64,000 nt of DNA, taken from Natrinema amylolyticum (GTDB lineage Archaea > Halobacteriota > Halobacteria > Halobacteriales > Natrialbaceae). The position numbers and the translations under genes were made by a program. Each line of letters opens with the position of its first letter. Within the stretch, counting starts at the first letter, position 1. Location of the stretch: the NCBI RefSeq assembly GCF_020515625.1, contig NZ_JAIWPJ010000002.1, positions 248,001 through 312,000 of the forward strand, written 5' to 3'. The notes beneath the pieces were generated by a model that worked only from the letters and a program-made list of their open reading frames with translations, was not told the origin of the DNA and made no database searches. Below are positions 1 through 64,000 of the stretch, piece by piece.

Positions 1-1
1 G

Positions 2-106
2 AAAGGCGAACTCGACCGGCGGACGAACTACTACGCGCTGACGCCGAAGGGCCGACGCGCGCTGCAGCGCCGTCAGGAGTGGGTCGACCAGTACGTCGAC
101 GTATAG
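2..106 (+). CDS. PadR-like winged-helix regulator, C-terminal end (partial)
   Basis: Only the last 34 codons are in the window; the 5' part lies upstream. The visible residues contain the sequence NYYALTPKGRRAL followed by a short charged helix and a stop. That matches the wing and last helix of PadR/ArsR-type winged-helix DNA-binding proteins, where an aromatic-rich beta hairpin leads into a T-x-x-G-R motif. The likely role is transcriptional regulation of an adjacent, unseen gene. Family placement is an inference from this short piece; other winged-helix families share the pattern. Confidence 0.6.
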   Translation, partial: KGELDRRTNYYALTPKGRRALQRRQEWVDQYVDV

Positions 107-184
107 CTCCTGGCCGTGTTCTCTCTCGAGGACGAGACGTCGAGAGCGTCTCGCTTCGACCGCTTCGGCGGCTCCCGAGCGTCA

Positions 185-439
185 TCAGCGGGCGTCATCG
201 AGATCGACGACCGCCTCCAGATTCGCAGTGAGCCAGGCGTTCAGTTTCTTCTCGGTGGACCCCTCGCGGGGGACGAGCGTACAGCGATCGTTATCGGACT
301 GGTAGCGGACGACGATCGCGTCGAACAGGACCGGACCCCCGGGATCGGTCTCGTCGGTGTCGGCCGCATACTCGTGGGCAGTTCCCTCGTCGGCGTGGGC
401 AGAGCCATCCATGATAGTCCAGGCGAGCGTCGTCGCCAC
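185..439 (-). CDS. Small haloarchaeal protein, DUF7511-like
   Basis: An 84-residue acidic soluble protein without membrane segments. Its C-terminal half (a short beta region, then CTLVPREGS, then a helix containing a W-L motif and ending LVDLDDAR-like) resembles small haloarchaeal proteins grouped as DUF7511. A second protein of the same plan lies near 9.4 kb in this window, where CAIFPHEAS precedes an M-T-A-W-I helix ending in SLESMR. Function is unknown. It is transcribed toward the partial PadR-like gene and has no obvious operon partner. The family name is from memory and is moderately sure; the shared pattern between the two copies is seen directly. Confidence 0.65.
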   Translation of the reverse strand: MATTLAWTIMDGSAHADEGTAHEYAADTDETDPGGPVLFDAIVVRYQSDNDRCTLVPREGSTEKKLNAWLTANLEAVVDLDDAR

Positions 440-700
440 CGTCCGATAGACCGAGACGGTACAAAACGACTACTAGTTTGGGTATAGAGCGTTCGGGTCC
501 GCTCGGTATCTCTCCGAAACGCTCGCGCGTACTGCCCTGGGACGGACTCGACCGGCGACCGCTGAATCCGGTTCGGTTTTGGGCCGCCGATCGAGACGCC
601 AAATGCGGTCGCCGTCGCCCGTGTAGGGATCGACAAACGAGAGAAAGGACACCGTACAGTCCGAGCGAGACGCTGCGACGGGGTCCCTGCGGTGTGGCGT

Positions 701-1429
701 CTAGATATCGTCGAAGCTGACGCCCTCGAGGTCCGCCTCGAGATCGGCGACGTGGTCGTTGAAGTCGGCGACGAAGGCGGGAACGTCGTCGGCCAGTCGG
801 CGGACTTCGGGGGCCGGCGGCGGACCGTACTGCGAGAGGAGGTAGACGCCGTCGGAGCCGCCGACCCGCAGGTAGGAGGCGCGGTCTTCCTCCCACTTCA
901 GCTCCCAGCGGGTGCCCGATATCGTCGTCGAATAGGTGCCGTACTCGCCGTCGTAGCGGTGAAGTTGGCTCGCCATCGCGTTGCAGACGTCGCGGATGCG
1001 ATCGACGATTCGATCCCGTTCGGCGACCAGTTCAGCCGTCGATTCGGCCTCGGGGAACTCGTCGGTGACGTCAGTGAGCATCCCGTCGAACGAGCGGACG
1101 TACTCGTTGTAGGCCTCGACGAACGCGCCGTAGTCGGCCATCGCCCGCTCGAGGGGCTCGGGTTCGGGCGGCTGCTTGCTCGAGACGACGTAGATCTCCG
1201 AGCCGGACTTCGGGTCGAATCGGAGGTACTGCACGTCGCCGGCCTCGTACTTGAGCGTCCAGCTGCCGGCGTCGGTGTTGAACGTCTCCTGGCCGTAGTC
1301 ACCGCCCTGTAAGACGGCGAGTTCCCGCGCGATCTCGCCGGCGTGCGCTCGAACGCGGGCCGCCAGTTCGTCCCGTCGCTCGGCGATCTCGTCCGTCTCT
1401 TCGACGTCCGTCTCGAGTCCCTCGGTCAT
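701..1429 (-). CDS. Haloarchaeal hypothetical protein with an internal duplication
   Basis: A 242-residue acidic cytosolic protein with no signal peptide or membrane segment. It is built of two similar halves. Each has a W-x-L-K-[YW]-E strand followed by YLR, a strand with Y[VL][VL]S, a proline-rich PPEPEPLE / PPPAPEVR linker and a helix with AFV..[YF]N..V. The halves start near residues 56 and 158. This is a beta-hairpin plus helix module repeated twice, which suggests an intramolecular pseudo-dimer. I do not recognise a named function. Gene start is the ATG that gives the acidic N-terminal helix; the gene lies alone on the minus strand. Confidence 0.75.
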   Translation of the reverse strand: MTEGLETDVEETDEIAERRDELAARVRAHAGEIARELAVLQGGDYGQETFNTDAGSWTLKYEAGDVQYLRFDPKSGSEIYVVSSKQPPEPEPLERAMADYGAFVEAYNEYVRSFDGMLTDVTDEFPEAESTAELVAERDRIVDRIRDVCNAMASQLHRYDGEYGTYSTTISGTRWELKWEEDRASYLRVGGSDGVYLLSQYGPPPAPEVRRLADDVPAFVADFNDHVADLEADLEGVSFDDI

Positions 1430-1500
1430 TACTCGAGGAAGGGAGCGAGGACCGGTAACGGTTACGTCCCGTCTCGGTGGACCGAGAACGAGCGCGGACG

Positions 1501-1854
1501 CTATTCGCTTTCGTTGCTCTCGTTGCTTTCGTTGGACTCGTTCATCTCGGTCTCGTTCATCTCGGTCTCGTTGGACTCGTTCGTTTCGTTCGTCTCGGTC
1601 TCGTTCTCGCCGCCGATATCGGTCTCGTTCGTCTCGTTTTCGGTTCCGACGTCGGTTTCGTTATCACCGGCCGGCTCGTCTTCGATGTCTTGCCCGTTGC
1701 CGGTTCCCTCCTCGGCTTCGGTCTCGTCGTCTTCCTCGGTCCCGTTTTCTCCGCCGCCACCTGGGCCGCCACAGCCGGCGACGAGTGCAGTCGAGGCCGC
1801 TGCGCCTGTTAGTTTCAGCACTCGTCGACGGGTCGACGGCTGTCGATCACTCAT
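1501..1854 (-). CDS. Small secreted lipoprotein with a sequon-rich tail
   Basis: The chosen start gives MSDRQPST, then a twin-arginine-type signal (RRRVLKLTG) and a lipobox ending LVAGC, so the mature protein is probably exported folded by Tat and lipid-anchored at the cysteine. What follows is about 90 residues of low-complexity Glu/Asn/Thr/Ser with glycine. It contains 13 N-x-S/T sequons (N-G-T, N-E-T, N-E-S), ending in four consecutive N-E-S triplets. Haloarchaea N-glycosylate secreted proteins at such sites (known biology), so a heavily glycosylated surface stalk is plausible. An alternative ATG 27 bases upstream would precede the Tat signal with extra residues and is less likely. No enzymatic domain is visible. 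Confidence 0.75.
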   Translation of the reverse strand: MSDRQPSTRRRVLKLTGAAASTALVAGCGGPGGGGENGTEEDDETEAEEGTGNGQDIEDEPAGDNETDVGTENETNETDIGGENETETNETNESNETEMNETEMNESNESNESNESE

Positions 1855-2028
1855 ACGGAGGTAGTCGGTATCGAGGTGCATAAGCCGTCAGCCGACACTT
1901 GCGTGGTCTCTGGCGCTCTCAGCCCCGAATCCGCTCGTCTGCAGGCGATCGGGTCCGGCGACCTCGAGATCGGTCAATCATAGCGGGTGTAGGCATCACG
2001 CCCAAGAACGGGGCCGGCAAACGACGCG

Positions 2029-2424
2029 ATGCACATGGCTTCGATACCCGACGATTTCCACGATCTGTTCGAGAAGGAGACGTTCGCACACGTCGCGACG
2101 CTCACCGAAGACGGGCTCCCGCACGTCACACCGGTCTGGATCGACTACGATGAGGACGACGACCGACTCCTGGTCAATACCGAACGCGGCCGTCAGAAGG
2201 AACGCAACGTCCGGAACGATCCCAGAGTCGGCGTCAGCATGACCGACCCCGACGATCCCTACCGGTTTCTCTCGGTGATCGGCGAAGTCGAGGAGCTCAC
2301 CACCGAGGGCGCTCGTGAACATATCGATGAATTGGCCCGGCGCTATCAGGATGTCGACGAGTACCAGCCGACGATCGAAACCGAGCGCGTGATTCTGCGA
2401 ATTCGAGCGGATCAGGTCCTCTGA
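2029..2424 (+). CDS. PPOX-class (F420/FMN-type) oxidoreductase
   Basis: A 131-residue single-domain split-barrel protein of the pyridoxamine-5'-phosphate-oxidase-like family. Recognisable elements are the N-terminal FAHVATLTEDGLPHVTPVW strand pair, the LLVNTERGRQKERNVRNDPRVGV segment with a nucleotide-contacting K/R/N cluster, and the later FLSVIGEVEEL strand. Such archaeal and actinobacterial proteins are often F420-dependent reductases; which cofactor is used here cannot be read from the sequence. A second ATG six bases in (MASIPDD) is an equally good start. cofH, for F420 synthesis, lies near 62 kb, which is compatible with F420 use. Confidence 0.85.
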   Translation: MHMASIPDDFHDLFEKETFAHVATLTEDGLPHVTPVWIDYDEDDDRLLVNTERGRQKERNVRNDPRVGVSMTDPDDPYRFLSVIGEVEELTTEGAREHIDELARRYQDVDEYQPTIETERVILRIRADQVL

Positions 2425-2590
2425 GGCCGCTCGGACACCGTAACTGCAGCCTCTCCCGCTATCTCGCTCTCTCCCGCCTTCAAGTCCTCTCCCGCTCCTC
2501 GAGCCGCCGGGCCGGATCGAGAGGTCACCCGAAGACGGTCGCGCTCTCGGCGCGGTCGGCCACGTCAAATTTTCGACGGGCGGGCGATTA

Positions 2591-4198
2591 ATGGACGGCG
2601 GTGTGGACGGGTCGACCATGCAAACGGCAGCCGACCTGCTGGTCACCTGTCTCGAGGCCGAGGATGTCGACCGCGTCTTCGGGGTTCCGGGCGAGGAGAT
2701 CGAGGACCTGCTGTTCTCGCTGCGGGACTCCTCGATCCGCTTCGTGCCGACGCGCCACGAACAGGGCGCGGCGTTCATGGCCGACGTCCACGGCCGTCTG
2801 ACCGGCGAGGCGGGCGTCTGCTGTTCGACGCTCGGCCCCGGTGCGACGAACCTGATGACGGGCGTGGCCGACGCGCAACTCGACAAGAGCCCGGTGGTCG
2901 CCATCACCGGCCAGGGCGACCGCGAGCGACTCCACAAGGAGAGCCATCAGGCGCTCGACGTCGTCGACATCTTCGAGCCGATCGTCACGTGGAACACCCA
3001 GATCGCCGAGCCCGAGATCACGCCCGAATCGGCCCGCAAGGCGTTCAAACTCGCCGAGTACGAGAAGCCGGGGGCGACCCACCTCGAGTTCCCCGAGGAC
3101 GTCGCCGCGGCGACCGTCGACGCCGAGCCGATCGAGACGCGCGATCCGGTCCGCCGGCCGGATCCGGACGACGAGTCGGCCGAGCGGGCGGCGACGCTGA
3201 TCGCCGAGGCCGAGCGGCCGATCATCCTCGCGGGCAACGGCGCGGTTCGGACCCGCGCCTCGGAGAACATCCGCGCTATCGTCAACCGCGTCGGGCTCCC
3301 GGTCGTCGAGACGTACATGGGCAAGGGGGCGATCTCCGACCGCGAGCCGGCCTCGCTGATGACGCTCGACTCGGGACCCGAGAGCGAGGCCGCGCGAGCG
3401 ATCGAGCGGGCCGACTGCGTCGTCGCGGTCGGCTACGACATCGCCGAGCACGATCCGGCGGGCTGGAATCCCGACCTCGAGAAGACCATCGTCCACGTCG
3501 ATTACGAGCCCGCAGAGGTCTATCGCCACTACAACCCGGATGTGGAGATCGTCGCGGACGTCGGCGCGGCGCTCGGGGCCATCGGCGAGCGCCTCTCGGA
3601 GGGCGCGTGTTCGCTGTGGTGTGGCGACCTCCACGACCGCCTGCTCGAGTCGGTGACGGAGCCGCCGGCAGACGACGATCCGGTGACGGTGAGAAACGCG
3701 TTGCCACTGTTGCGCGAGGCGATGGCCGACTCGGACGTGCTCGTCTCGGACGTGGGCAGCCACAAGATGGCGATCGCGCAGTCGTTCCCGACCTACGAGC
3801 CCAACACCTGCGTGATCTCGAACGGGCTGGCGAGCATGGGGATCGCCGTCCCGGGCGCGCTCGCGGCCGATCTGGCGGTGGATTCGAACGTCGTCGCGGG
3901 CACCGGCGACGGCGGGTTCATGATGAACGCGGCCGAACTCGAGACCGCGACGCGGCTGGACTGTAGCTTTACGACCGTCGTGTTCGACGACGAGGATTAC
4001 GGACTGATCTCGGAGAAACAGGAGGACCATCGCGGCGAACACACCGGGACGGATCTGACGACCCCCGATCTGGTGACGTTCGCTGAGAGCTTCGGGATCG
4101 ACGCCTATCGTCCCGACACGTGGGCCGAGATCGAGTCGGCGTTCGCGGAGGCGGTGCCGTCCGACGAGTTGGCGCTGATCGAAATCGGGCTCGAGTGA
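2591..4198 (+). CDS. Acetolactate synthase-like ThDP-dependent enzyme
   Basis: A full-length (526-535 aa) enzyme of the acetolactate synthase/pyruvate oxidase family. The N-terminal Pyr domain carries the catalytic glutamate in RHEQGAAFMADVHGR (residue 48 if translation starts at the ATG at 2618). The middle domain has ILAGNGA and the C-terminal PP domain has the GDGGFMMN ThDP/Mg binding motif. It is a lone catalytic subunit: no ilvN-type regulatory subunit is adjacent. That fits the catabolic AlsS-like or an uncharacterised haloarchaeal branch better than the branched-chain biosynthetic IlvB. The ATG at 2618 matches the usual family N-terminus; the ATG at 2591 has an AT-rich stretch about 20 bases upstream, so both remain possible. 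Confidence 0.85.
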   Translation: MDGGVDGSTMQTAADLLVTCLEAEDVDRVFGVPGEEIEDLLFSLRDSSIRFVPTRHEQGAAFMADVHGRLTGEAGVCCSTLGPGATNLMTGVADAQLDKSPVVAITGQGDRERLHKESHQALDVVDIFEPIVTWNTQIAEPEITPESARKAFKLAEYEKPGATHLEFPEDVAAATVDAEPIETRDPVRRPDPDDESAERAATLIAEAERPIILAGNGAVRTRASENIRAIVNRVGLPVVETYMGKGAISDREPASLMTLDSGPESEAARAIERADCVVAVGYDIAEHDPAGWNPDLEKTIVHVDYEPAEVYRHYNPDVEIVADVGAALGAIGERLSEGACSLWCGDLHDRLLESVTEPPADDDPVTVRNALPLLREAMADSDVLVSDVGSHKMAIAQSFPTYEPNTCVISNGLASMGIAVPGALAADLAVDSNVVAGTGDGGFMMNAAELETATRLDCSFTTVVFDDEDYGLISEKQEDHRGEHTGTDLTTPDLVTFAESFGIDAYRPDTWAEIESAFAEAVPSDELALIEIGLE

Positions 4199-4264
4199 GG
4201 CGGCCCGCGGTCGGGCGCGGACACGGACGGAAGGATTCTTGAGCCGATGCGCTCATGGAGGGGT

Positions 4265-4333
4265 ATGACCGAGACAGGAGCGGTCGCGCGGGCGACAGGC
4301 GTCGATTCGGCGACGGATCGTGATACCCCGTGA
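4265..4333 (+). other. Possible 22-codon leader ORF before the Vps62-like lipoprotein
   Basis: An ATG with a TATA-like ATTCTT about 29 bases upstream opens a 22-codon frame whose TGA overlaps the GTG start of the next gene as GTGA. The spacing would suit a leaderless transcript starting here, and the overlap would suit translational coupling. The peptide itself has no recognisable features. It may equally be chance, because the next gene has its own complete N-terminus. Confidence 0.25.
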
Positions 4334-6459
4334 CCGACGGGATGGAGGCCGACGTGGACCGGCGAACGGTCCTCGGCGCGCTCGCCGGCGTCGGCGGGGC
4401 CGCGCTCGCCGGCTGTTCGGCGTTCGAACGAGAGGCCGATGGTCGGACGAATCAGGTCGACGACGAGACCGCTCGATCGCTGGCGACGCGGTTCGCGCCC
4501 ACGCTGTACTTCGACAGTCGCGAACCGTGGTTTCCGACGGATCCGCGGCCGTACACCAGCGAGCGGGACGGCGAGACGGTCGTCACCGGCTTCGACGCCG
4601 TCGACGGCTACCACGAGCGCGTCAGCGAGGGGAGCCCGCCGAATCCGACCGTCTTCTATCACGCCGTCGAGTACGAGGAATCGCCGCTCGCCGTCGTCCA
4701 GTTCTGGTGTTACTCGGCGTTCGATCAGTTCACGACCAACTTCCACTGGCACGACTGGGAAGTGTTGCACGTCTTCGTCGACACGGAGACCGACGAGCCC
4801 CAACTGTACGTCGCCAGCTCTCACTCGCGGACGGTCCCGAACAACGAGTTCCTGGATCCGGACCCCGATATGATCCCCCGCATCCTCTCGGAGCTGGGCT
4901 CGCACTCGAGTGCGCTCTCGGTCAACGAGGTCGCCGATCGCTTCCAGCGAGTCGCCGTGGAGGACCTGCTCGCGGATATCACGAACACGGCAATCGAGGG
5001 CATCGAGGACCTCGCCGACGTGCCGCTGGCGTACGGCCTGCCCCGCGACGAGGGCTCGCGGCTCCCCTATCTCGTCCCGGAGTACGAGGGCGAGCCGATA
5101 TACGAGCACGAGCGACTGCCCTCCGTCACGCGGGAGTCGCTGATCGACGACGACCTGACCGTTCGGTCGTTCGACGCACTGACGTCGCCGCCGACGGATC
5201 TCCCGACGCGCGAAACGGGGCTCGTCTTCCGGCACCGCGAACGGGCGAACGACGACGAGGGCGAGGCCGATATCGAGTACGACCTCGTGCCGAGCAGCGA
5301 CCTCGAGCACATCGCGGACTTCACCGGGCCGCAACTGAGCTTCGAGTTTTCCGTGCCGACGGCGGTCGAGGACGCCGTCGCCGGCCACCTCACGGCGACG
5401 GGGACGCCGTGGAGCCAGCCCCGGTACGACAACCCGGCCGCGGACATCTCCGTGCCGAACCACCGGACGGCGCTGGCCGAGCGCTACGACGCTATCGGCG
5501 AGGCGGCACCGATCAACACCGTCGTCAGCCGCGTCACGGACGTGATCGCGAGCGACGACGCGCCGGCGGACGAGGGGCTGACCACGACCGAGGTCGATCT
5601 CGAGGCGGTCGTCCTGCTCGAGAGCGAGCCCGAGGCGGTCCCGACGTTCGGGGGGATCGCCGTCGCGCGGGACGTTCCGGCCGGCGATCACCGGCTGACG
5701 GTCAACGGTGCGGGGCGAGCGCCACACAGCGAGCGCGTCAGCGTCTCGGGCGACGGGGCCCCGACGGCGGCGGGCGTCGACGGCGAGATCCCGCTGGTCG
5801 CCCGCGATCGGGCGACGAAACTGGAAGTCGGCGACGAAACGGGGGCGAGCGACCTCTCGAGGGTGGCCGTCGAGGACGACTTCGCCGGACGCCTCTACGA
5901 GTCGTCGGTCGATGGGAGCGACGCCATCTACGTCGACCGCGGCGGAGCCTATACGACCGAGGTGCGAGACGGGGACGACGCCGTCGGTGCCTATCGAGTC
6001 AACCCGGACCCCGACGCCGAATCGGCGGTCCGCATCGAGCGTCCGGAGACCGGCAAAGCGTCGCTCGCGGAGTACGTGGCCGACGTCGCCGAGGAGACCA
6101 GAGCGGAGATCGCGGCGCTCGGGGACGAGGACGATGCTGACGACGGCGATAGCGATGACGACGACGATGACGAGAAAGGGCGCAGGGGTCGCGGCTCGTC
6201 GAACGCCGTCACCGGACTCGAGCGCTCCCTCGCCGCCGTCGTCGACGCCGCACAGCGAGCCGCCGAGCGGGCGCGCGCCAAAGAGCGCGGGAACACCGAC
6301 AAGCAACTCGAGAACGTCCTCGAGCGCCTCCGGCGGGCGGAGGAGCGACTCGCCGAGGCGCGGGGCGACGTTCCGGCCCTGCTCTCGAACGCGACGGGGA
6401 AGCGACTCGAGCAGGCCGATCGGCGCTCCGAGCAGGCGCAGCAGGCTGAGAAACTCTAA
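4330..6459 (+). CDS. Tat lipoprotein with a Vps62-like domain and C-terminal coiled coil
   Basis: About 709 residues. The N-terminus has DRRTVLGALAG and a lipobox ALAGC, so the protein is likely Tat-exported and lipid-anchored. The first 120 mature residues (FAPTLYFDSREPWFPTDPRPY, then YHAVEY, QFWCYSAFDQF and HWHDWEVLHVFVD) resemble the Vps62-related fold seen in many secreted haloarchaeal proteins of unknown function, with an H-x-H-D-W-E cluster that could bind metal. The middle is beta-rich. Near residue 600 an acidic Asp run leads into a Lys/Arg/Glu-rich helix of about 110 residues likely to form a coiled coil. The start could also be the ATG at 4342. No partner gene is evident and the activity is unknown. 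Confidence 0.8.
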   Translation: MTDGMEADVDRRTVLGALAGVGGAALAGCSAFEREADGRTNQVDDETARSLATRFAPTLYFDSREPWFPTDPRPYTSERDGETVVTGFDAVDGYHERVSEGSPPNPTVFYHAVEYEESPLAVVQFWCYSAFDQFTTNFHWHDWEVLHVFVDTETDEPQLYVASSHSRTVPNNEFLDPDPDMIPRILSELGSHSSALSVNEVADRFQRVAVEDLLADITNTAIEGIEDLADVPLAYGLPRDEGSRLPYLVPEYEGEPIYEHERLPSVTRESLIDDDLTVRSFDALTSPPTDLPTRETGLVFRHRERANDDEGEADIEYDLVPSSDLEHIADFTGPQLSFEFSVPTAVEDAVAGHLTATGTPWSQPRYDNPAADISVPNHRTALAERYDAIGEAAPINTVVSRVTDVIASDDAPADEGLTTTEVDLEAVVLLESEPEAVPTFGGIAVARDVPAGDHRLTVNGAGRAPHSERVSVSGDGAPTAAGVDGEIPLVARDRATKLEVGDETGASDLSRVAVEDDFAGRLYESSVDGSDAIYVDRGGAYTTEVRDGDDAVGAYRVNPDPDAESAVRIERPETGKASLAEYVADVAEETRAEIAALGDEDDADDGDSDDDDDDEKGRRGRGSSNAVTGLERSLAAVVDAAQRAAERARAKERGNTDKQLENVLERLRRAEERLAEARGDVPALLSNATGKRLEQADRRSEQAQQAEKL

Positions 6460-6592
6460 TCGGCGGATTGGCGTCTCGAGAGCGAGAGTCGAGTCGCCTC
6501 GAGACCGCCACCGACCGATAGTCGGCCCGCGAAACCCGGGGTACTTTCCGTTTGGGGGCCGTTAACAGTGTACTGCGAGTGGATCCATTTCA

Positions 6593-6817
6593 GTGACACA
6601 ATCCGACGGAGAGAGGGAGAAGGCGGCCGGTATCTGTGCCAACTGCGGCGAACTCTTTACCGTGTGGGCGTGCCGGGACGGAACGGTTCGACCGGTCAGT
6701 CCCCACAACGCCTGTTCGTGCGACGACCCGTCGTATCGGGTCGTCGACGAGGACGAGGTCTTCGACGGCGTGGACGAGGCCGTCGGAGCGGACGAGGAGG
6801 AGTGGCCCGATGTCTGA
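6593..6817 (+). CDS. Small zinc-finger-like protein
   Basis: A 74-residue acidic protein with a GTG start. It holds a CANCG knuckle (residues 15-18), a further cysteine in VWACRDG and a CSC pair, enough for one zinc site, followed by an acidic tail. This is the haloarchaeal one-domain zinc-finger micro-protein type; such proteins are abundant and mostly uncharacterised. It sits just upstream of the tRNA-Pro region. I cannot assign a function. Confidence 0.7.
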   Translation: MTQSDGEREKAAGICANCGELFTVWACRDGTVRPVSPHNACSCDDPSYRVVDEDEVFDGVDEAVGADEEEWPDV

Positions 6818-6980
6818 TCGCGTCGGCGAGCGGCTCGGTCATCGACGCGATAGTCGGCGATGAACTGACCTCGAAAACTATTCTTTCTAAAACCAGTCAG
6901 CGAACGGTACTGATGGGGCGATGGAAGGCCCCCACTACGGACTCCCCGCTAGCGCTCGTCGTTGCGAAGTGGGGTGAAAA

Positions 6981-7000
6981 TGGGCCGGCGCGAATTCGAA
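6981..7000 (-). repeat. Partial direct copy of the tRNA-Pro 3' end (att-like)
   Basis: These 20 bases are identical, in the same orientation, to 7133-7152, which is the discriminator base, the 3' acceptor strand and the 3' half of the T arm of tRNA-Pro. The bases on either side differ. A T-arm-to-acceptor duplicate is the typical product of integrase-mediated recombination at tRNA genes, but only 132 bases separate the copies, so no element remains between them. Confidence 0.6.
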
Positions 7001-7076
7001 CTGGGCAAGACGGTCGCGCTCACTCCGTTCGCGTGCTGCGGCTTGCTGGCTCGAATTCGCTTGGCGAAACGACTTC

Positions 7077-7124
7077 CCCGCACTTGGAACGCCTCGCTGT
7101 CGCTCGGCGTTCGGAGAGTGCGGG
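7077..7124. repeat. Two-part inverted repeat next to tRNA-Pro
   Basis: Two nested arms can pair: CCCGCACT (7077-7084) with AGTGCGGG (7117-7124), and GAACGCC (7087-7093) with GGCGTTC (7106-7112), leaving a 12-base loop. It lies just downstream of the tRNA 3' end on the tRNA strand, so it could act as a processing or termination structure or be a mobile-repeat remnant. Confidence 0.5.
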
Positions 7125-7132
7125 AAAGGTAG

Positions 7133-7205
7133 TGGGCCGGCGCGAATTCGAATCGCGGTTACGGCCACCCGAAGGCCGAAGGATACCAAGCTACCCCACC
7201 GGCCC
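7133..7205 (-). tRNA. tRNA-Pro (CGG anticodon)
   Basis: Read on the minus strand, a complete cloverleaf can be drawn. The acceptor stem GGGCCGG pairs with CCGGCCC. A GGGG/UCCU D stem follows. The anticodon stem is CGGCC/GGCCG around loop UUCGGGU, which gives anticodon CGG. A short variable loop follows, then a T stem CGCGA/UCGCG with loop UUCGAAU, and discriminator A. No intron is present and CCA is not encoded. It decodes CCG, the expected favoured proline codon in this GC-rich genome. The 3' end is duplicated 152 bases away. Confidence 0.93.
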
Positions 7206-7308
7206 GCATTCTGAGTGTACGCGTCCGGTCGTTTAACGCTTCCGGATCGGGCGTCGAACCGCCCGACGGGAACCTGTTCTCGAGATCCGAGATCCGCCGA
7301 AATCCCCC

Positions 7309-7911
7309 TCAAAACCGCTCGTAGCCGTCCGTATCCAGAACGTGATGTGCGACGGTGATCGCCTGATCGGCGTGCAGCAGTTTCGGTCCCAATCGAAGCC
7401 GCTGGTTGGCGACGTCCTCGAGCAGCGCCGTCTCCTCGGCGGTGAAGTCGCGGTGATCGGAGAGCACGAAGATCCCGTTCTCGAGCGCGTCTACGTCCGC
7501 GTCGATGACCGCCTTGCCGTCCTCGTGAAGCTGGACGATCGGGCCGTCGTCGGCGATTTCCTCGAGCGTGCCCTCGAAGCCGCGGCGGTAGACTTCGATC
7601 CCCGGACTGGGCTCCGCGGGGAGCGCGCCGATGGCCTCGTCGCGGTGCTCGAGGGCCTTGCGGACCAGCGCGGCGGTGCTGCGCTCGTCGGGGTTGAGCC
7701 GCTGGAGGTCGCTGCCGTCGAAGGTGATGGTGAGCTCGTTCTGCGCGATCAGGTGGACGCGGACGTCCTCGCGGATGCCGTGGGAGGTAACGAACGCGGC
7801 GGTGATCGACCGGCAGAGCGCGTCGAGGCGACCGGCCCCGCCCGCGAGGTCGTCCAGCGAGAAGTCGGGCTCCGTGGGCACGTCGTGACCGATGAGTACG
7901 AACTGGCGCAT
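7309..7911 (-). CDS. trmY: tRNA (pseudouridine(54)-N1)-methyltransferase TrmY
   Basis: A 200-residue SPOUT-class methyltransferase of the DUF358/TrmY family. It starts MRQFVLIGHDVPTEPDFSLDDLAGGAGRLD, the conserved TrmY N-terminus, and has the C-terminal knot region FVLSDHRDFTAEE followed by the LRLGPKLLHADQAI segment that forms the SAM-binding trefoil knot. Known members convert pseudouridine 54 to m1-pseudouridine in archaeal tRNA, acting after Pus10. pus10 itself is about 3 kb away, so both enzymes of the position-54 modification are in this window. Length is normal. Confidence 0.95.
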   Translation of the reverse strand: MRQFVLIGHDVPTEPDFSLDDLAGGAGRLDALCRSITAAFVTSHGIREDVRVHLIAQNELTITFDGSDLQRLNPDERSTAALVRKALEHRDEAIGALPAEPSPGIEVYRRGFEGTLEEIADDGPIVQLHEDGKAVIDADVDALENGIFVLSDHRDFTAEETALLEDVANQRLRLGPKLLHADQAITVAHHVLDTDGYERF

Positions 7912-7983
7912 ACCGGCGGAACGGCGGCCGACGGGATAGCCGCCACGATTCGGCGTCGGCCTCGTCTCATCGCCGCCTGTCGA

Positions 7984-8541
7984 TCAGGACCGGGTCCCGA
8001 GTCGCCGCTCGAGCGAGGTGAAAACCAGTCCGAGCCCGGGCGCGCCGTCGCGGTACCAGGCGAGGACGGCGGCGGCGAAGAGGCCGAACTGGACCCACTC
8101 GTAGGGTCCCAGCGCGTAGTAGTGGAGGAACGCGTCGAGGATGCCGGCGACGGGCGCTTCGGGGGGCTGTTCGAGGACCGGCCACAGGAGGTACGACGCG
8201 CCCGCGAACTCCCCGGAGAGGACCGCCGGCGGAACGTCCGCGAGGAGGTGCGAGCAGTAGCCGACGAGGAAGCCGACGCCGATCGGTCGGGCCGCGAGCC
8301 GATCGGCGACGAGGAGGACGGCCGGCACGAGGAGGGCGACGACGAACAGCGAGTGGGAGAGGGTTCGGCCGCCGGGCAGAACGCCGAAGTTCCACGCGAG
8401 CGGTTTGTCGATCAGGTCCGGCGTCTGCGAGCCGACGGCGAGGGCGATCGCCGGGAGGGCGCGCGGCGGCCGGTCGAACCGGCGATTCGTAACGGCGGAG
8501 TACAACAGGTACGCGACGGCGAGGTGTCCCCAGGGCCACAT
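7984..8541 (-). CDS. Membrane-bound metal-dependent hydrolase-like protein (DUF457/YdjM type)
   Basis: A membrane protein of about 185 residues with four or five hydrophobic helices. The N-terminal WPWGHLAVAYLLYS and the SQTPDLIDKPLAW and GGRTLSHSLF segments carry the conserved H, D and H of the LexA-binding/YdjM-like putative hydrolase family (DUF457). A later GYCSHLLADV motif adds another H and D that could complete a metal site. The start at MWPWGH is preferred to an ATG 15 bases upstream because it places the first family histidine as usual. The substrate is unknown. Confidence 0.8.
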   Translation of the reverse strand: MWPWGHLAVAYLLYSAVTNRRFDRPPRALPAIALAVGSQTPDLIDKPLAWNFGVLPGGRTLSHSLFVVALLVPAVLLVADRLAARPIGVGFLVGYCSHLLADVPPAVLSGEFAGASYLLWPVLEQPPEAPVAGILDAFLHYYALGPYEWVQFGLFAAAVLAWYRDGAPGLGLVFTSLERRLGTRS

Positions 8542-8650
8542 CCCGCGGCCGTACATCGGAGACGGACATAGGCGCTTCGACTCGAATCGCGTCCCGACGC
8601 TGCATAGGCATGGCCAACCGTTTCCCCGATATCGGGTATGTGGTGACTAC

Positions 8651-8836
8651 ATGGCGAAATCAGAGTCATCGGACGCCGGCGGTCACCAGCAGTTACTCGC
8701 GATGCTCGAGGGACGGGACTGTCAACACTGTCCGAACGGCGAACTCGAGCGGGGCCGCTACAAGGACAAGCGGGCGATCGTCTGTGACAGCTGCGGGACG
8801 CCGCGGGTGCAGGTCTGGTCACCCTCGCTCGACTGA
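8651..8836 (+). CDS. HVO_A0556-type zinc-finger micro-protein
   Basis: A 61-residue protein with two CxxC knuckles, CQHC (residues 24-27) and CDSC (45-48), spaced to form one zinc ribbon, preceded by a short basic/helical segment and ending in WSPSLD. This layout matches the haloarchaeal HVO_A0556 family zinc-finger proteins. They are probably involved in nucleic-acid or protein contacts, but no role is established. The ATG is chosen because it gives the family-length protein; longer in-frame extensions upstream have no similarity. Confidence 0.8.
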   Translation: MAKSESSDAGGHQQLLAMLEGRDCQHCPNGELERGRYKDKRAIVCDSCGTPRVQVWSPSLD

Positions 8837-8898
8837 CTGCTACGGTCAAGCAACGACGCGGATCCAGCGGTCGGGCCGCTACCGGGATTGGATCGGTA

Positions 8899-9099
8899 CT
8901 ACCGCTCGAGCGCGCCGATCCAGCCGTCGTCGCCCCGAACGGCACACCAGTCGCCGTGGGCGTCGTAACACCGCGGATCCATCGCTTTCCCGCACCGACA
9001 CCAGTGCTGTACGTCGCCGGGAACTGATCGGTGACAGAGCGGACAGCGAGTCTCTATGTGAATTGCTACCACAAAACACCACTTAGTGCTTTTCTGCAC
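8899..9099 (-). CDS. Small multi-cysteine zinc-binding protein
   Basis: A 57-66 residue protein with CPLC, then CRC, then a C..H...C set (RCYDAHGDWC). The number of ligands suffices for two zinc ions in a cross-brace-like arrangement. A GTG at 9072 (VAIHIETRCPLC) may be the true start because the upstream residues look non-family. It lies between other micro-proteins and has no operon partner. Function unknown; the zinc binding is inferred from cysteine/histidine spacing alone. Confidence 0.65.
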   Translation of the reverse strand: MQKSTKWCFVVAIHIETRCPLCHRSVPGDVQHWCRCGKAMDPRCYDAHGDWCAVRGDDGWIGALER

Positions 9100-9180
9100 G
9101 TCACTAACTCGTTTCGAGCGGAGACGGAGGGCTGATCAAGGGATCTCGGAGTCGACGACCGAGGAAAACGGGGTCGAGAG

Positions 9181-9369
9181 TCACCGTGATCGCGACCCCG
9201 AATAGTCGTGGCCGATGACGAGGGCGAGCGCGTGGACCGCCATGAGGCCGACGAACAGAGAGAGGCGGCTCATCGAGTCGATCCCGGCGACGATGACGGG
9301 CAGATAGACGATGGGCAAGAGGGTCCCGAGCCAGAAGCCGGCGGCCGTGACGGTGTGGCTCAGATGCAT
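9181..9369 (-). CDS. Two-helix membrane micro-protein
   Basis: A 62-residue protein that is almost entirely two transmembrane helices (about residues 7-30 and 35-55) joined by a DSMSR turn, ending in a short basic tail. It starts seven bases after the stop of the DUF7511-like gene on the same strand, so the two are probably co-transcribed. I do not recognise a family with a known role. Confidence 0.65.
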   Translation of the reverse strand: MHLSHTVTAAGFWLGTLLPIVYLPVIVAGIDSMSRLSLFVGLMAVHALALVIGHDYSGSRSR

Positions 9370-9376
9370 CGTCTGA

Positions 9377-9568
9377 CTAGCGCATCGACTCGAGGGAGAC
9401 GAAGGAGTCGTCGTGAGCCGAAATCCAGGCGGTCATCTGTTCGTCCTCGCTCGCCTCGTGGGGGAAGATAGCACACTCGTCCGGGGCGTCGTCGTTCTCG
9501 ATGGTGACGTGATCGAGCTCGGCAGTCGGTTCCTCGCTGTCTGGTGCGTGAAAGTCGGCGTCGGTCAT
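9377..9568 (-). CDS. Small haloarchaeal protein, DUF7511-like (second copy)
   Basis: A 63-residue acidic protein with the same end pattern as the protein at 185-439: a strand, CAIFPHEAS, then an M-T-A-W-I helix and a terminal SLESMR. It is likely the first gene of a two-gene operon with the membrane micro-protein that follows at a seven-base gap. The membrane partner may hint at a role near the membrane, but nothing firmer can be said. Confidence 0.65.
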   Translation of the reverse strand: MTDADFHAPDSEEPTAELDHVTIENDDAPDECAIFPHEASEDEQMTAWISAHDDSFVSLESMR

Positions 9569-9839
9569 GGTGTATCGGGCGACGGCTACTCGCGCCGACG
9601 ATTGCTACCCGATCCGCTACTATTGTTATCGACTCTATAATGGACGAATCCGGACGATAGCGTTCGAGTTCGAGCCGATTCGGACCGTTCGATCGCTCGT
9701 GGATGAACTCAACGGAAACTGACGTGTACGACCTCGCTACGGCACGATTCGGGTCAGCGAGCGGAATATTGGACGGCGTAACAACGTGTTTCCGCCGATC
9801 GCGTCCGGACCGAGCGCCGTTCGAGACCCGCGACGCTCG

Positions 9840-10952
9840 CTACCACGAGACCGACGGGCGGGCACCGAGCGTGAGTTCTCTGGTGATCGTCTCGCCATCT
9901 CGCCGGAGCCGAATCGCGAGCGCGTCGCCGGGGCTGGTCTCGAGCGCGAGATGCGTCGAGAGGGCGTGGCGATCGGGGATCGGCTCCCCGTCCATCGCGA
10001 GGACGACGTCGCCGCCGACGGGGATCGATTCGCCGCGTCGCGGGACGGTCCGCGAGGCGGGTTTCAGCACGCCATCGGCGGCCGAGCCGTCGAAGACGTC
10101 CGTGACGAGGACGCCGGTCGCCTCGGGGAGGTCGTTCGCCTCGGCGACGAGTCGATCGACGGACCTGAGGCCGATCCCCATATACGAGTGCTCGTAGGAG
10201 CCGTCGTCGACGAGCGATGGGACGACGCGCCCGGCGAGCGCCGCCGAGATGGCGAATCCGATGTTGTCGCCTCCACCGGAGTTGATCACCCCGACGATAT
10301 TGCCGTCGAGATCGACGAGCGGGCCGCCGCTGTTCCCGGGGTTGACGGCGGCGTCGGTCTGAATGACGTTCGGAAACGAGAACGCCCGATCGGGGAAATC
10401 GAGCGTCCGATCGACGCCGCTGACGATGCCCGCCGACATCGATCCCTCGTAGCCGAGCGGATTGCCGACGGCGGCCACCTGTTGCCCGACGACGGGACGC
10501 CGTTCGCTCAGGGAGAGCGGCGTCACCCCCTTCGGAACGTGATCGACCTCGAGGACGGCCAGATCGCTATGGTAGTCGCGACCGACGAGCGTAGCGCTCG
10601 TCCAGTCGCCGTTGATGTACCGGACGTCGGCCGCCTGCCCGGTCGCGATGACGTGATCGTTGGTGACGATATGGCGATCGTCGTAGAGGAAACCGGAGCC
10701 CTGGCCGCGGCCCTCGGCACCGGTGTTCGGATCCTCGATACCGAAGACGCGGATCTGCGTGACCGATTCGATGATCGCGTCGTAGAGGTCGGTAAACGCC
10801 GAGCCCTCGGCGAGATTCTCCCGGTCGATGTCGTGCGAGGAGTCGCCCTCGATCGAGCTCTCGGCCCGGGGCTCGACACAGCCGGCGACGCTCGCGAGTC
10901 CGGCGCTCGCGGCGGCGAGAAACGAGCGCCGATCCGGTCGGAAATCGTGCAT
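9840..10952 (-). CDS. HtrA/DegP-like secreted serine protease (S1C with PDZ)
   Basis: A 370-residue trypsin-fold protease. The N-terminus has a twin-arginine DRRSFL and a lipobox ending VAGC (Cys25), so it is likely a Tat-exported lipoprotein. The catalytic triad is visible: His100 in VTNDHV, Asp130 in HSDLAV and Ser208 in NPGNSGGPL. A PDZ domain occupies roughly residues 265-365 (GIGLRSVDRL to IRLRRDGE), with an insertion relative to bacterial DegP. The family degrades or refolds damaged exported proteins. The start at MHDFRPDRRS is chosen since it puts the signal at the N-terminus. It diverges from pus10. Confidence 0.92.
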   Translation of the reverse strand: MHDFRPDRRSFLAAASAGLASVAGCVEPRAESSIEGDSSHDIDRENLAEGSAFTDLYDAIIESVTQIRVFGIEDPNTGAEGRGQGSGFLYDDRHIVTNDHVIATGQAADVRYINGDWTSATLVGRDYHSDLAVLEVDHVPKGVTPLSLSERRPVVGQQVAAVGNPLGYEGSMSAGIVSGVDRTLDFPDRAFSFPNVIQTDAAVNPGNSGGPLVDLDGNIVGVINSGGGDNIGFAISAALAGRVVPSLVDDGSYEHSYMGIGLRSVDRLVAEANDLPEATGVLVTDVFDGSAADGVLKPASRTVPRRGESIPVGGDVVLAMDGEPIPDRHALSTHLALETSPGDALAIRLRRDGETITRELTLGARPSVSW

Positions 10953-11090
10953 GAACGGGGGATGGGACCCGACCCATTTGAACCTCCGGACCGGCGGCCG
11001 GCGCGTTCGAGCGGGAACGACCGTCCCGCGAGGGCGGATCGCCCCCGCGAAGGGAAAACGTGTTACCCGCGGCTCCCCGATGCTCGAGAC

Positions 11091-12464
11091 ATGATCACGG
11101 AAGACGCCCGCGCGTTGCTGGCGACCGGAGCCGTCTGTGACTCCTGTCTGGGACGGCCCTTCGCCGAGCGGAGCTTCGGGCTGACCAACGCCGAGCGCGG
11201 CCGGGCGCTGCGGACGACGGTCGCGCTGGCCGACGACGAAGACTTCGAGTCGACCGATCCCGGTGACTGCTGGGTCTGTGAGGGGTACTGCGGCACGTTC
11301 GACGCCGTCGCCGAGACGATCGTCGACGCCCTCGAGGGGTGTGAGTTCGCCACCTATCAGGTCGGCACCCGCGTCCCGCCGCTGGTCGAGGAGAACGAAC
11401 GCCTCCTCCGGGAGGACGCCGGCCTCGAGCCCGACGTCGGCGAGTCGATCAAGCGCGAGATGAACCGCGAAGTCGGGCGGCGCGTCGGCGCGCTGACCGA
11501 GACCGAGGTCGACTTCGACCGGCCCGACGTGCTCGCCGTCGTCGACCTCGAGGGGTTCGACCCGCTCGAGACTCTCGAATCGGGCGACGTCACGGGCCAC
11601 GCGGTCGACGTCCAGATCAACCCCGCGTTCGTCTACGGCCGCTATCGGAAACTCGAGCGAGACATTCCCCAGACCGAGTGGCCCTGCCGCGAGTGTGGCG
11701 GCAGCGGGATCCAACTGGGCGACGACGGCGAGGAGCCCTGTGACTACTGCGGCGGGTCGGGCTACATGTACGACACCAGCGTCGAACAGGTCGTTCGCCC
11801 CCACGTCGTCGAGGCCATGGACGGCGACGAGGGCACCTTCCACGGCGCGGGCCGGGAGGACGTCGACGCCCGGATGCTCGAGGGCGGCCGGCCGTTCGTC
11901 CTCGAAGTGAAACGGCCGAAGATGCGCGATCCCGATCCCGAAGCGCTCGAGGCGGAGATCAACGGCGCCGCCGAGGGCGCGGTCGAGGTCGAGGGCCTGC
12001 GGCTGGCGACCTACGAGATGGTCGAGCGCGTCAAGGAACACGACGCGAGCAAACGCTACCGAGCAGACGTCGAGTTCGCGGACCCGATCGACGAGGACGC
12101 CTTCGAAACGGCGCTCGCCGAACTCGAGGGGACGACCGTCGACCAGTACACGCCCGAACGGGTCGACCACCGGCGAGCGGGACTGACCCGCGAGCGGACC
12201 GTTTACGGCATCGACGGCGATCTGCAATCGTCGACCGAGGCCGAAGTCAGGATTCACGGCGAAGGCGGCCTCTACGTGAAGGAACTCATCAGCAGCGACG
12301 ACGGCCGGACCGAGCCGAGCTTGGCGGGCCTGCTCGAGACCGACGCCGAGGTGACGGCGCTGGACGTGACTAGCGTGGAAGGGAAAGACGAGCCGTTCGA
12401 GCTCGAGGAGTACTTCATAGACGGGCCGCGCGATGGCGGTGAGGCGGTGTCGGGAGACGTCTAA
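11091..12464 (+). CDS. pus10: tRNA pseudouridine(54/55) synthase Pus10
   Basis: A 457-residue archaeal Pus10. The N-terminal part has zinc-binding cysteines (C16/C19 and C60/C63) and a THUMP-like region. The family-specific catalytic aspartate is Asp259 in GREDVDARML, followed by PFVLEVKRP and the C-terminal KELISSDDGRTEPSL motif. A second cysteine cluster (C199/C202 and C217/C220 in CRECGGSG and CDYCGGSG) resembles a DnaJ-type zinc loop inserted in the protein. The enzyme makes pseudouridine 55, and usually 54, in archaeal tRNA. Together with TrmY upstream it completes the m1-pseudouridine 54 pathway. Confidence 0.95.
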   Translation: MITEDARALLATGAVCDSCLGRPFAERSFGLTNAERGRALRTTVALADDEDFESTDPGDCWVCEGYCGTFDAVAETIVDALEGCEFATYQVGTRVPPLVEENERLLREDAGLEPDVGESIKREMNREVGRRVGALTETEVDFDRPDVLAVVDLEGFDPLETLESGDVTGHAVDVQINPAFVYGRYRKLERDIPQTEWPCRECGGSGIQLGDDGEEPCDYCGGSGYMYDTSVEQVVRPHVVEAMDGDEGTFHGAGREDVDARMLEGGRPFVLEVKRPKMRDPDPEALEAEINGAAEGAVEVEGLRLATYEMVERVKEHDASKRYRADVEFADPIDEDAFETALAELEGTTVDQYTPERVDHRRAGLTRERTVYGIDGDLQSSTEAEVRIHGEGGLYVKELISSDDGRTEPSLAGLLETDAEVTALDVTSVEGKDEPFELEEYFIDGPRDGGEAVSGDV

Positions 12465-12484
12465 CCGGCTTGACTACTCGCCGG

Positions 12485-12994
12485 TTAGTCGGTTTCCAGA
12501 CGCGAGCGCGCTCGCTGGACGTAGCTGTTTCCGTCCCAGCTTCGAGCGGCAGTGATCGAATCCAGGACACTGACGGTCTCCGCTGCAGTGAGCAGCCCCC
12601 GTTGCGTAAACGACGAGAGGAGCGTCGGTGTCGTCACGAGACGCGTGTCCGCGAGCGATGCGTGAATCAAGCCGAGACTGTTGAACTCGTCGCAGAGGAA
12701 CAGATTCGATCCCCGCTCGTTTGCCAGACTGACAGCAGCGTTTTCACCGTCGTCGAGGGGAAACTCGTGATCGAGCTCGACCGACTGTCGGTGATCGTCG
12801 CCGAGACGGTCTAGAATACGAGTCGCAGCCCGTCCGTGATCGTCCTCGTACGATGCGAGCTCCTCGAGTTCGCGGTAGACTTCGTCCGGAACGAGGAGGT
12901 CGTACTCCGCCTCGAGAAGACGAAGCGGAGTCGGTTCGCTGGTGACGATTCCGAGACTGACGAGTGCCGACGTATCCGCGACCAGCTCCGTCAT
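12485..12994 (-). CDS. PIN-domain toxin-like nuclease
   Basis: A 169-residue PIN-fold protein. Conserved acidic residues are visible: Asp7 in VADTSALV, Glu42 after VPDEVYR, Glu84 in DDGENAAV and Asp102 in LFLCDEFN. This set coordinates Mg/Mn in VapC-type RNases. Translation starts directly after the stop codon of the upstream gene (TAA then ATG), typical of toxin-antitoxin pairs in which the antitoxin is made first. The RNA target is unknown. A type II TA function is inferred from pairing and domain, not shown. Confidence 0.85.
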   Translation of the reverse strand: MTELVADTSALVSLGIVTSEPTPLRLLEAEYDLLVPDEVYRELEELASYEDDHGRAATRILDRLGDDHRQSVELDHEFPLDDGENAAVSLANERGSNLFLCDEFNSLGLIHASLADTRLVTTPTLLSSFTQRGLLTAAETVSVLDSITAARSWDGNSYVQRARSRLETD

Positions 12995-13315
12995 TTACAG
13001 CTCTGCAATCTCGTTGATGTACTCGTCGTCGAGCTGTCGTTTCAGCACTCGGAAGTTCGCGGCCTCCTCGCGCCCGACAAGTTCGGTGAGCTGTTCGAAC
13101 GTGATTTCGTCATCGTAATACGCAGCGGCGATCTCCTGTTTGAGATCATCATCGTGCGTCGCGTCTCGAAGATACTCCCGGAGAGCGGTAACGAGGACCT
13201 CGGTCCGGTCCGAACCGAGAACCGTCGCCAGCGCATCCGCTCGATCGACGAGTCGATGCGGTGCCCGAAACTGCACTCGTTTCTTATCCGAACTCACGAT
13301 GTGTACGTTGTACAT
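12995..13315 (-). CDS. Ribbon-helix-helix/UPF0175-like antitoxin
   Basis: A 106-residue protein. The N-terminal 50 residues (VQFRAPHRLVDRADALATVLGSDRTEVLVTALREYL) look like a ribbon-helix-helix DNA-binding domain. The C-terminal part (AYYDDEITFEQLTELVGREEAANFRVLKRQL) resembles the helix-turn-helix-like tail of UPF0175 antitoxins. It would bind the PIN toxin and repress the shared promoter. An imperfect GTAC-containing inverted repeat lies over its first codons and could be the operator. Confidence 0.8.
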   Translation of the reverse strand: MYNVHIVSSDKKRVQFRAPHRLVDRADALATVLGSDRTEVLVTALREYLRDATHDDDLKQEIAAAYYDDEITFEQLTELVGREEAANFRVLKRQLDDEYINEIAEL

Positions 13316-13371
13316 CCAACCTCATATACCGTTCGCCGTGGCGGATTCACCGTCCTATCCGGATGAAACGC

Positions 13372-13381
13372 AACAATTTAG
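13372..13381 (+). promoter_or_regulatory. TATA-like box of rnhB
   Basis: The AT-rich AATTTAG is centred 28-29 bases before the ATG at 13406, the spacing expected for a leaderless haloarchaeal transcript. This supports the shorter RNase HII start rather than the ATG at 13391. Confidence 0.5.
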
Positions 13382-13405
13382 CATCCGGCGATGGATCCAC
13401 GTGGT

Positions 13406-14077
13406 ATGCCATTCGGCGTCGACGAGGCCGGCAAGGGACCCGCGTTCGGGTCGATGTTCGCCGCGGCCGTCCACTGTGAGGACCCCGACGAACTCCCTGG
13501 CGGAATCCGGGACTCGAAGCGGCTCGCGCCCGAGCGCCGCGAGGAACTGGCGGCGACTCTGCGGAGCGACGATCGGATCGCGGTCGGCGTCGCCGAGATC
13601 ACGCCGGCGCGGATCGACGACCCCGAGACCGACATGAACTCGCTCGCGGTCGCGGCCCACGCCGCGGCGATCGAGGGAGCGGTCGGCGAGCTCGAGCGCG
13701 CTGCCGACGCGACCGATTCGATTTCGGGACTCTGTGACGCCTGTGACACCGACGCAGAGCGCTTCGCCCGGCGGGTCACCGACGCCTGCTCGCTCGAGGC
13801 CCTCGCCGTCGACGCCCGCCACGGTGCCGACGACGACTCGCCGCTCGTCGGGGCGGCCAGCATCGTCGCCAAGGTCGAACGCGACGCCCACGTCGCCGCC
13901 CTCGCCGACGAGTACGGGGAGGTCGGCAGCGGCTATCCGGGCGATGCGACCACCCGCGAGTTCCTCGCGTCCTACGTCGACGAACATGGCGACCTCCCGC
14001 CGTTCGCACGGGAGTCGTGGTCGACCTGCGAAGACGCGCTCGCCGCGGCCGAGCAGACCGGCCTCGAGCAGTTTTAG
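13406..14077 (+). CDS. rnhB: Ribonuclease HII
   Basis: A 223-residue RNase HII that removes RNA from RNA:DNA hybrids, including single ribonucleotides. It begins MPFGVDEAGKGPAFGSM, with the D-E-A-G-K-G active-site motif; further conserved pieces are IRDSKRLAPERRE and the VGAASIVAKVERDAH segment. The final helix ends HGDLPPFARESW. The start is set by the family N-terminus and a TATA-like box 29 bases upstream. It diverges from the toxin-antitoxin pair. Confidence 0.95.
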   Translation: MPFGVDEAGKGPAFGSMFAAAVHCEDPDELPGGIRDSKRLAPERREELAATLRSDDRIAVGVAEITPARIDDPETDMNSLAVAAHAAAIEGAVGELERAADATDSISGLCDACDTDAERFARRVTDACSLEALAVDARHGADDDSPLVGAASIVAKVERDAHVAALADEYGEVGSGYPGDATTREFLASYVDEHGDLPPFARESWSTCEDALAAAEQTGLEQF

Positions 14078-14168
14078 CGGGCGTCCCGTCTCTCTGACGA
14101 GAAGCGCGAATCGGAACGCGACGGCCGATGCGTAGCGCTCAAGGCTCTCGCCGGCCTGCTCGAGAACA

Positions 14169-14822
14169 GTGGTACGAGAGTTGGCTGCAGCGCTGGTCGT
14201 CGATCCGTTCGCCGTGATGAACGCGATCGGACTCGTCGCGTTCGCGCTGGTCGGGGCGACCAAGGCGATCCGCGAGGAGTTCGACCTGTTCGGCGTCACC
14301 GTCGTCGGGCTCGTCACGGCGTTCGCCGGCGGTGCGACGCGAGATATTCTCGTCGATCGGGTTCCGTTAGCGCTCCAGTCGCCGATCGAGATCGGCCTCG
14401 GGCTGTTCGGCGTGGCCCTGGCGATCGGTGTGAGCGTCGCCCTCGAGTCGGCGGACGATCATCCCGTGACGCTGTGCTCCGACGCCATCGGACTCGCCGC
14501 GTTCACCACGGCCGGTGCCATCGTCGCGACCGACGTCGGCGTCTCGGGCTTCGGCGTCGTTGCGATCGCGACGATCAACGCGGTCGGCGGCGGAGCGTTC
14601 GCGGACATCCTACTCGACCGATCGCCGTTTATCTTGCTCGAGGACTTCTATGCGAGTTGTGCAGTACTCGGCGGTGGGACGTACTGGGTCGTCGTTCTCT
14701 TGGGCGGTTCCGGGAGCGTCGCCGCGGCGATCTGTGCAGCGGTGACGGTCGGAACGCGCATCGCCGCCGTCGCCTACGGTTGGACGCTTCCCACGGCACA
14801 GGTGTTTCGGACGAGCGCGTGA
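14169..14822 (+). CDS. TRIC/UPF0126-type cation channel protein
   Basis: A 217-residue integral membrane protein with about seven helices built as two repeats. Each repeat ends with a glycine-rich signature: FAGGATRDILVDRVP in the first and VGGGAFADILLDRSP in the second. This is the trimeric intracellular cation channel (TRIC) family, formerly UPF0126, whose prokaryotic members conduct K+. The second repeat has Ala-Asp where the first has Arg-Asp. It starts with GTG. Confidence 0.88.
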   Translation: MVRELAAALVVDPFAVMNAIGLVAFALVGATKAIREEFDLFGVTVVGLVTAFAGGATRDILVDRVPLALQSPIEIGLGLFGVALAIGVSVALESADDHPVTLCSDAIGLAAFTTAGAIVATDVGVSGFGVVAIATINAVGGGAFADILLDRSPFILLEDFYASCAVLGGGTYWVVVLLGGSGSVAAAICAAVTVGTRIAAVAYGWTLPTAQVFRTSA

Positions 14823-14856
14823 TCGACGACCGGTAGCCGGTCTCTTCCATCCTCAG

Positions 14857-15201
14857 TCAGTTCGCGCGCCAGACCGCATAGATGTAGCAGCCGACCCCGA
14901 GAAAGACCAGTAGCGACGAGAGCGCGTTGACGGCGGCCGACCGCGTCAGGACGGCACCGAAGGTCAATACGCCGCCCGCGACGAGACAGCCCGCGGCCAC
15001 GGTCAACACGGATCGCGACGCCGACCGCTGCTCGTACAGCATCGCCCCTACGGCGATCGCGATAATCCCGAACCCGATCTCCGTGACGGTCGCCGCCAGC
15101 GGATCGTTCGTGATCGTCGCGTAGGCTAACACGGCGAAGTAGCCCAAAATCAGGGCGGTAATCGCTCGAGAGCGAGCCGTCGACCCGGCAGTCAGATCCA
15201 T
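14857..15201 (-). CDS. Four-helix membrane protein of unknown function
   Basis: A 114-residue protein with four predicted transmembrane helices (about 14-30, 38-55, 64-82 and 90-108), a polar N-terminus and no enzymatic motif. It lies 25 bases downstream of the CPBP protease gene on the same strand, so it may be the last gene of the lonB-CPBP unit. I do not recognise a named family. Confidence 0.7.
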   Translation of the reverse strand: MDLTAGSTARSRAITALILGYFAVLAYATITNDPLAATVTEIGFGIIAIAVGAMLYEQRSASRSVLTVAAGCLVAGGVLTFGAVLTRSAAVNALSSLLVFLGVGCYIYAVWRAN

Positions 15202-15226
15202 GGCTCGACCAAGCCGCTCCCGACCC

Positions 15227-16264
15227 TTAGCCTTCGAGGGTTTCCGCCCACTCGAGGCCTAGCCCCTCGTGGACGACGAACTCGAGGGCGTTGATGAGGT
15301 AGTGGGCGACGACGACGACCAGCAGGCTCCCGGTGACGATGTAGACGGCCGCGAGGACGAATCCGAGGAGGCCGGTGACGACAACGCCGACCGAGCCCTG
15401 CATGCCGTGGCCGAGCGCGAACGCGATCGAGGAGCCGACCGCGAGCAGCCAGGGCGAGAGCCCGTAGCCGGCGGCGGGGACGCCGATCAGCGCCGCCCGG
15501 AAGAGGAACTCCTCGAAGAGAGCGATGAGCGGCAGGACGCCTACCAACAGGATGAGCCATCCCTGGGTCGAGTCGGGCGATAGCAGTTCCCGGAGGTCCT
15601 CGTCGTGGTCGAACCCGAAGTGGGTCGCGGCCGCTGCGGCGAGTTCGTTCGCGACGTAAAAGACGATGCCAGCGGCCGTCCCCCAGAGCAGTCCCGTCCG
15701 GAGGTACGCGACGGAGAACTCGATCCCCAGCGCCGCGGCCGGGATTGCCGTGTAGACCGCTGCACTGAGCAAGACGAGCGCGAACAGACCCTGCGAGAAG
15801 GCGACGTTCGCGAGGACCATCCCGGTCGACAGCGAGTCCGGATCGACGCCGCGGTCGGCCGGTCGCCGCTGCCCCTGGTCCTCGAGCGGCACGCCCCGTG
15901 GCTCGCTCGAGGCGTCGGACTCGGCGCTCAGTGCGTCCCGATCGGTGGCGTCAGCGCTCTTCGCATTCGATCGTGGACCGGCGTCGGTCGGAGCACCGGC
16001 GGACCGACCGTCCTGAGTCGAATCGACCCCCTTCGGTGGGGCCGTCCCCTCGTCCGGACCGACCGCCGACTCGGCGTCTTGCGGACGCGAGCGGCTCGGC
16101 ACATCGACCGGGTCAGTGGCGGTCGTCGCGTCGGACGGCTCCCCGACGGCGTCGCTCGAGTCGGGATCGCCGTCGGTAAACGCGGACTGTGTCAGATGCG
16201 ATAAAACGAGCAGCAGTACGAGGACGACGCCCGTAATGCCGACGAACGTCGCCCACTGGGGCAT
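15227..16264 (-). CDS. CPBP-family intramembrane glutamic endopeptidase
   Basis: A 345-residue membrane protein. After one N-terminal helix there is a roughly 120-residue polar Asp/Ser/Thr-rich linker, then six or more helices with the CPBP (Rce1/Abi) motifs: FEEFLFR (motif 1), FALGHGMQG (motif 2) and VAHYLINALE (motif 3). The family cleaves peptides in the membrane, in bacteria often bacteriocin-related or prenyl proteins. Its ATG directly follows the lonB stop (TAA then ATG), implying co-translation with that membrane protease. The long disordered linker is unusual for the family. Confidence 0.88.
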   Translation of the reverse strand: MPQWATFVGITGVVLVLLLVLSHLTQSAFTDGDPDSSDAVGEPSDATTATDPVDVPSRSRPQDAESAVGPDEGTAPPKGVDSTQDGRSAGAPTDAGPRSNAKSADATDRDALSAESDASSEPRGVPLEDQGQRRPADRGVDPDSLSTGMVLANVAFSQGLFALVLLSAAVYTAIPAAALGIEFSVAYLRTGLLWGTAAGIVFYVANELAAAAATHFGFDHDEDLRELLSPDSTQGWLILLVGVLPLIALFEEFLFRAALIGVPAAGYGLSPWLLAVGSSIAFALGHGMQGSVGVVVTGLLGFVLAAVYIVTGSLLVVVVAHYLINALEFVVHEGLGLEWAETLEG

Positions 16265-18421
16265 TTACTGTGGGCTCGGATTCGAGCCGCCGGCGGAGCC
16301 AACGGTGCCCTGGTCGAACGCCGTGCCGGTGATCGACTTGAGGCGGTCGACCAGCGAGTCCTTCTTGGGTTCGCCCATTAGGGCAACGTCCAGGACCTCG
16401 CTGATGTTCGAGCAGGGGATGATCTCGATCATGTCCTCGTACTCGTCTTCGATCATCACGTCCTGTTCGTTCGCTTCGGGGATGATGACCTTCGTACAGC
16501 CGGCCTTCGCGGCGGCTTCGATCTTGTGGGTGACCCCGCCGACCGGGAGCACGTCGCCCCGGACCGACAGCGAGCCGGTCATCGCGACCGACTGATCGAC
16601 CGGGATGTTCTCGAGGGCACTGATGACGGCGGTCGCCACGGTGATGGAGGCGGAGTCGCCGTCGACGCCCTGTTGCCCGGCCTGGACGAACTGGATATGG
16701 ATGTCCTTCTCCGAGAGGTCGACGTCGGAGAACTTCTTGATGATCGCGGAGACGTTCTGGACCGACTCCTCGGCCATCTCCTTGAGTTGGCCGGTGGCGA
16801 TCACCTGACCGCCGCCCTGTGCGGGGGCGATCTCGGCCATGACGGGGAGCATGATCCCGGAGTCCTCTCCCATGACGGCGAGGCCGTTGACGCGGCCCTC
16901 GACGCCGCCTTCGTTGACCTGCAGCTCGTAGTCCTTGCGGCGCTCGATGTAGTCGTCGGCGAGCTGTTGCTCGATCGAGCGCGAACGGCGCTTGGCCTGC
17001 AAGACGTCGTCGCGAGTGGTGTTCTCGCGATCCTCGGCGCGGGCGATGTCGCCCGCGACGCGGACGAGTCCACCGAGGCTGCGGAACAGCAGCGTCAGGT
17101 GGTTCTTCCGACCCGAACGGCGCTTGGCCTCGAGGATGACTTCCTCGACGGCGTCGTCGGTGAAGTGGGGCAGGCGGCCGTCGCGTTCGACCTCCTGGGC
17201 GATGAAGCGGGCGTACTTGCGCCGCATCTCCGGGGTGTCCTCGATGGTGTCGTCCATGTAGACCTCGTACCCGTAGCCCTTGATCCGGTTGCGGAGCGCG
17301 GGGTGCATGTTCTCCATGGCGTCGAGGTTTCCGGCGGCGACCATGATGAAGTCACAGGGGACGGGTTCGGTCTGGACCATCGCGCCCGAGGAGCGCTCGG
17401 ACTGGCCCGTGATGGCGAACTCGCCTTCCTGGATCGCGGTCATCAGCTTCTGCTGGGTCCGGATGTCGAGCGTGTTGATCTCGTCGACGAACAGCACGCC
17501 CTTGTTGGACTTGTGGATGGAGCCGGGCTCGACGCGGTCGTGGCTCGGCGTCTCCATGCCACCGGACTGGAAGGGGTCGTGACGGACGTCGCCCAGCAGT
17601 GCGCCGGCGTGGGCACCGGTCGCGTCCTCGAAGGGCGCGACGCGCTGATCGCCGTTGTTGACGATCATGTTGGGCACCATCGCGTCGGTGCCGCGGGAGG
17701 TGTAGCGGAAGATCAGCCAGATGATCCCCGCCGCGAGGACGCCCAGCAGAATGCTGGCGGGGCTGAGGATCGCATAGCCGATGACGACGGCGATGATGAT
17801 CCACATCAGGATCGAGCGCATCTGGTTGCGCTTGCGGGCCTCCTCCTTGTGGGCGTCGATGATCTGTTCGCCCTTGCCCGCGGGGACGGTTCGAACCTTC
17901 GGCTCGTTGCCGTCGTCGGGGTTGTGGTAGACTAAAACGTCCTGAAGATCCTCCTTCGGCAGCAGTTGGCTCATCGCCTTGGCCAGCATCGACTTGCCGG
18001 TCCCCGGCGAGCCGATCATCATGACGTGTCGGCGCTGCTTGGCCGCCTTGATAATGATATCTCGCGCTTCGTCCTGGCCGATGACCTGATCGACGAGTCG
18101 ATCGGGGACTTCGATGTCCGCCGTCGAATCGATCTTCAGACCGCCTAGCAGATCGTCCTCGGCGATCTCCTCGTCGACCTCGACGCCGGGATCGACCTCG
18201 ACCGTACTCCCGAGGTCCTCGACGGTCTCGATGTCGTCCTCCTCGTCGGACGACGGCTCGAAGTCGTCGATCGGATCGTCGACGTCGTTGCGACGGTCAC
18301 CGTCCTCCTCGAGCGGCGACCGGTCTCCCTGACGCTCGGGCTGCTCGGCGGGGTCGTCCCCCTCTGGAACAGTGTCCGAAGCGTCTTCGGGAGGGTCGTC
18401 AACGTTCGTATCGTTACTCAT
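16265..18421 (-). CDS. lonB: Archaeal membrane-bound Lon protease (LonB)
   Basis: A 718-residue ATP-dependent protease. A 95-residue acidic extension precedes the AAA+ domain. Walker A is GSPGTGKS (137-144), and two transmembrane helices (about 208-248, IIIAVVIGYAIL and LLGVLAAGIIWLIF) are inserted in the ATPase, the hallmark of archaeal LonB. Walker B is VLFVDEI. The C-terminal protease domain has the serine in GDSAS and the lysine in THKIEAA of the Ser-Lys dyad. LonB is the main membrane-associated quality-control protease in haloarchaea and is essential in Haloferax (known). It is followed without a gap by a CPBP protease. Confidence 0.97.
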   Translation of the reverse strand: MSNDTNVDDPPEDASDTVPEGDDPAEQPERQGDRSPLEEDGDRRNDVDDPIDDFEPSSDEEDDIETVEDLGSTVEVDPGVEVDEEIAEDDLLGGLKIDSTADIEVPDRLVDQVIGQDEARDIIIKAAKQRRHVMMIGSPGTGKSMLAKAMSQLLPKEDLQDVLVYHNPDDGNEPKVRTVPAGKGEQIIDAHKEEARKRNQMRSILMWIIIAVVIGYAILSPASILLGVLAAGIIWLIFRYTSRGTDAMVPNMIVNNGDQRVAPFEDATGAHAGALLGDVRHDPFQSGGMETPSHDRVEPGSIHKSNKGVLFVDEINTLDIRTQQKLMTAIQEGEFAITGQSERSSGAMVQTEPVPCDFIMVAAGNLDAMENMHPALRNRIKGYGYEVYMDDTIEDTPEMRRKYARFIAQEVERDGRLPHFTDDAVEEVILEAKRRSGRKNHLTLLFRSLGGLVRVAGDIARAEDRENTTRDDVLQAKRRSRSIEQQLADDYIERRKDYELQVNEGGVEGRVNGLAVMGEDSGIMLPVMAEIAPAQGGGQVIATGQLKEMAEESVQNVSAIIKKFSDVDLSEKDIHIQFVQAGQQGVDGDSASITVATAVISALENIPVDQSVAMTGSLSVRGDVLPVGGVTHKIEAAAKAGCTKVIIPEANEQDVMIEDEYEDMIEIIPCSNISEVLDVALMGEPKKDSLVDRLKSITGTAFDQGTVGSAGGSNPSPQ

Positions 18422-18547
18422 AGAACTCTGTTCGGTACCTGATTCGAAGGGATTGCGACTGATATACTTTCTCCATGCGGAGGATGGTGTCAGTGGCTGA
18501 TACCGGGTGGAACAGCGGTCGACGGCGGAAATCAGCCGACGAGGACA

Positions 18548-18593
18548 GTTTATTTAATACATAGTTACTATCTGCGGAATATATAGTTGCGTG
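18548..18593. promoter_or_regulatory. AT-rich intergenic core between lonB and nadM
   Basis: In an otherwise GC-rich 294-base divergent gap, this stretch contains TATTTAATACATAG and GGAATATATAG. It is suited to hold basal promoter elements, although it lies more than 120 bases from either start. No gene is seen in the gap. A separate TATA-like CGCTTAAGC about 28 bases before the nadM ATG is the better candidate for nadM. Confidence 0.35.
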
Positions 18594-18715
18594 ACCAGTC
18601 GTGATCGACCAGTGTCGGGACGAACGGAACGTCGTCGTCGCGCGACCGGTCGCCAGAGCGATCGGCTCGAGGGAAACTCGCCACGCTTAAGCGCCGCGCC
18701 CGAGCAGTGTCCGGC

Positions 18716-19234
18716 ATGACTCGGGGGTTCTACATCGGTCGCTTCCAGCCCTTTCACAACGGCCACCGGAGCATGGTCGAACAGATCGCCGACGACGTCG
18801 ACGAACTCGTCCTCGGGATCGGGAGCGCCGACGACTCGCACACCGTCCGCAACCCGTTCACGGCGGGCGAACGAATCATGATGATCACGAAGTCGCTCGT
18901 CGACTCCGATCTCGTCACCTACGCCGTTCCGATCGAGGACTTGGAACGGAACTCGGTGTGGGTCAGCCACGTCCAGAGCATGAGTCCCGACTTCGACGTC
19001 GCCTACTCGAACAACCCGCTGGTGATCCAACTCTTTCGCGAGGCCGGCATCGAGATCCGCCAGTCGCCGATGTTCAACCGCGAGGTGCTCGAGGGGTCGG
19101 AAGTTCGCGAACGGATGATAACGGGCGGCGATTGGAAGTCGCTCGTCCCCGAATCCGTCGCCGAGGTCGTCGAGGAGATTGGCGGCATCGAACGCATTCA
19201 GATGGTCAGCGACTCGGACTCGAACGGCGACTGA
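18716..19234 (+). CDS. nadM: Nicotinamide-nucleotide adenylyltransferase (archaeal NadM type)
   Basis: A 172-residue nucleotidyltransferase that joins NMN and ATP to NAD+. The GRFQPFHNGH motif at residues 8-17 is the HxGH-type ATP site, and the distal part carries GSEVRERMITGGDW, matching the ISSTxxR-like region of archaeal NMNATs. The ATG at 18716 gives the family N-terminus MTRGFYIGRF, and CTTAAG sits 28 bases upstream as in leaderless genes. It is followed after about 90 bases by the SAM hydrolase gene on the same strand. Confidence 0.95.
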   Translation: MTRGFYIGRFQPFHNGHRSMVEQIADDVDELVLGIGSADDSHTVRNPFTAGERIMMITKSLVDSDLVTYAVPIEDLERNSVWVSHVQSMSPDFDVAYSNNPLVIQLFREAGIEIRQSPMFNREVLEGSEVRERMITGGDWKSLVPESVAEVVEEIGGIERIQMVSDSDSNGD

Positions 19235-19327
19235 CGGACCGACGGGCGATCCGACAGTGCCGACGGGAGACGAGCGACCGCCGTCGAATCCCCCTTCTCT
19301 TTGAGCGATCGCGTCGTACGGCCGACC

Positions 19328-20158
19328 GTGATCACGCTCGCGTCCGACTTCGGCACGCCGTATCCGGCGGCGATGAAGGGCGTCCTGTTACAGCGGACCG
19401 ACGCCCGATTGGTCGATATCGCTCACGACTTTCCGCGACAGGACGTTCGGACGGCCGCGTTCTGGCTCCGCGAGGTAGTGCCGTATTTCCCGCCGGCGAC
19501 TCACCTCGTCGTGATCGATCCCGGCGTCGGTACCGACAGGAACGCGCTGGTTCTCCGCGCCGGCGACCACGCGCTCGTCGGCCCGGACAACGGCGTCTTG
19601 CGCCCCGCGGCACGGCGACTCGCGGGCGGCGACGACTCCCGACTCGAGACCTACGTGATCGACGAGGCGGCGATCGGTCCCGTCGAACCGACGACGCCGT
19701 CGAACCCGGCCGCCGACTCGAGCGAACGACGAGCACCGCGGAGCAATACCTTCCACGGCCGGGACGTCTTCGCCCCCGCCGCCGCTGCGGTCCACGACGC
19801 CGACCCCGACGCGCTCGGCTCGCTCGAGTGGCTCGAGGCAGGCGCGGCGGCCGTCGATCTCGACCTTCCCGCGGCCGAACTCGAGGACGAGCACGCAGCG
19901 GGCGAGGTGCTGGTGGTCGACGACTTCGGGAACGCGATCACGAACGTTCCCGGCTCAGTCCTCGAGGGCCGGGAGCGAGTGCTGGTGAACGGCGATCCGG
20001 CCCCGGTCGGGGAGACGTTCGCAGCCGTTCCCGCAGGAGAGCGACTCGCAACCGTCGGGAGCCACGGCTACGTGGAACTCGACGTTAATCGCGGCCGCGG
20101 CGACGAGGCCTTCGACCTCGAGCCCGGCGATCGGGTCGTCCTCGAACCGGCCGGGTAG
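19328..20158 (+). CDS. S-adenosyl-L-methionine hydrolase (SAM hydroxide adenosyltransferase, DUF62)
   Basis: A 276-residue protein of the SAM hydroxide adenosyltransferase/fluorinase fold family, which splits SAM to adenosine and methionine using water. Conserved segments are ITLASDFGTPYPAAMKG, VVIDPGVGTDR, LVGPDNGVL, NTFHGRDVFAP and the C-terminal VVDDFGNAITN. The GTG giving MITLASDFG is the usual family start; a TTG 27 bases earlier is less likely. There is a Pro/Ser-rich insertion before NTFHGRD. Why archaea hydrolyse SAM is not settled; recycling or SAM control is proposed. Confidence 0.9.
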   Translation: MITLASDFGTPYPAAMKGVLLQRTDARLVDIAHDFPRQDVRTAAFWLREVVPYFPPATHLVVIDPGVGTDRNALVLRAGDHALVGPDNGVLRPAARRLAGGDDSRLETYVIDEAAIGPVEPTTPSNPAADSSERRAPRSNTFHGRDVFAPAAAAVHDADPDALGSLEWLEAGAAAVDLDLPAAELEDEHAAGEVLVVDDFGNAITNVPGSVLEGRERVLVNGDPAPVGETFAAVPAGERLATVGSHGYVELDVNRGRGDEAFDLEPGDRVVLEPAG

Positions 20159-20208
20159 TCGGTGATTACCACGTGCGTGTACACCGCGGCGGTGGCACCG
20201 CGATGGCC

Positions 20209-20580
20209 TCAATCGCCGGCCGGCCCGTCGCGTTTCCGCGCCGGATCGATCACGATCTCGCCGTCGGCGCGCACCGTGACGGCACACTGTGAGAACGTGA
20301 AGGCGATCGCCCCGTCACCGACGCGGTGCTCGTCACCGCGCCAGTGAACGAAGAGGGCGTTCAGCGCGTCCGGTTCGACGCACTCCGAGAGGGGCTCGAG
20401 ATCGTCGGGTTCGACGCCGAGTACCGACGAGACGGTCACGAGGAGCGCCGTACTCACCGGTTCGTACGCGCCGTCGTCACACCACGTGTGATAGGTGCCC
20501 CGATCGTCGTCGTAGTAGACCGTGTGACCGTCGGTGTCGGCGATCGGCGTCAGTGTCTCTCGCGGAGCGGTTCCGGACAT
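20209..20580 (-). CDS. HalOD1 output-domain protein
   Basis: A 123-residue single-domain protein. The HalOD1 pattern is clear: VSTALLVTVSSVLGVEPDDLEPLSECVEPDALNALF followed by ITFTFSQCAVTV-type strands with a D-G-E-I-V-I end. HalOD1 is a haloarchaea-specific domain thought to be an output domain in signalling; its biochemical action is not known. It stands alone, diverging from a short AT-rich upstream region that contains a perfect TATGT/ACATA inverted repeat. Confidence 0.85.
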   Translation of the reverse strand: MSGTAPRETLTPIADTDGHTVYYDDDRGTYHTWCDDGAYEPVSTALLVTVSSVLGVEPDDLEPLSECVEPDALNALFVHWRGDEHRVGDGAIAFTFSQCAVTVRADGEIVIDPARKRDGPAGD

Positions 20581-20597
20581 AATAGATTGGAATACAA

Positions 20598-20611
20598 TAT
20601 GTTAACACATA
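20598..20611. promoter_or_regulatory. Inverted repeat upstream of the HalOD1 gene
   Basis: TATGT-TAAC-ACATA is a perfect five-base-arm palindrome 18-31 bases upstream of the HalOD1 start, overlapping where a TATA box would lie for that gene. Autoregulation or repression is possible but inferred only from position. Confidence 0.35.
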
Positions 20612-20750
20612 ACACTGTTGGCTGGCTGAGACGGTCGCGTCGCTCGGAGTCGTGAGTCGGGCACCGACCGTCGGTCCGTTCGGCACGCGGTCGCGTTTCG
20701 GGACCGCTATCGGTCCGTTCGCCGTCCATCCGCGGGGTACCGATCGCGGG

Positions 20751-22268
20751 TCAGCGAGTGTCTCGTTCGACGAGCTCCCACCGCTGGTTCGAGTCGCCCG
20801 TCCAGTGCCACTGGATGACGGCCTCGCTCGATCGGTCACCGTCGAGGACCCGGCCGCTGTTCGCGTTGATGAAACAGTACGGTCCGTCCTCGAGCGCGAC
20901 GGCGTACCACCGCTGGCGGTCCGTCCCGCGCCACGACTGCTGGGTGACGGCTGCGCCGTCGTCGGTGCCGGCCCCTTCGACGCCGAGGACCTTGCCGCTG
21001 TGTGCCGCTTCGAGACGGTACGTGCCGTCGTCGTTCGATCGAATCGTGAACCGCTGGTGGCTGTCGCCGGTCCAGTCAGCTTCGACCGCGTCGGTCCCGT
21101 CGCTCTCGTCGGCGTTCGCGACTTCGATGACGTTCCCCGTCGCGACGGACCGTAGCGAGTAATCGCCGTCCTCGAGCGGCATACTGCCGTCCATCGGCCC
21201 GTGGAGTCCGTCGAGGCTCAATCGCCGGCAGAGCGAGACGATCTCGGAGGTCTCGTAGTAATCGACGCGGACGAGGTTCGGATTGCTATCGCGGTCCGCT
21301 CGGACGACCTGCTCGTACAGCGGGAGCATCGCGTTCGTCGTCTGGCCGCCCTCGTAGAGATCGGTCGGTGCGCGAATGATCCACTGCGTCTCGCCGAGCG
21401 TCGACGCGGTCGCGTGCTCGTTCGTGACGCCGCCCGCGAGGACGTCGCCCGGCGTCGACGTGTCGGGATAGAAACTCGAGACCCAGTCGGCGAACCGATC
21501 GGTGAACGAGGGCAGCGAGAGCGGACTGTCGTGGTCGTCGAGCGTTCGATGGAAGATCGCTATCCGCGGTCCGTCGTAGTCCGACGGCGTCGCCGCGAGC
21601 AGTTCGTCGGTGCTCGTCATCGATCCGAGATCGATCGCGTACTCGCCGAACTCCCGTCTGAGGAGGTCGGACAGCGCGGTCCAGTCGTCCGACTCGAACC
21701 CCTCGTCGCTGAAGGTACCGGCGTCCCGGAAGTGAGAGAGTTTGAGGAGGACGAGCTCCGACGCGCCGGCGTCGTCGACCTCGGCGAGATACCGCGAAAT
21801 CTGGGGGAAGACCTCGCGATCCAGCGAGCGGCCCGTCCTGGAGGAGTGGTGGCCGTAAAATTCCGTCTCGTCGCCGTCTCCCTGTGATTCGACGCGGACG
21901 TCGAGGAACCGAATCCCGTCGCACAGTTGCGCGTAGACCTCCCTCGTCTGACAGTCCCAGTACTCCGGCGACTCCGGGTCCGTGTCGACCATCGCGGCGT
22001 GATGGGTCCCGGGGAAACTCAACTCGCGGATCGGCGTCTCCGGGACGGCGTCGCTTTGCCACGTCTTCGGATCGAAATCTGCCGCCGTCTCCGTCGCCGT
22101 CCGCGCGGTCGCTCGCTCAGTCATCGTCGTCGCTCCCAGCGTCGTTCCGGTGATCGCGAGGCCGATCGTCTGCAACGCGGCCCGTCGGTTCGGTGTCCGC
22201 CCGCCGGCCGTCGGCGTGCGGTCGTTCGCTGATTCCGTCGAGTCTCTCGGATCGCGTTTTCGTTCCAT
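20751..22268 (-). CDS. Secreted PI-PLC-like phospholipase with ricin-type lectin domain
   Basis: A 505-residue exported protein. A Tat-type signal (NRRAALQTIGLAITG) lies near residues 28-41. Residues 75-345 form a phosphatidylinositol-specific phospholipase C X-like TIM barrel: SFPGTHHA with the first catalytic His, CDGIRFLDVRV, and YGHHSSR with the second His. From about 362 a ricin-type beta-trefoil follows, with three Q-[RxW]-like repeats (HQRFTI, RQRWYAV, NQRWEL), probably binding carbohydrate or surface glycan. It lies downstream of the ABC importer genes on the same strand (about 150-base gap). Substrate (inositol phospholipid, glycolipid or another phosphodiester) is unknown. Confidence 0.88.
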   Translation of the reverse strand: MERKRDPRDSTESANDRTPTAGGRTPNRRAALQTIGLAITGTTLGATTMTERATARTATETAADFDPKTWQSDAVPETPIRELSFPGTHHAAMVDTDPESPEYWDCQTREVYAQLCDGIRFLDVRVESQGDGDETEFYGHHSSRTGRSLDREVFPQISRYLAEVDDAGASELVLLKLSHFRDAGTFSDEGFESDDWTALSDLLRREFGEYAIDLGSMTSTDELLAATPSDYDGPRIAIFHRTLDDHDSPLSLPSFTDRFADWVSSFYPDTSTPGDVLAGGVTNEHATASTLGETQWIIRAPTDLYEGGQTTNAMLPLYEQVVRADRDSNPNLVRVDYYETSEIVSLCRRLSLDGLHGPMDGSMPLEDGDYSLRSVATGNVIEVANADESDGTDAVEADWTGDSHQRFTIRSNDDGTYRLEAAHSGKVLGVEGAGTDDGAAVTQQSWRGTDRQRWYAVALEDGPYCFINANSGRVLDGDRSSEAVIQWHWTGDSNQRWELVERDTR

Positions 22269-22418
22269 CTGTCTCGAGCGGATCGTCCGGTCGCCGGCAC
22301 TTATCAGATTATATTGGTTTTCGGTAGCCGTGGATACGGCTCCGGAGTGGGGGTGTCGTTCCCGGTCGGAGTCAGCGGTCGGGAAGCCGAGGGGAACGAC
22401 GATGTATCCCGGCAGTTC

Positions 22419-23567
22419 TCACTGGGCGTTTCTCGGGACCGGCGACGCGACGCGGCGGTCGACGCGCTGGATTCGGTCCCCGGTTTCGTCGTCGAAGACG
22501 AACGCGCGGTCGTCGACCCCCAACCACACGGAGTCCCCGCGCGTGACGTCGACGCTGATCGGAACGCGGACGGTCAGTTCTCGGTCGTCCAGTTCGGGGA
22601 CCGCGACCGTCAGTAGCTGCTCGTCTCCCATCGGTTCCGTGACCGTGACGCGGGCGCGGGCCGTCCCGTCGGCCGGCGACTGGGACACGTCGAAGTACTG
22701 CGGACGGACGCCGAGAACGAACGGCTCGGTCCCGTCGACGGACGCGGGAACGCCGTCGTATCGGATCGAGAAGTCGTCGGACTCCTCGGTCCCATCGGCC
22801 CCGACGAGCCGCTGTGACCCGCCGGTCGCGCGGCGGACGCGGAGGAAATTCATGCTCGGGCTGCCGATAAAGCCCGCGACGAAGCGGTTTTCGGGGTCGT
22901 GATAGACCTCGTGCGGCGTCCCCACCTGCTGGACCTCGCCGTCGCACATGACGATCAGTTTGTCTCCGAGCGTCATCGCCTCCTCCTGATCGTGCGTGAC
23001 GTACAGCGTCGTGACCCCGAGCTCGCGCTGCAGTTTCTTGATCTCGTTTCGCATCTCGACTTTCAGTTTCGCGTCGAGACTCGCCAGCGGTTCGTCCATC
23101 AGGAACACGCTGGGCCGCCGGACGATGGCGCGGCCGATGGCGACCCGCTGGCGCTGACCGCCGCTCAGTTCGTCCGTCGATCGCTCGAGCAGGTCGGCGA
23201 TGCCGAGTGTTTCGGCGACATCTTCGACCCGTTCGCGGCGCGTCGTCTCTGCGACCCCTGCTACTTTGAGTGGGTAACCGATGTTTTCCGCGACGCCCAT
23301 GTGCGGGTAGAGCGCGAGTTCCTGGAATACCATCGCGATGTCGCGGTTTTTCGGGTGGGTATCGGTCACGTCCGACCCGTCGACGAGAATCCGTCCGTCG
23401 GACGGGTCGGTGAGCCCCGCGAGGCTCCGGAGCGTCGTCGTCTTGCCGCACCCGCTCGGTCCGAGCAGGACCGCGAACTCGCCGTCTTCGATCGTGATAT
23501 CGACGCCGTCGACGCCGATTTCGGTACCGTACCGCTTCGTCACGTCCTCGTAGCTTACGCGAACCAT
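22419..23567 (-). CDS. ABC importer ATPase, UgpC/MalK type
   Basis: A 382-residue ATP-binding subunit. Walker A is GPSGCGKTTT (about 36-45), the signature is LSGGQRQR, Walker B is VFLMDEP and a C-terminal TOBE/OB domain occupies about 240-370. This long form energises carbohydrate- and glycerol-3-phosphate-type importers (CUT1). It is the last gene of the importer block, 136 bases after the second permease. The substrate is set by the binding protein, which is not assignable from sequence. Confidence 0.93.
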   Translation of the reverse strand: MVRVSYEDVTKRYGTEIGVDGVDITIEDGEFAVLLGPSGCGKTTTLRSLAGLTDPSDGRILVDGSDVTDTHPKNRDIAMVFQELALYPHMGVAENIGYPLKVAGVAETTRRERVEDVAETLGIADLLERSTDELSGGQRQRVAIGRAIVRRPSVFLMDEPLASLDAKLKVEMRNEIKKLQRELGVTTLYVTHDQEEAMTLGDKLIVMCDGEVQQVGTPHEVYHDPENRFVAGFIGSPSMNFLRVRRATGGSQRLVGADGTEESDDFSIRYDGVPASVDGTEPFVLGVRPQYFDVSQSPADGTARARVTVTEPMGDEQLLTVAVPELDDRELTVRVPISVDVTRGDSVWLGVDDRAFVFDDETGDRIQRVDRRVASPVPRNAQ

Positions 23568-23703
23568 TGGTCTGATTGTCGTGTCGGTCGGTCGCTCGCT
23601 GCCTGTACCCCCGTCGCTCGAGTCGGTGCTCGACGCCGCTCCCGACGAGTATGTGCGGAACCCGTCGCCGAACCGGTCCCGTTCGGCGGCCGTCTCGGCT
23701 TCA

Positions 23704-24618
23704 TTACTGGACCGCCCCCATAGTGAACCCGCGAAGGAGCTTCTCGCGGACGAGGAACGCGAACGCCAGTACCGGTGCCATCGCGATCGTCCCCGCGACG
23801 GTCAACAGCTCCCACTGGATCGTGTAGGCCGTTTTGAACGTCGCGAGCGCGACCGGGAGGGTCTGGGCTCGCGTGTTGCTCGTCAGAATGACTGCGAACA
23901 ACAGCTCGTTCCAGGCGTTGATGATCGTGAAGATCGTGGCCGCGAGCAGGCCGGGACGGACCATCGGGAGCACGATCTTGAAGAACGCACCGATCTCGGT
24001 GTGTCCGTCGAGGACGGCGGCTTCGATGATACAATCGGGTAATTCCGCGAAGAACCCTTTCAGCATCCACACGACGAACGGGATGTTGAACGCCGCGTAC
24101 GCCAACGTGAGACCGAGTTGCGTGTTGAGCAGGCCGACGTTGTCGAAGATCACGTACAGCGGAATCACCGTCACGATCGGCGGCAGGAATCGGGTCGCCA
24201 ACACCAGAAACGGGAGATGGAATCGCCCGAGATCGTACGGATACTCGTACTTCACGAAGCCGTACGTCGCCGCCGTCCCGAAGAGGACGGCGAGCGCGGT
24301 CGATCCGATCGTGATCACCACGCTGTTGAGCAGGTACTCGTAGAACGCCGGTCGCTGCACGAACAGTTCCGAATAGTTCTCGAGCGTCAGCGCGGTCGAG
24401 AGCCACTGCGGCGGCGTGGCCAGTAGCTCCCGCCGCGTCCGGAGCGAGCCCGAGACCATCCAGTAGACCGGGAAGACGGTCCAGACGACGAACACCAGCG
24501 CGACGACGTGTGCCAGGCCGGGCACGAGGCCGTACTCGTCGAGTCGATCGTACCACCGTTCCGTCCGGTCGAGCAGCGCCCGACCGAGTCCGCGGCCGGG
24601 CAGTGATGTCGTTGCCAT
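23704..24618 (-). CDS. ABC importer permease, MalG/UgpE type
   Basis: A 304-residue permease with six transmembrane helices. The cytoplasmic EAA loop is EAAVLDGHTEIGAFFKIVLP, which contacts the ATPase. It ends with the MalG-like LREKLLRGFTMGAVQ tail. Its start codon lies one base after the upstream permease stop, so the two are translationally coupled. Confidence 0.93.
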   Translation of the reverse strand: MATTSLPGRGLGRALLDRTERWYDRLDEYGLVPGLAHVVALVFVVWTVFPVYWMVSGSLRTRRELLATPPQWLSTALTLENYSELFVQRPAFYEYLLNSVVITIGSTALAVLFGTAATYGFVKYEYPYDLGRFHLPFLVLATRFLPPIVTVIPLYVIFDNVGLLNTQLGLTLAYAAFNIPFVVWMLKGFFAELPDCIIEAAVLDGHTEIGAFFKIVLPMVRPGLLAATIFTIINAWNELLFAVILTSNTRAQTLPVALATFKTAYTIQWELLTVAGTIAMAPVLAFAFLVREKLLRGFTMGAVQ

Positions 24619-24619
24619 C

Positions 24620-25525
24620 TCAGAACTTCACCTCCGAAACCTTCGCGAACGTGTACGTGATCAGGAGAGCGATCGCCAACAGCAGCAACGCCATCGTCGA
24701 CGCTCGCCCGTAGTTCCCGTAGCGAAACGCCTCCCGATACAGCGCCATGCTCACGACGTCCGTCGAGCCCGCCGGCCCACCGCGCGTCAGCACGAACACC
24801 TTGGCGAACACGCGCATCGTCCCGATGACGCGGAGGATCACGACGAGAACGACGAGTTCCCTGATGTAGGGGAGCGTCACGTCGAGCAGTCGCCGGACGC
24901 GACCGGCCCCGTCCATCATCGCCGCTTCCCGGACGTGATCCGGGACCGACTGGAGACCGGCGAGGACGATCAGCGTCACCAGCGGCGTCATCTGCCAGAC
25001 GTCCGGAATCACGATCGCCCAGAGCGCGATCGACGGCGAACTCAGCCACGGCACCGGCCCGCCGGTGATCGGCTGCACGAGGGAATCTAACACTCCGCCG
25101 TTCCGGTAGAGGAGTTGCCACAGCAGCGCGACGACGGTCGGCGAGATGACCAGCGGCACGAGTCCGATCGTCTGGACGAGTCCCCGGAACCGGACGCGAC
25201 TGTTCAACACGAACGCGATCCCGATACCGAGCAGGACCTCCAGCGAGACGGCGACGATCATGAACTTCGCGGTCACCCACAGCGAGTCCCAGAACGCCCC
25301 CTGCGTCAGGATCGCGACGTAGTTGTCGATCCCGACGAACTCCCGCCCCGTCCCGTCGAACTGATACGCCGAGAGCGCGACGGCGCGACCGATCGGATAG
25401 AGGAAAAACGCGGCGAGCAGCCCGAGCGCCGGCAGGGTCAGGAACCACCGCAGGTTGTCCTCGAGCCACAGCAGGATGTCTTCGGCGCGGTCCGCCATCG
25501 CATCGGAAACGTGTCGTTGGGCCAT
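24620..25525 (-). CDS. ABC importer permease, MalF/UgpA type
   Basis: A 301-residue permease with six helices and an EAA loop (EAAMMDGAGRVRRLLDVTLP). The N-terminus is a short amphipathic segment before helix 1. It sits 28 bases after the binding-protein gene and directly before its MalG-type partner, the usual order for CUT1 importers. Confidence 0.93.
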   Translation of the reverse strand: MAQRHVSDAMADRAEDILLWLEDNLRWFLTLPALGLLAAFFLYPIGRAVALSAYQFDGTGREFVGIDNYVAILTQGAFWDSLWVTAKFMIVAVSLEVLLGIGIAFVLNSRVRFRGLVQTIGLVPLVISPTVVALLWQLLYRNGGVLDSLVQPITGGPVPWLSSPSIALWAIVIPDVWQMTPLVTLIVLAGLQSVPDHVREAAMMDGAGRVRRLLDVTLPYIRELVVLVVILRVIGTMRVFAKVFVLTRGGPAGSTDVVSMALYREAFRYGNYGRASTMALLLLAIALLITYTFAKVSEVKF

Positions 25526-25553
25526 AGCGTGGTGAAAGCGGCGTCGACCGCAG

Positions 25554-26888
25554 TCAGGCGTAGTAGTCGTTCTCCTCGAGGATCGACTCGATCCGCGTTT
25601 TCGACTCGGCCATCGCGTCGTCGACCGACTGTTCGCCGACGAGCGCCGCGTTCAGTCGCTGGCCCTGTGCGACGTCGATCTCGTTCCAGAGCGGCGTCCG
25701 CGGCCGCGGCTTCGCGTTCTGGAGGCTCCCGTACAGCGCCTCGAACCACGGCTGCTCGTCGATGTTGTCCTGGAACGTGTCGTGGCGGAAGGGCACGCCC
25801 CCGAGGTCGACGTACCGCTCCTGTGCCTCCTTCGAGACGAACGACCGGAGCACGTCGGCCGCGGCCTCCTTTTTGTCGTCGCTGGTGTACTCGTTGATTC
25901 CGAGCAGCCAGTTCCCCTGGACCGGTGCCGCCCGTTCGTCTCCCTCCGGAACCGGCATGAACGTGATATCGTCGTACGCCGAGGCTTTGTCCTCGTTCAG
26001 CAAGAGCGAGGTGCCCGAGGGCCACTGGGGCGCGGCGGCGACGCTCCCGTCCGCGAGCCCCGAGAGGACCTCGTTGTTGTCGAAGGAGGCGACGCCGTCC
26101 GGGCAGATCGATCCCAGGTCCTCGAGGAAGAACGACGCCGCGTCCAGGCCGCTCTCGTCGGCCCAGTCGTAGCGCCAGTTCTCGTCGAACATGTCGCCGG
26201 CCATGCTCATGCCGACGCTGAAATACGACGACGTGATCGGGTTCCCGCTCTGTCCGCGCATGGCGTAGCCGTCGGCACCGTCGACTTGCCGCGAGATCTT
26301 TCGCCCCGCACGGTAGACATCGTCCCACGTTTCGGGGAGGTCCTCGCCGACCGCGTCGTACAGGCGCTCGTTGACGACGAAGATGTGGGCGTTGCCGACC
26401 GCACACAGCGCCTTGAGCTCGGGGTCCTCGTCCCGCGCGGTTGGCGGGGTCGCTTCGTCGGGGGTCGGCCACGTTCCGATGTCGAGCGTCTGGTCGATGA
26501 GCTGGTCGGTCGGCAGGTCATCGACGTGGTCTCGAATCGGCGCGAGGTGCTGTGCGAGCTGTGGCATCCACGGGTCGTCGATCTCGACGATGTCGTAGGT
26601 CGCGTTCTCGCTCTGGAACATCGTCGTCAGCTTCTCGAAGAGGTTCGCGTTCGGGAGCACCGTCGTCTCGACCGTGACCCCGACCTCGGGTTCGATGTGG
26701 TCCTTAAGGAGTCGATCGATGAGTTCGCCGTCGCCGCTGGACACTGCGAGGGAAAGCGTTTCACTGTCTCCGGCGCTCCCGATGCAGCCCGCGACGGACG
26801 CCACCCCGGCACCCCCGGCCGTCGCGATGAACGCTCGCCGCGTCGGACGATCGGTTCGACCCTGCCCCGTCTCGCTGTCGGATGTCAT
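25554..26888 (-). CDS. ABC importer substrate-binding lipoprotein
   Basis: A 444-residue family-1 extracellular solute-binding protein. The Tat-type signal TRRAFIATAGGAG and lipobox SVAGC (about residue 34) predict a lipid-anchored external protein. The mature part has the two-lobed pattern with YDIVEIDDPWMPQLAQHL, a hinge and C-terminal FVSKEAQERYVDLGGVPF typical of sugar- or glycerophosphodiester-binding members. It is the first gene of the importer, with AT-rich promoter-like sequence upstream (about 26920-26960). The ligand is unknown; the neighbouring phospholipase and IMPase-family gene suggest a phospholipid head-group product or polyol (inference). Confidence 0.92.
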   Translation of the reverse strand: MTSDSETGQGRTDRPTRRAFIATAGGAGVASVAGCIGSAGDSETLSLAVSSGDGELIDRLLKDHIEPEVGVTVETTVLPNANLFEKLTTMFQSENATYDIVEIDDPWMPQLAQHLAPIRDHVDDLPTDQLIDQTLDIGTWPTPDEATPPTARDEDPELKALCAVGNAHIFVVNERLYDAVGEDLPETWDDVYRAGRKISRQVDGADGYAMRGQSGNPITSSYFSVGMSMAGDMFDENWRYDWADESGLDAASFFLEDLGSICPDGVASFDNNEVLSGLADGSVAAAPQWPSGTSLLLNEDKASAYDDITFMPVPEGDERAAPVQGNWLLGINEYTSDDKKEAAADVLRSFVSKEAQERYVDLGGVPFRHDTFQDNIDEQPWFEALYGSLQNAKPRPRTPLWNEIDVAQGQRLNAALVGEQSVDDAMAESKTRIESILEENDYYA

Positions 26889-26953
26889 CAGGGAGTGAAA
26901 CTCGGATTACCCGAAAAAGCGCTTATAATATTCTCGTATATAGCCAAATATAT

Positions 26954-27000
26954 CTACGGAGTACGGGACTTAAACCCGCTCTCGCCCGAGACTTGCCAGC
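26954..27000 (-). pseudogene. Possible remnant of a class II tRNA 3' half
   Basis: On the minus strand a four-base-pair hairpin UCUC-GGGC-GAGA, resembling a long variable arm, is followed by GCGGG-UUUAAGU-CCCGU, a T-arm-like stem and seven-base loop, and then ACUCCGUA. The loop has U where the near-invariant C56 belongs and no 5' half can be found, so a functional tRNA is excluded. It may be a decayed Leu/Ser tRNA fragment or chance. Confidence 0.25.
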
Positions 27001-27110
27001 GACAGACCCGTTGCAGTCGGCGAGCGGACTCGAGACGACGCGGTTCGGAACCCGGCGACTCGAGCGCTCGACTCCGGGTCGGCACCGTCGCGGACCGTTC
27101 GGCGGCCGAT

Positions 27111-27905
27111 TCACCGATACGGTTCCGGAACGGTTCCGGAGGAGACCAGCGTCACGAGGTCCTGATGGAGGTATTCGTTCGACGCGAGAATCATCTCGCT
27201 GTTATCGCCGTCGAGAGCCTTGATCCGAGTGACTTCGCCGCCCGCCTCTTCGACGATCAAGACGCCGGCGGCGGTGTCCCAGACGGAGAGCATTCGCTCG
27301 AAGAACGCGTCGAACTGTCCCGCCGCGACCATCGAGAGCTCGCCCGCCGCCGAGCCGAAGCGTCTGACGCCCTGCGTTACGTCGAGGAGCGATCGGAACT
27401 GCTCGAAGTCCTGCGCCTGCATCGACGCGGGGTCGAACCCGGTCACGATGAGCGCCTCGGACAGGTCAGTCGTCGCCGACAGCGACAGCGGCTGCCCGTT
27501 CGCGTAGGCCCCGCCGTTTTCGATCGCCGTGTACATCGTCTCGGTCGGAACGTGATAGACGACACCGACGTCGGCAGCGCTGACGCCCTCGAACGCGATC
27601 GAGATCGAATAGTGGGGGACTCCGTTGAGGAAGTTCGTCGTCCCGTCGATGGGGTCGATGACCCAGCGCGGTTTCGTCGTGAACTCGGGCGATCGCTCCT
27701 CGGAGACGATATTGTGATCCGGGAACTGCTTCCGGAGTTCGTCCAAGATGGCTTGCTCCGCGAGACGGTCGGCCGCCGTCACGATGTCCCCGTTCGTCTT
27801 GTGCCGAAACTCCGCCGGCGAGTCCGGAAACGATCGAAGCGCCTCGCTCGCTCGTCTGGCCGCACGGACGGCGGTCCCCAGTTGCGGATACTCCGTTCGA
27901 TCCAT
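27111..27905 (-). CDS. Inositol monophosphatase-family phosphatase
   Basis: A 264-residue IMPase/FBPase-fold enzyme. Metal-binding motifs are visible: SEERSPE (Glu of motif 0), WVIDPIDGTTNF (the D-P-I-D-G-T-T signature) and VWDTAAGVLIVEEAGGE (W-D-x-A-A-G). It dephosphorylates sugar or polyol monophosphates; members act on inositol-1-phosphate, fructose-1,6-bisphosphate or NADP-like compounds. It is the gene immediately upstream of the ABC importer on the same strand, about 220 bases from it. A four-unit 19-base tandem repeat lies 104-180 bases upstream of its start. Confidence 0.92.
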   Translation of the reverse strand: MDRTEYPQLGTAVRAARRASEALRSFPDSPAEFRHKTNGDIVTAADRLAEQAILDELRKQFPDHNIVSEERSPEFTTKPRWVIDPIDGTTNFLNGVPHYSISIAFEGVSAADVGVVYHVPTETMYTAIENGGAYANGQPLSLSATTDLSEALIVTGFDPASMQAQDFEQFRSLLDVTQGVRRFGSAAGELSMVAAGQFDAFFERMLSVWDTAAGVLIVEEAGGEVTRIKALDGDNSEMILASNEYLHQDLVTLVSSGTVPEPYR

Positions 27906-28008
27906 GCATCGGCTGTCTGATCTCTCCTCAAATTGCGTTGCTATGACCTCTCCCGAGACCTCGATAGCGGTCCCAACCAGGGGTGTCTTTTATCGACGAG
28001 TCGAGCCG

Positions 28009-28085
28009 CTGCCGAAACGGGCCACTGGCTGTCGAGGCGGATCACTGCTATCGGGACGGACCACTGCTGCCGAAACGGATCACTC
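28009..28085. repeat. Four tandem 19-20-base degenerate repeats
   Basis: Four head-to-tail units (28009-28028, 28029-28047, 28048-28066, 28067-28085) follow the pattern CTGYCGRRRCGGRYCACTG, with near-invariant CGG and CACT steps about two helical turns apart. They lie between the thermosome stop and the upstream region of the IMPase-family gene. Phased repeats like this often serve as multi-site operators, but no regulator is assigned. Confidence 0.7.
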
Positions 28086-28130
28086 CCGTCTGACGACCGC
28101 TCGAAAACGGCGAAAAAACTGTCAGCGACG

Positions 28131-29708
28131 TTATTCGGCGGCGATGACGTCGTCGATACGGGCGATCATCGTGGCGGCTTCGGTCGCGCTCTCGACGGCC
28201 TCGCGCTTGACGTCGGCAGGGTCGACGACGCCGTACTCGAAGGGATCGTCGATCGTGACCTCGTCGCCCTTGGTGATCAGGCCGGCCCGACCCTCGGAGT
28301 CGTGGGCGGCACGAAGGTCCACGAGCACGTCGATGGGATCGCGGCCGGTGTTAGCTGCGAGCGTTCGGGGGACGATGTCAACCGCGTCGGCGAAGGCCGT
28401 CACGGCGAGCTGCTTGCGGCCCTCGATACCGGCGGCTTCCTCGCGGATCTTGTCCGCGATCGCGATCTCGGTCGCACCGGCACCGGGGACGACTTCGCCG
28501 GACTCCAGCGCCGTCGCGACGACGTCGAGCGCGTCACCGATGGCGCGCTCGAGTTCGTCGACGATGTGTTCGGTGCCGCCGCGGACGAAGACGGTGACCG
28601 TCTCGGCCGCCGCGCCGCCCTCGACGAACGCGAGGTCGTCGTCGCCATAGGTCTCGGTGTGGATACGGTCGGCCGAGCCGAAGTCGGACTCCTCGAGGTC
28701 GTCGAGGTCGCCGACGCGGCGTGCGCCGGTCGCGGAGGCGACCTGTCGGGCGTCGCTGTCGCCCAGGCCTTCGAAGACGAGGACGCCCTCGTTGGCGAGC
28801 GCGTTGGCGACGCGGTCGGCGACGTCTTCGGTCGTGAAGACGACGTCGGCACCGCTCTCGGCGACGGTCTCGGCGTAGCCCTCGAGTTCGCCTTCCTCGG
28901 CGTCGATGGCGGCGTTGAGCTGGTCGATCGAGTCGATGGCGTACTCAGCGTCGATGTCGCCGGTTTGGACGCCGAGTTCGACGTCCAGAATGGCGATCGA
29001 CGCGTCCTCGACCTCGCTCGGCATGCCGTCGTGGGCGGGCTCCTCGTCGACGATGATCCCGGGGACGAGTTCGGTCGCGTTCGACGAGGCACCGATCTGG
29101 GTGTGGACGGTGACGTTATCGCGTGCGACGCCCGCGTCGGTATCGACGTGGCGGATCGCATCGACGACGGTCTCGGCCAGCGACGCGGCGGTGAGCCCGC
29201 CGGTTCCCTTGCCGGTCATGCTCGACTCGGCGACCTGTCGCAGGATTTCGTCGTCGACGTCGGCCTCGTTGACCTGCTCGTCGATCGCCTCGAGGGCGAT
29301 CTCGCTGGCTTCGTGGTAGCCTTCGACGATCGTCGTCGCGTGGACGTCCTGCTCGATGAGGTCCTCGGCCTCGCCCAGCAGGTTGCCGGCGAGTACCGCT
29401 GCCGTGGTCGTTCCGTCACCGACTTCCTCTTCCTGGGAGTCGGCGACTTCGACGATCATCTGTGCCGCGGGATGCTCGATGTCCATCTCGTTCAGGATGG
29501 TCGCGCCGTCGTTGGTGATGACGACGTCCCCGCCGGAGTCGACGAGCATCTTGTCCATACCGCGGGGTCCGAGCGTCGTGCGTACCGACTCGGCCACGGC
29601 CTTGCCGGCCATGATGTTGGACGACTGCGCGTCGCGACCCTGCGTTCGCTGACTATCCTCGCTCATAATGAACATGGGCTGCCCACCCATGCGTCGCTGT
29701 TGTGCCAT
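28131..29708 (-). CDS. Thermosome (group II chaperonin) subunit lacking the GGM tail
   Basis: A 525-residue CCT/thermosome subunit. Equatorial motifs are [25 protein letters not shown] and the ATPase [12 protein letters not shown]; the apical domain and a second equatorial half with [12 protein letters not shown] follow. It folds proteins in a double-ring complex. Most haloarchaeal alpha and beta subunits end in a Gly-Gly-Met-rich tail; this one stops at [11 protein letters not shown], resembling the CCT3 class of haloarchaea. It diverges from the amidohydrolase gene, with a clear TATA box 35-41 bases before its ATG. Confidence 0.95.
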
Positions 29709-29742
29709 CGTTGATCCTCACTAACCATGTCGTCAGCACTTC

Positions 29743-29755
29743 TATATAACTCTTT
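29743..29755 (-). promoter_or_regulatory. TATA box and BRE of the thermosome gene
   Basis: Minus-strand sequence GTTATATAG preceded by purine-rich GGAAAGA forms a strong archaeal BRE/TATA pair. A start of transcription about 25 bases downstream would leave a roughly 12-base leader. Haloarchaeal cct genes are heat-inducible (known), and this is the place where heat control would act. Confidence 0.6.
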
Positions 29756-29835
29756 CCCTCCAACCGCCGCTCCGTCTTGCGATTGCGCATGTGAACAGCC
29801 GCCACGGCGGCGGGCGTCGGAGCCGGTAGGGCGAT

Positions 29836-30696
29836 ATGGGTCGACCAGAAACACCCCGGGAGATGCTGGAGCTGGAACACGGGTTCCGCGTTGTCGACGT
29901 TTCGACGCGGTTGCCGCCGACCGACGGCGGCGGGGACAATCGGGACCGAGCGATGACGGCGGAACGGCTCGAGCGGGAGATGCATCAGGCGGGGATCACG
30001 AGGTCGATCGTCTGTCCGCCGGCGCTGGCGGAGACGAGCTATCTCGCGCCGAACAACGGCGTCGCCAGGCGCAGCGTCGATCGGCCGTTCGTCGCCTTCG
30101 CTCGGATCAACGGCACCGAGACGCCGGGCCGGAACGCGACGGGGCGACTCCGCAACGCGGTGAGCAGCCGCGAGGACCACCACACCTCCCCCGGCGACAT
30201 CGAGAAGTACGCGTACGACGACCGCTTTCACGGGTTCGTCCTCGATCCCGCCGTCGACGACTACCCCGACGACGACGTCCTCGCGGCCCTCGACGACGTC
30301 GGCCTGCCGGTGATCGTTCGCGGCGGCGTCGACGCACCGCCCGCGACGCTCGCGGACGTGCTCCTCGAGCGCTCGTTCCCCGTCGTCGTCGGTCGCTTCG
30401 GCGGCCACCCGCTGAATCGGCCGCTCATGAACGAGATGATCGACCTGCTCGACGAGTACGACGACTGCTACCTCGAGACGAGTTTCGTCCGGTATCGCGA
30501 GCTACTCGAGCGGGCGCTCATGGAACATCCCGACCGCGTCTTCTTCGGCAGCGGCGCGCCCGCCTGTCACCCCAACGTCGCGGTCATGGAGATCCTCACC
30601 CTCGACGTCTCGGAGGACCTGCTTCGACGCGCCTTCTCGAAGAACGCGTGCCGCGTGATCGAGGCGCTCGCGCCCGAGGTAGACCACTGGAACTGA
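29836..30696 (+). CDS. Amidohydrolase-family (TIM-barrel) protein
   Basis: A 286-residue protein of the amidohydrolase-2 superfamily. Pieces include the initial VVDVSTRL strand (where classic members have H-x-H, here replaced), the HGFVLDPAVDDYP core strand, VIVRGGVDAPP, VVGRFGGHPLNRPLM (barrel histidine) and VFFGSGAPACHP (the final aspartate position shows Gly-Ser-Gly). Several usual metal ligands are missing, so it may be a non-hydrolytic relative. It diverges from the thermosome gene across a 127-base promoter region. Confidence 0.75.
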   Translation: MGRPETPREMLELEHGFRVVDVSTRLPPTDGGGDNRDRAMTAERLEREMHQAGITRSIVCPPALAETSYLAPNNGVARRSVDRPFVAFARINGTETPGRNATGRLRNAVSSREDHHTSPGDIEKYAYDDRFHGFVLDPAVDDYPDDDVLAALDDVGLPVIVRGGVDAPPATLADVLLERSFPVVVGRFGGHPLNRPLMNEMIDLLDEYDDCYLETSFVRYRELLERALMEHPDRVFFGSGAPACHPNVAVMEILTLDVSEDLLRRAFSKNACRVIEALAPEVDHWN

Positions 30697-31011
30697 AATC
30701 GTACGGGTCTGACCGCCAGTTCGCGGGCTCCTTCGGCGATCGGACCGACGTCTCGCCGTCGAACCGGTCCACTGGTATCGAACGGCAGGGACCGCGACGG
30801 ACCGGTTCGAGCGCCGGGACTCGAGACTCGATACCGGCAACCGATGGTGGAACGGGTCGTGACAATAATTAGTATAGTTCTGTAGATATTAACTTGATAT
30901 CTCAATTCCTACGTTTCGAGCGCTATCTTTACCGATATCTCGTACATCTAATACCAAGAAATTCCGTTATATCGCAACATTCATCATATTTCATGATTGG
31001 GTGCCGATTGC
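30697..31011. other. Gene-free AT-rich leader of the GntP permease gene
   Basis: No coding region is credible. The first half has ordinary GC content. From about 30865 the sequence becomes strongly AT-rich (for example ACAATAATTAGTATAG, AGATATTAACTTGATATC and ATATTTCATG), unlike the rest of the window. It is the promoter-bearing region of the plus-strand permease gene; several TATA-like elements make the exact one unclear. Confidence 0.5.
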
Positions 31012-32373
31012 ATGCTCGAAGGATTCCCACTGGTACTGTTGCTCGCCGCGGCGGTGGCGTTTATCATCCTCGCCACGGCGAAGTTGGATCTACACGCGTT
31101 TCTCGCATTACTCCTCGCCGCCTATCTGACCGGTCTCGCTGCGGGGCTCGACCCGGCGGAGGTCGCCTCGCTGGTGACCGACGGGTTCGGCGGTATCCTC
31201 GGCTATATCGGGATCGTCATCATCGCCGGTACCGTCATCGGCACCTGCCTCGAGCGGTCGGGTGCGGCGATCGTCATCGCGGAGACGATCCTCGATTACG
31301 TCGGCGAAGAGTACACGACCCAGGTGATGGCTATCACGGGGAGTTTCGTCTCCATTCCGGTGTTCTGTGACTCCGGGTTCGTCATCCTCTCGGGACTGAA
31401 CCGGTCGCTCGCCCAGCGGTCGGGGCTCTCCCTGTCGACGCTCGGTGTGGCGCTCGCCGGCGGACTCTACGTCACGCACGTTTTCGTTCCACCGACGCCC
31501 GGCCCGATCGCGGCCGCGGGAATCATCGGCGCTGACATCGGTCTCGTCATGCTCGCCGGAATCATCGTCAGCGCCCCCATCGTCCTCGTCGCCGCGACGT
31601 GGGCCGACAAGGTGGCCTCGAACTACCACATCGATCCGGACCCGGAGATGACGATCGACGAGATCAAAGCCGAGTACGGGACGATGCCCTCGCGTGCCGC
31701 GTCGTTCGCACCGCTGCTCGTCCCGATCGCGCTCATCGCGCTCGGATCGATCGCCGCCTACCCGGAAGCGGAGAATCCGGAACTCATCACCGGGACGCTC
31801 CAGCGCTGGCTCCTGTTCCTCGGTGACCCCGCCGTCGCGCTGCTCATCGGAGCGTTCATCGCCTTCGCGATCGTCCCCGATTTCGACAGCAGCGTCACGG
31901 ACGACTGGGTCTCCGACGGGATCAAAAACGCCGCCGTCATCCTCGCCGTGACCGGTGCCGGCGGCGCGTTCGGCGAAGTCCTCTCGGCGCTCCCGCTCGA
32001 GAACTTCATTACCGACACGCTGGGCGGTCTCGGCATCGGGCTGTTCGCCGCGTTCGTCGTCGCCGCGGCGATGAAGTCGGCGCTCGGCTCCTCGACGGTC
32101 GCGATCCTGACCACGGCCAGCCTCGTCGCGCCGCTGCTCGGCTCGCTCGGCCTGAACACCGAGATCGGCCAGGTGTTTACCGTCCTCGCGATCGGTGCCG
32201 GCAGCATGACCGTCAGCCACGCGAACGACTCCTACTTCTGGATCATCACGGAGTTCTCCGACATGGAGACGGGGACGGCCTACCAGGCCTGGACGCTCGC
32301 GACACTGGTGCTCGGCGTCTCGAGTATCATCTGGATCGCCGTCCTCCGAAACGTCGCGGGGATGGTCTTCTAA
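31012..32373 (+). CDS. GntP-family gluconate/glycerate-type permease
   Basis: A 453-residue membrane protein with 12 or more helices of the GntP family (H+ symporters for gluconate, glycerate and related sugar acids). Typical motifs are SIPVFCDSGFVIL, HVFVPPTPGPIAAAG and GSMTVSHANDSYFWIITEF. It converges on the glycerate 2-kinase gene and their stop codons overlap, which points to D-glycerate as a plausible substrate (inference from neighbour). Confidence 0.92.
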   Translation: MLEGFPLVLLLAAAVAFIILATAKLDLHAFLALLLAAYLTGLAAGLDPAEVASLVTDGFGGILGYIGIVIIAGTVIGTCLERSGAAIVIAETILDYVGEEYTTQVMAITGSFVSIPVFCDSGFVILSGLNRSLAQRSGLSLSTLGVALAGGLYVTHVFVPPTPGPIAAAGIIGADIGLVMLAGIIVSAPIVLVAATWADKVASNYHIDPDPEMTIDEIKAEYGTMPSRAASFAPLLVPIALIALGSIAAYPEAENPELITGTLQRWLLFLGDPAVALLIGAFIAFAIVPDFDSSVTDDWVSDGIKNAAVILAVTGAGGAFGEVLSALPLENFITDTLGGLGIGLFAAFVVAAAMKSALGSSTVAILTTASLVAPLLGSLGLNTEIGQVFTVLAIGAGSMTVSHANDSYFWIITEFSDMETGTAYQAWTLATLVLGVSSIIWIAVLRNVAGMVF

Positions 32374-33731
32374 CGGACGACCAGCACCCGCAGGTCGTTC
32401 AGATTCGTCCCCGTCGGCCCCGTGAAAAGCAGGCCGTCCCGGGACTCGAGATACGGATAGACGTCGTTTTCCGCGAGGGCCTCGCGCGCCGCGTCGGGGT
32501 CGGCGACGGTCGTCCCGTCGACCAGTGCGCCGGCCGCGTCGGTCGCGCCGTCGATACCGTCGGTGTCGACCGCGGCGACCGTGATTCCGCCGGTGCTTCC
32601 GCTCTCGGCCCCGTTCTCGTCTCCGCCACCGCCTTCGATCTCGAGCGCCGCGCTCGTCGCGAACTCCTGGTTCGGTCCGCCCGTCCCGTCGCCCCGGACC
32701 GTCACCGTCGTCTCGCCGCCGGAGAGGATGACGGCCGGCGGCGAGACCGGCGTCCCGGTGGCTCGAGCCTCTTCCGCGATCGCGACGTGGATCGCGGCCG
32801 CGTCGCGGGCCTCGCCGCGAACGCGCGAGGAGAGCACGAGCGGTTCGTAACCCCGTTCGGCCGCCGCATCGCTGGCCGCCTCGAGCACGGTCATCCCGTC
32901 GGCGATAACGTGATTCGAGACGCTCTCGAACACTGCGTCGTCGAGTCCGGGCGTCTCGTCGATCTCGCCGGCCGCGCCGCGCTCGAGGCGGTCGGCGACG
33001 GCGTCCGACGCGTCGATCCCGTATCGCTCGAGCACCGCGAGCGCGTCATCGAACGTCGACGCGTCGGGCGCGACGGGGCCGCTCGCGATCACGCTCAGGT
33101 CGTTTCCGACGACGTCGCTCAAGATCAGCGAGACGACCGTCGCGGGCGCGGTGCGGCGCGCCAGTCGGCCGCCCTTCAGCACCGAGAGGTGTTTGCGGAC
33201 CGCGTTGATCTCGTGGATGTCGGCCCCGCTCGCGAGCAGGGCGTCGGTGGTCGACTGGAGATCGGCGAGGGAGACGTCGCCCGCAGGCGCGGGCATGAGC
33301 GCGCTGCCGCCGCCGGTGATCGCCGCCAGCACGAGCGTGTCCTCGGTAGCCGAATCCGCCGCCTCGAGGACGGCGCGCGCCCCGTCGACGCCGCGCTCGC
33401 TCGGCACCGGATGGTCGCCCTCGCGGACCGTCACGCGCTCCGTTTCGACGGGGTCGTCCGTGACGACGACGCCGCCGTCGATTCGGTCGCCCAGCACGTC
33501 CTCGAGCGCGGTCGCGACGTGTGCCGCGGCGTTGCCGCCGCCGATGACGACGATCTCGTCGTACTCGGAGAGATTAAACGTCGCGTCCGCGACGCGGAGG
33601 GTGTCGTCCTCGAGCGTCACGGCGTCGCGGACGACGGTACGGGGGTGGCCCGCTTCGATGCCGGCCTCGAGACAGTCGAGGGCGACCGCGCGGGCCTCGC
33701 TCGAGGCGAGACGGTCGCGATCCTCGATCAT
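32370..33731 (-). CDS. Glycerate 2-kinase (MOFRL/DUF4147 family)
   Basis: A 453-residue kinase of the GK-II type that phosphorylates D-glycerate to 2-phosphoglycerate. The N-terminal DUF4147 domain has VVIGGGNAAAHVA, EGDHPVPSERG, AAITGGGSALMPAPA and NAVRKHLSVLKGGRLA. The C-terminal MOFRL domain has ILSGGETTVTVRGDGTGGPNQEFA and AVDTDGIDGATDAAGA. Length is normal. It converges with the GntP permease gene with a four-base overlap (CTAA), so both could feed glycerate to lower glycolysis. Confidence 0.95.
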   Translation of the reverse strand: MIEDRDRLASSEARAVALDCLEAGIEAGHPRTVVRDAVTLEDDTLRVADATFNLSEYDEIVVIGGGNAAAHVATALEDVLGDRIDGGVVVTDDPVETERVTVREGDHPVPSERGVDGARAVLEAADSATEDTLVLAAITGGGSALMPAPAGDVSLADLQSTTDALLASGADIHEINAVRKHLSVLKGGRLARRTAPATVVSLILSDVVGNDLSVIASGPVAPDASTFDDALAVLERYGIDASDAVADRLERGAAGEIDETPGLDDAVFESVSNHVIADGMTVLEAASDAAAERGYEPLVLSSRVRGEARDAAAIHVAIAEEARATGTPVSPPAVILSGGETTVTVRGDGTGGPNQEFATSAALEIEGGGGDENGAESGSTGGITVAAVDTDGIDGATDAAGALVDGTTVADPDAAREALAENDVYPYLESRDGLLFTGPTGTNLNDLRVLVVR

Positions 33732-33900
33732 ATGCGATCACCTGCGGAAGGCCCCGCTAACGCTCCGGAATAGCCACCAGTGGCCGGTATCAATCCCGAA
33801 GCCTTGGTTTCGAACGGTTTCAGATCCTGTATCACCGGTGTGTACGAAACCGCGACTCGATCGACAAGACCCGTCGTTCTCATAGACGGGTTGTATTTCG

Positions 33901-33925
33901 GGAACCGCTAAAATTAGCGGGTTCC
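33901..33925. repeat. Hairpin-forming inverted repeat
   Basis: GGAACC-GCTAA and TTAGCGGGTTCC pair with a single bulged base around a two-base centre, in the gap between glycerate kinase and the DUF5518 gene. It could be a regulatory stem or insertion remnant. No gene is seen in the 290-base gap. Confidence 0.45.
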
Positions 33926-34022
33926 GACCGCGACCCAGTCGGCACACTTACTGAAGCGGCCAGTTTTCGTTGCGAGCCCGAAATGTATATCTATTGTCTT
34001 TATACTGCCTTCTACATAATAG

Positions 34023-34472
34023 ATGACTGTGACCCGCAACCTGTCCCTCCGAGCGCTGTTCGAAGACGACGCGTGGCGGATAGCGGTCATCGGCGGGTGT
34101 CTCGCGTTGCCGTTCACGACTGCCACCTACGTGCAAACGGGCGACAATATCGGTTTGGAAGCGGTGTTTTACGGCGGTCTCCTCGCCGGTTACCTCTACG
34201 AGTCGGGGCCGACCGACCGCTCTCGAGTCGCGACTCGAGTCGGACTCATCGGCGCACTGCCGATGCTGTGGCTGTGCTTCGATACCATGGTCATCATCGG
34301 CACTGAGACTGCCTCACCACTGCCGTTTCTCGCGGTGGCCGCTATATTTATGGTGCTGTTCACCGCGTTGGGCTTCTGGCTATCCGTCGTGGTCGCGATG
34401 CTCGGCGCGTGGGTCGGCGACTGGATACGCGGGACGGTCGGGCGGATTCGACTTCCGATGATCTCTCACTGA
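34023..34472 (+). CDS. DUF5518-like membrane protein
   Basis: A 149-residue protein with four hydrophobic segments, glycine-rich in YGGLLAGYLYES, as in haloarchaeal DUF5518 proteins. Function is unknown. An AT-rich promoter-like segment (33980-34020) precedes the ATG. It is convergent with the purine gene that follows. Confidence 0.75.
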   Translation: MTVTRNLSLRALFEDDAWRIAVIGGCLALPFTTATYVQTGDNIGLEAVFYGGLLAGYLYESGPTDRSRVATRVGLIGALPMLWLCFDTMVIIGTETASPLPFLAVAAIFMVLFTALGFWLSVVVAMLGAWVGDWIRGTVGRIRLPMISH

Positions 34473-34536
34473 GTGGTTCTCTCACCTCGAGAATCTGGAC
34501 AAAAAAGCCGCTCACTCCCGTGGATCGTTCGCGGTC

Positions 34537-36174
34537 CTAATCGTGCCGGAAGCTCCGCTGACCGGTAAACGCCATCGCCATGTCGTGCTCGTCCGCGGCC
34601 TCGATCACGTCCTCGTCGTTGACCGAACCACCGGGCTGGATCACCGCCTCGATGCCCGCTTCGGCGGCCTCCTCGATGCCGTCCGGGAACGGGAAGAACG
34701 CGTCCGAAGCCATGACGGCGCCCTCGGCGTCTTTCCCTTCGGCGTGCTCGTCGGCCTTCATCGCTGCGAGGCGAACCGCGTCGACGCGGGAGACCTGTCC
34801 CATCCCGATGCCGACCGTCTCGGTGCCGTCCGCGAAGAGGATCCCGTTCGACTTGACGTGCTTGAGCGTCTGCCACGCGAAGACCATCGTCTCGAGTTCG
34901 TCCTCCGTGGGCTCGCGCTCGGTAACGATCTCGAGGTCGTCGGCCGAAATCGACTGCAGGTCCCGCTCTTGGACCAGTCGTCCGCCGACGAGCGGTTTCT
35001 CGGTGAAGCGCTCCGTCCGCTCACCCAACTCGCCCACGTCCAGCACGCGCAGGTTGTCCTTCTCGAAGAGGATCTCGAGTGCGTCCTCGGTGTAGCCGGG
35101 CGCGACGACGACCTCTTTGAACGAGTCGATGACCTGTTCGGCGGTCTCGGCGTCGCACTCGCGGTTGAGGGCGACGATGCCGCCGAAGGCGCTCATCGGG
35201 TCCGTCGAGAGGGCCTTCTCGTAGGCCTCGGCGAGCGAGTCGGCGGTCGCACAGCCCGCGGGATTGGTGTGTTTGATGACCGCCGCGGCGGGCTCGTCGA
35301 ACTCCTTGATCAGGTTGAGCGCGCCGTCGGCGTCGTTGTAGTTGTTGTAGGACAGCGCCTTCGCGCCCTCGTTCAGCTGATCGGCGTGGACGACGCTGGC
35401 CTCGTCGCAGGTGTAGTCGGTGTAGACCGCGGCGTCCTGATGGGGGTTTTCCCCGTAACGAAGCGTGTCCGCGCGGTCGTCGGAGACGAGTCTGCGGGCG
35501 GGCAGGCCGTCGTGATCGTCTCCCTCGGCGGTCGCGACGTCGGCATCGACGGTGACTTCCTCCGTCTCGAGATCAACGTTGACCGAGCCCTCGGCGAACC
35601 ACTTCACGGCGCGCGGGTACGCGCGGAACTCGCACTCGTAGAGGACCCGCTCTTTCAGCGTCTCCTCGTCGTCGCCCTCGTAGACGGGGATCGGTTCCTG
35701 CGTGACGATCGGGCCGCCGTCGACCTCGCTCTCGACGACCGCGCCGTCCTCGTCGGTCGCGTCCGTGACGACGTGGACCGTACAGCCCGTCACCGAGACG
35801 CCCGCCTCGAGCGCGTCGCCCCAGGCGTCCATTCCGGGGAACGCGGGCAGCAGTGCGGGGTGGACGTTCAGCGTGGTCGGGGCCTCGTCGAGGAAGGTGT
35901 CGGAGAGGATCCGCATGTAGCCGTCCAGACAGACGAGGTCGAACTCGTAGTCGGCCAGGGCCTCGAGCACGGCCTCCTCGTGCTCGCTGCGGCTCATCTC
36001 GTCCTCGAGCGGGACGACTTCGGTCGGGATCCCGCGCTCGGCGGCGGCCTCGAGCACCGGCGCGTCCGCGTCGGTCGTCAGGACGACGGCGAACTCGGCT
36101 CCGCCCGGTTCGCGGTCGGCGATGTTCAACAGGTTGCGCCCTCGGTTGCCGGCCATCCCGGCGATTCGCGTCAT
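34537..36174 (-). CDS. PurN-AICAR transformylase fusion protein (no IMP cyclohydrolase domain)
   Basis: A 545-residue bifunctional purine enzyme. Residues 1 to about 200 are a GAR formyltransferase (PurN): GNRGRNLLNI, LDGYMRIL, NVHPALLPAFPGM and DEDGAVV supply the Asn, His and Asp catalytic set. The rest is the AICAR formyltransferase half of PurH: RYGENPHQ, NYNDADGAL, KHTNPAGCA, MASDAFFPFPDG and IQPGGSVND. The MGS-like IMP cyclohydrolase domain of bacterial PurH is absent; haloarchaea use a separate PurO, not in this window. The start MTRIAGMAG gives the family N-terminus. It diverges from purB. Confidence 0.93.
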   Translation of the reverse strand: MTRIAGMAGNRGRNLLNIADREPGGAEFAVVLTTDADAPVLEAAAERGIPTEVVPLEDEMSRSEHEEAVLEALADYEFDLVCLDGYMRILSDTFLDEAPTTLNVHPALLPAFPGMDAWGDALEAGVSVTGCTVHVVTDATDEDGAVVESEVDGGPIVTQEPIPVYEGDDEETLKERVLYECEFRAYPRAVKWFAEGSVNVDLETEEVTVDADVATAEGDDHDGLPARRLVSDDRADTLRYGENPHQDAAVYTDYTCDEASVVHADQLNEGAKALSYNNYNDADGALNLIKEFDEPAAAVIKHTNPAGCATADSLAEAYEKALSTDPMSAFGGIVALNRECDAETAEQVIDSFKEVVVAPGYTEDALEILFEKDNLRVLDVGELGERTERFTEKPLVGGRLVQERDLQSISADDLEIVTEREPTEDELETMVFAWQTLKHVKSNGILFADGTETVGIGMGQVSRVDAVRLAAMKADEHAEGKDAEGAVMASDAFFPFPDGIEEAAEAGIEAVIQPGGSVNDEDVIEAADEHDMAMAFTGQRSFRHD

Positions 36175-36228
36175 GGTCGGACTCCCGCCCGCGAACGGCA
36201 AAGTGGTTGCGGTCTCGGCGGACGAGAT

Positions 36229-36244
36229 ATCCACGTTCGTGGAT
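36229..36244. promoter_or_regulatory. Perfect palindrome between divergent purine genes
   Basis: ATCCACG-TT-CGTGGAT is a perfect seven-base-arm inverted repeat 55 bases upstream of the PurN-AICARFT start and about 107 bases upstream of purB. A shared operator for purine control is a reasonable guess; no such site has been linked here to a known regulator. Confidence 0.45.
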
Positions 36245-36350
36245 CAATATGGCGGTATTCGCGTCGAAATTCGGAGAGGTATGCACGCTCGTGGCGTCGC
36301 GCGGCCCGGGTTTCGATACGCTTTTGCACCGCGCTGGACAGGCTCGAACC

Positions 36351-37736
36351 ATGACCGAGACCGACGCCCTGTACGCCGTCTCGCCGCTGGACGGCCGGTA
36401 CGACGGCCGGACCGCACCGCTGTCGCCGTACGCGAGCGAGGCCGCGCTCATGCGCGCTCGCGTCCGCGTCGAAGTCGAGTACCTCGTCGCGCTGGCCGAA
36501 CTCGAGGCGACGCCGCTGGAACTCGACCTCGACGAGCGCAACCACCTGCGAGGGCTCTACCAGCACTTCGCGGAAGAGGACGCCGAGCTGATCAAGAAAC
36601 TCGAGACGGAGGGCCACGCCGAGTTCGAGGCGACGAACCACGACGTCAAGGCCGTCGAGTACTTCGTCCGTCACCGGCTGCCCGAGGGTAGCGACGCCTC
36701 GCCCTGGATCCACTTCGGGCTGACGAGCGAGGACGTGAACAACCTCGCCCACCGGCTTCTCGTCCGCGACGCGGTCGACGAGGTGCTCCTGCCGGCACTG
36801 TACGACGTGCGAGAAACCCTCGCGGACATGGCTCGCGAGTACCGGGCCCTTCCGATGCTCGCGCGCACTCACGGCCAGCCCGCGACGCCGACCACCTTCG
36901 GCAAGGAGATGGCCGTCTACGCCGCGCGGCTGGGTCGAGCGACCGGCCGCATCCGGCAGGCGACCGACGAACTCCGGGGCAAACTCGGCGGCGCGTCGGG
37001 CACCTACGCGGCCCACGTCGCCGCCTACCCCGACGTCGACTGGCAGGCCTTCGCGCGGGAGTTCGTCACGGGCTTGGGCCTCGAGTTCGAGCCGCTGACG
37101 ACGCAGGTCAACCCGTGTGACGACCTCGCGGCGCTGTTCGACGCCGTTCGCGGGGCCAACACCGTCCTGCTCGATCTGGACCTGGACATGTGGCTCTACG
37201 TCTCCGACCGCTATCTCGGACAGGAGGCCGTCGAGGGCGAGACGGGCTCGTCGACGATGCCCCACAAGGTCAACCCGATCGACTTCGAGAACAGCGAGGG
37301 GAACCTCTCGAAGGCGAACTCGGATCTCACCTTCCTCGCGGACTACGTCACTACCTCCCGGCTCCAGCGCGACCTCTCGGACTCGACGGTCAAGCGCAAC
37401 ATCGGCGGCGCCTTCGCCCACTGCCTGATCGCCTACGGGAAGACCGCGTCGGGACTGTCGAAGGTCGTCCCCAACGAACAGGTCATGCGCGAGGACCTCG
37501 CGGACACGCCCGAGATCATCGGCGAGGCCGTCCAGACGATCCTCCGCCGCGAGGGCCAAGAAGACGCCTACGAGCGCGTCAAGGCCGTCACCCGCGGCAA
37601 GGACGTCACCCTCGCGGACTTCCGCGAGATGTTCGACGACCTCGAGATCGACGAGGACGTGCGCGAGGAACTCCACGCGCTGACCCCGGCGGACTACACC
37701 GGCGTCGCGAGCGAACTGGTCGACGACCTCGAGTAG
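36351..37736 (+). CDS. purB: Adenylosuccinate lyase
   Basis: A 461-residue fumarase-superfamily lyase that acts twice in purine synthesis, splitting SAICAR and adenylosuccinate. It starts with YAVSPLDGRYDGRT, has FGLTSEDVNN and ARTHGQPATPTTFGKE, and carries the superfamily signature loop GSSTMPHKVNPIDFEN. Length is typical. A TTTTG stretch about 27 bases upstream may serve as TATA box. Confidence 0.96.
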   Translation: MTETDALYAVSPLDGRYDGRTAPLSPYASEAALMRARVRVEVEYLVALAELEATPLELDLDERNHLRGLYQHFAEEDAELIKKLETEGHAEFEATNHDVKAVEYFVRHRLPEGSDASPWIHFGLTSEDVNNLAHRLLVRDAVDEVLLPALYDVRETLADMAREYRALPMLARTHGQPATPTTFGKEMAVYAARLGRATGRIRQATDELRGKLGGASGTYAAHVAAYPDVDWQAFAREFVTGLGLEFEPLTTQVNPCDDLAALFDAVRGANTVLLDLDLDMWLYVSDRYLGQEAVEGETGSSTMPHKVNPIDFENSEGNLSKANSDLTFLADYVTTSRLQRDLSDSTVKRNIGGAFAHCLIAYGKTASGLSKVVPNEQVMREDLADTPEIIGEAVQTILRREGQEDAYERVKAVTRGKDVTLADFREMFDDLEIDEDVREELHALTPADYTGVASELVDDLE

Positions 37737-37861
37737 CTCACGACCGACCGTTCCTGTCGTTCGACTGCCGCCCGCTCCGCTATCCACCTGTCGACCGCTT
37801 CCCCGACCGCCATCCGATTTCCGGGAGCCCGCTCCGGCTCTCGGTTCCGAGACCGTGACTG

Positions 37862-37868
37862 TATTAAT
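37862..37868 (+). promoter_or_regulatory. TATA-like box of the EamA pair
   Basis: TATTAAT lies 22-28 bases before the ATG at 37890, which suits leaderless transcription and selects that start over one 15 bases upstream. Confidence 0.5.
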
Positions 37869-37889
37869 CGGCCTGTGCCGAGAGTCGAT

Positions 37890-38312
37890 ATGGAGTATCT
37901 CGTGTGGGTGCTCGTCGCCCTCGTGGCCTACGGCCTAATGGCACCGCTGACGAGCGTCGTGACGTCGGACGTGCCGCCCGCGGTCGCGCTCTTCCTCTCG
38001 ACGACGATCTTTCTCTGCCTGACGACGATCGTCCTCGTCGCGACGGGGGCCAGCGACCCCACCGACGTGGTGACGCCGTCCGCCGGACTCGTCTACGTCG
38101 CCGGCCTGTTCCTGTCGTCCGGCATTCTCGCGTACTATCAGGCCCTCGAGCGCGGACCGGTGAGCGTCGTCGTGCCGATCTACGGCCTCTTCATCGTCGG
38201 GAGTTCGATCATCGGGATCGCGTTCCTCGGCGAGGAGTTGACGACGACTCGCGCCGCCGGGATCGTCGTCGCGGCGGCCGCGATCTATCTCGCCGCCGGA
38301 GGTGAGGAGTGA
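37890..38312 (+). CDS. Half-size EamA/DMT transporter subunit 1
   Basis: A 140-residue membrane protein with four or five helices, equal to one EamA repeat rather than the usual two. The repeat signature is LAYYQALERGPVSVVVPIYGLFIVGSSIIGI. It overlaps the next gene by TGATG, and the second protein is its paralogue, so the two probably form a heterodimeric drug/metabolite-type exporter. Substrate unknown. Confidence 0.88.
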   Translation: MEYLVWVLVALVAYGLMAPLTSVVTSDVPPAVALFLSTTIFLCLTTIVLVATGASDPTDVVTPSAGLVYVAGLFLSSGILAYYQALERGPVSVVVPIYGLFIVGSSIIGIAFLGEELTTTRAAGIVVAAAAIYLAAGGEE

Positions 38313-38728
38313 TGCGGCGGTATCTCGGTCTCTCGATCGTCGCCTGTCTGACCTACAGCCTCGTCGCGCCATTACTCTCGATCGCGATGACCGACCTCCC
38401 CAGTACCCTGGCAGTCTTCCTCTCGAATTCCGTCATGTTCGTGACCATCGGGCTGGTGATCCGCTATCGCGGGCTGTCAGTGCGGCCGTACCTCAGTCAT
38501 CCGCGAACGCCCCACATCGCCGCGATGGGCGTGTTGCTGACCGTCGGGCTGCTGACCTACTATCGAGCGCTCGCGCTCGGCCCGGTGAGCATCGTCGTGC
38601 CGATCTACGGCCTCTTTATCGTCATCAGTTCGCTGGTCGGCATCATCGCCTTCGACGAGACCGTCACCGCTCGCAAGGTCGCCGCCATCGCGCTGAGCGT
38701 GCTGGCGATCGCGCTGATGTCGGTGTGA
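38312..38728 (+). CDS. Half-size EamA/DMT transporter subunit 2
   Basis: A 138-residue paralogue of the preceding protein, with the matching signature LTYYRALALGPVSIVVPIYGLFIVISSLVGI and a VAPLLS second-helix motif corresponding to MAPLTS in its partner. The ATG overlaps the previous TGA; a GTG three bases earlier is also possible. Coupled translation suggests a one-to-one complex, with each half acting as one EamA repeat. Confidence 0.88.
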   Translation: MRRYLGLSIVACLTYSLVAPLLSIAMTDLPSTLAVFLSNSVMFVTIGLVIRYRGLSVRPYLSHPRTPHIAAMGVLLTVGLLTYYRALALGPVSIVVPIYGLFIVISSLVGIIAFDETVTARKVAAIALSVLAIALMSV

Positions 38729-38749
38729 CCGCTCTGGATTCGCCGATCG

Positions 38750-39823
38750 TCACCGCTCCTTCGCCCGAACCTCGCTCGGATCCTCGTGGCGGACCGGCTC
38801 CAGTTGCTCCGTTTCCCGGAGGATGAACGGCCCGATGGCGAGGGTCCGCTTCATGACCGTGAGGACGCGGAGGAGATACGCGAGCAACACGGCGAACGGG
38901 GAGAGCGTGAGGACGTACAGCGCACTGACGACGAGGTAGGCGGTGCTGATGCCGGCCACCGACCCCGTGACCTGCGCGGCGTCGAACTCGAGCATCATGT
39001 AGCCCGCGATCGCCAGTGCCGGCATCGCGCCGTAGAGGACGCCGCGAGAGATGTTGATGATCTCCCACTGGACGTAGAGGGTCTTGAAGTGTTCCCGCGC
39101 CGGGCCGAAGAACCGCAACGACTCGATCAGATCCTCCAGGGCCGCGTCGGCCTCGGCCGACAGCGACTCGGCGTGCTTGTCGCGAAGCGTTCGCGCGGTG
39201 AATATCTTCCACGAGTAGTTGTAGTTCAGGACTGGCAGCAGCGTCTCGAAGGAGCCGAAGTCCGCGTCCGTCAGGTCGTCGCTGACGGTCTGACTGTGGT
39301 CGATGAGACCGTCGGTGAACGCGGCGATCTCCTCGAGTCGCTCCGGGCGATCGCCCTCGGCAATGATATCGTTGAGGCTCCGCGCACGCGTCTCGGCCGT
39401 TTCGACCAGCGTCTGGAGGAATCGAGCGGGTTCGACCGGGCTCACACCGATGTTCGCGGCGTCTTCGACCTGTTCGCGGAACTCGGTCTCGTTCGTCATC
39501 CGCTCGCGCTGTTCCCCGAGCGGGCCGATCTCCCCGGCGAGGACGAACTGCGAGATCGACAGGACGAGCGTCACGCTCGTCACGATGGCGATCACCATCG
39601 AGCCGAACAGCGACGTGATGCTGCTGGTGGCAGTGAGCTGTCGCGGTTCGGTGGGGCCGAACACGTGAAAGACGAGGAGCAGCGCGTACGTGACCGCGAG
39701 AATGACGCCGGTGACGAGCCAGCGGTTCGCGCTGATCAGGAACCAGACCTTCACGCGGGTCTCGCCGACGCGTTCGCGCATCGTGTCGGCCGGCCGTGTG
39801 ACGGCGTCCGAGTCGCTACCCAT
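38750..39823 (-). CDS. Haloarchaeal multi-pass membrane protein with central helical domain
   Basis: A 357-residue protein. Two N-terminal helices (about 33-52 and 68-95) and two C-terminal helices (about 258-280 and 288-318) enclose a roughly 160-residue soluble helical region with several charged helices. The layout loosely recalls bestrophin-like or mechanosensing proteins, but I see no diagnostic motif and do not assign one. It converges with the EamA pair. Confidence 0.75.
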   Translation of the reverse strand: MGSDSDAVTRPADTMRERVGETRVKVWFLISANRWLVTGVILAVTYALLLVFHVFGPTEPRQLTATSSITSLFGSMVIAIVTSVTLVLSISQFVLAGEIGPLGEQRERMTNETEFREQVEDAANIGVSPVEPARFLQTLVETAETRARSLNDIIAEGDRPERLEEIAAFTDGLIDHSQTVSDDLTDADFGSFETLLPVLNYNYSWKIFTARTLRDKHAESLSAEADAALEDLIESLRFFGPAREHFKTLYVQWEIINISRGVLYGAMPALAIAGYMMLEFDAAQVTGSVAGISTAYLVVSALYVLTLSPFAVLLAYLLRVLTVMKRTLAIGPFILRETEQLEPVRHEDPSEVRAKER

Positions 39824-39883
39824 GGATCCCGTTGTACACCGACCCGTCGGTTAAATCGTCTGCTACCGACAATCGGAACGGCG

Positions 39884-41050
39884 TTACGCGACCAGTTCGC
39901 TCAACGTCGCCTCGAGCGCCCGCGCCGCTTCGCGGACGGCGTCGACGCGCACGTACTCCCGAGGCGCGTGCGCGACGGCTCCCTCGTCGTCGGCGAGCAC
40001 GCCGGGGCCGAAGACGACCGTCGGGGCGTCGGCCGCGAAGTAAGAGGCCTCCGTCGCCGCGGTGAACGGACGCACCTCGCCGCCGGCCGCAGCCGCGAGG
40101 ATATCGACGACCGGTGCGTCGGGGTCGGTCTCCCACGCCTCGAGGAACGGCGTCGGCCGATCGGTAAAGCGGAACTCGAGGCCGACGCCGTCGGGTACGG
40201 CGGCCCGCAGGTGGGCGGTCAGCGCCTCGCGGAACTCCTCGGCCGTCTCCGGCGGGACGCTCCGCCGGTCGACCGTCAGCGCGCAGTCGGCGGGCACCTG
40301 ATTCGTGGCCTCGCCGCCCTCGACGACGGTCGGCGTCAGCGTCGCCGCCCCGAGTTGGGGGTGGGCCGGCGGCGCATCCGCGCGGTCCCCGAAGGTTCGG
40401 ATCGCCTCGAGCGCCTGCTCGAGGGCGGCGACGGCGTTGGTCCCCGTTTCGGGTTCGGCGGCGTGAGCGTTCGCTCCCGAGAGATGGATCGTCCCCTGGA
40501 ATCGCCCCTTCGCGGCCGTACAGACGTCGAGATCGGTCGGTTCGCCGACGATCACCGCGTCGGCGTCCCGCGTGGGCGACTCGTCGCCTGAGACGAGCGC
40601 GTCGGCCCCCGTCGAGAGCACTTCCTCGTCGGGCGTGATCGCGAGCGTGACGCGGCCGTCGGTCGGCTCGGTCGCGAAGAACGCCGAGAGCAGGGCCGCG
40701 AGCGGTCCCTTCGCGTCACAGGAGCCGCGACCGCGGACGACGGGGCCCCCCTCTGCCTCGGGGGCGTCCGCGTCGCGCTCGTAGGGAACGTGCGGCGAGA
40801 CCGTGTCGATGTGGGTGTTCAAAACGACGTGCGTCTCGGCCTCGCTCTTCGTGACGCCGCGACTCGCCAGGACGTTCCCGGCGTCGTCGACGTGAGGCTC
40901 GATCCCGCGATCCGCGAGCGTCTCGCAGAGGAACTCCCGCATCGGTCCGACATCCTCGTGGGAAGGGAACTGGACGGCGGTCTCGAGGAAGGCGATGGGA
41001 TCGAACGCGCCGTCGCGCTCGGCTTCGTCGGCGGACCCGGCCCCCGTCAC
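39884..41050 (-). CDS. dapE: Succinyl-diaminopimelate desuccinylase (M20 family)
   Basis: A 388-residue M20 metallopeptidase-fold enzyme. Metal and catalytic motifs are VVLNTHIDTVSP (His and Asp), GRGSCDAKGPLAA (bridging Asp) and ITPDEEV (general-base Glu). A dimerisation-domain histidine lies in GANAHAAEPETG. It hydrolyses N-succinyl-LL-DAP. Starting at GTG, it overlaps the dapF stop (GTGA), so lysA, dapF and dapE are one operon. The assignment to DapE rather than another M20 amidase rests on this context. Confidence 0.93.
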   Translation of the reverse strand: MTGAGSADEAERDGAFDPIAFLETAVQFPSHEDVGPMREFLCETLADRGIEPHVDDAGNVLASRGVTKSEAETHVVLNTHIDTVSPHVPYERDADAPEAEGGPVVRGRGSCDAKGPLAALLSAFFATEPTDGRVTLAITPDEEVLSTGADALVSGDESPTRDADAVIVGEPTDLDVCTAAKGRFQGTIHLSGANAHAAEPETGTNAVAALEQALEAIRTFGDRADAPPAHPQLGAATLTPTVVEGGEATNQVPADCALTVDRRSVPPETAEEFREALTAHLRAAVPDGVGLEFRFTDRPTPFLEAWETDPDAPVVDILAAAAGGEVRPFTAATEASYFAADAPTVVFGPGVLADDEGAVAHAPREYVRVDAVREAARALEATLSELVA

Positions 41051-41877
41051 AGTTCGACTGGGGAGTGGACGGCCACTTCGCCGTCGAACTCGTGTTCGAC
41101 GGGGCCGGCGAGCGTCGGCCGGCCGCGATCGTTGAAGCTCACTCGGAGGTCGCCGCCCGGCGGGCTGACGTCGACCGGGTCGGCGTCGGTGAGGCCGAGG
41201 CGACGCGCCGCGACGGCGATGGCGACCGCGCCGGTGCCACAGGAGTCGGTCTCGCCCTCGACGCCGCGCTCGTAGGTGCGCTGGCGGAAGCCGCCAGAGC
41301 CGTCGGGACTCGCCAGACAGACGTTCGTTCCCTTGGGGAAGGCGTCGGCGTAGCGAACCGGCGGCGCGACCGCCTCGAGGTCGACGTCGTCGACGTCGTC
41401 GACGAAGCTCACGGCGTGGGGAACGCCGGTGTTGACGACCGAGACTTCGAGGCCCTCGATCTCCTCGCGGAGGACCGGTTCGTCGGCTGCGACCGGGACC
41501 GCCGCGGGGTCGAACGTGAGGTCGGTCATCTCGATGACGACGTCCTCGCCGTCGCGGTCGGCGCGCAGCGTGCCCGCCTGCGTGTCGATCATCACGCTCT
41601 CGGTGCCCGTTCGATCCATCGCCCACTCGGCGGCGCAGCGAGCGCCGTTGCCGCACATGGGTGCCGTCGCGCCGTCGGGCTGGAACAGCGTCATCACGAC
41701 GCGTGGCGGATTGAACGTCTCCTCGAGCGCGAGAAAGAGGATCCCGTCGGCACCGACGCCGTCGGTCCGATCGCACTCGCGCTCGGCGAGTGCGCCCCGA
41801 TCGGGGACGTGTTCGTCCGCGTGGATAATTAGAAAGTCGTTGCCGGTACCGTGGTACTTCTGGAATGGGATACTCAT
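41047..41877 (-). CDS. dapF: Diaminopimelate epimerase
   Basis: A 276-residue epimerase converting LL- to meso-DAP. The two catalytic cysteines are visible: Cys75 in MCGNGAR and Cys213 in DSCGTGA. The N-terminal KYHGTGNDFLI and the NTGVPHAV segments are family landmarks. It begins four bases after lysA and overlaps dapE by GTGA. Confidence 0.96.
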   Translation of the reverse strand: MSIPFQKYHGTGNDFLIIHADEHVPDRGALAERECDRTDGVGADGILFLALEETFNPPRVVMTLFQPDGATAPMCGNGARCAAEWAMDRTGTESVMIDTQAGTLRADRDGEDVVIEMTDLTFDPAAVPVAADEPVLREEIEGLEVSVVNTGVPHAVSFVDDVDDVDLEAVAPPVRYADAFPKGTNVCLASPDGSGGFRQRTYERGVEGETDSCGTGAVAIAVAARRLGLTDADPVDVSPPGGDLRVSFNDRGRPTLAGPVEHEFDGEVAVHSPVEL

Positions 41878-41881
41878 CGTG

Positions 41882-43303
41882 CTATCGTACGCGTCCGTTG
41901 TCGGTGTCGCTCGCTCGGTCGTGGTCGTTCTTTCGGTCTGCGTTCGAAGCGCTCCGCGCTTCGCGTTCGACCCGCGTCACGTCGTCGACGGTCTCGCGGC
42001 GGCGAGCGAGCCGGACATCGCCGTCCTCGAGGACGATCGATGCGGGTCGGGGTCTGGTGTTATACTGGTTTGCCATCTCGTAGCCGTAGGCCCCCGCGTT
42101 GCCGATTGCGAGGATGTCCCCACGTTCGCTTACTGGTAGTTCTCGCTCAGCACAGAAAACGTCGCCGCTCTCGCAGATCGGGCCGGCCACCGTCTGCGGA
42201 ACCGTCTCGCGCCCGTCGGCGTGCTCGATGCGATCGCTCGAGGCGACCTCCTCCGCGTCGGCCGTCAGGTTCCGAATCGGATGGTACGCGTCGTACATCG
42301 CCGGCCGGATCAGGGTCGTCATCCCCGCGTCGACGCCGGCGACGGTCGTCTCGCGGGCGTCCTTGACCGTATTCACCTCGGTGAGGAGCACGCCCGCGTC
42401 CGCGACGAAGTAGCGGCCGGGTTCGATCGTCAGTTCGGCGTCGATCTCGCCGAGCGCGTCCCGCGTGGCCTCCGCGACCGACTCGAGGTCCAGCGGGGCC
42501 TCGTCCTCGCGGTACGGCACGCCGAAGCCGCCGCCGACGTCGACGAACTCGAGGCTTCCCACCGCCTCGCTCGCCTCACGAGTCGCTTCGCTCCCCGTTC
42601 GGCTATCCGAGGCGCGTAGCGCCTCGTTCACCTCCCGAGCGAGATCTCCCACCCGCGCGACGAACTCCCGGTGGGCGTCGAGCTGATCGTTCGAGACGCC
42701 GGAGCCGACGTGAGCGTGAACCCCGACGACGTCGAAGCCGCGGTCGGCGGCGTCGGCGAGCACGTCGACCGCGCGCTCCGCCGGGACGCCGAACTTCGCG
42801 GCGGCGCCCGTCCGCACTTTCTCGTGGTGGCCGGCACCGATGCCGGGGTTGACCCGCAGACAGAGCCGCCCGTCGTAGCCGCGGTCGGCGAGGCGGTCGA
42901 TCGTGTCCTCGGAGCCGGCGGTGACCGTCAGCTCCGGGTGGTCTTTCCAGACGTCGACGATCCAGTCGAGGTCGCCCGCGGGCGGGTTGACCGCCGTGTA
43001 GTGAATTTCGGACCCGGACGCGCCCGCCTCGAGCGCCCGTTGCACTTCCCCGGCGGAGGCGCACTCGAGGCCAGCGCCGGCCTCGCGGAGCGCCGAGAGC
43101 ACGTCGCCCAGCGCGTTCGCCTTCACCGCGTAGAGGATGTCGGCGTCGGGGAAGGCGGCCTCGAGCCGCCGGTAGTTCTGTCGGACGCGCTCGAGGTCGA
43201 GGACGTACAGCGGCGAGCCGTACTCCCCGGCGAGTCCCTGCAGTTCGGCCGCGTCCCAGTCGGAGAGGCGGCGAACGGGCAACGAATCCGCGGCGTCAGT
43301 CAT
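41882..43303 (-). CDS. lysA: Diaminopimelate decarboxylase with an in-frame insertion
   Basis: A 473-residue PLP enzyme (alanine-racemase fold) that makes lysine from meso-DAP. The PLP lysine is Lys61 in YAVKANAL; other landmarks are VDVGGGFG, IEPGRYFVADAG and CESGDVF. Between REVNEAL and SLEFVDVGGG there are about 20 extra Ser/Ala/Glu-rich residues, encoded by palindromic repeat-like DNA, and the C-terminus carries about 25 extra polar residues after DDVTRVER, also over a hairpin. Either ATG at 43303 or 43309 may be used. First gene of the lysA-dapF-dapE operon. Confidence 0.94.
   Translation of the reverse strand: MTDAADSLPVRRLSDWDAAELQGLAGEYGSPLYVLDLERVRQNYRRLEAAFPDADILYAVKANALGDVLSALREAGAGLECASAGEVQRALEAGASGSEIHYTAVNPPAGDLDWIVDVWKDHPELTVTAGSEDTIDRLADRGYDGRLCLRVNPGIGAGHHEKVRTGAAAKFGVPAERAVDVLADAADRGFDVVGVHAHVGSGVSNDQLDAHREFVARVGDLAREVNEALRASDSRTGSEATREASEAVGSLEFVDVGGGFGVPYREDEAPLDLESVAEATRDALGEIDAELTIEPGRYFVADAGVLLTEVNTVKDARETTVAGVDAGMTTLIRPAMYDAYHPIRNLTADAEEVASSDRIEHADGRETVPQTVAGPICESGDVFCAERELPVSERGDILAIGNAGAYGYEMANQYNTRPRPASIVLEDGDVRLARRRETVDDVTRVEREARSASNADRKNDHDRASDTDNGRVR
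42558..42630. repeat. Palindromic repeat-like insertion within lysA
   Basis: It includes the perfect hairpin GAGGCGC-GTA-GCGCCTC (42609-42625) and adjoining CGCTTCGCTC and CCTCGCTCGCC motifs, of the style usually found in haloarchaeal intergenic DNA. It keeps frame and encodes the extra Ser/Ala/Glu-rich loop described for lysA. The hairpin arms match part of the stem of the palindrome beside tfs. Confidence 0.5.
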
Positions 43304-43407
43304 TGTCATGTCCAAGTGACCGTGAGAATTCAAGGTTTGGATTCCGGGCCACCGTCTCACTCCGCGATCTGACGGTCCGCCCAGATATCATACACTACCT
43401 CCTGGTT

Positions 43408-43425
43408 AGATAATAAATATTATCT
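43408..43425. promoter_or_regulatory. Perfect AT-rich palindrome between lysA and a divergent gene
   Basis: AGATAAT-AAAT-ATTATCT has perfect seven-base arms and is centred about 33 bases before the ATG at 43450, where the TATA box of that gene should be. It could be that TATA box embedded in an operator, or a bidirectional promoter element for lysA too. Confidence 0.5.
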
Positions 43426-43449
43426 CGCTGCTCTCGGGACATTCGCCCG

Positions 43450-44202
43450 ATGCCCTCCCCCTCGATCCGTCGCGATGTCGGTCTCGCTCTCCTCGCGCTC
43501 GGGTTGCTCGCTGCGCCGCTGTGGGTGCTCCCGTTGCACTTGGACGATCCGACCTATCGGTACGAGCGAACGGCGGTGACGGCCGACAACGGCAGCATCG
43601 ACTATGCCGACAGCGACATGGTATCGCACGAAACGCCGCTTCGCGACGAGATCGCCTGTACGGACGGGATACCCTGGGAGGTCCGACCGTGTGCGTTCGA
43701 GCGATCACTGCTCGAGAATCGGACCGTCCCGACGGACATCTACTACGGGAGTTCCGGTCGCGTACGGCCGCCGGTCTACGACCGATACCAGTACATCCTC
43801 CTCAACGGGACCGTCTACGAGACGATCTACATCGCGAACGAGTCGGCCCTACGGAGCGATGGCTACCGCATCGATCTGGCGCTCGAGCGGACGACGCTCG
43901 AGCAGGTGCTACAGGAGGTGAGTCGCCCCATGACGGCCGAGGAGGTGTCGCCGACCGTCGCCGAGGCCGCACGGAGCGGCGACGCCCGATCCCACCGCGA
44001 GGTCGAGAGTCCCGATACGCTGCTCCGACTCGAGGACGGGACGTTCCAGTACGTTACGTTGACCGAGGAGAGCGACCCGTCTCTGGCGGCACGCCGTCTC
44101 GATTTCCTGTTGACGTATCTCGCGCCGCTGCTCGGGCTTTCGCTGCTCGGGTATCTCTCTCGGCGCGTCGAGGTGACCTACGTCGGGGACGAGCGCCGCT
44201 AA
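43450..44202 (+). CDS. Membrane protein with external domain, between the two dap operons
   Basis: A 250-residue protein with one N-terminal transmembrane helix (about 9-28), a roughly 185-residue polar region and a second helix near 213-232, then a short charged tail. The polar region probably faces outside: it holds two cysteines (CTDGIPWEVRPC) and sequons N-R-T, N-G-T and N-E-S, as in glycosylated surface proteins. I do not recognise the family. It runs opposite to the flanking lysine genes and is unlikely to share their function. Confidence 0.75.
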   Translation: MPSPSIRRDVGLALLALGLLAAPLWVLPLHLDDPTYRYERTAVTADNGSIDYADSDMVSHETPLRDEIACTDGIPWEVRPCAFERSLLENRTVPTDIYYGSSGRVRPPVYDRYQYILLNGTVYETIYIANESALRSDGYRIDLALERTTLEQVLQEVSRPMTAEEVSPTVAEAARSGDARSHREVESPDTLLRLEDGTFQYVTLTEESDPSLAARRLDFLLTYLAPLLGLSLLGYLSRRVEVTYVGDERR

Positions 44203-44253
44203 GCCGATGTCAGAGACCCGACTCGTCCCGGAGAAAACCGGCAGCTGACGACG

Positions 44254-45090
44254 TTACTCGCGAAGCGCGTCTTCGCGTTCGGTCGCCTCGAGCGTCTCCG
44301 TCTCGAGATCCGTCGCGACGACGGCGGGCTTGTAGGCCCCGCCCTCGAAGAGGTCGTGGTCGCTGATCGAGGACTCGACGAAGCGGGTGAAGGCGCGTCG
44401 GTCGGCGGGCAGTTCGCCGTAGAGGACCTCCTCCTCGACGAGGTCGTAGACGGGGATGCGCGGCGTCAGGAGCGTGTTCTCGCCGACGACGCTGTTCTCG
44501 CCAACGACGAAGCCGCTGGTGACCCGGCAGCCAGCGCCGAGCGAGACGTTGTCCTCGACGATGACCGGCGCGTCCTCGACCGGCTCGAGCACGCCGCCGA
44601 TGAGCGTGTTCGCGCCGAGCTTGACGTTGTCGCCGATCTGGGCGCACGAGCCCACCGTATCGCAGGAGTCGACGAGCGTGCCGTCGCCGACGCGAGCGCC
44701 GATGTTGACGAACGCGGGGCTCATCAGGATGCAGTCAGAGCCGATGTTCGCGCCGCGGCGGACGACCGTGCCGTCCGGCGTGTTGCGGCTCCCGCGGTCG
44801 CCGTACTCGCTCGAGTCCGCGAGCGGCAGGACGTCGTTGTACGTGGTGCCGCCGTGTTCGTACTGGCCGATCGAGCGGAGGCCGAAGTTGAGCAGGATGC
44901 CCTGCTTGACCCACTCGTTGGCCTCCCACTCGCCGCCGGACTTCTCGGCGGCGCGGACCTCGCCCGCCTCGAGCGCGTCGAGGAAGGCGTCGAGGGTCGC
45001 GTACGCGTCCTCGCCGGCGGTCTCGGCGCTGATATCGTCGGTCTGTTTGCGCTCCCACAGCTCGTCGATTTCGGTTTCGAGTGCGCTCAT
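44254..45090 (-). CDS. dapD: Tetrahydrodipicolinate N-succinyltransferase
   Basis: A 278-residue left-handed beta-helix acyltransferase. An N-terminal helical domain is followed by hexapeptide repeats (VVRRGANIGSDCILMSPAFVNIGARVGDGTLVDS and on), including the DapD-typical MSPAFVNIGA stretch. It transfers succinyl from succinyl-CoA to tetrahydrodipicolinate, defining the succinylase route that DapE later completes. Its ATG overlaps the dapB stop as ATGA. Confidence 0.95.
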   Translation of the reverse strand: MSALETEIDELWERKQTDDISAETAGEDAYATLDAFLDALEAGEVRAAEKSGGEWEANEWVKQGILLNFGLRSIGQYEHGGTTYNDVLPLADSSEYGDRGSRNTPDGTVVRRGANIGSDCILMSPAFVNIGARVGDGTLVDSCDTVGSCAQIGDNVKLGANTLIGGVLEPVEDAPVIVEDNVSLGAGCRVTSGFVVGENSVVGENTLLTPRIPVYDLVEEEVLYGELPADRRAFTRFVESSISDHDLFEGGAYKPAVVATDLETETLEATEREDALRE

Positions 45091-45854
45091 TCGCTGATCA
45101 CGTCCGAAAAGTCGTACCACCCCGCCTTCTGTCCGGCGATCCAGACCGCCGCGTCGACCGCGCCCGCGGCGAAGACGCCGCGATCCTCGGCACGGTGCGT
45201 GAGCCGAACCTCCTCGTGATTGCCCGCGAGGAGGATCTCGTGTTCGCCGGTGATCTCCCCCGCGCGCAGCGCGTGAACGCCGATCTCGGCCTCTTCCCGG
45301 GGGGACTCGCCCTCGCGGCCGTGCGTGCGCTCGCCGAAGTCGCCGTTGGCTTCGATCTCCTCGAGCAGCCGGTTCGCGGTGCCGCTCGGCGCGTCGCGCT
45401 TGCCGTTGTGGTGGGTCTCGACGAGTTCCACGTCGTAGCCCTGCAGGTTCCGGACCGCCTCGCCGACGACGTTGACGAGCGCCTGAACGCCGCGCGCGAA
45501 GTTCGGCGCGTGGAGGACGGCGATGTCCTCGCTGGCCGCCTCGAGCGCCTCGTACTGGTCGTCGTCGAAGCCGGTCGTTCCGGTGACGAACGCGACGTCG
45601 GCGTCGACGCACGCCTCGACGTAGTCGACGGCCGACTCCGGCCCGGTGAAGTCGATCACGGCGGTCGGCTCGCGGTCGGCGACCAGCGAGTCGAACTCGG
45701 CTGCGGACTCGATCTCGACGCCGTCGACGGTCCCGCCGTCGGGATCGCGGTTGACGGCGAAGACGACCTCGCAGTCCTCGCGGGCCGTCGCCGCGGCGAT
45801 CACTTCCCGGCCCATGCGGCCGGTCGCGCCGGTGACGCCGATCCGCGCCGTCAT
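45087..45854 (-). CDS. dapB: 4-hydroxy-tetrahydrodipicolinate reductase
   Basis: A 255-residue NAD(P)H-dependent reductase. The Rossmann motif is GVTGATGRMGREV, the substrate-site segment is VELVETHHNGKRDAPSGTA (with the conserved H-H-x-K and SGTA) and ANFARGV-type residues precede it. It overlaps dapA upstream and dapD downstream, each by ATGA, in a tightly coupled operon. Confidence 0.95.
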   Translation of the reverse strand: MTARIGVTGATGRMGREVIAAATAREDCEVVFAVNRDPDGGTVDGVEIESAAEFDSLVADREPTAVIDFTGPESAVDYVEACVDADVAFVTGTTGFDDDQYEALEAASEDIAVLHAPNFARGVQALVNVVGEAVRNLQGYDVELVETHHNGKRDAPSGTANRLLEEIEANGDFGERTHGREGESPREEAEIGVHALRAGEITGEHEILLAGNHEEVRLTHRAEDRGVFAAGAVDAAVWIAGQKAGWYDFSDVISE

Positions 45855-46774
45855 CGATCGCCCTCCGCGTCGGCGACCGCCGCCGAGTCGCGCTCGAGGT
45901 CGGACAGCACCGCCTCGAGGTCCTCGCGGTACTCGTCGGCCAGTCGGGTGAGCGGGGAGCGCATCCGAGCGGGGCCGTAGCCGCGGATCTGCATGGCCTC
46001 CTTGACCGGGATCGGGTTGGTCTCGACGAAGAGTCCGCGGAACAGCTGCCCGAGTTCGTGGTGAAGGTCCCGTGCGCGCTCGTAGTCGCCGTCGAGCGCC
46101 GCGCCGACCATCGCACAGGTCCGCTCGGGTTCGATGTTCGCTGCGACGCTGATGGTCCCGGTCCCGCCGACCGAGATGGTCGGGAGGGTGAGCGCGTCGT
46201 CGCCCGAGAGGACCGCGAACTCCTCGTCGGTCGTCCGTTCGGCGATTTCGCCGATCTGACCCAGATCGCCGCTCGCGGCCTTGAACCCCGCGATGTTGTC
46301 GTGCCGTGCCAGCTCGACGGCGGTGTCGGGATCGATGTTCCGACCCGTCCGCGAGGGGACGTTGTAGACGATCTGTGGCAGGTCGACGGCGTCCGCGATC
46401 GTTCGATAGTGCTCGACCAGCCCGCGCTGCTCGGGCTTGTTGTAGTACGGCGAGATGAGCAACAGGCCGTCCGCACCCGCGTCGGCGGCGCGCTCGGACA
46501 GTTCGAGCGCCTCTCGCGTGTTGTTCGAGCCGGTGCCCGCGATGACGGGCACGTCGTCGACGGCATCGATGACCGCCTCGACGACCTGGACGTGCTCGTC
46601 GTGGGTCAGCGTCGCCGACTCGCCGGTCGAGCCGACGGGGACGAGCCCGTCGACGCCCGCGGCCTCGAGGCGCTGGGCGTCGGTCCGCAGTGTTTCGAAG
46701 TCGATTCGCTCCTCGTCGTCGAAGGGCGTACACATCGCCGGGAAGACGCCCGAAAGGTCGATAGGTGAACTCAT
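45851..46774 (-). CDS. dapA: 4-hydroxy-tetrahydrodipicolinate synthase
   Basis: A 307-residue class I aldolase that condenses pyruvate and aspartate semialdehyde. The Schiff-base lysine is Lys165 in AGFKAASGD, Tyr137 lies in IVYNVPSRTG, and the GSTGES motif is at 48-53. It is the first gene of dapA-dapB-dapD. Feedback control by lysine cannot be judged from sequence. Confidence 0.95.
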   Translation of the reverse strand: MSSPIDLSGVFPAMCTPFDDEERIDFETLRTDAQRLEAAGVDGLVPVGSTGESATLTHDEHVQVVEAVIDAVDDVPVIAGTGSNNTREALELSERAADAGADGLLLISPYYNKPEQRGLVEHYRTIADAVDLPQIVYNVPSRTGRNIDPDTAVELARHDNIAGFKAASGDLGQIGEIAERTTDEEFAVLSGDDALTLPTISVGGTGTISVAANIEPERTCAMVGAALDGDYERARDLHHELGQLFRGLFVETNPIPVKEAMQIRGYGPARMRSPLTRLADEYREDLEAVLSDLERDSAAVADAEGDR

Positions 46775-47128
46775 GTGTCGGATACGGTGTCGTTGGGTCG
46801 TGTGTTCGTCCCCAATCGGTAGGGTGTATCGGTTCCGATCGGTGGACGGTCGGTGATCGTCCGTGAATCAGTCGTGCGCGGTCGAATCGTCCCCGGGACG
46901 GAGTGCCAGCCCGCCGCGAGCACACCTACGCACGTTTACGTTTCGGAAAACGAGGGCAGACACCACTCACGACGGGACCGATGGTCGGGTGAGCGGCGTG
47001 GCGCATATACGGTCAACTGGCCTACCCAGACTTATTAGTTGTGTCTTCGGTCGGATCAGTCCCGTGCTATTCAATACCTGACATACAATTCCGCGTAATT
47101 TATGCCCGAGCGTTACTTACCAGCATCT
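46775..47128. other. Gene-free divergent region between dapA and htpX
   Basis: No credible gene. The part next to dapA is GC-rich with repeated CGGT/GATCGG words. The htpX-proximal 100 bases are AT-richer, with TTATTAGTTG and TAATTTAT; the latter, 26-33 bases before the htpX ATG at 47129, is the probable TATA box. The dapA promoter is not obvious. Confidence 0.5.
47096..47103 (+). promoter_or_regulatory. TATA-like box of htpX
   Basis: TAATTTAT is centred about 29 bases before the ATG at 47129, so it selects that ATG over the one at 47102, which would overlap the box. Confidence 0.55.
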
Positions 47129-47953
47129 ATGACAGATTTCGGACTGAAAGTGCGAATGGCGATCGTCGGCTCGATCCTGTTCGCGTTCTACATGCTCGTC
47201 GGCGCCTTCGGCCTGGCGATGTTCGGCTTCGGCGCGTGGCCGTTAGTGGCGCTGGGACTGCTCGTGTTGCCGGTCATCCAGTACAAGATCGGGACGTGGT
47301 CGGCGACCAGAAAGGCCGAACCGATGCCCGAAGACGGCCAGTATCAGGAAATACATCATATGGTTGACTCTCTCTGTCGAGATATGGGCATCAAAAAGCC
47401 CAAACTGATGGTCATGGACATGGGCGTCCCCAACGCCTTCGCGACCGGCCGAAAGGGCAAGGGCGTCGTCGTCGTCTCGACGGAACTCATCCGCCTCCTC
47501 CAGCGCGACGAACTCGAGGGCGTGATCGCCCACGAACTCGCCCACATCAAGAACCGCGACGTCCTCGCGATGGTGCTGGGCAGTTCCATCGCCATGATGG
47601 TCGGCTGGGTCGCCTACATGGTCTACATCATGAGTAGCGAGCGCGGAATCGGCGGGATCATCGTCGGCATGGTCCTCTCGAACATCGCACAGATGCTCGT
47701 GATGATCTTCGTCCTCGCCATCTCGCGGTACCGCGAGTACGTCGCCGACGAGGACGCCCGCCAGTATATCGGCAGTGGCGACCCGCTCGCCCGCGCCCTC
47801 GAGAAGATCTCGCAGGGATCGCAGGGCCGCGAGTCGCAGATCGACGACAGCGTGAACGCGCTGTGTATCTTCAACTCCGAGAAGGGGCTCCTGCAGACGT
47901 TGTTCGCGACGCATCCGCCGACGGAAAAGCGTATCCAGAAGCTCCGGAACTGA
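47129..47953 (+). CDS. htpX: HtpX-like membrane zinc metalloprotease (M48)
   Basis: A 274-residue M48 peptidase. Two N-terminal helices precede the zinc motif HELAH (in VIAHELAHIKNRD), two further helices follow, and a downstream YREYVADEDAR gives the third zinc ligand. It is expected to degrade damaged membrane proteins. Family length is typical, and the C-terminal FATHPPTEKRIQKL end is the usual M48B tail. LonB and CPBP, other membrane proteases, lie about 30 kb away. Confidence 0.95.
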   Translation: MTDFGLKVRMAIVGSILFAFYMLVGAFGLAMFGFGAWPLVALGLLVLPVIQYKIGTWSATRKAEPMPEDGQYQEIHHMVDSLCRDMGIKKPKLMVMDMGVPNAFATGRKGKGVVVVSTELIRLLQRDELEGVIAHELAHIKNRDVLAMVLGSSIAMMVGWVAYMVYIMSSERGIGGIIVGMVLSNIAQMLVMIFVLAISRYREYVADEDARQYIGSGDPLARALEKISQGSQGRESQIDDSVNALCIFNSEKGLLQTLFATHPPTEKRIQKLRN

Positions 47954-47994
47954 ACACCGGTCGGCGGGCACCGCGGCGGGACCAAACGCCGCGA

Positions 47995-48002
47995 TTTTTT
48001 AT
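47995..48002 (+). promoter_or_regulatory. TATA-like box of the NYN gene
   Basis: TTTTTTAT lies 24-31 bases before the ATG at 48026, at leaderless spacing. Confidence 0.45.
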
Positions 48003-48025
48003 GGTCGCCCGCGCCATGCTAGTGT

Positions 48026-48523
48026 ATGACGGAAATTCATCCCGGGCAGCGCGTCGCCGTTCTCGTCGACGCGCAGAATCTCTATCACACCGCACAGAGC
48101 CTTCACAGCCGGAATATCGACTACTCCGCGCTGCTCGAGAAGGCCGTTCAGGACCGCCAACTCACGCGCGCGATCGCGTACGTCATCCGGGCGGATTCGC
48201 CCGAGGAGGAGAGTTTCTTCGAGGCGCTGGTCGATATCGGCTTCGAGCCGAAGATCAAGGATATCAAGACGTTCTCCGACGGCACGAAGAAGGCCGACTG
48301 GGACGTCGGGATGAGTTTGGACGCGGTGACGCTCGCGAACCACGTCGATACGATCGTCCTCTGTACGGGCGACGGCGACTTCTCGCGGCTCTGCTCGCAT
48401 TTGCGTCACGAGGGCGTCCGCGTCGAAGTGATGGCATTCCAGTCCTCGACGGCCGAGGAACTCATCGACGCGGCCGACTCGTTCCTCGATCTCGGCGATC
48501 GCCACGAGACGTTCCTGCTCTGA
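48026..48523 (+). CDS. NYN-domain (LabA/DUF88-like) putative RNase
   Basis: A 165-residue single NYN (PIN-related) domain. Acidic residues that bind metal are seen in VLVDAQNLYH, KADWDVGMSLDA and CTGDGDFSRL, followed by the LSGHL-like CSHLRHEG helix and a final FQSSTAEELIDAADSF segment. NYN proteins cleave RNA in several systems, but cellular targets of archaeal members are unknown. Single gene with its own TATA box. Confidence 0.9.
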   Translation: MTEIHPGQRVAVLVDAQNLYHTAQSLHSRNIDYSALLEKAVQDRQLTRAIAYVIRADSPEEESFFEALVDIGFEPKIKDIKTFSDGTKKADWDVGMSLDAVTLANHVDTIVLCTGDGDFSRLCSHLRHEGVRVEVMAFQSSTAEELIDAADSFLDLGDRHETFLL

Positions 48524-48609
48524 ACTGGCGGGAGATCCCGATCGCAGTCGACCGAAATCGCCCCTCGAGAGCGGCGATGCGTGGCCGTCGGTCTATCGTA
48601 CCGACCGCT

Positions 48610-48798
48610 TCAATTGGTACGAGCGTTCGGTTTCCGGGACTGCCAGAGGCCGATCAACAGCGCGTATGCCGTGACGAGCAGGGTCGCGCCGGTCAGAAGA
48701 TAGACGAACGGGCCCGTGACGAGCGCGGCCGGGCCAGCGAGTGTCAGGGTACCGATAACGAGCAAGGCGACCCCGAGCCCGATTTGCGTGACGTCCAT
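48610..48798 (-). CDS. Two-helix membrane micro-protein
   Basis: A 62-residue protein, mostly two transmembrane helices (about 5-25 and 30-52), with a basic Q-S-R-K tail that likely stays in the cytoplasm. The start MDVTQIGLG is preferred over an ATG 21 bases upstream that adds arginine-rich residues. Unknown function. Confidence 0.65.
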   Translation of the reverse strand: MDVTQIGLGVALLVIGTLTLAGPAALVTGPFVYLLTGATLLVTAYALLIGLWQSRKPNARTN

Positions 48799-48991
48799 GC
48801 GATGCCGGTAGTACCGCATCGGTTATTATAACATTCACCATTTCATTCCGACCCGACGACTGATAATCGACGGTTCGTCCAGCGTCGCCGCTGGCTGAGT
48901 TCGCCGACGGCGACTGCACCGCGGGGACACCGATAGCGGCCCGTGCAGTCAGGTCGAAGGGCTTTCGACCCGCCGTCTCGAATTCCAGGTA

Positions 48992-49477
48992 ATGAGCGCA
49001 ACAGACGGGAGCGCGGGACTGCCACAGCTCCGGACCATCGCGGACTACCAGTTCGGGTCAGGGGCCGGCGCGGCGCTATTCCCGCCCGCCGAATCGCTGA
49101 CGGTCAAACGCACCTCTTCGGGGCGGCCCCAGCAGGTCCACGCCGACGCCGGTCGGATCGTCTCCTTCGGCACCGACGGCCGGTTCACCCTCGGTCTCGA
49201 GGGCGGTCGCCGGCTCGACGCGGCACTCGCCGAGCCCGCCTACCGGGTCGTCGTCGACGACGAGAGCGAACCCTTCGTCCGCGACGAGAAGAACGTCTTC
49301 ACGAAGTTCGTCCTCGAGGTCGGCGACGAGATCCGCCCGGGCGACGAGGTGCTGGTCGTCCACGAGCGCGGCGAGTTGCTCGCGGTCGGGACCGCACGGC
49401 TCGATGCCGGGGCGATTCGGGACTTCGAGACGGGGATGGCGGTGAACGTCCGCGAGGGCGCGCCCGCGGAGACGTGA
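48992..49477 (+). CDS. PUA-domain protein
   Basis: A 161-residue protein. The N-terminal part (LPQLRTIADYQFGSGAGAALFP) is the archaeal pre-PUA pattern and residues 75-155 form a PUA domain with VFTKFVLEVGDEIRPGDEVLVV and LLAVGTARLDA. PUA domains bind structured RNA; this stand-alone archaeal type has no established role but is conserved in Euryarchaeota. Confidence 0.88.
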   Translation: MSATDGSAGLPQLRTIADYQFGSGAGAALFPPAESLTVKRTSSGRPQQVHADAGRIVSFGTDGRFTLGLEGGRRLDAALAEPAYRVVVDDESEPFVRDEKNVFTKFVLEVGDEIRPGDEVLVVHERGELLAVGTARLDAGAIRDFETGMAVNVREGAPAET

Positions 49478-49522
49478 CCGACGGCTGCCGAATCGACGAC
49501 TATCGATGCCACAGCGAGACCG

Positions 49523-50149
49523 CTACAGCCGACACTCCCGCCCGATCTCTCGTTCATATTGCGTTTTGACCTCCTCGAACAGCGTTTCGCCGATCCCCGT
49601 TCGGAGCCGCGGGGCGGCCGTCGCGAAGAACTCGTCGAGATTCTCGTACCGGTCGAACGCATCGTTCTCGTCGGTGTCGTCGTAGCGACTCTCGCGCTCG
49701 TATTTGAGCGCCTGCAGACAGTTATCTACCAGATCCATGTCTTTGACGAAGCGTGCGGTCGGCGTCTCGCGGGCCTCGTACTCCACCCAGAGCGACCGAG
49801 CGTCGACGTCCGATTCCGCACCGCCGAACGGCTCGAGCAGGTTGGTGATCGCCGTCCGCTCGCGGTCGGCCTTCTCTTCACCGGACACCCGTTGGTCGCC
49901 GTCGTCCGCTCGAGTCGCGATATCGCCGGTGCGCGCCTCCGCGAGGTCGTGAACCAGCGCCATCGAGACCGCCCGCTCGCGGTCCACGTCCCCGTCGGCG
50001 CGGTCGGCGTAGAGGAGACACAGCGTCGCAACGCCCCAGGTATGGGCCGCGACCGACTCCGGTGATTCGATCCCGCGGAGTACCCACCCCGTCCGGCGCT
50101 CGTCTTTCAGTTCGAACGCCTCGAGCAGGGCGTCGAATTCGTCGACCAT
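49523..50149 (-). CDS. HD-domain phosphohydrolase (YfbR-like)
   Basis: A 208-residue HD protein. The metal ligands are His36 in VAAHTWG, His67-Asp68 in MALVHDLAE and a distal Asp in VKDMDLVDN. This matches the YfbR/HDDC2-type 5'-deoxynucleotidases, which hydrolyse dNMPs, although specificity is not certain. It diverges from the SDR gene. Confidence 0.88.
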   Translation of the reverse strand: MVDEFDALLEAFELKDERRTGWVLRGIESPESVAAHTWGVATLCLLYADRADGDVDRERAVSMALVHDLAEARTGDIATRADDGDQRVSGEEKADRERTAITNLLEPFGGAESDVDARSLWVEYEARETPTARFVKDMDLVDNCLQALKYERESRYDDTDENDAFDRYENLDEFFATAAPRLRTGIGETLFEEVKTQYEREIGRECRL

Positions 50150-50246
50150 TGCGGGACACCACGCGCCGGGACCGATTGAAAACGTCGGTCGACGCTCCGG
50201 GAGTTTGAATGGACTAATAGTGTGTGACAGTGTGTATCAAACACGG

Positions 50247-51104
50247 ATGCGACAGCAACCAGATCTACACGGCCAAGCCGCGTTTATCACGGGAACGACG
50301 CGGGGGATCGGAAAGCAACTCGCGCTCGCGCTCGCCGAACGGGGATGTGACATCGTCTCGACGGGCAAGACCGTCGACGACTCGGACTCCGACCTCGAGG
50401 GGACGATTCACCGGACGGCCGAGGAGTGCGCGGCGAAGGGCGTCGAGACGCACGCGATCCAGTTGGACGTCCGCGACGAGGACGCCGTCGACGCGGCCAT
50501 CGACGAAGCGATCGAGGAGATGGGCGAGATCAACATCGTCATCAACAACGCCTCGGCCATCCAGATGGGGACCGTCGAGGAGCTGCCGGCCGACCGGTAC
50601 GACCTCCTGAACGAGGTCAACGTCCGCGGCACCTATCTCGTCTCGCGGGGCTTCATCGATCACCTTCGGGACGCCGAGGCGGACGCCTGGATTCTGACGA
50701 ACGCGCCACCAGTCGAGATCGACCGCGCGCCGGGGGCGGCGGCCTACTCCTGGTCGAAAATGGGGATGTCCTTCGTCACGCTGTCGCTGGCCCAGGAACT
50801 GGCGGACGACGACGTCGGCTGTAACTCCTTCTGGCCGGTGACTGCCATCGATACGCGCGCGACGCGTTACTTCGAGATGGGGACCGAGGACGACTGGCGG
50901 ACGCCCGAAATCGTCTCGGACACCGTCCTGGAGATACTGACCCGCGACCCGGCCGAGTTCACCGGAAACTGCGTCTACGACGAAGAGTTCCTCCGCGAGG
51001 CCGGCGTCGAGGACTTCGCGAGATACAACCTCACCGAGGGCGATCCGGACCCGATGTCGGCGCAGATCTTCGATCCGGAGTACTCGCGCTCGAGCGGGCG
51101 GTGA
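50247..51104 (+). CDS. Short-chain dehydrogenase/reductase (HSDL2-like)
   Basis: A 285-residue SDR. The cofactor motif TGTTRGIG, the NNASAIQMG stretch and the catalytic Y-x-x-x-K (YSWSKMGM) are present. Sequence character (long TVDDSDSDLEGTIH insertion after the second strand) follows the HSDL2-like SDR subgroup. The ATG at 50247 has an AATGGACTAATAG element about 30 bases upstream. Substrate unknown. Confidence 0.9.
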   Translation: MRQQPDLHGQAAFITGTTRGIGKQLALALAERGCDIVSTGKTVDDSDSDLEGTIHRTAEECAAKGVETHAIQLDVRDEDAVDAAIDEAIEEMGEINIVINNASAIQMGTVEELPADRYDLLNEVNVRGTYLVSRGFIDHLRDAEADAWILTNAPPVEIDRAPGAAAYSWSKMGMSFVTLSLAQELADDDVGCNSFWPVTAIDTRATRYFEMGTEDDWRTPEIVSDTVLEILTRDPAEFTGNCVYDEEFLREAGVEDFARYNLTEGDPDPMSAQIFDPEYSRSSGR

Positions 51105-51120
51105 CGCTCGAGCGAACGAC

Positions 51121-51130
51121 AAAGTAAAAG
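51121..51130 (+). promoter_or_regulatory. TATA-like box of the NAC-trmI operon
   Basis: AAAGTAAAAG is centred 29 bases before the ATG at 51155, as expected for leaderless transcription. Confidence 0.45.
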
Positions 51131-51154
51131 GTCGCCGGTGGCGACGTGTCGAGT

Positions 51155-51541
51155 ATGTTTGGAGGAGGCGGCGGCGGACTCAACCCGCGCAAGATGGAAC
51201 AGATGATGGAGCAGATGGGCATCGACGTCGAGGACATCGACGCCGAAGAGGTCATCATCCGGACCGACGAGTACGACCTCGTCTTCGACGACGCCGAGGT
51301 CACGAAGATGGACGCCCGCGGCCAGGAGACCTACCAGGTCATCGGCTCACCCGAAGAGGTCGAGGCCGGCTCGGCCGGTGGCAGCGCCGGCGGCGACTCC
51401 GGTAGCGACGCCGGTCCGGCGATCCCCGACGACGACGTCGAACTCGTCGCCACGCGAGCCGGCGTGGGCGAGGACGAGGCCCGCGCGGCCCTCGAGGACA
51501 ACGACGGCGACCTCGCCGCAGCAGTCGAGTCCCTCGAGTGA
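51155..51541 (+). CDS. nac: Nascent polypeptide-associated complex protein
   Basis: A 128-residue archaeal NAC. It starts [22 protein letters not shown], the archaeal ribosome-binding N-terminus. The NAC domain (residues about 30-70) contains the [12 protein letters not shown] and YQVIG strands, then a Gly/Ser/Ala-rich linker leads to a UBA domain at the end ([19 protein letters not shown]). It acts at the ribosome exit tunnel on emerging chains. Its stop overlaps the trmI start (GTGA). Confidence 0.95.
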
Positions 51542-52356
51542 CTCGCGTGAGCGGTGAGGATATCGCGGACGACGGGGACGACGCCGAGACGGAGACCGAA
51601 GTAGAGACTGAGAGCGAAGACGACCGCGTCCCGGTCCTGCTCGTTCGCGGCGACCGCGAGTACCTCGTCGAACCCGGCGACGAGATGGGGACCGACCTCG
51701 GCGTGCTCGAGGTCCCGGAGGACGTCCAGTCGGGCGACACGATCGAGACGCATCTGGGCGACGAGTTTCGGGTCCGCCGACTGCGAGGGCCGGACCTCTT
51801 TCATCACTTCGAGCGGACGGGCGCGCCGATGGTTCCCCGCGACATCGGACTGGTGATCGGCGAGACGGGGATCGCCCAGGGTGACCGCGTGCTTGACGCC
51901 GGCACTGGAACGGGCGTGCTCACGGCACTGATGGCACGGGCCGGTGCCGACGTCGTGACCTACGAGCAGGACGCCGACTTCGCGGATGTCGCCCGCGAGA
52001 ACATGGCACTGGGCGGCGTTGCGGACGCCGTCGACGTCCGAACCGGTGACGTTCTCGAGCAGCTCGACGACCTCGAGCCGTCGTCGTTCGACGTGCTCAC
52101 GCTCGATACGGCCGACGCGCCTGCGATGGTCGAGCACGCGCCGGAACTGCTCGTCGACGGCGGGTTCGTCGCGGTCTACAGTCCGTTCATCGAGTCGACT
52201 CGAGAGGTCGCGGAGACCGCCCGCGAGGTCGGCCTCGCGAACGTGACGACTCGAGAGACGATTCAGCGCGAGATGCAGTTCGACGAACGGGGATCGCGGC
52301 CGTCGACCGCCCCCGTCGGTCACACCGGCTATCTGACGATCGCGCGCAACGAGTAG
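51538..52356 (+). CDS. trmI: tRNA (adenine-N1)-methyltransferase TrmI
   Basis: A 272-residue class I SAM-dependent methyltransferase. An acidic N-terminus leads into the [34 protein letters not shown] TrmI entry, the SAM motif [15 protein letters not shown] and [11 protein letters not shown]. Archaeal members methylate adenine 57/58 in the tRNA T-loop. GTG start overlapping nac implies co-translation. Confidence 0.93.
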
Positions 52357-52680
52357 CGCGGCCTCTCTTTGCTCGAGTTGCGTCACCGTTCAGCGAGACG
52401 ATTTTTCAGTCAGTTCTAGCTCGGATTTACCAGTAACTCGAGAACAGCGGCCGAGAGCGGGCTCCGAGCAACGCGAGGAGTCCGCGATCCGGGGGAGGGC
52501 AGGCCGTCACCCGACACGACCGCGAGCGACCGAAGGGAGCGAGCGGGCCGACGACCGATGTGAAGTGAACGTAGTGAACGGACCGGAGGGAGGAGTGCTT
52601 TTAATCGAAATTTTGCCGAGGGACATCGCGAGCGAGGCGCTGAGCGCCTCGCTCGCGATAGACCGCAGAGCAAAATTTCG
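52357..52680. other. Gene-free region between trmI and tfs
   Basis: No gene is seen. The first 250 bases are GC-rich with short repeated GAGCG/GAACG words of the kind common between haloarchaeal genes. The last 75 bases form the nested palindrome that abuts the tfs stop codon. The two flanking genes converge here. Confidence 0.6.
52606..52680. repeat. Nested palindrome (MITE-like or terminator-like) at the 3' end of tfs
   Basis: Outer perfect 11-base inverted repeats CGAAATTTTGC (52606-52616) and GCAAAATTTCG (52670-52680) flank an inner perfect 16-base-pair stem (52625-52640 with 52644-52659) closed by a three-base TGA loop. The right outer arm touches the tfs stop codon. Size and terminal repeats suggest a miniature palindromic element. 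The T-run within the outer arms could also help stop transcription. Confidence 0.75.
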
Positions 52681-52989
52681 TTAGTTGTCGTCCTCCCTCC
52701 ATTTGTGCTCGCACTCGGTACAGATGAAGAAGCGCGTCTCGGACTCGTCGGCCGCCCGGATCTGTTGCATATACCAGTGGGCGCGGTCGTTGCCGCACTC
52801 GGGACAGCGGGCGTCGGTCTCGGGCAGTGACGTTTCGCCGGAGGACTCGATGACCTCGCCGATCTCCTGGTCGTCGGTGATGACGTACTGATCAGCGTCG
52901 CCTTTCGGCTCCGTATACCCGCAGCTGCCACACTCCCAGATGCCGTCCTCGGCTTTCATCATCGAACCGCATTCGTCGCAGAATTCCAT
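52681..52989 (-). CDS. tfs: Transcription factor S (TFIIS/RPB9-like)
   Basis: A 102-residue protein with two zinc ribbons. The N-terminal one is CDECG..CGSCG, and the C-terminal TFIIS-type ribbon is CPECGNDRAHWYMQQIRAADESETRFFICTECEHKW with the acidic Asp-Glu pair (A-A-D-E-S) that reaches the polymerase active site. It stimulates RNA cleavage by stalled RNA polymerase. It follows a DUF5789 gene on the same strand at an 86-base gap. Confidence 0.95.
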   Translation of the reverse strand: MEFCDECGSMMKAEDGIWECGSCGYTEPKGDADQYVITDDQEIGEVIESSGETSLPETDARCPECGNDRAHWYMQQIRAADESETRFFICTECEHKWREDDN

Positions 52990-53075
52990 CGTTGTCCGGG
53001 CTACGGAGGTGGAGCGACTTAAGGAACCTGTTTAGGATCGTTGATCGGTCGCGGCGGCGCTCCCGCCGCAGAGCG

Positions 53076-53330
53076 CTACCCCTCGCCCTCGGACTGATAC
53101 GGCTCGCCGACGGCCTCCCGCGGGAGGACATTGTTGAGTTCCGACTCGAGGTCGTCCATCGACTCGAAGCGGTCGCTGCCGCTCTGCTCGATGAGCGACC
53201 CCAAGTTTCGCTCGCCGTCCGCCAGCAGGAGCGTGACGTCTTCGAGTTCGGCGGCGGCCCGGTCCCGTTCGATCGGGTACTCGAGGTCCTCGAGGACGGT
53301 TTCGATGCGGCTGAGTTTGACGTCGGACAT
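53076..53330 (-). CDS. DUF5789-family protein
   Basis: An 84-residue acidic helical protein (VKLSRIETVLEDLEYPIERDRAAAELEDVTLLLADGERNLG), matching the small haloarchaeal DUF5789 family. Such proteins have no known role. Position just upstream of tfs on the same strand allows co-transcription. Confidence 0.8.
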   Translation of the reverse strand: MSDVKLSRIETVLEDLEYPIERDRAAAELEDVTLLLADGERNLGSLIEQSGSDRFESMDDLESELNNVLPREAVGEPYQSEGEG

Positions 53331-53445
53331 GGGCGAACGAACGCGGGCGACAGGCTTGTAGCTCCGCGATAATTCGGGACACTGTCACGGAATATAACAT
53401 TTCGTTTCGAAACTATAATCGGGCGGGCTATCGCAGGTAGAGCCG

Positions 53446-54735
53446 ATGCGAGGGATCGTCGATCGGATCGTCGCACCCTTCGCCGTCGATCGTCGGGTGC
53501 TCGCGCTCGCGGGCGCTCGAATGGCGGACGGGATCGGGAACTCGTTTCTGATCATCGTCATTCCGCTGTACGTGACCAGCGGCGTCGTCGACGGGATGAC
53601 GTTCGGGTTCGGCGAGTCGATGATCATCGGAGTGATCCTCTCCCTGTTCGGGTTCCTCAACAGCAGTTTTCAACCGTTTACCGGACGGCTATCGGACCGT
53701 CTCGGCCGTCGAAAGCCCTTTATTTTGGTTGGGCTCGCCGGCCTCGCGATGACGAACCTCATCTACGTCTTCGCCGAGACGTACGTCTCCCTGCTCGTCA
53801 TCCGCGGGCTCCAGGGCGTCAGCGTCGCCTTCATCATCCCGGCGTCGGTCGCGCTCGTGAACGAACTCGCGACGACCGGCGACCGCGGTGGGAACATGGG
53901 CGTCTACAACACGTTCCGACTGGTCGGCTTCGGTGCCGGTCCGGCGGTGGCCGGTGCAGTCGTCAGTCGCGGCCCGTACGCGCTCCCCGCCGGGGTGAGA
54001 GTCGACGGCTTCGACGCGGCCTTCTACGTCGCGACGATCACGGCCACGATCAGCTACGTCCTGGTGACGATCCTCGTCTCCGACCCCGAGTCGACGGTGG
54101 CCAACGCCGGCGCGGACCTCTCGATTCCGATCCTCGACCGGTCGGGCACCAATCTGCTCGATCCCGTTTTCACGCTCGGCGTCGCGTCGCTGTTCATGGC
54201 GACCGCGATCGCACTGTTCGCGACCATCCAGCCCCAGGTCAACGCCCGCCTCGAGCAGGGCGCGACCTGGTTCGGCCTGCAGTTCGCGGCGTTCATCATC
54301 GCGCAGGTCGCCCTGCAGACGCCGATCGGGCGGGCCTGCGACCGCTACGGCCGCCGGCCGTTCATCGTCACCGGCATGGTGTTGTTGATCCCGACGACGC
54401 TCGTGCAGGGGTTCATTCTCTCCTCCGAACTGATGTTTCTCGCGCGGCTGTGTCAGGGGATCGCCGCTGCGATGGTGTTCGCCCCGTCGCTCGCCCTGGT
54501 CGGTGACCTCGCCGGCGAGGGCGAGTCCGGCTCGAAGCTGTCGGTGCTCACGATGGCCTTCGGCTACGGCATCGCCGTCGGCCCGCTCTCCTCGGGCGCG
54601 CTGGTGGGATTCGGCTTCGAGGTCCCGTTCGTCTTCGGGACCGCGCTCGCCGTGCTCGGGACGATTCTCGTCTATACGCAGGTCGAAGAGACGCTCGAGG
54701 CGACGGCCTCCGTGCCGGTCGTCGGGAGCGATTGA
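53446..54735 (+). CDS. MFS transporter
   Basis: A 429-residue 12-helix major facilitator. The loop 2-3 motif is GRLSDRLGRRKPF (G-x-L-a-D-r-x-G-r-k), and a second copy ARPIG..DRYGRRPF is in the second half. ARMADGIGNSFL opens the protein. The drug:H+-type exporter group is the best guess, and substrate is unknown. The epoxide hydrolase gene follows on the same strand after about 100 bases. Confidence 0.93.
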   Translation: MRGIVDRIVAPFAVDRRVLALAGARMADGIGNSFLIIVIPLYVTSGVVDGMTFGFGESMIIGVILSLFGFLNSSFQPFTGRLSDRLGRRKPFILVGLAGLAMTNLIYVFAETYVSLLVIRGLQGVSVAFIIPASVALVNELATTGDRGGNMGVYNTFRLVGFGAGPAVAGAVVSRGPYALPAGVRVDGFDAAFYVATITATISYVLVTILVSDPESTVANAGADLSIPILDRSGTNLLDPVFTLGVASLFMATAIALFATIQPQVNARLEQGATWFGLQFAAFIIAQVALQTPIGRACDRYGRRPFIVTGMVLLIPTTLVQGFILSSELMFLARLCQGIAAAMVFAPSLALVGDLAGEGESGSKLSVLTMAFGYGIAVGPLSSGALVGFGFEVPFVFGTALAVLGTILVYTQVEETLEATASVPVVGSD

Positions 54736-54833
54736 ACTCGCGGCATTACTTTGTGGCGCGACCGAGTTGCAGTCTATATGCGCATTGCTATCAATACTAT
54801 ACGAATCGACGGCACCGGCAACGGGGGCTCGCC

Positions 54834-55997
54834 GTGACGACGGAAGAGGACGGCTCGATTCGTCCGTTCGAGGTATCGGTCGATCGAGCCGAGATCGACG
54901 ACCTCCGGACGCGACTGGAACGGACCCGCTGGCCCGATCAACTCCCCGACGCGGGCTGGGCGTACGGGACCGAACGCGAGTCGCTCCGGGACCTCTGTGA
55001 GTACTGGCGCGAGGCGTTCGACTGGGCGGCGTTCGAGGACCGATTCAACGCGTTCGACCAGTACGTGACGACGATCGACGGTCAGCGGCTCCACTTCTAT
55101 CACGTCCGCTCGCCCGAACCGGACGCGACGCCGCTGGTCGTGAGCCACGGCTGGCCGGGGTCGGTCGCGGAGTTCCTCGACGTCTTCGGTCCGCTCACTG
55201 ACCCGGCGAGCCACGGCGGCGATCCGGCGGACGCGTTCCACGTCGTCGCGCCGTCGCTTCCGGGATTCGGGTTCTCGGGTCCCACGACCGAACGGGGGTA
55301 CGACGTGCCGCGGGTGGCCGACGCCGTCGCCGAACTGATGGCTCGCCTCGGCTACGATCGATACGTCGCCCAGGGCGGCGACTGGGGTGCGCTGGTCACC
55401 GCTCTCCTGGCTGCGAACTATCCAGACCGCGTGGACGCGATCCACACGAACATGCTCTTCCTGAACCCGTCGTCGCTCGAGGGCGACGATCCGACCGCGC
55501 TGCTGGACGAGGAAGGTATGGCCGACTACCGCGAGACCGCGGCGTTTCGCGACGGCGAGACCGCGTACCACGAGATTCAGGCGACGAAACCGCAGAGCCT
55601 CGCGTACGGGCTCACCGACTCGCCGGCCGGGCTCGCCGGCTGGATCGTCGAGAAGTTCTGCACTTGGAGCGACTGCGACGGCGACCTCGAGTCGTGGATC
55701 GACCGCGACCGCTTGCTCGACAATCTCAGCGTCTACTGGCTGACGGGAACGATCAACGCCTCGATGCGACTCTACTACGAAACGGACGTGGGGGCGGCGA
55801 CGCCGGAGTCCGTCGACGTGCCCACCGGTCACGCCCGCTATCCGGCCGAAGTGTACAAGACGCCCCGCGCCTGGGCCGAGGAGGTCTACGACGTCGCCTA
55901 CTGGAACGATATGCCGGAAGGCGGCCACTTCGCGGCGATGGAAGTTCCCGACCTGTTCGTCGAGGACCTGCGGTCGTTCCTCGACGAGGTCGGCTGA
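54834..55997 (+). CDS. Epoxide hydrolase-family alpha/beta hydrolase
   Basis: A 387-residue protein with an N-terminal EHN domain (PFEVSVDRAEIDDLRTRLERTRWPD) and an alpha/beta-hydrolase fold. The oxyanion motif is SHGWPGSVAEF, the nucleophile aspartate is in QGGDWGAL, and the catalytic His is in GGHFAAMEVP. This is the juvenile-hormone/microsomal epoxide hydrolase class. GTG start at VTTEED; further upstream residues are not family-like. Physiological epoxide unknown. Confidence 0.92.
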   Translation: MTTEEDGSIRPFEVSVDRAEIDDLRTRLERTRWPDQLPDAGWAYGTERESLRDLCEYWREAFDWAAFEDRFNAFDQYVTTIDGQRLHFYHVRSPEPDATPLVVSHGWPGSVAEFLDVFGPLTDPASHGGDPADAFHVVAPSLPGFGFSGPTTERGYDVPRVADAVAELMARLGYDRYVAQGGDWGALVTALLAANYPDRVDAIHTNMLFLNPSSLEGDDPTALLDEEGMADYRETAAFRDGETAYHEIQATKPQSLAYGLTDSPAGLAGWIVEKFCTWSDCDGDLESWIDRDRLLDNLSVYWLTGTINASMRLYYETDVGAATPESVDVPTGHARYPAEVYKTPRAWAEEVYDVAYWNDMPEGGHFAAMEVPDLFVEDLRSFLDEVG

Positions 55998-56072
55998 GAG
56001 AGGCGAGGCGAGAGACCTCGAGCCCGCGGTGGGACGCAACGCAAAAGTACCGGATGCGCATACGGTTTGACG

Positions 56073-56576
56073 ATGACGCTCTCGGAGGAGGCCAAGGATC
56101 GGTTGGCGGACGTGGTGGAGCTACAGCCGACGAAGAACTCGGAGCTACAGGAGCGATGGGGGATGGAAAGCGGCAGCGAGGTCCACCAGTACCTCGAGAA
56201 CGAACTCGGCGACTACTACTTCCGGGACGACAACAGCCTGATCCGCGCGACCGCGGAGGCGGCCGATCTGGTCGACGTCGAACCGGGCATCGAGAGCGAT
56301 CCCGAGGCCGACGGGGCTCCCTCCAAGATCCGCGTGCCCGAACTCCAGGCCCGGATCGTCGCGGTGCTAGCCGGTCCCGAGGAGCGATCCGAGAGCGTCG
56401 TCTCGGTGCTCCACAAGCTCCGAGACGAGTACGATATCGACCCCGAGGCCGAGGACGTCCGCTCGGGGCTCCAGAGTCTGCGCCGGAAGGGCGTCGTCGA
56501 GGTCGAGTACCGCACCGTTCCGACGTTCCGGCTGGCAGTCGAGCGCGACGACCTCGAGGTCGCCGTCTCGGACTGA
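56073..56576 (+). CDS. DUF5797-family winged-helix protein
   Basis: A 167-residue acidic protein with two winged-helix-like segments: LADVVELQPTKNSELQERWGMESGSEVHQYLENEL and VVSVLHKLRDEYDIDPEAEDVRSGLQSLRRKGVV. It matches haloarchaeal DUF5797, probably DNA-binding. ATG at 56073 is chosen over a TTG six bases upstream. It converges with the DUF5787 gene. Confidence 0.8.
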   Translation: MTLSEEAKDRLADVVELQPTKNSELQERWGMESGSEVHQYLENELGDYYFRDDNSLIRATAEAADLVDVEPGIESDPEADGAPSKIRVPELQARIVAVLAGPEERSESVVSVLHKLRDEYDIDPEAEDVRSGLQSLRRKGVVEVEYRTVPTFRLAVERDDLEVAVSD

Positions 56577-56596
56577 CGCCTCGAGCGTTCGCGGCG

Positions 56597-57649
56597 CTAC
56601 AGTCCGGGTCGCCGTCGCCGCCGGCGCTCCTCGAGAACCCGTTGCGATCGTTTTCCGGGGCCGCCCTCGATCGGCCAGCCGCGGGTGCGCCAGACCGGCG
56701 GCTCGGGCTCGAACTCGCCACAGGAGCCGGAACACTCGGCGGCCGTCTGGCACCGGTCCTCGGCGGCGCAGTACGGCAGCGCCTGGGTCGCGTCTCGAGC
56801 GCGCAACTGGAAGTGGCGGCAGTCGGGACGCATCGTGTCGACGAACGAGCGCCAGCCGCGTTCGTAGGCGCGCTCGGCGATCGTGAGCCGTTTGTCGGCC
56901 TTCCAGTCGGGATCGACGTACTCGAAGCGGGCGGCGGAGCCGTCGCGCTCGCCGCCGGCCGGCCGATCGAGGATCCGGCTCCCCGGCTCGTCGACCGCGA
57001 GCGATCGAGGGTACCATTCGACCGCGGCGGTCAGGTCATCGGGCTCGAGCGAGAGGATGCCCGCCTCGATCGGGAGGTCCTCGAAGAGGGCGGGTTCGAC
57101 GGCGTCGCCCGTCTGCCGGGTCGCGACCCAGACCTCGTCGGCCAGCCCCATCGCGACGTCGTACTCGAGTTGCGAGGCGAGCGCGCGGGCGGCGCTGGCG
57201 TCGAGATCCGGCTTGTTCTCGATCGCGACGATCCGCTCGAGCCAGTCCGGATAGACCCACTTTCGCCGGATCTCGATGCGATTACCGTTCTTTCTGGTCT
57301 CGAGGATTCCGCGGTCGGCGGCGCCGTGGATCGCCTCGCGGACGTATCGCCACGGGTAGCCGGGGTGGGGAAGCGCGTCGCGGTAGTAGGCCCACTCTTC
57401 GGGGGCGTTTCGGACGACGTGGCGGAGATCATCGTCGAGCCGCTCGAGGCCGAATTTCGCTCGCTGGCGGAGAGCCTCGGGATCGCACTCGAGGACGATG
57501 GTGTCCCAACGGCGGCGCTTCGTCCCGAGTTGGCGGGCGACGACGATCGCGGTGTCGTCGCCGGCGGGGTCCCCTCCCGGCGGCCACTCGCGTTCGGCCC
57601 ACCGGCAGGCCCGGAGCTCGAACCCGAACTCAGCAGTGTCTGGGTCCAC
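56597..57649 (-). CDS. DUF5787-family protein
   Basis: A 350-residue soluble protein starting with GTG at VDPDTAEFGFELRACRWAEREWPP. A nuclease-like strand IVAIENKPDLDAS is followed by a helix with LEYDVAMGLADEVWVATR, recalling restriction-endonuclease-fold E-x-K cores. Near the C-terminus four cysteines (CAAEDRCQTAAECSGSC) could bind a metal or Fe-S cluster. It matches haloarchaeal DUF5787, function unknown. The nuclease reading is an inference. Confidence 0.78.
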   Translation of the reverse strand: MDPDTAEFGFELRACRWAEREWPPGGDPAGDDTAIVVARQLGTKRRRWDTIVLECDPEALRQRAKFGLERLDDDLRHVVRNAPEEWAYYRDALPHPGYPWRYVREAIHGAADRGILETRKNGNRIEIRRKWVYPDWLERIVAIENKPDLDASAARALASQLEYDVAMGLADEVWVATRQTGDAVEPALFEDLPIEAGILSLEPDDLTAAVEWYPRSLAVDEPGSRILDRPAGGERDGSAARFEYVDPDWKADKRLTIAERAYERGWRSFVDTMRPDCRHFQLRARDATQALPYCAAEDRCQTAAECSGSCGEFEPEPPVWRTRGWPIEGGPGKRSQRVLEERRRRRRPGL

Positions 57650-57761
57650 GGTCCTCCTTCGAATCGGAGCACGAAAAGCGCTACTTGATCGAGCCCGCTG
57701 CGGTATCGAATCCGTCGCGGCTCGTCGACAGGTCCCGTTCAGCCTTCCTGACACGTTCTCC

Positions 57762-58046
57762 TCACGCCGGCCACTTCTCCGCAGCGCCGCCCTGAACCGC
57801 CGGAACCACCGTCAGCGACGCGTCGTCCGGAACCGCCCGCTCGAGCCCCGCACGCTCCCCGTCGATCGAGACTCTGACGCTCGAGCGAACCGCGTCGCCG
57901 TCGAAGAGGTGGGGCTCCGCTCGCGGATACGCCTCGACGATGGCCGCGAGGGCGTCCGCGACGGTCCCGCCCGCCCACTCGAGCGTCACGGTTTTTCCGC
58001 CGGTCGCACTCCGGAGCGGACCGTACACCGTAACTGCCGTTTCCAT
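57762..58046 (-). CDS. MoaD/SAMP-like ubiquitin-fold protein with buried diglycine
   Basis: A 94-residue beta-grasp protein: VTVYGPLRSATGGKTVTLEW, then VADALAAIVEAYP and a VRVSIDGERAG strand, like MoaD and the haloarchaeal SAMP modifiers. In active family members the chain ends -GG for adenylation; here VPAVQGG is followed by seven more residues (AAEKWPA). Either the tail is trimmed, or the protein does not act as modifier or sulfur carrier. It lies near purC on the minus strand. Confidence 0.82.
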   Translation of the reverse strand: METAVTVYGPLRSATGGKTVTLEWAGGTVADALAAIVEAYPRAEPHLFDGDAVRSSVRVSIDGERAGLERAVPDDASLTVVPAVQGGAAEKWPA

Positions 58047-58120
58047 AGTCGGTCGTCGTCGCGGACGGACAAGAGAGTGGCTCCGCGTCGACTCGCGACC
58101 GGCGACCGAAAAATGGCCCG

Positions 58121-58327
58121 TCAGTCGTCGCTCGGTTCGGCGCGGGACCCGGCGGTCGACGTCACGTCCTGCTGGCCGACCCACGTCGACGAGAACAGCG
58201 GTGCGGCGGCGAACAGCACCATCACGAGCACGAACAGCGTCAACATGGCGCTCGCGACGGCCGTGATGCCGGTGGTAAGGTTGAACAGGACGATACCCGC
58301 TGTGACTCCACTGGTAGCGAGGCTCAT
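58121..58327 (-). CDS. Small membrane protein of unknown function
   Basis: A 68-residue protein with one or two hydrophobic segments (about 8-25 and 26-46) and a polar acidic tail ending S-D-D. It lies between purC and the MoaD-like gene on the same strand and may be co-transcribed with either. No family recognised. Confidence 0.6.
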   Translation of the reverse strand: MSLATSGVTAGIVLFNLTTGITAVASAMLTLFVLVMVLFAAAPLFSSTWVGQQDVTSTAGSRAEPSDD

Positions 58328-58457
58328 TTGCGGTCGTCCGAATGTGGCCAGTCCCCCAATATGAGGGTTACTTTGTCCGACCGCGATTGCGAACCGATAC
58401 CATTTGACTGAGTCTCGGGTCGCGCGTGATCGAGAGCGTCGCGACAGAAGTCGGTCG

Positions 58458-59486
58458 TTACAGCCGCTGTACTGCACCGATCGCGCTCGAGAGCGGGGGC
58501 GCGTCGAAGACGTCCCGGCCGGTGTAGGCGTTGGCACCGGCGCGGTAGAGATCGCTGGCGGTCTCGAGGACGTCGTCGTCGAGCGGTTCGGGCTCCTCGT
58601 CGCAGAGGGACTTCCAGTCGGCGACGTCTTTCCGCTTCGCCGTTGCCTTGGCGGCGTCGACGGCTTGGACCCACTCGGGTTGGGTGCGCTTGTGGTACTG
58701 GCGGAGCACCTCCTTCGAGAGCTGGGTGCCCTCGTAGCTGAAGCGGTTCTCGTCGAACGTGCCGACGACGTCGGCGACGCGGAGGTCGCCCTGATAGTAG
58801 AGGCACTCGATCTTGCCGTCCTCGTGGACCAATCCGGCCGAGTCGGCCTGCTCGGTGACGATCCGGTTGACCTTGCGGGCGAGCGACTCGAGGTCCCCAA
58901 TCGACGCCTTGCCGGCGATCGAGTCGGCCTCGTCGCGCTCGAGTTGGCGGTCGCTCTCCTCGTACTTCGTGGTGAACTCGACGATCGGCTCGTCAAGGTC
59001 GACGGCCTCGTCGGGCCAGCTCTCGAGGTCGAGACCGTGATCGGCGGGCTCGGTTCGGTCTCGCAGACTCGAGCCGACGGGGACCCGGTTGCGGAAGACG
59101 ATCTCGAGGGGAATCAGGTAGTTCTCGCCGGCCGCATCGTGGTAGTGCTCGTAGTCGTACTCCCGACCCTCGTGGGGCAGGTCCGGCACCTGCGTGAGGT
59201 CGATTGCCATCTCCCAGGGCGGGTGGGAAGCGTCCTCGAGGGCGACGACGTCGCCGTTCTCGACGACGCCGCGGTAGTGGGTCGGGACGCCCTCGCTCTC
59301 GAGCAGTTCGAAGTTGAACGCGCCCATCGTACAGAGGCTCGCGCCCTTCTGGGGGATCTGGTCGGGCATCTTCCCCCAGTCGAACACCGAGTAGTCGTCG
59401 GTGAAGACGAACGCTCCGCGGCCGAACTCCTCGTCGGTCGCCGCGTCCTCGATGCGGAACTCTTTGACGCTCGTCACGCGTGACAC
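58458..59486 (-). CDS. purC: SAICAR synthetase
   Basis: A 342-residue phosphoribosylaminoimidazole-succinocarboxamide synthase (ATP-grasp-like). Landmarks are FVFTDDYSVFDWGKMPDQIP, VFRNRVPVGSS, and DGKIECLYY. The haloarchaeal type is longer than the roughly 240-residue bacterial form because of C-terminal additions. Start is GTG at either 59486 or 59477. The product goes to PurB, whose gene lies about 22 kb away. Confidence 0.95.
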   Translation of the reverse strand: MSRVTSVKEFRIEDAATDEEFGRGAFVFTDDYSVFDWGKMPDQIPQKGASLCTMGAFNFELLESEGVPTHYRGVVENGDVVALEDASHPPWEMAIDLTQVPDLPHEGREYDYEHYHDAAGENYLIPLEIVFRNRVPVGSSLRDRTEPADHGLDLESWPDEAVDLDEPIVEFTTKYEESDRQLERDEADSIAGKASIGDLESLARKVNRIVTEQADSAGLVHEDGKIECLYYQGDLRVADVVGTFDENRFSYEGTQLSKEVLRQYHKRTQPEWVQAVDAAKATAKRKDVADWKSLCDEEPEPLDDDVLETASDLYRAGANAYTGRDVFDAPPLSSAIGAVQRL

Positions 59487-59618
59487 CTCAGGATGGATTC
59501 GCCGCCGTCGCTCATACTCCAGTTGCCGTGGCCGGACCGTAAGAAGGTTTCAATATCGGGCGGACGGTTCGCGACCGTCGAGGACGTCCCTCGCCGCGTT
59601 CGGACGGCTCCGCCGCGC

Positions 59619-59909
59619 TCAGTCGTCCTCGACGGTCGCCAGCAGTTCCTCGGCCTCCTCGCCGAGCGATCCCTCGAGCGGCTCCTCCTCGACGAGTTCG
59701 CGCAGCGTCGAATCACACTGGGGCGTCGCTAACGCCTCGAGGGCCTGCCGGCGATACCGCTCGTCGATACCGTTCTCGCGGACGAGCGCGGCGAGTTCGT
59801 CGCACTCGTTCGCCGTTTTCAGTTCGTGAATCGCGTCCGCTCGCTTCTCCTCGTCGGCCCCCTCGTCGAGGGCGAGATCCACGCACTCGTCCGGCGTCCG
59901 TGAGCTCAT
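59619..59909 (-). CDS. Small helical (HEAT-like) acidic protein
   Basis: A 96-residue all-helical acidic protein; helices such as EKRADAIHELKTANECDELAALVRE and ERYRRQALEALATPQCDSTLRELVEE look like two HEAT/TPR-style helical repeats. It is a haloarchaeal hypothetical, with no signal or metal motif. The start follows a short upstream gap to the divergent channel gene. Confidence 0.65.
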   Translation of the reverse strand: MSSRTPDECVDLALDEGADEEKRADAIHELKTANECDELAALVRENGIDERYRRQALEALATPQCDSTLRELVEEEPLEGSLGEEAEELLATVEDD

Positions 59910-60153
59910 GCGTGAGCGTTCGCGGTCCACACCGATAATTCCGAGACCTGCGTTCGACGGACGGGCGGACCGCGACCGAAGCGGTGGTTCGACGGCAGGG
60001 AGCATCCGGTCGGAGTATTTTCCGCCTCGAGACCGAACGCGATTGCGTGCAGATACCGATTTCGGCCCGGGACGCCGCGTCCGACCGCCGCTCGTCCGCG
60101 GGCCGACGACCGCGACGGATCGGCGACTCGTTCGGTCTCGAGGTGGCGATGCG

Positions 60154-61155
60154 ATGAATCCGATCCCGTTCGGTCTCGGGATACTCCTGCTCGCCGCCGT
60201 CGTCGCGGATCTCCTGTGGACGACGCTCTGGGTCGAGGGGGGTGCCGGGCCGCTCACCTCGTGGCTGATGGCGGCGACGTGGAGCGGGTTCCGGCGGGTC
60301 GGCGATCCGGGCTCTCGCCTGCTCACTCTCTCGGGGCCATCGATCCTCGTCGTCGGCCTCGTCACCTGGCTCGTCCTCCTCTGGACCGGTTGGACGCTTC
60401 TCTTCGCGAGCGCCGAATATCCCCTCGTCGATACGGTCAACGGGAGTCCGATCTCCTGGTCGGACCGGATTTACTACACCGGCTACACGATATTCACCCT
60501 GGGAATCGGCGACCTCGTTCCGCGCGAGGGACCGTGGCAGATCGCGACGACGCTCGCGACGGCCAGCGGGATGCTCTTCGTCACCCTGAGCGTCACCTAC
60601 GTCCTCTCCGTTCTCGACGCCGTCACGCAAAAGCGGTCGTTCGCGAGCAGCGTGAGCGGCCTCGGGACCCGAAGCGACGGGATCCTCCGAACCAGTTGGA
60701 ACGGCGAGGAGTTCGACGGGCTGGCGCTGTCCCTGAACGAGCTCACGTCGCAGCTGAACACGCTCACGGCGAACCACAAGGCGTACCCGATTCTCCACTA
60801 CTTCCACAGCGGGCAGACCGACCGAGCGCCGGTGACGAGCGTCGCCCTCCTCGACGAGACGCTCACGCTGTTGCGCTTCGGCGTTCCCGAGGGGGACCGG
60901 CCCAGCGACACGATCGTCAGAAACGCGCGGGCGAGCGTCCGCAGCTATCTCGGAACGCTCGACGACGCGTTCATCGACCCCGCCGATCGGTCCCCGCCGG
61001 CCCCGTCGCTCGAGCCGCTGCGCGATGGGGACGTGCCGACCGTTTCCGACGAGTCGTTCGACGCGTCCGTGGCGGACCTGCGCGAGCGCCGCCGACTGCT
61101 GCTCGCGCTCGTCGAATCGGACGTCCGCCAGTGGCCGACCGCGGAATCGGCGTGA
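60154..61155 (+). CDS. Potassium-channel-like two-helix ion channel
   Basis: A 333-residue membrane protein. It has a helix at about 5-25, one at 62-85, a pore loop with filter-like TLGIGDLVP (115-123) and a last helix about 127-155, followed by a roughly 175-residue cytoplasmic helical domain. The pore resembles an Ion_trans_2 (K+ channel) domain, but the filter reads T-L-G-I-G-D instead of T-V-G-[YF]-G-D. Selectivity is therefore uncertain. Confidence 0.85.
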   Translation: MNPIPFGLGILLLAAVVADLLWTTLWVEGGAGPLTSWLMAATWSGFRRVGDPGSRLLTLSGPSILVVGLVTWLVLLWTGWTLLFASAEYPLVDTVNGSPISWSDRIYYTGYTIFTLGIGDLVPREGPWQIATTLATASGMLFVTLSVTYVLSVLDAVTQKRSFASSVSGLGTRSDGILRTSWNGEEFDGLALSLNELTSQLNTLTANHKAYPILHYFHSGQTDRAPVTSVALLDETLTLLRFGVPEGDRPSDTIVRNARASVRSYLGTLDDAFIDPADRSPPAPSLEPLRDGDVPTVSDESFDASVADLRERRRLLLALVESDVRQWPTAESA

Positions 61156-61301
61156 GCGTCGTCTCGCCTCGAGACCGGTCCCGGACAGTTCGGTGGGTCC
61201 GCTCGATGGTGAGCCGGCGGCGCGCCTCGAGCGACGGCTGCGTCGTCCCCGCGATACCGCATCCACCATGCTTTTCTCGCTGTACGGGTATCGTTACGTC
61301 G

Positions 61302-62678
61302 ATGGAGCGACCGGTGACCGAGGCCGACCTCACGTTCGATCACGTTCCCGAGACCGACCAGTCCTTCGAGAACGCACTGGCAAAGGCACGCGACGGCGAC
61401 CGACTCACGGTCGACGACGCGATCGAGTTATTCACCACGGGAACGGACAGCGAGGGGATCGACCGGAAACGCAAGGAGCGCGTGCTCGAGGCGGCCGACC
61501 GCCGCCGCGCCGAGCAGGTCGGCGAGGAGGTCACCTTCATCGCGAACCTGAACAACAACGTCACGACGGCCTGTAACGTGGGCTGTCTCTTCTGTAACTT
61601 CAAGGACGCCGCCCACACCTTCGAGAGCGAGACGGAGATCGAGACGGCCGGCTTCACGAAGACGCCCGCCGAATCCCGCGAGATCGTCGCCGACGCCGTC
61701 GATCGGGGCATCTACGAGGTCACCTCGGTCTCCGGTCTCCACCCCGCGTTCGCCCTCGACGCGGAGCACCGCGAGATCCTCGACGACCACCCGAACCCAA
61801 AGGACGTCAACTACAAGCCGCCGGCGGTCTACGAGACCAGCCCCGGCACGTACACCGACCAGATTTCGGCGATGAGCGTCGACGGCGTTCACGTCCACTC
61901 GATGACGCCCGAAGAAGCCTACCACGCCCGGCGGGGCACCGACTGGTCCTACGAGGAGGTCTACCGACGGCTGCAGGAGGCGGGGCTCGATACCGTTCCC
62001 GGCACTGCGGCGGAGATCCTCGTCGAGGAGGTCCGCGAGGTCATCTGCCCCGGCAAGATCAGTACCGACGGTTGGCTCGAGGCCATGGAGGCCGCCGCGA
62101 ACGCCGGTCTCGGGATGACGGCGACGATCATGTACGGCCACGTCGAGAACGAGGCCCATCGCGCGATGCACCTGAAGCGGATTCGGGACTTGCAGGATCG
62201 AACCGGCAACATCACGGAATTCGTCCCCCTCTCCTTTATCCACCAGAACACGCCGCTGTTCGAACACGACGTCGTCTCGAGCGGCCCGAGCATCGACGAG
62301 GACGAACTGATGATCGCCGTCTCGAGGCTGTTCCTCGACAACATCGACCACATCCAGTCCTCGTGGGTCAAGTACGGCGACGAGCAGGGACTGAAGATGC
62401 TCAACTGCGGGGCCGACGACTACATGGGGACGATCCTCTCCGAGGAGATCACGACCCGTGCCGGCGGCGAGCACGGCGAGTTCCGCTCGTTCGAGGACTA
62501 CGTCGAGATGATCGCCTCGATCGGGCGGGTCCCCGTCGAGCGCTCGACCGACTACGAGAAGCGCCGCGTCATCGATCCCGACGAACCGCCCTTCGCTCCC
62601 CGGCTCGGGCCGAAGGCCGACGGCACGCCGCTCCTGACTCGAGCGGAGCGCGAGGAACGCGTTCTCGCCGACGACTGA
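61302..62678 (+). CDS. cofH: F420 precursor (FO) synthase subunit CofH
   Basis: A 458-residue radical SAM enzyme. The cluster motif is C-N-V-G-C-L-F-C (Cys91, Cys95, Cys98), preceded by FIANLNNNVTTA and followed by SVSGLHPAF and GMTATIMYGHVE. With CofG (not in the window) it makes 7,8-didemethyl-8-hydroxy-5-deazariboflavin from tyrosine and a pyrimidine. Haloarchaea encode the two halves separately. Length includes an N-terminal extension of about 75 residues. Confidence 0.95.
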   Translation: MERPVTEADLTFDHVPETDQSFENALAKARDGDRLTVDDAIELFTTGTDSEGIDRKRKERVLEAADRRRAEQVGEEVTFIANLNNNVTTACNVGCLFCNFKDAAHTFESETEIETAGFTKTPAESREIVADAVDRGIYEVTSVSGLHPAFALDAEHREILDDHPNPKDVNYKPPAVYETSPGTYTDQISAMSVDGVHVHSMTPEEAYHARRGTDWSYEEVYRRLQEAGLDTVPGTAAEILVEEVREVICPGKISTDGWLEAMEAAANAGLGMTATIMYGHVENEAHRAMHLKRIRDLQDRTGNITEFVPLSFIHQNTPLFEHDVVSSGPSIDEDELMIAVSRLFLDNIDHIQSSWVKYGDEQGLKMLNCGADDYMGTILSEEITTRAGGEHGEFRSFEDYVEMIASIGRVPVERSTDYEKRRVIDPDEPPFAPRLGPKADGTPLLTRAEREERVLADD

Positions 62679-62765
62679 TCGGCGAGCCGCGTCGATCAGC
62701 AACGGACGATAGCCGTCGATCCAGCGCGTAACTCGCTCGAAGCGTAACGAGACCGAGCTCCGCGG

Positions 62766-63323
62766 TCAGTTCGCCTCGCTCACGTCGCCGGTGGAATCCG
62801 GTTCTTCGTCCGTGTGACCCAGCCGGCCGGCGGCCGTCTCCCGCTGGTCGGCTGCTGGCACGATCTCAGTCCCGTCGCACGCCGCGAGTCCGTGCGGCGG
62901 CATGTTGTTGTACACGGTCTCGTACTCGCCGGCCCGCACGAGATACGTTTCGTGCCAGATACCGACGGCAGCGTCCGATCCGGTTCCACTCTGGTAGTAG
63001 TCTCGCCAGGCGGGAGCGTGTAATCGGTCGCCGTCACGGGCGTACTCTCGCAGGGCGTCGAACGACTCCCAGTACTGGACGAACCCGATATGGCGGAGTC
63101 CCGGACCGACCACCGTTCGACTCTCGAGCAGTCCCGACTCCGAATCGGCGACCAGTTCTCGAACCATCCGCGGTGCGACGAGCAACAACGGGAGCCAGCG
63201 GTGAACCTTCCAGAACGCGTTGATACGGAGTCCGATCTGGAAGACGACGAACGCCTCGTCGCGGTCGGCGGTCACTCTCCTCTCGATCACTCCGTCGGCG
63301 CTGCGATGCTGTTCCGACATCAC
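62766..63323 (-). CDS. DUF4188-family protein
   Basis: A 185-residue protein, with FVVFQIGLRINAFWKVHRWLPLL, GFVQYWESFDALREYARD and AVGIWHETYLV matching the dimeric alpha/beta-barrel DUF4188 family, sometimes annotated as monooxygenase-like. A His (IWHETY) might be a ligand. The acidic tail after residue 150 is disordered. Function unproven. Confidence 0.85.
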   Translation of the reverse strand: MMSEQHRSADGVIERRVTADRDEAFVVFQIGLRINAFWKVHRWLPLLLVAPRMVRELVADSESGLLESRTVVGPGLRHIGFVQYWESFDALREYARDGDRLHAPAWRDYYQSGTGSDAAVGIWHETYLVRAGEYETVYNNMPPHGLAACDGTEIVPAADQRETAAGRLGHTDEEPDSTGDVSEAN

Positions 63324-63458
63324 GTTAATGATCGCGGGGATCGTCCGTGCCGATTACCCCAACATGTTGGCGTCAGACCCGATCGGCCGCTATCCGAACG
63401 GCGGAGACCGGCGCGAGTCCAGCGTCCGACGGCTCTCGGCTCTCACCGGTACCGGGCC

Positions 63459-64000
63459 ATGATTCGCGCACAGTTTCGGATCCGCCTCCCGGAGGGCATC
63501 TGGGTGAGAGAGCTCTCACAGACGTTCCCCGACGCGACGTTTACGCTCCTGACGGGATACCGAACCGGCGACCGCGCGATCGAACTCGGTGAGATCAGGG
63601 CGGAGAACCCGGACGCGAGCGTCGACGCGTTGCGTTCTCATCCTGCGACCACCCGGTTCGAACTGCTCGAGTTGGCCGACGGACGCGCGCTCGGCAAGTA
63701 CGAGACGACCGATACCGGCCTCTACGATTTCGTCGAACGGTCGTCGCTCCCCGTCGAGTTCCCAGTCACCGCTCGAGATGGCTGGTTCGAATTCGACCTG
63801 ACCGGGACGCGCGACGAACTCGACCGACTCCAGGCGACGCTCGAGGCGTCGGACGCGGCGTACGAACTGCAGTCGCTGGTGAGCACTACGGACGCCGACA
63901 CCCTGGTGACCGATCGCCAGCGTGAACTCCTCGAAATCGCGATACGGGAGGGCTATTACGAAGTCCCGCGGGAGTGTACGCTCGCGGAAGTCGCCGAGAC
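63459..64000 (+). CDS. Bacterio-opsin-activator-type HTH regulator (partial, 3' end beyond window)
   Basis: The first 180 residues of a haloarchaeal HTH_10 regulator. An N-terminal sensor-like domain (AQFRIRLPEGIWVRELSQTFPDATF) is followed by the DNA-binding segment LVTDRQRELLEIAIREGYYEVPRECTLAEVAE, which is typical of Bat/HTH_10 and continues outside the window. Target genes unknown. Confidence 0.9.
   Translation, partial: MIRAQFRIRLPEGIWVRELSQTFPDATFTLLTGYRTGDRAIELGEIRAENPDASVDALRSHPATTRFELLELADGRALGKYETTDTGLYDFVERSSLPVEFPVTARDGWFEFDLTGTRDELDRLQATLEASDAAYELQSLVSTTDADTLVTDRQRELLEIAIREGYYEVPRECTLAEVAE

Follow-up and report, generated by a model that had tools for sequence, protein, structure and literature searches.

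Ubiquitin-like proteins (Ubls) such as MoaD, ThiS and SAMP are activated through their last glycine, and any residues behind this glycine prevent adenylation. The window studied here (the whole stretch of 64,000 nucleotides that was analysed, G000:C2:248001-312000) encodes a protein of this type in which a diglycine is followed by seven further residues, and the first-pass annotation had proposed either a precursor or an inactive relative. We consider it probable, though well short of certain, that the gene encodes a SAMP/MoaD-type Ubl in the form of a precursor with a facultative tail, which would be cut behind the diglycine by JAMM1 and then activated at its new end by UbaA.

The protein and its reading frame

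The coding sequence is located at 57762..58046 on the minus strand (94 residues plus stop; METAVTVYGPLRSATGG...VVPAVQGGAAEKWPA, then the stop codon) and was identified as that of a ThiS/MoaD-type Ubl from Pfam, NCBIfam and PDB sequence matches and from its orthologues. The start M1 is backed by homology, as most orthologues of the genus align from this residue. The C-terminus (VPAVQGGAAEKWPA) reads VPAVQGG and then AAEKWPA, so that the initial description of a SAMP/MoaD-like protein with its diglycine buried by seven residues was confirmed. The codons of G86 and G87, the predicted mature C-terminus, lie at 57786..57791 (minus), and 92 of the 93 distinct orthologues have kept this pair. They are followed by the seven codons of the tail (residues 88-94; 57765..57785, minus), which varies in length and sequence among orthologues and is predicted to be removed, and by the present stop codon TGA (57762..57764, minus).

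The match to the Pfam family ThiS (PF02597; 31.1 bits, cut-off 22.5) covered the whole profile (1-76) and stopped at residue 87, the second glycine of the pair. The score with the SAMP1 equivalog model NF041918 was 57.9 bits, below the cut-off of 60, whereas an untailed orthologue reached 71.1 bits (query typed with an approximate N-terminus); with the archaeal MoaD subfamily model TIGR01687 it was 32.2 bits, below the cut-off of 49.5. Judged from its sequence, the protein is a member of the ThiS/MoaD beta-grasp superfamily that is not filed as SAMP1. The encoded, exposed C-terminal diglycine of SAMP-type proteins is absent from it and is present in 42 of the 93 orthologues. Weak Pfam matches to lambda tail protein I and DUF348 were below cut-off and were rejected as identities for the protein.

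An AlphaFold2 model was built from two sequences, those of the window protein and L032, the latter being identical to the G019 copy. Confidence was low (pLDDT 60.9), and in this weak model the order of elements was strand-strand-helix-strand-strand-helix-strand, with confidence below 50 for residues 85-94. A PDB fold search with the weak model returned nothing at E <= 0.001.

Upstream of the gene, and also on the minus strand, are a small hydrophobic protein (58121..58330; no Pfam match at E 1) and purC (58458..59486). Both are usually found upstream within the family, and purC serves as a syntenic marker supporting orthology there. A DUF5787 gene (56597..57754, minus) lies directly downstream, on the side where relatives carry a convergent acetamidase/formamidase gene.

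Distribution and paralogues

An intact orthologue was found in 19 of the 29 genomes of the genus, and in all 19 the diglycine was followed by a tail of 2-45 residues, so the buried diglycine of the window gene is more than a chance occurrence. The gene was absent from eight of the 29 (seven without a match, and G010, in which the match was a paralogue) and broken in two, being frameshifted in G017 and decayed in G022. Matches were obtained in 47 of 117 genomes in the family-level search and in 86 of 391 genomes in the class-level search. The gene was thus missing or broken in many relatives, and four broken copies (G017, G022, G044 and G332) show that it is dispensable.

All counts below refer to a set of 93 intact orthologues from haloarchaea, in which identical sequences were counted once; 51 of them are tailed and 42 end at the diglycine. 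Paralogues or more distant relatives (L002, L027, L030, L031, L033, L037 and L077) and broken copies (L026/L029/L141 from G017, L028/L140 from G022, L076 from G044 and L138 from G332) were dropped beforehand. One dropped relative, L077 (G043), was also tailed, with AAMSGG and then SHRLLYQRRF.

Three ThiS-family genes over cut-off were present in the window's own genome. The other two, with the ends FPPVSGG and FPPVAGG, stop exactly at the diglycine and fitted the SAMP1 model NF041918 at 126 and 105 bits, far above the window protein. As a control, two core paralogues were examined across the genus, and these ended exactly at the diglycine in 28/29 and 28/28 cases (56/57 together). As almost all of the core paralogues stop at this position, the tails are a trait of the gene family studied here and not of the genome. 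The sole exception among the 29 was a core paralogue of the SAMP1 type, L173 (G017:C4, around 73695-73976). It has GGAR at its end, so that tails arise in SAMP1 itself too. The genome carrying it, G017, also holds a frameshifted copy of the gene reported here.

Conservation of the diglycine and variability of the tail

A tail was present in 51 of the 93 orthologues, and the remaining 42 stopped exactly at the diglycine. Tail length ranged from 1 to 45 residues (median 3), with 37 of the 51 tails having 1-5 residues and five having 19-45, and tail sequences varied among orthologues. The diglycine was kept in 50 of the 51 tailed and in all 42 untailed orthologues; the lone exception was the tailed L073, which has TG in place of GG. 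Orthologues without the diglycine, which had been named at the outset as evidence against a functional precursor, therefore amounted to one in 93, and the conservation of the tail, also proposed for checking, was that of a variable appendage behind a nearly constant GG. The two glycines were 98% and 100% conserved in the 51 tailed rows and were among the best conserved columns. In the tailed set the first glycine codon was GGC in 37, GGT in nine and GGG in four, with ACT once, and the second was GGC in 23, GGA in 15, GGT in seven and GGG in six; synonymous variation was thus present in both. Residues such as G9, R12, P41-R42 and S56-V57-R58 were invariant in the 19 tailed rows of the genus. 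For a processed precursor, just this combination of a conserved diglycine and a varying tail would be expected.

Intact tailed frames were spread over many genera. On the best gene tree (88 columns, 93 rows) the tail state changed 11 times, with at least three changes forced by supported branches; many forks of this tree are unresolved, and gain and loss of the tail are indistinguishable on it. The 45-residue tail of L018 (G020) holds tandem copies of a short DNA repeat, an example of growth by repeat expansion, and this fits a tail that is free to drift.

Origin of the tail

In 30 of the 51 tailed orthologues the tail begins with serine, and all 30 codons were TCN, compared with 255 TCN and 183 AGY among the serine codons of the core. 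TCA and TCG are one base off a stop codon, and the remaining TCN codons can be reached from these two silently. The first tail codon began with T in 32/51 cases against 777/7957 core codons; many of the rows behind these codon and tail counts share ancestry and are not independent. By its sequence the first codon of the tail resembles a stop codon that has mutated, since the serine codons were all TCN, with TCA and TCG one base from stop. Over the whole codon, 15 of the 51 were one base from a stop, 27 two bases and nine three bases, and over the first two bases 39/51 were one change away, against 3726/7957 core codons. As only 15 are literally one base from a stop, a simple mutation of the stop codon has to have been followed by further changes.

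A ribosome reading on past the end of an untailed gene would meet another stop in frame after a median of 58 codons, compared with the median tail of 3 (Mann-Whitney p 1e-13, with relatedness ignored). The tails are far shorter than this, and plain read-through to that stop was therefore ruled out as their source; either short tails are favoured or new stops have been gained. In L013, L015 and L021 the tail and its stop lie, by eye, inside a short palindrome (such as CCTCGC-TGA-GTGAGG), the arms of which seem to co-vary. The two convergent genes might use this palindrome as a common terminator.

Processing and activation

In the proposed mechanism, the stop codon right behind the diglycine would have been lost in several lineages, so that the ribosome adds a few residues. 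The JAMM1 metalloprotease would hydrolyse the bond after G87 and release the tail, and the exposed glycine would be adenylated by the single UbaA-like E1. The adenylated Ubl could then donate sulfur as a thiocarboxylate or be attached as a modifier through an isopeptide bond, and its first candidate target would be the product of the conserved neighbour acetamidase/formamidase gene. As JAMM1 would tolerate almost any tail, the sequence and length of the tail could drift and the diglycine could not. The C-terminal peptides predicted for the window protein are AVPDDASLTVVPAVQGG if it is cut and AVPDDASLTVVPAVQGGAAEK if it is uncut.

The window's own genome carries two Prok-JAB (JAMM) genes over cut-off, both with H-x-H-x7-S-x2-D, which we take to be the JAMM catalytic motif. 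It also has one ThiF match over cut-off (E1-like, UbaA; 278.5 bits, G000:C1:1899954-1900682), and with these three genes the parts for processing and activation are present. Both marks of a JAMM-processed precursor, a conserved diglycine with a tail behind it and a JAMM protease with the motif in the same genome, were found. In published work on HvJAMM1 (PMC4443979), this enzyme cleaved a linear SAMP1-MoaE fusion in vivo, cleavage was undetected once the diglycine had been deleted, and product masses in vitro put the cut after the last glycine. From these observations together, the present protein is probably cleaved in the same way.

If JAMM1 is the trimmer, genomes without it should not tolerate tails. 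The best JAMM matches for the 93 rows were bimodal, with E below 1e-16 on one side and E above 1e-10, or no match at 1e-8, on the other, and a match with E below 1e-12 was scored as JAMM1-type. Of the 79 orthologues whose genomes gave a JAMM1-type match, 51 had tails, and of the 14 whose genomes gave none, not one was tailed (Fisher p 4e-6); 28 orthologues were untailed in spite of JAMM1. Ten of the 14 rows lacking JAMM1 came from one genus (g35), and when these were collapsed to one the comparison became 0/5 against 51/79 (Fisher p 0.008). A paired test on the tree gave two independent pairs on supported branches, a number which cannot reach significance, and five on all branches. The tail changed in the direction of JAMM1 in an average of 0.7 pairs and in the opposite direction in none, the pairs being too few for power. 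The association of the tail with JAMM1 is in line with trimming by this protease and, resting on few independent events, is a lead and not a proof.

The convergent acetamidase/formamidase gene

A gene of the acetamidase/formamidase family (PF03069; 150.7 bits for the L063 copy) was found downstream on the opposite strand in 90 of the 93 loci and was convergent with the Ubl gene in 90/90, within the stretch examined around each locus. The median gap between match ends over the 90 loci was 30.5 bases; it was at most 100 bases in 62 and more than 1000 in 11, and in three the matches overlapped. The three loci without the amidase gene in the stretch were those of the window, G081 and G362. In G362 it was located about 3.4 kb downstream of the Ubl gene, and in the window's genome it was located 102 kb off on the same contig (G000:C2:202012-203316); G081 had no amidase match at E 1e-120. 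When open reading frames were clustered over 62 loci, the next cluster besides the amidase and the frames overlapping it and the Ubl covered eight loci. Within stretches of 6-7 kb, purC was found near family members only and DUF5787 in the window's own stretch only, and both were rejected as class-wide functional partners.

Among 391 genomes, both genes were present in 84, the Ubl only in two, the amidase only in 91 and neither in 214 (E 1e-15 for the Ubl model and 1e-120 for the amidase; Fisher p 4e-33, ignoring relatedness and linkage). The amidase gene was thus also present in 84 of the 86 genomes with a Ubl match, the two exceptions being G081 and G332, the latter with a broken Ubl gene. 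Nine plasmid records matched the Ubl, seven of them being annotated 'ubiquitin-like small modifier protein 1'. The pair was present in all seven records examined of the nine, with differing flanking genes, and four of these seven Ubls were tailed. The records came from Haladaptatus (two), Halomicrococcus, Haloferax, Haloprofundus, Halorientalis and Halobaculum, and at least two of them (Haloprofundus and Halobaculum), judged by their length, are contigs already counted as G193 and G226.

The pairing suggests a functional link between the Ubl and the amidase. The same picture would arise if neighbouring genes were lost or transferred together, and in 91 genomes the amidase occurs in the absence of the Ubl, so that the link stays a suggestion. 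A stronger version, which we regard as unlikely, is that the Ubl is a dedicated partner of the amidase within a transferable tail-to-tail cassette and, freed by JAMM1 where it is tailed, would modify, mature or restrain the amidase, as SAMP1 does with MoaE. If so, the presence or absence of the facultative tail would decide whether the Ubl of a given lineage is controlled by JAMM1 or constitutively active. In Halorubrum lacusprofundi one of the amidase genes, amd3, is needed for growth on acetamide, and the word MoaD is absent from that paper's text (PMC5052560). The pairing in any case provides a concrete functional lead for an uncharacterised SAMP relative.

Alternative explanations

The tail could instead be kept and the diglycine be chemically unused, the protein only binding a partner (the amidase, for example) and the GG serving the fold or the binding. 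This might account for tails in as many as 51 of the 93 intact orthologues, and the convergent pairing may point to a protein-protein role. However, the 42 untailed relatives end exactly at the diglycine, the geometry which adenylation needs, and the diglycine is near-invariant although the weak model places it after the last of the predicted strands (77-81), within the low-confidence stretch 85-94; we consider simple binding unlikely. The tail might also be trimmed by a general carboxypeptidase or another protease in place of JAMM1. Tails of 19-45 residues in five of the 51 orthologues, the lack of any tail in the 14 rows without a JAMM1-type match (few independent events) and the published activity of JAMM1 on a linear fusion (PMC4443979) make this quite unlikely, even though 37 of the 51 tails have just 1-5 residues and are within the reach of an exopeptidase.

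The remaining alternative builds on the second half of the original proposal, an inactive relative, and takes this relative to be decaying, its tailed forms being on their way to becoming pseudogenes. The frameshifted G017, the decayed G022 and the broken G044 and G332 copies could be read in this way, as could the lack of the gene in eight of the 29 genomes of the genus. Against this, the diglycine and many core residues, among them G9, R12, P41-R42 and S56-V57-R58, were invariant in 19 tailed rows, the diglycine was among the best conserved columns of all 51, and intact tailed frames were found in many genera. Decay is therefore very unlikely as an account of the family, yet the four broken copies show that the gene can be dispensed with. 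The precursor half of that proposal has fared better, being favoured by the diglycine kept in 50 of the 51 tailed orthologues, by the JAMM and E1 genes and by the published JAMM1 cut.

Relation to known systems

SAMP1 (PDB 2l83, 3po0 and 4hro; NF041918) belongs to the same ThiS/MoaD family, with PDB sequence matches to the window protein at E 4e-6 to 1e-5, but it ends at the diglycine and lacks the seven-residue tail. The best PDB sequence match was a MoaD related protein (1v8c, presumably from Thermus thermophilus; E 2e-7), which also has the diglycine inside the chain; this chain, however, is 168 residues long with about 80 behind the diglycine, and a short variable tail is absent. Pseudomonas QbsE, of the thioquinolobactin pathway, is a sulfur-carrier Ubl with the two-residue tail CF after its diglycine, which is removed by the JAMM protease QbsD. 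It shares with the proposed precursor a short C-terminal tail cut by a JAMM protease, and differs in its two-residue length, its pathway and its dedicated enzyme.

Haloarchaeal JAMM1 in the HvJAMM1/SAMP1-MoaE study (PMC4443979) cuts a linear peptide bond directly after the diglycine, as proposed here, but in an engineered fusion, whereas the tail of the window protein is natural. The comparison with eukaryotic ubiquitin precursors that had been made at the outset is apt, and a closer precedent is offered by the archaeal SAMP and CsUb precursors of Caldiarchaeum subterraneum, which likewise have residues behind the diglycine and are processed by JAMM-family enzymes (PMC6043591). According to that paper, the CsUb precursor loses nine residues, CsJAMM and CsRpn11 were shown biochemically to cut C. 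subterraneum precursors, and the SAMP precursors were cut by CsJAMM and not by CsRpn11. In the family of the window protein, by contrast, the tail is facultative and stop-loss-like, and cleavage is inferred.

JAMM-cut tailed archaeal Ubl precursors are thus already published, for Caldiarchaeum; two features, a tail that is facultative and stop-loss-like and an amidase gene as convergent partner, are apparently unreported so far. In the passages retrieved from the open-access literature, neither a haloarchaeal SAMP relative with a tail nor its pairing with an amidase was described; among these passages, those from the Natrialba magadii genome paper list four SAMP-like proteins and leave a tail unmentioned (PMC3403918). 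Orthologues with and without the tail, in genomes with and without JAMM1, provide a natural experiment on the processing of Ubl precursors in tractable haloarchaea.

The archaeal Ubl survey of Makarova and Koonin describes GG and CC C-termini and reports a Halobacteria-only group, arCOG00539, with a C-terminal CC (PMC2948915). A further protein of the window's own genome, L039 (G000:C2:1001655-1001759 and around, outside the window), gave a weak ThiS match of 20 bits, below cut-off, and ends in YPFMFCC, and in this it resembles the CC-ended group.
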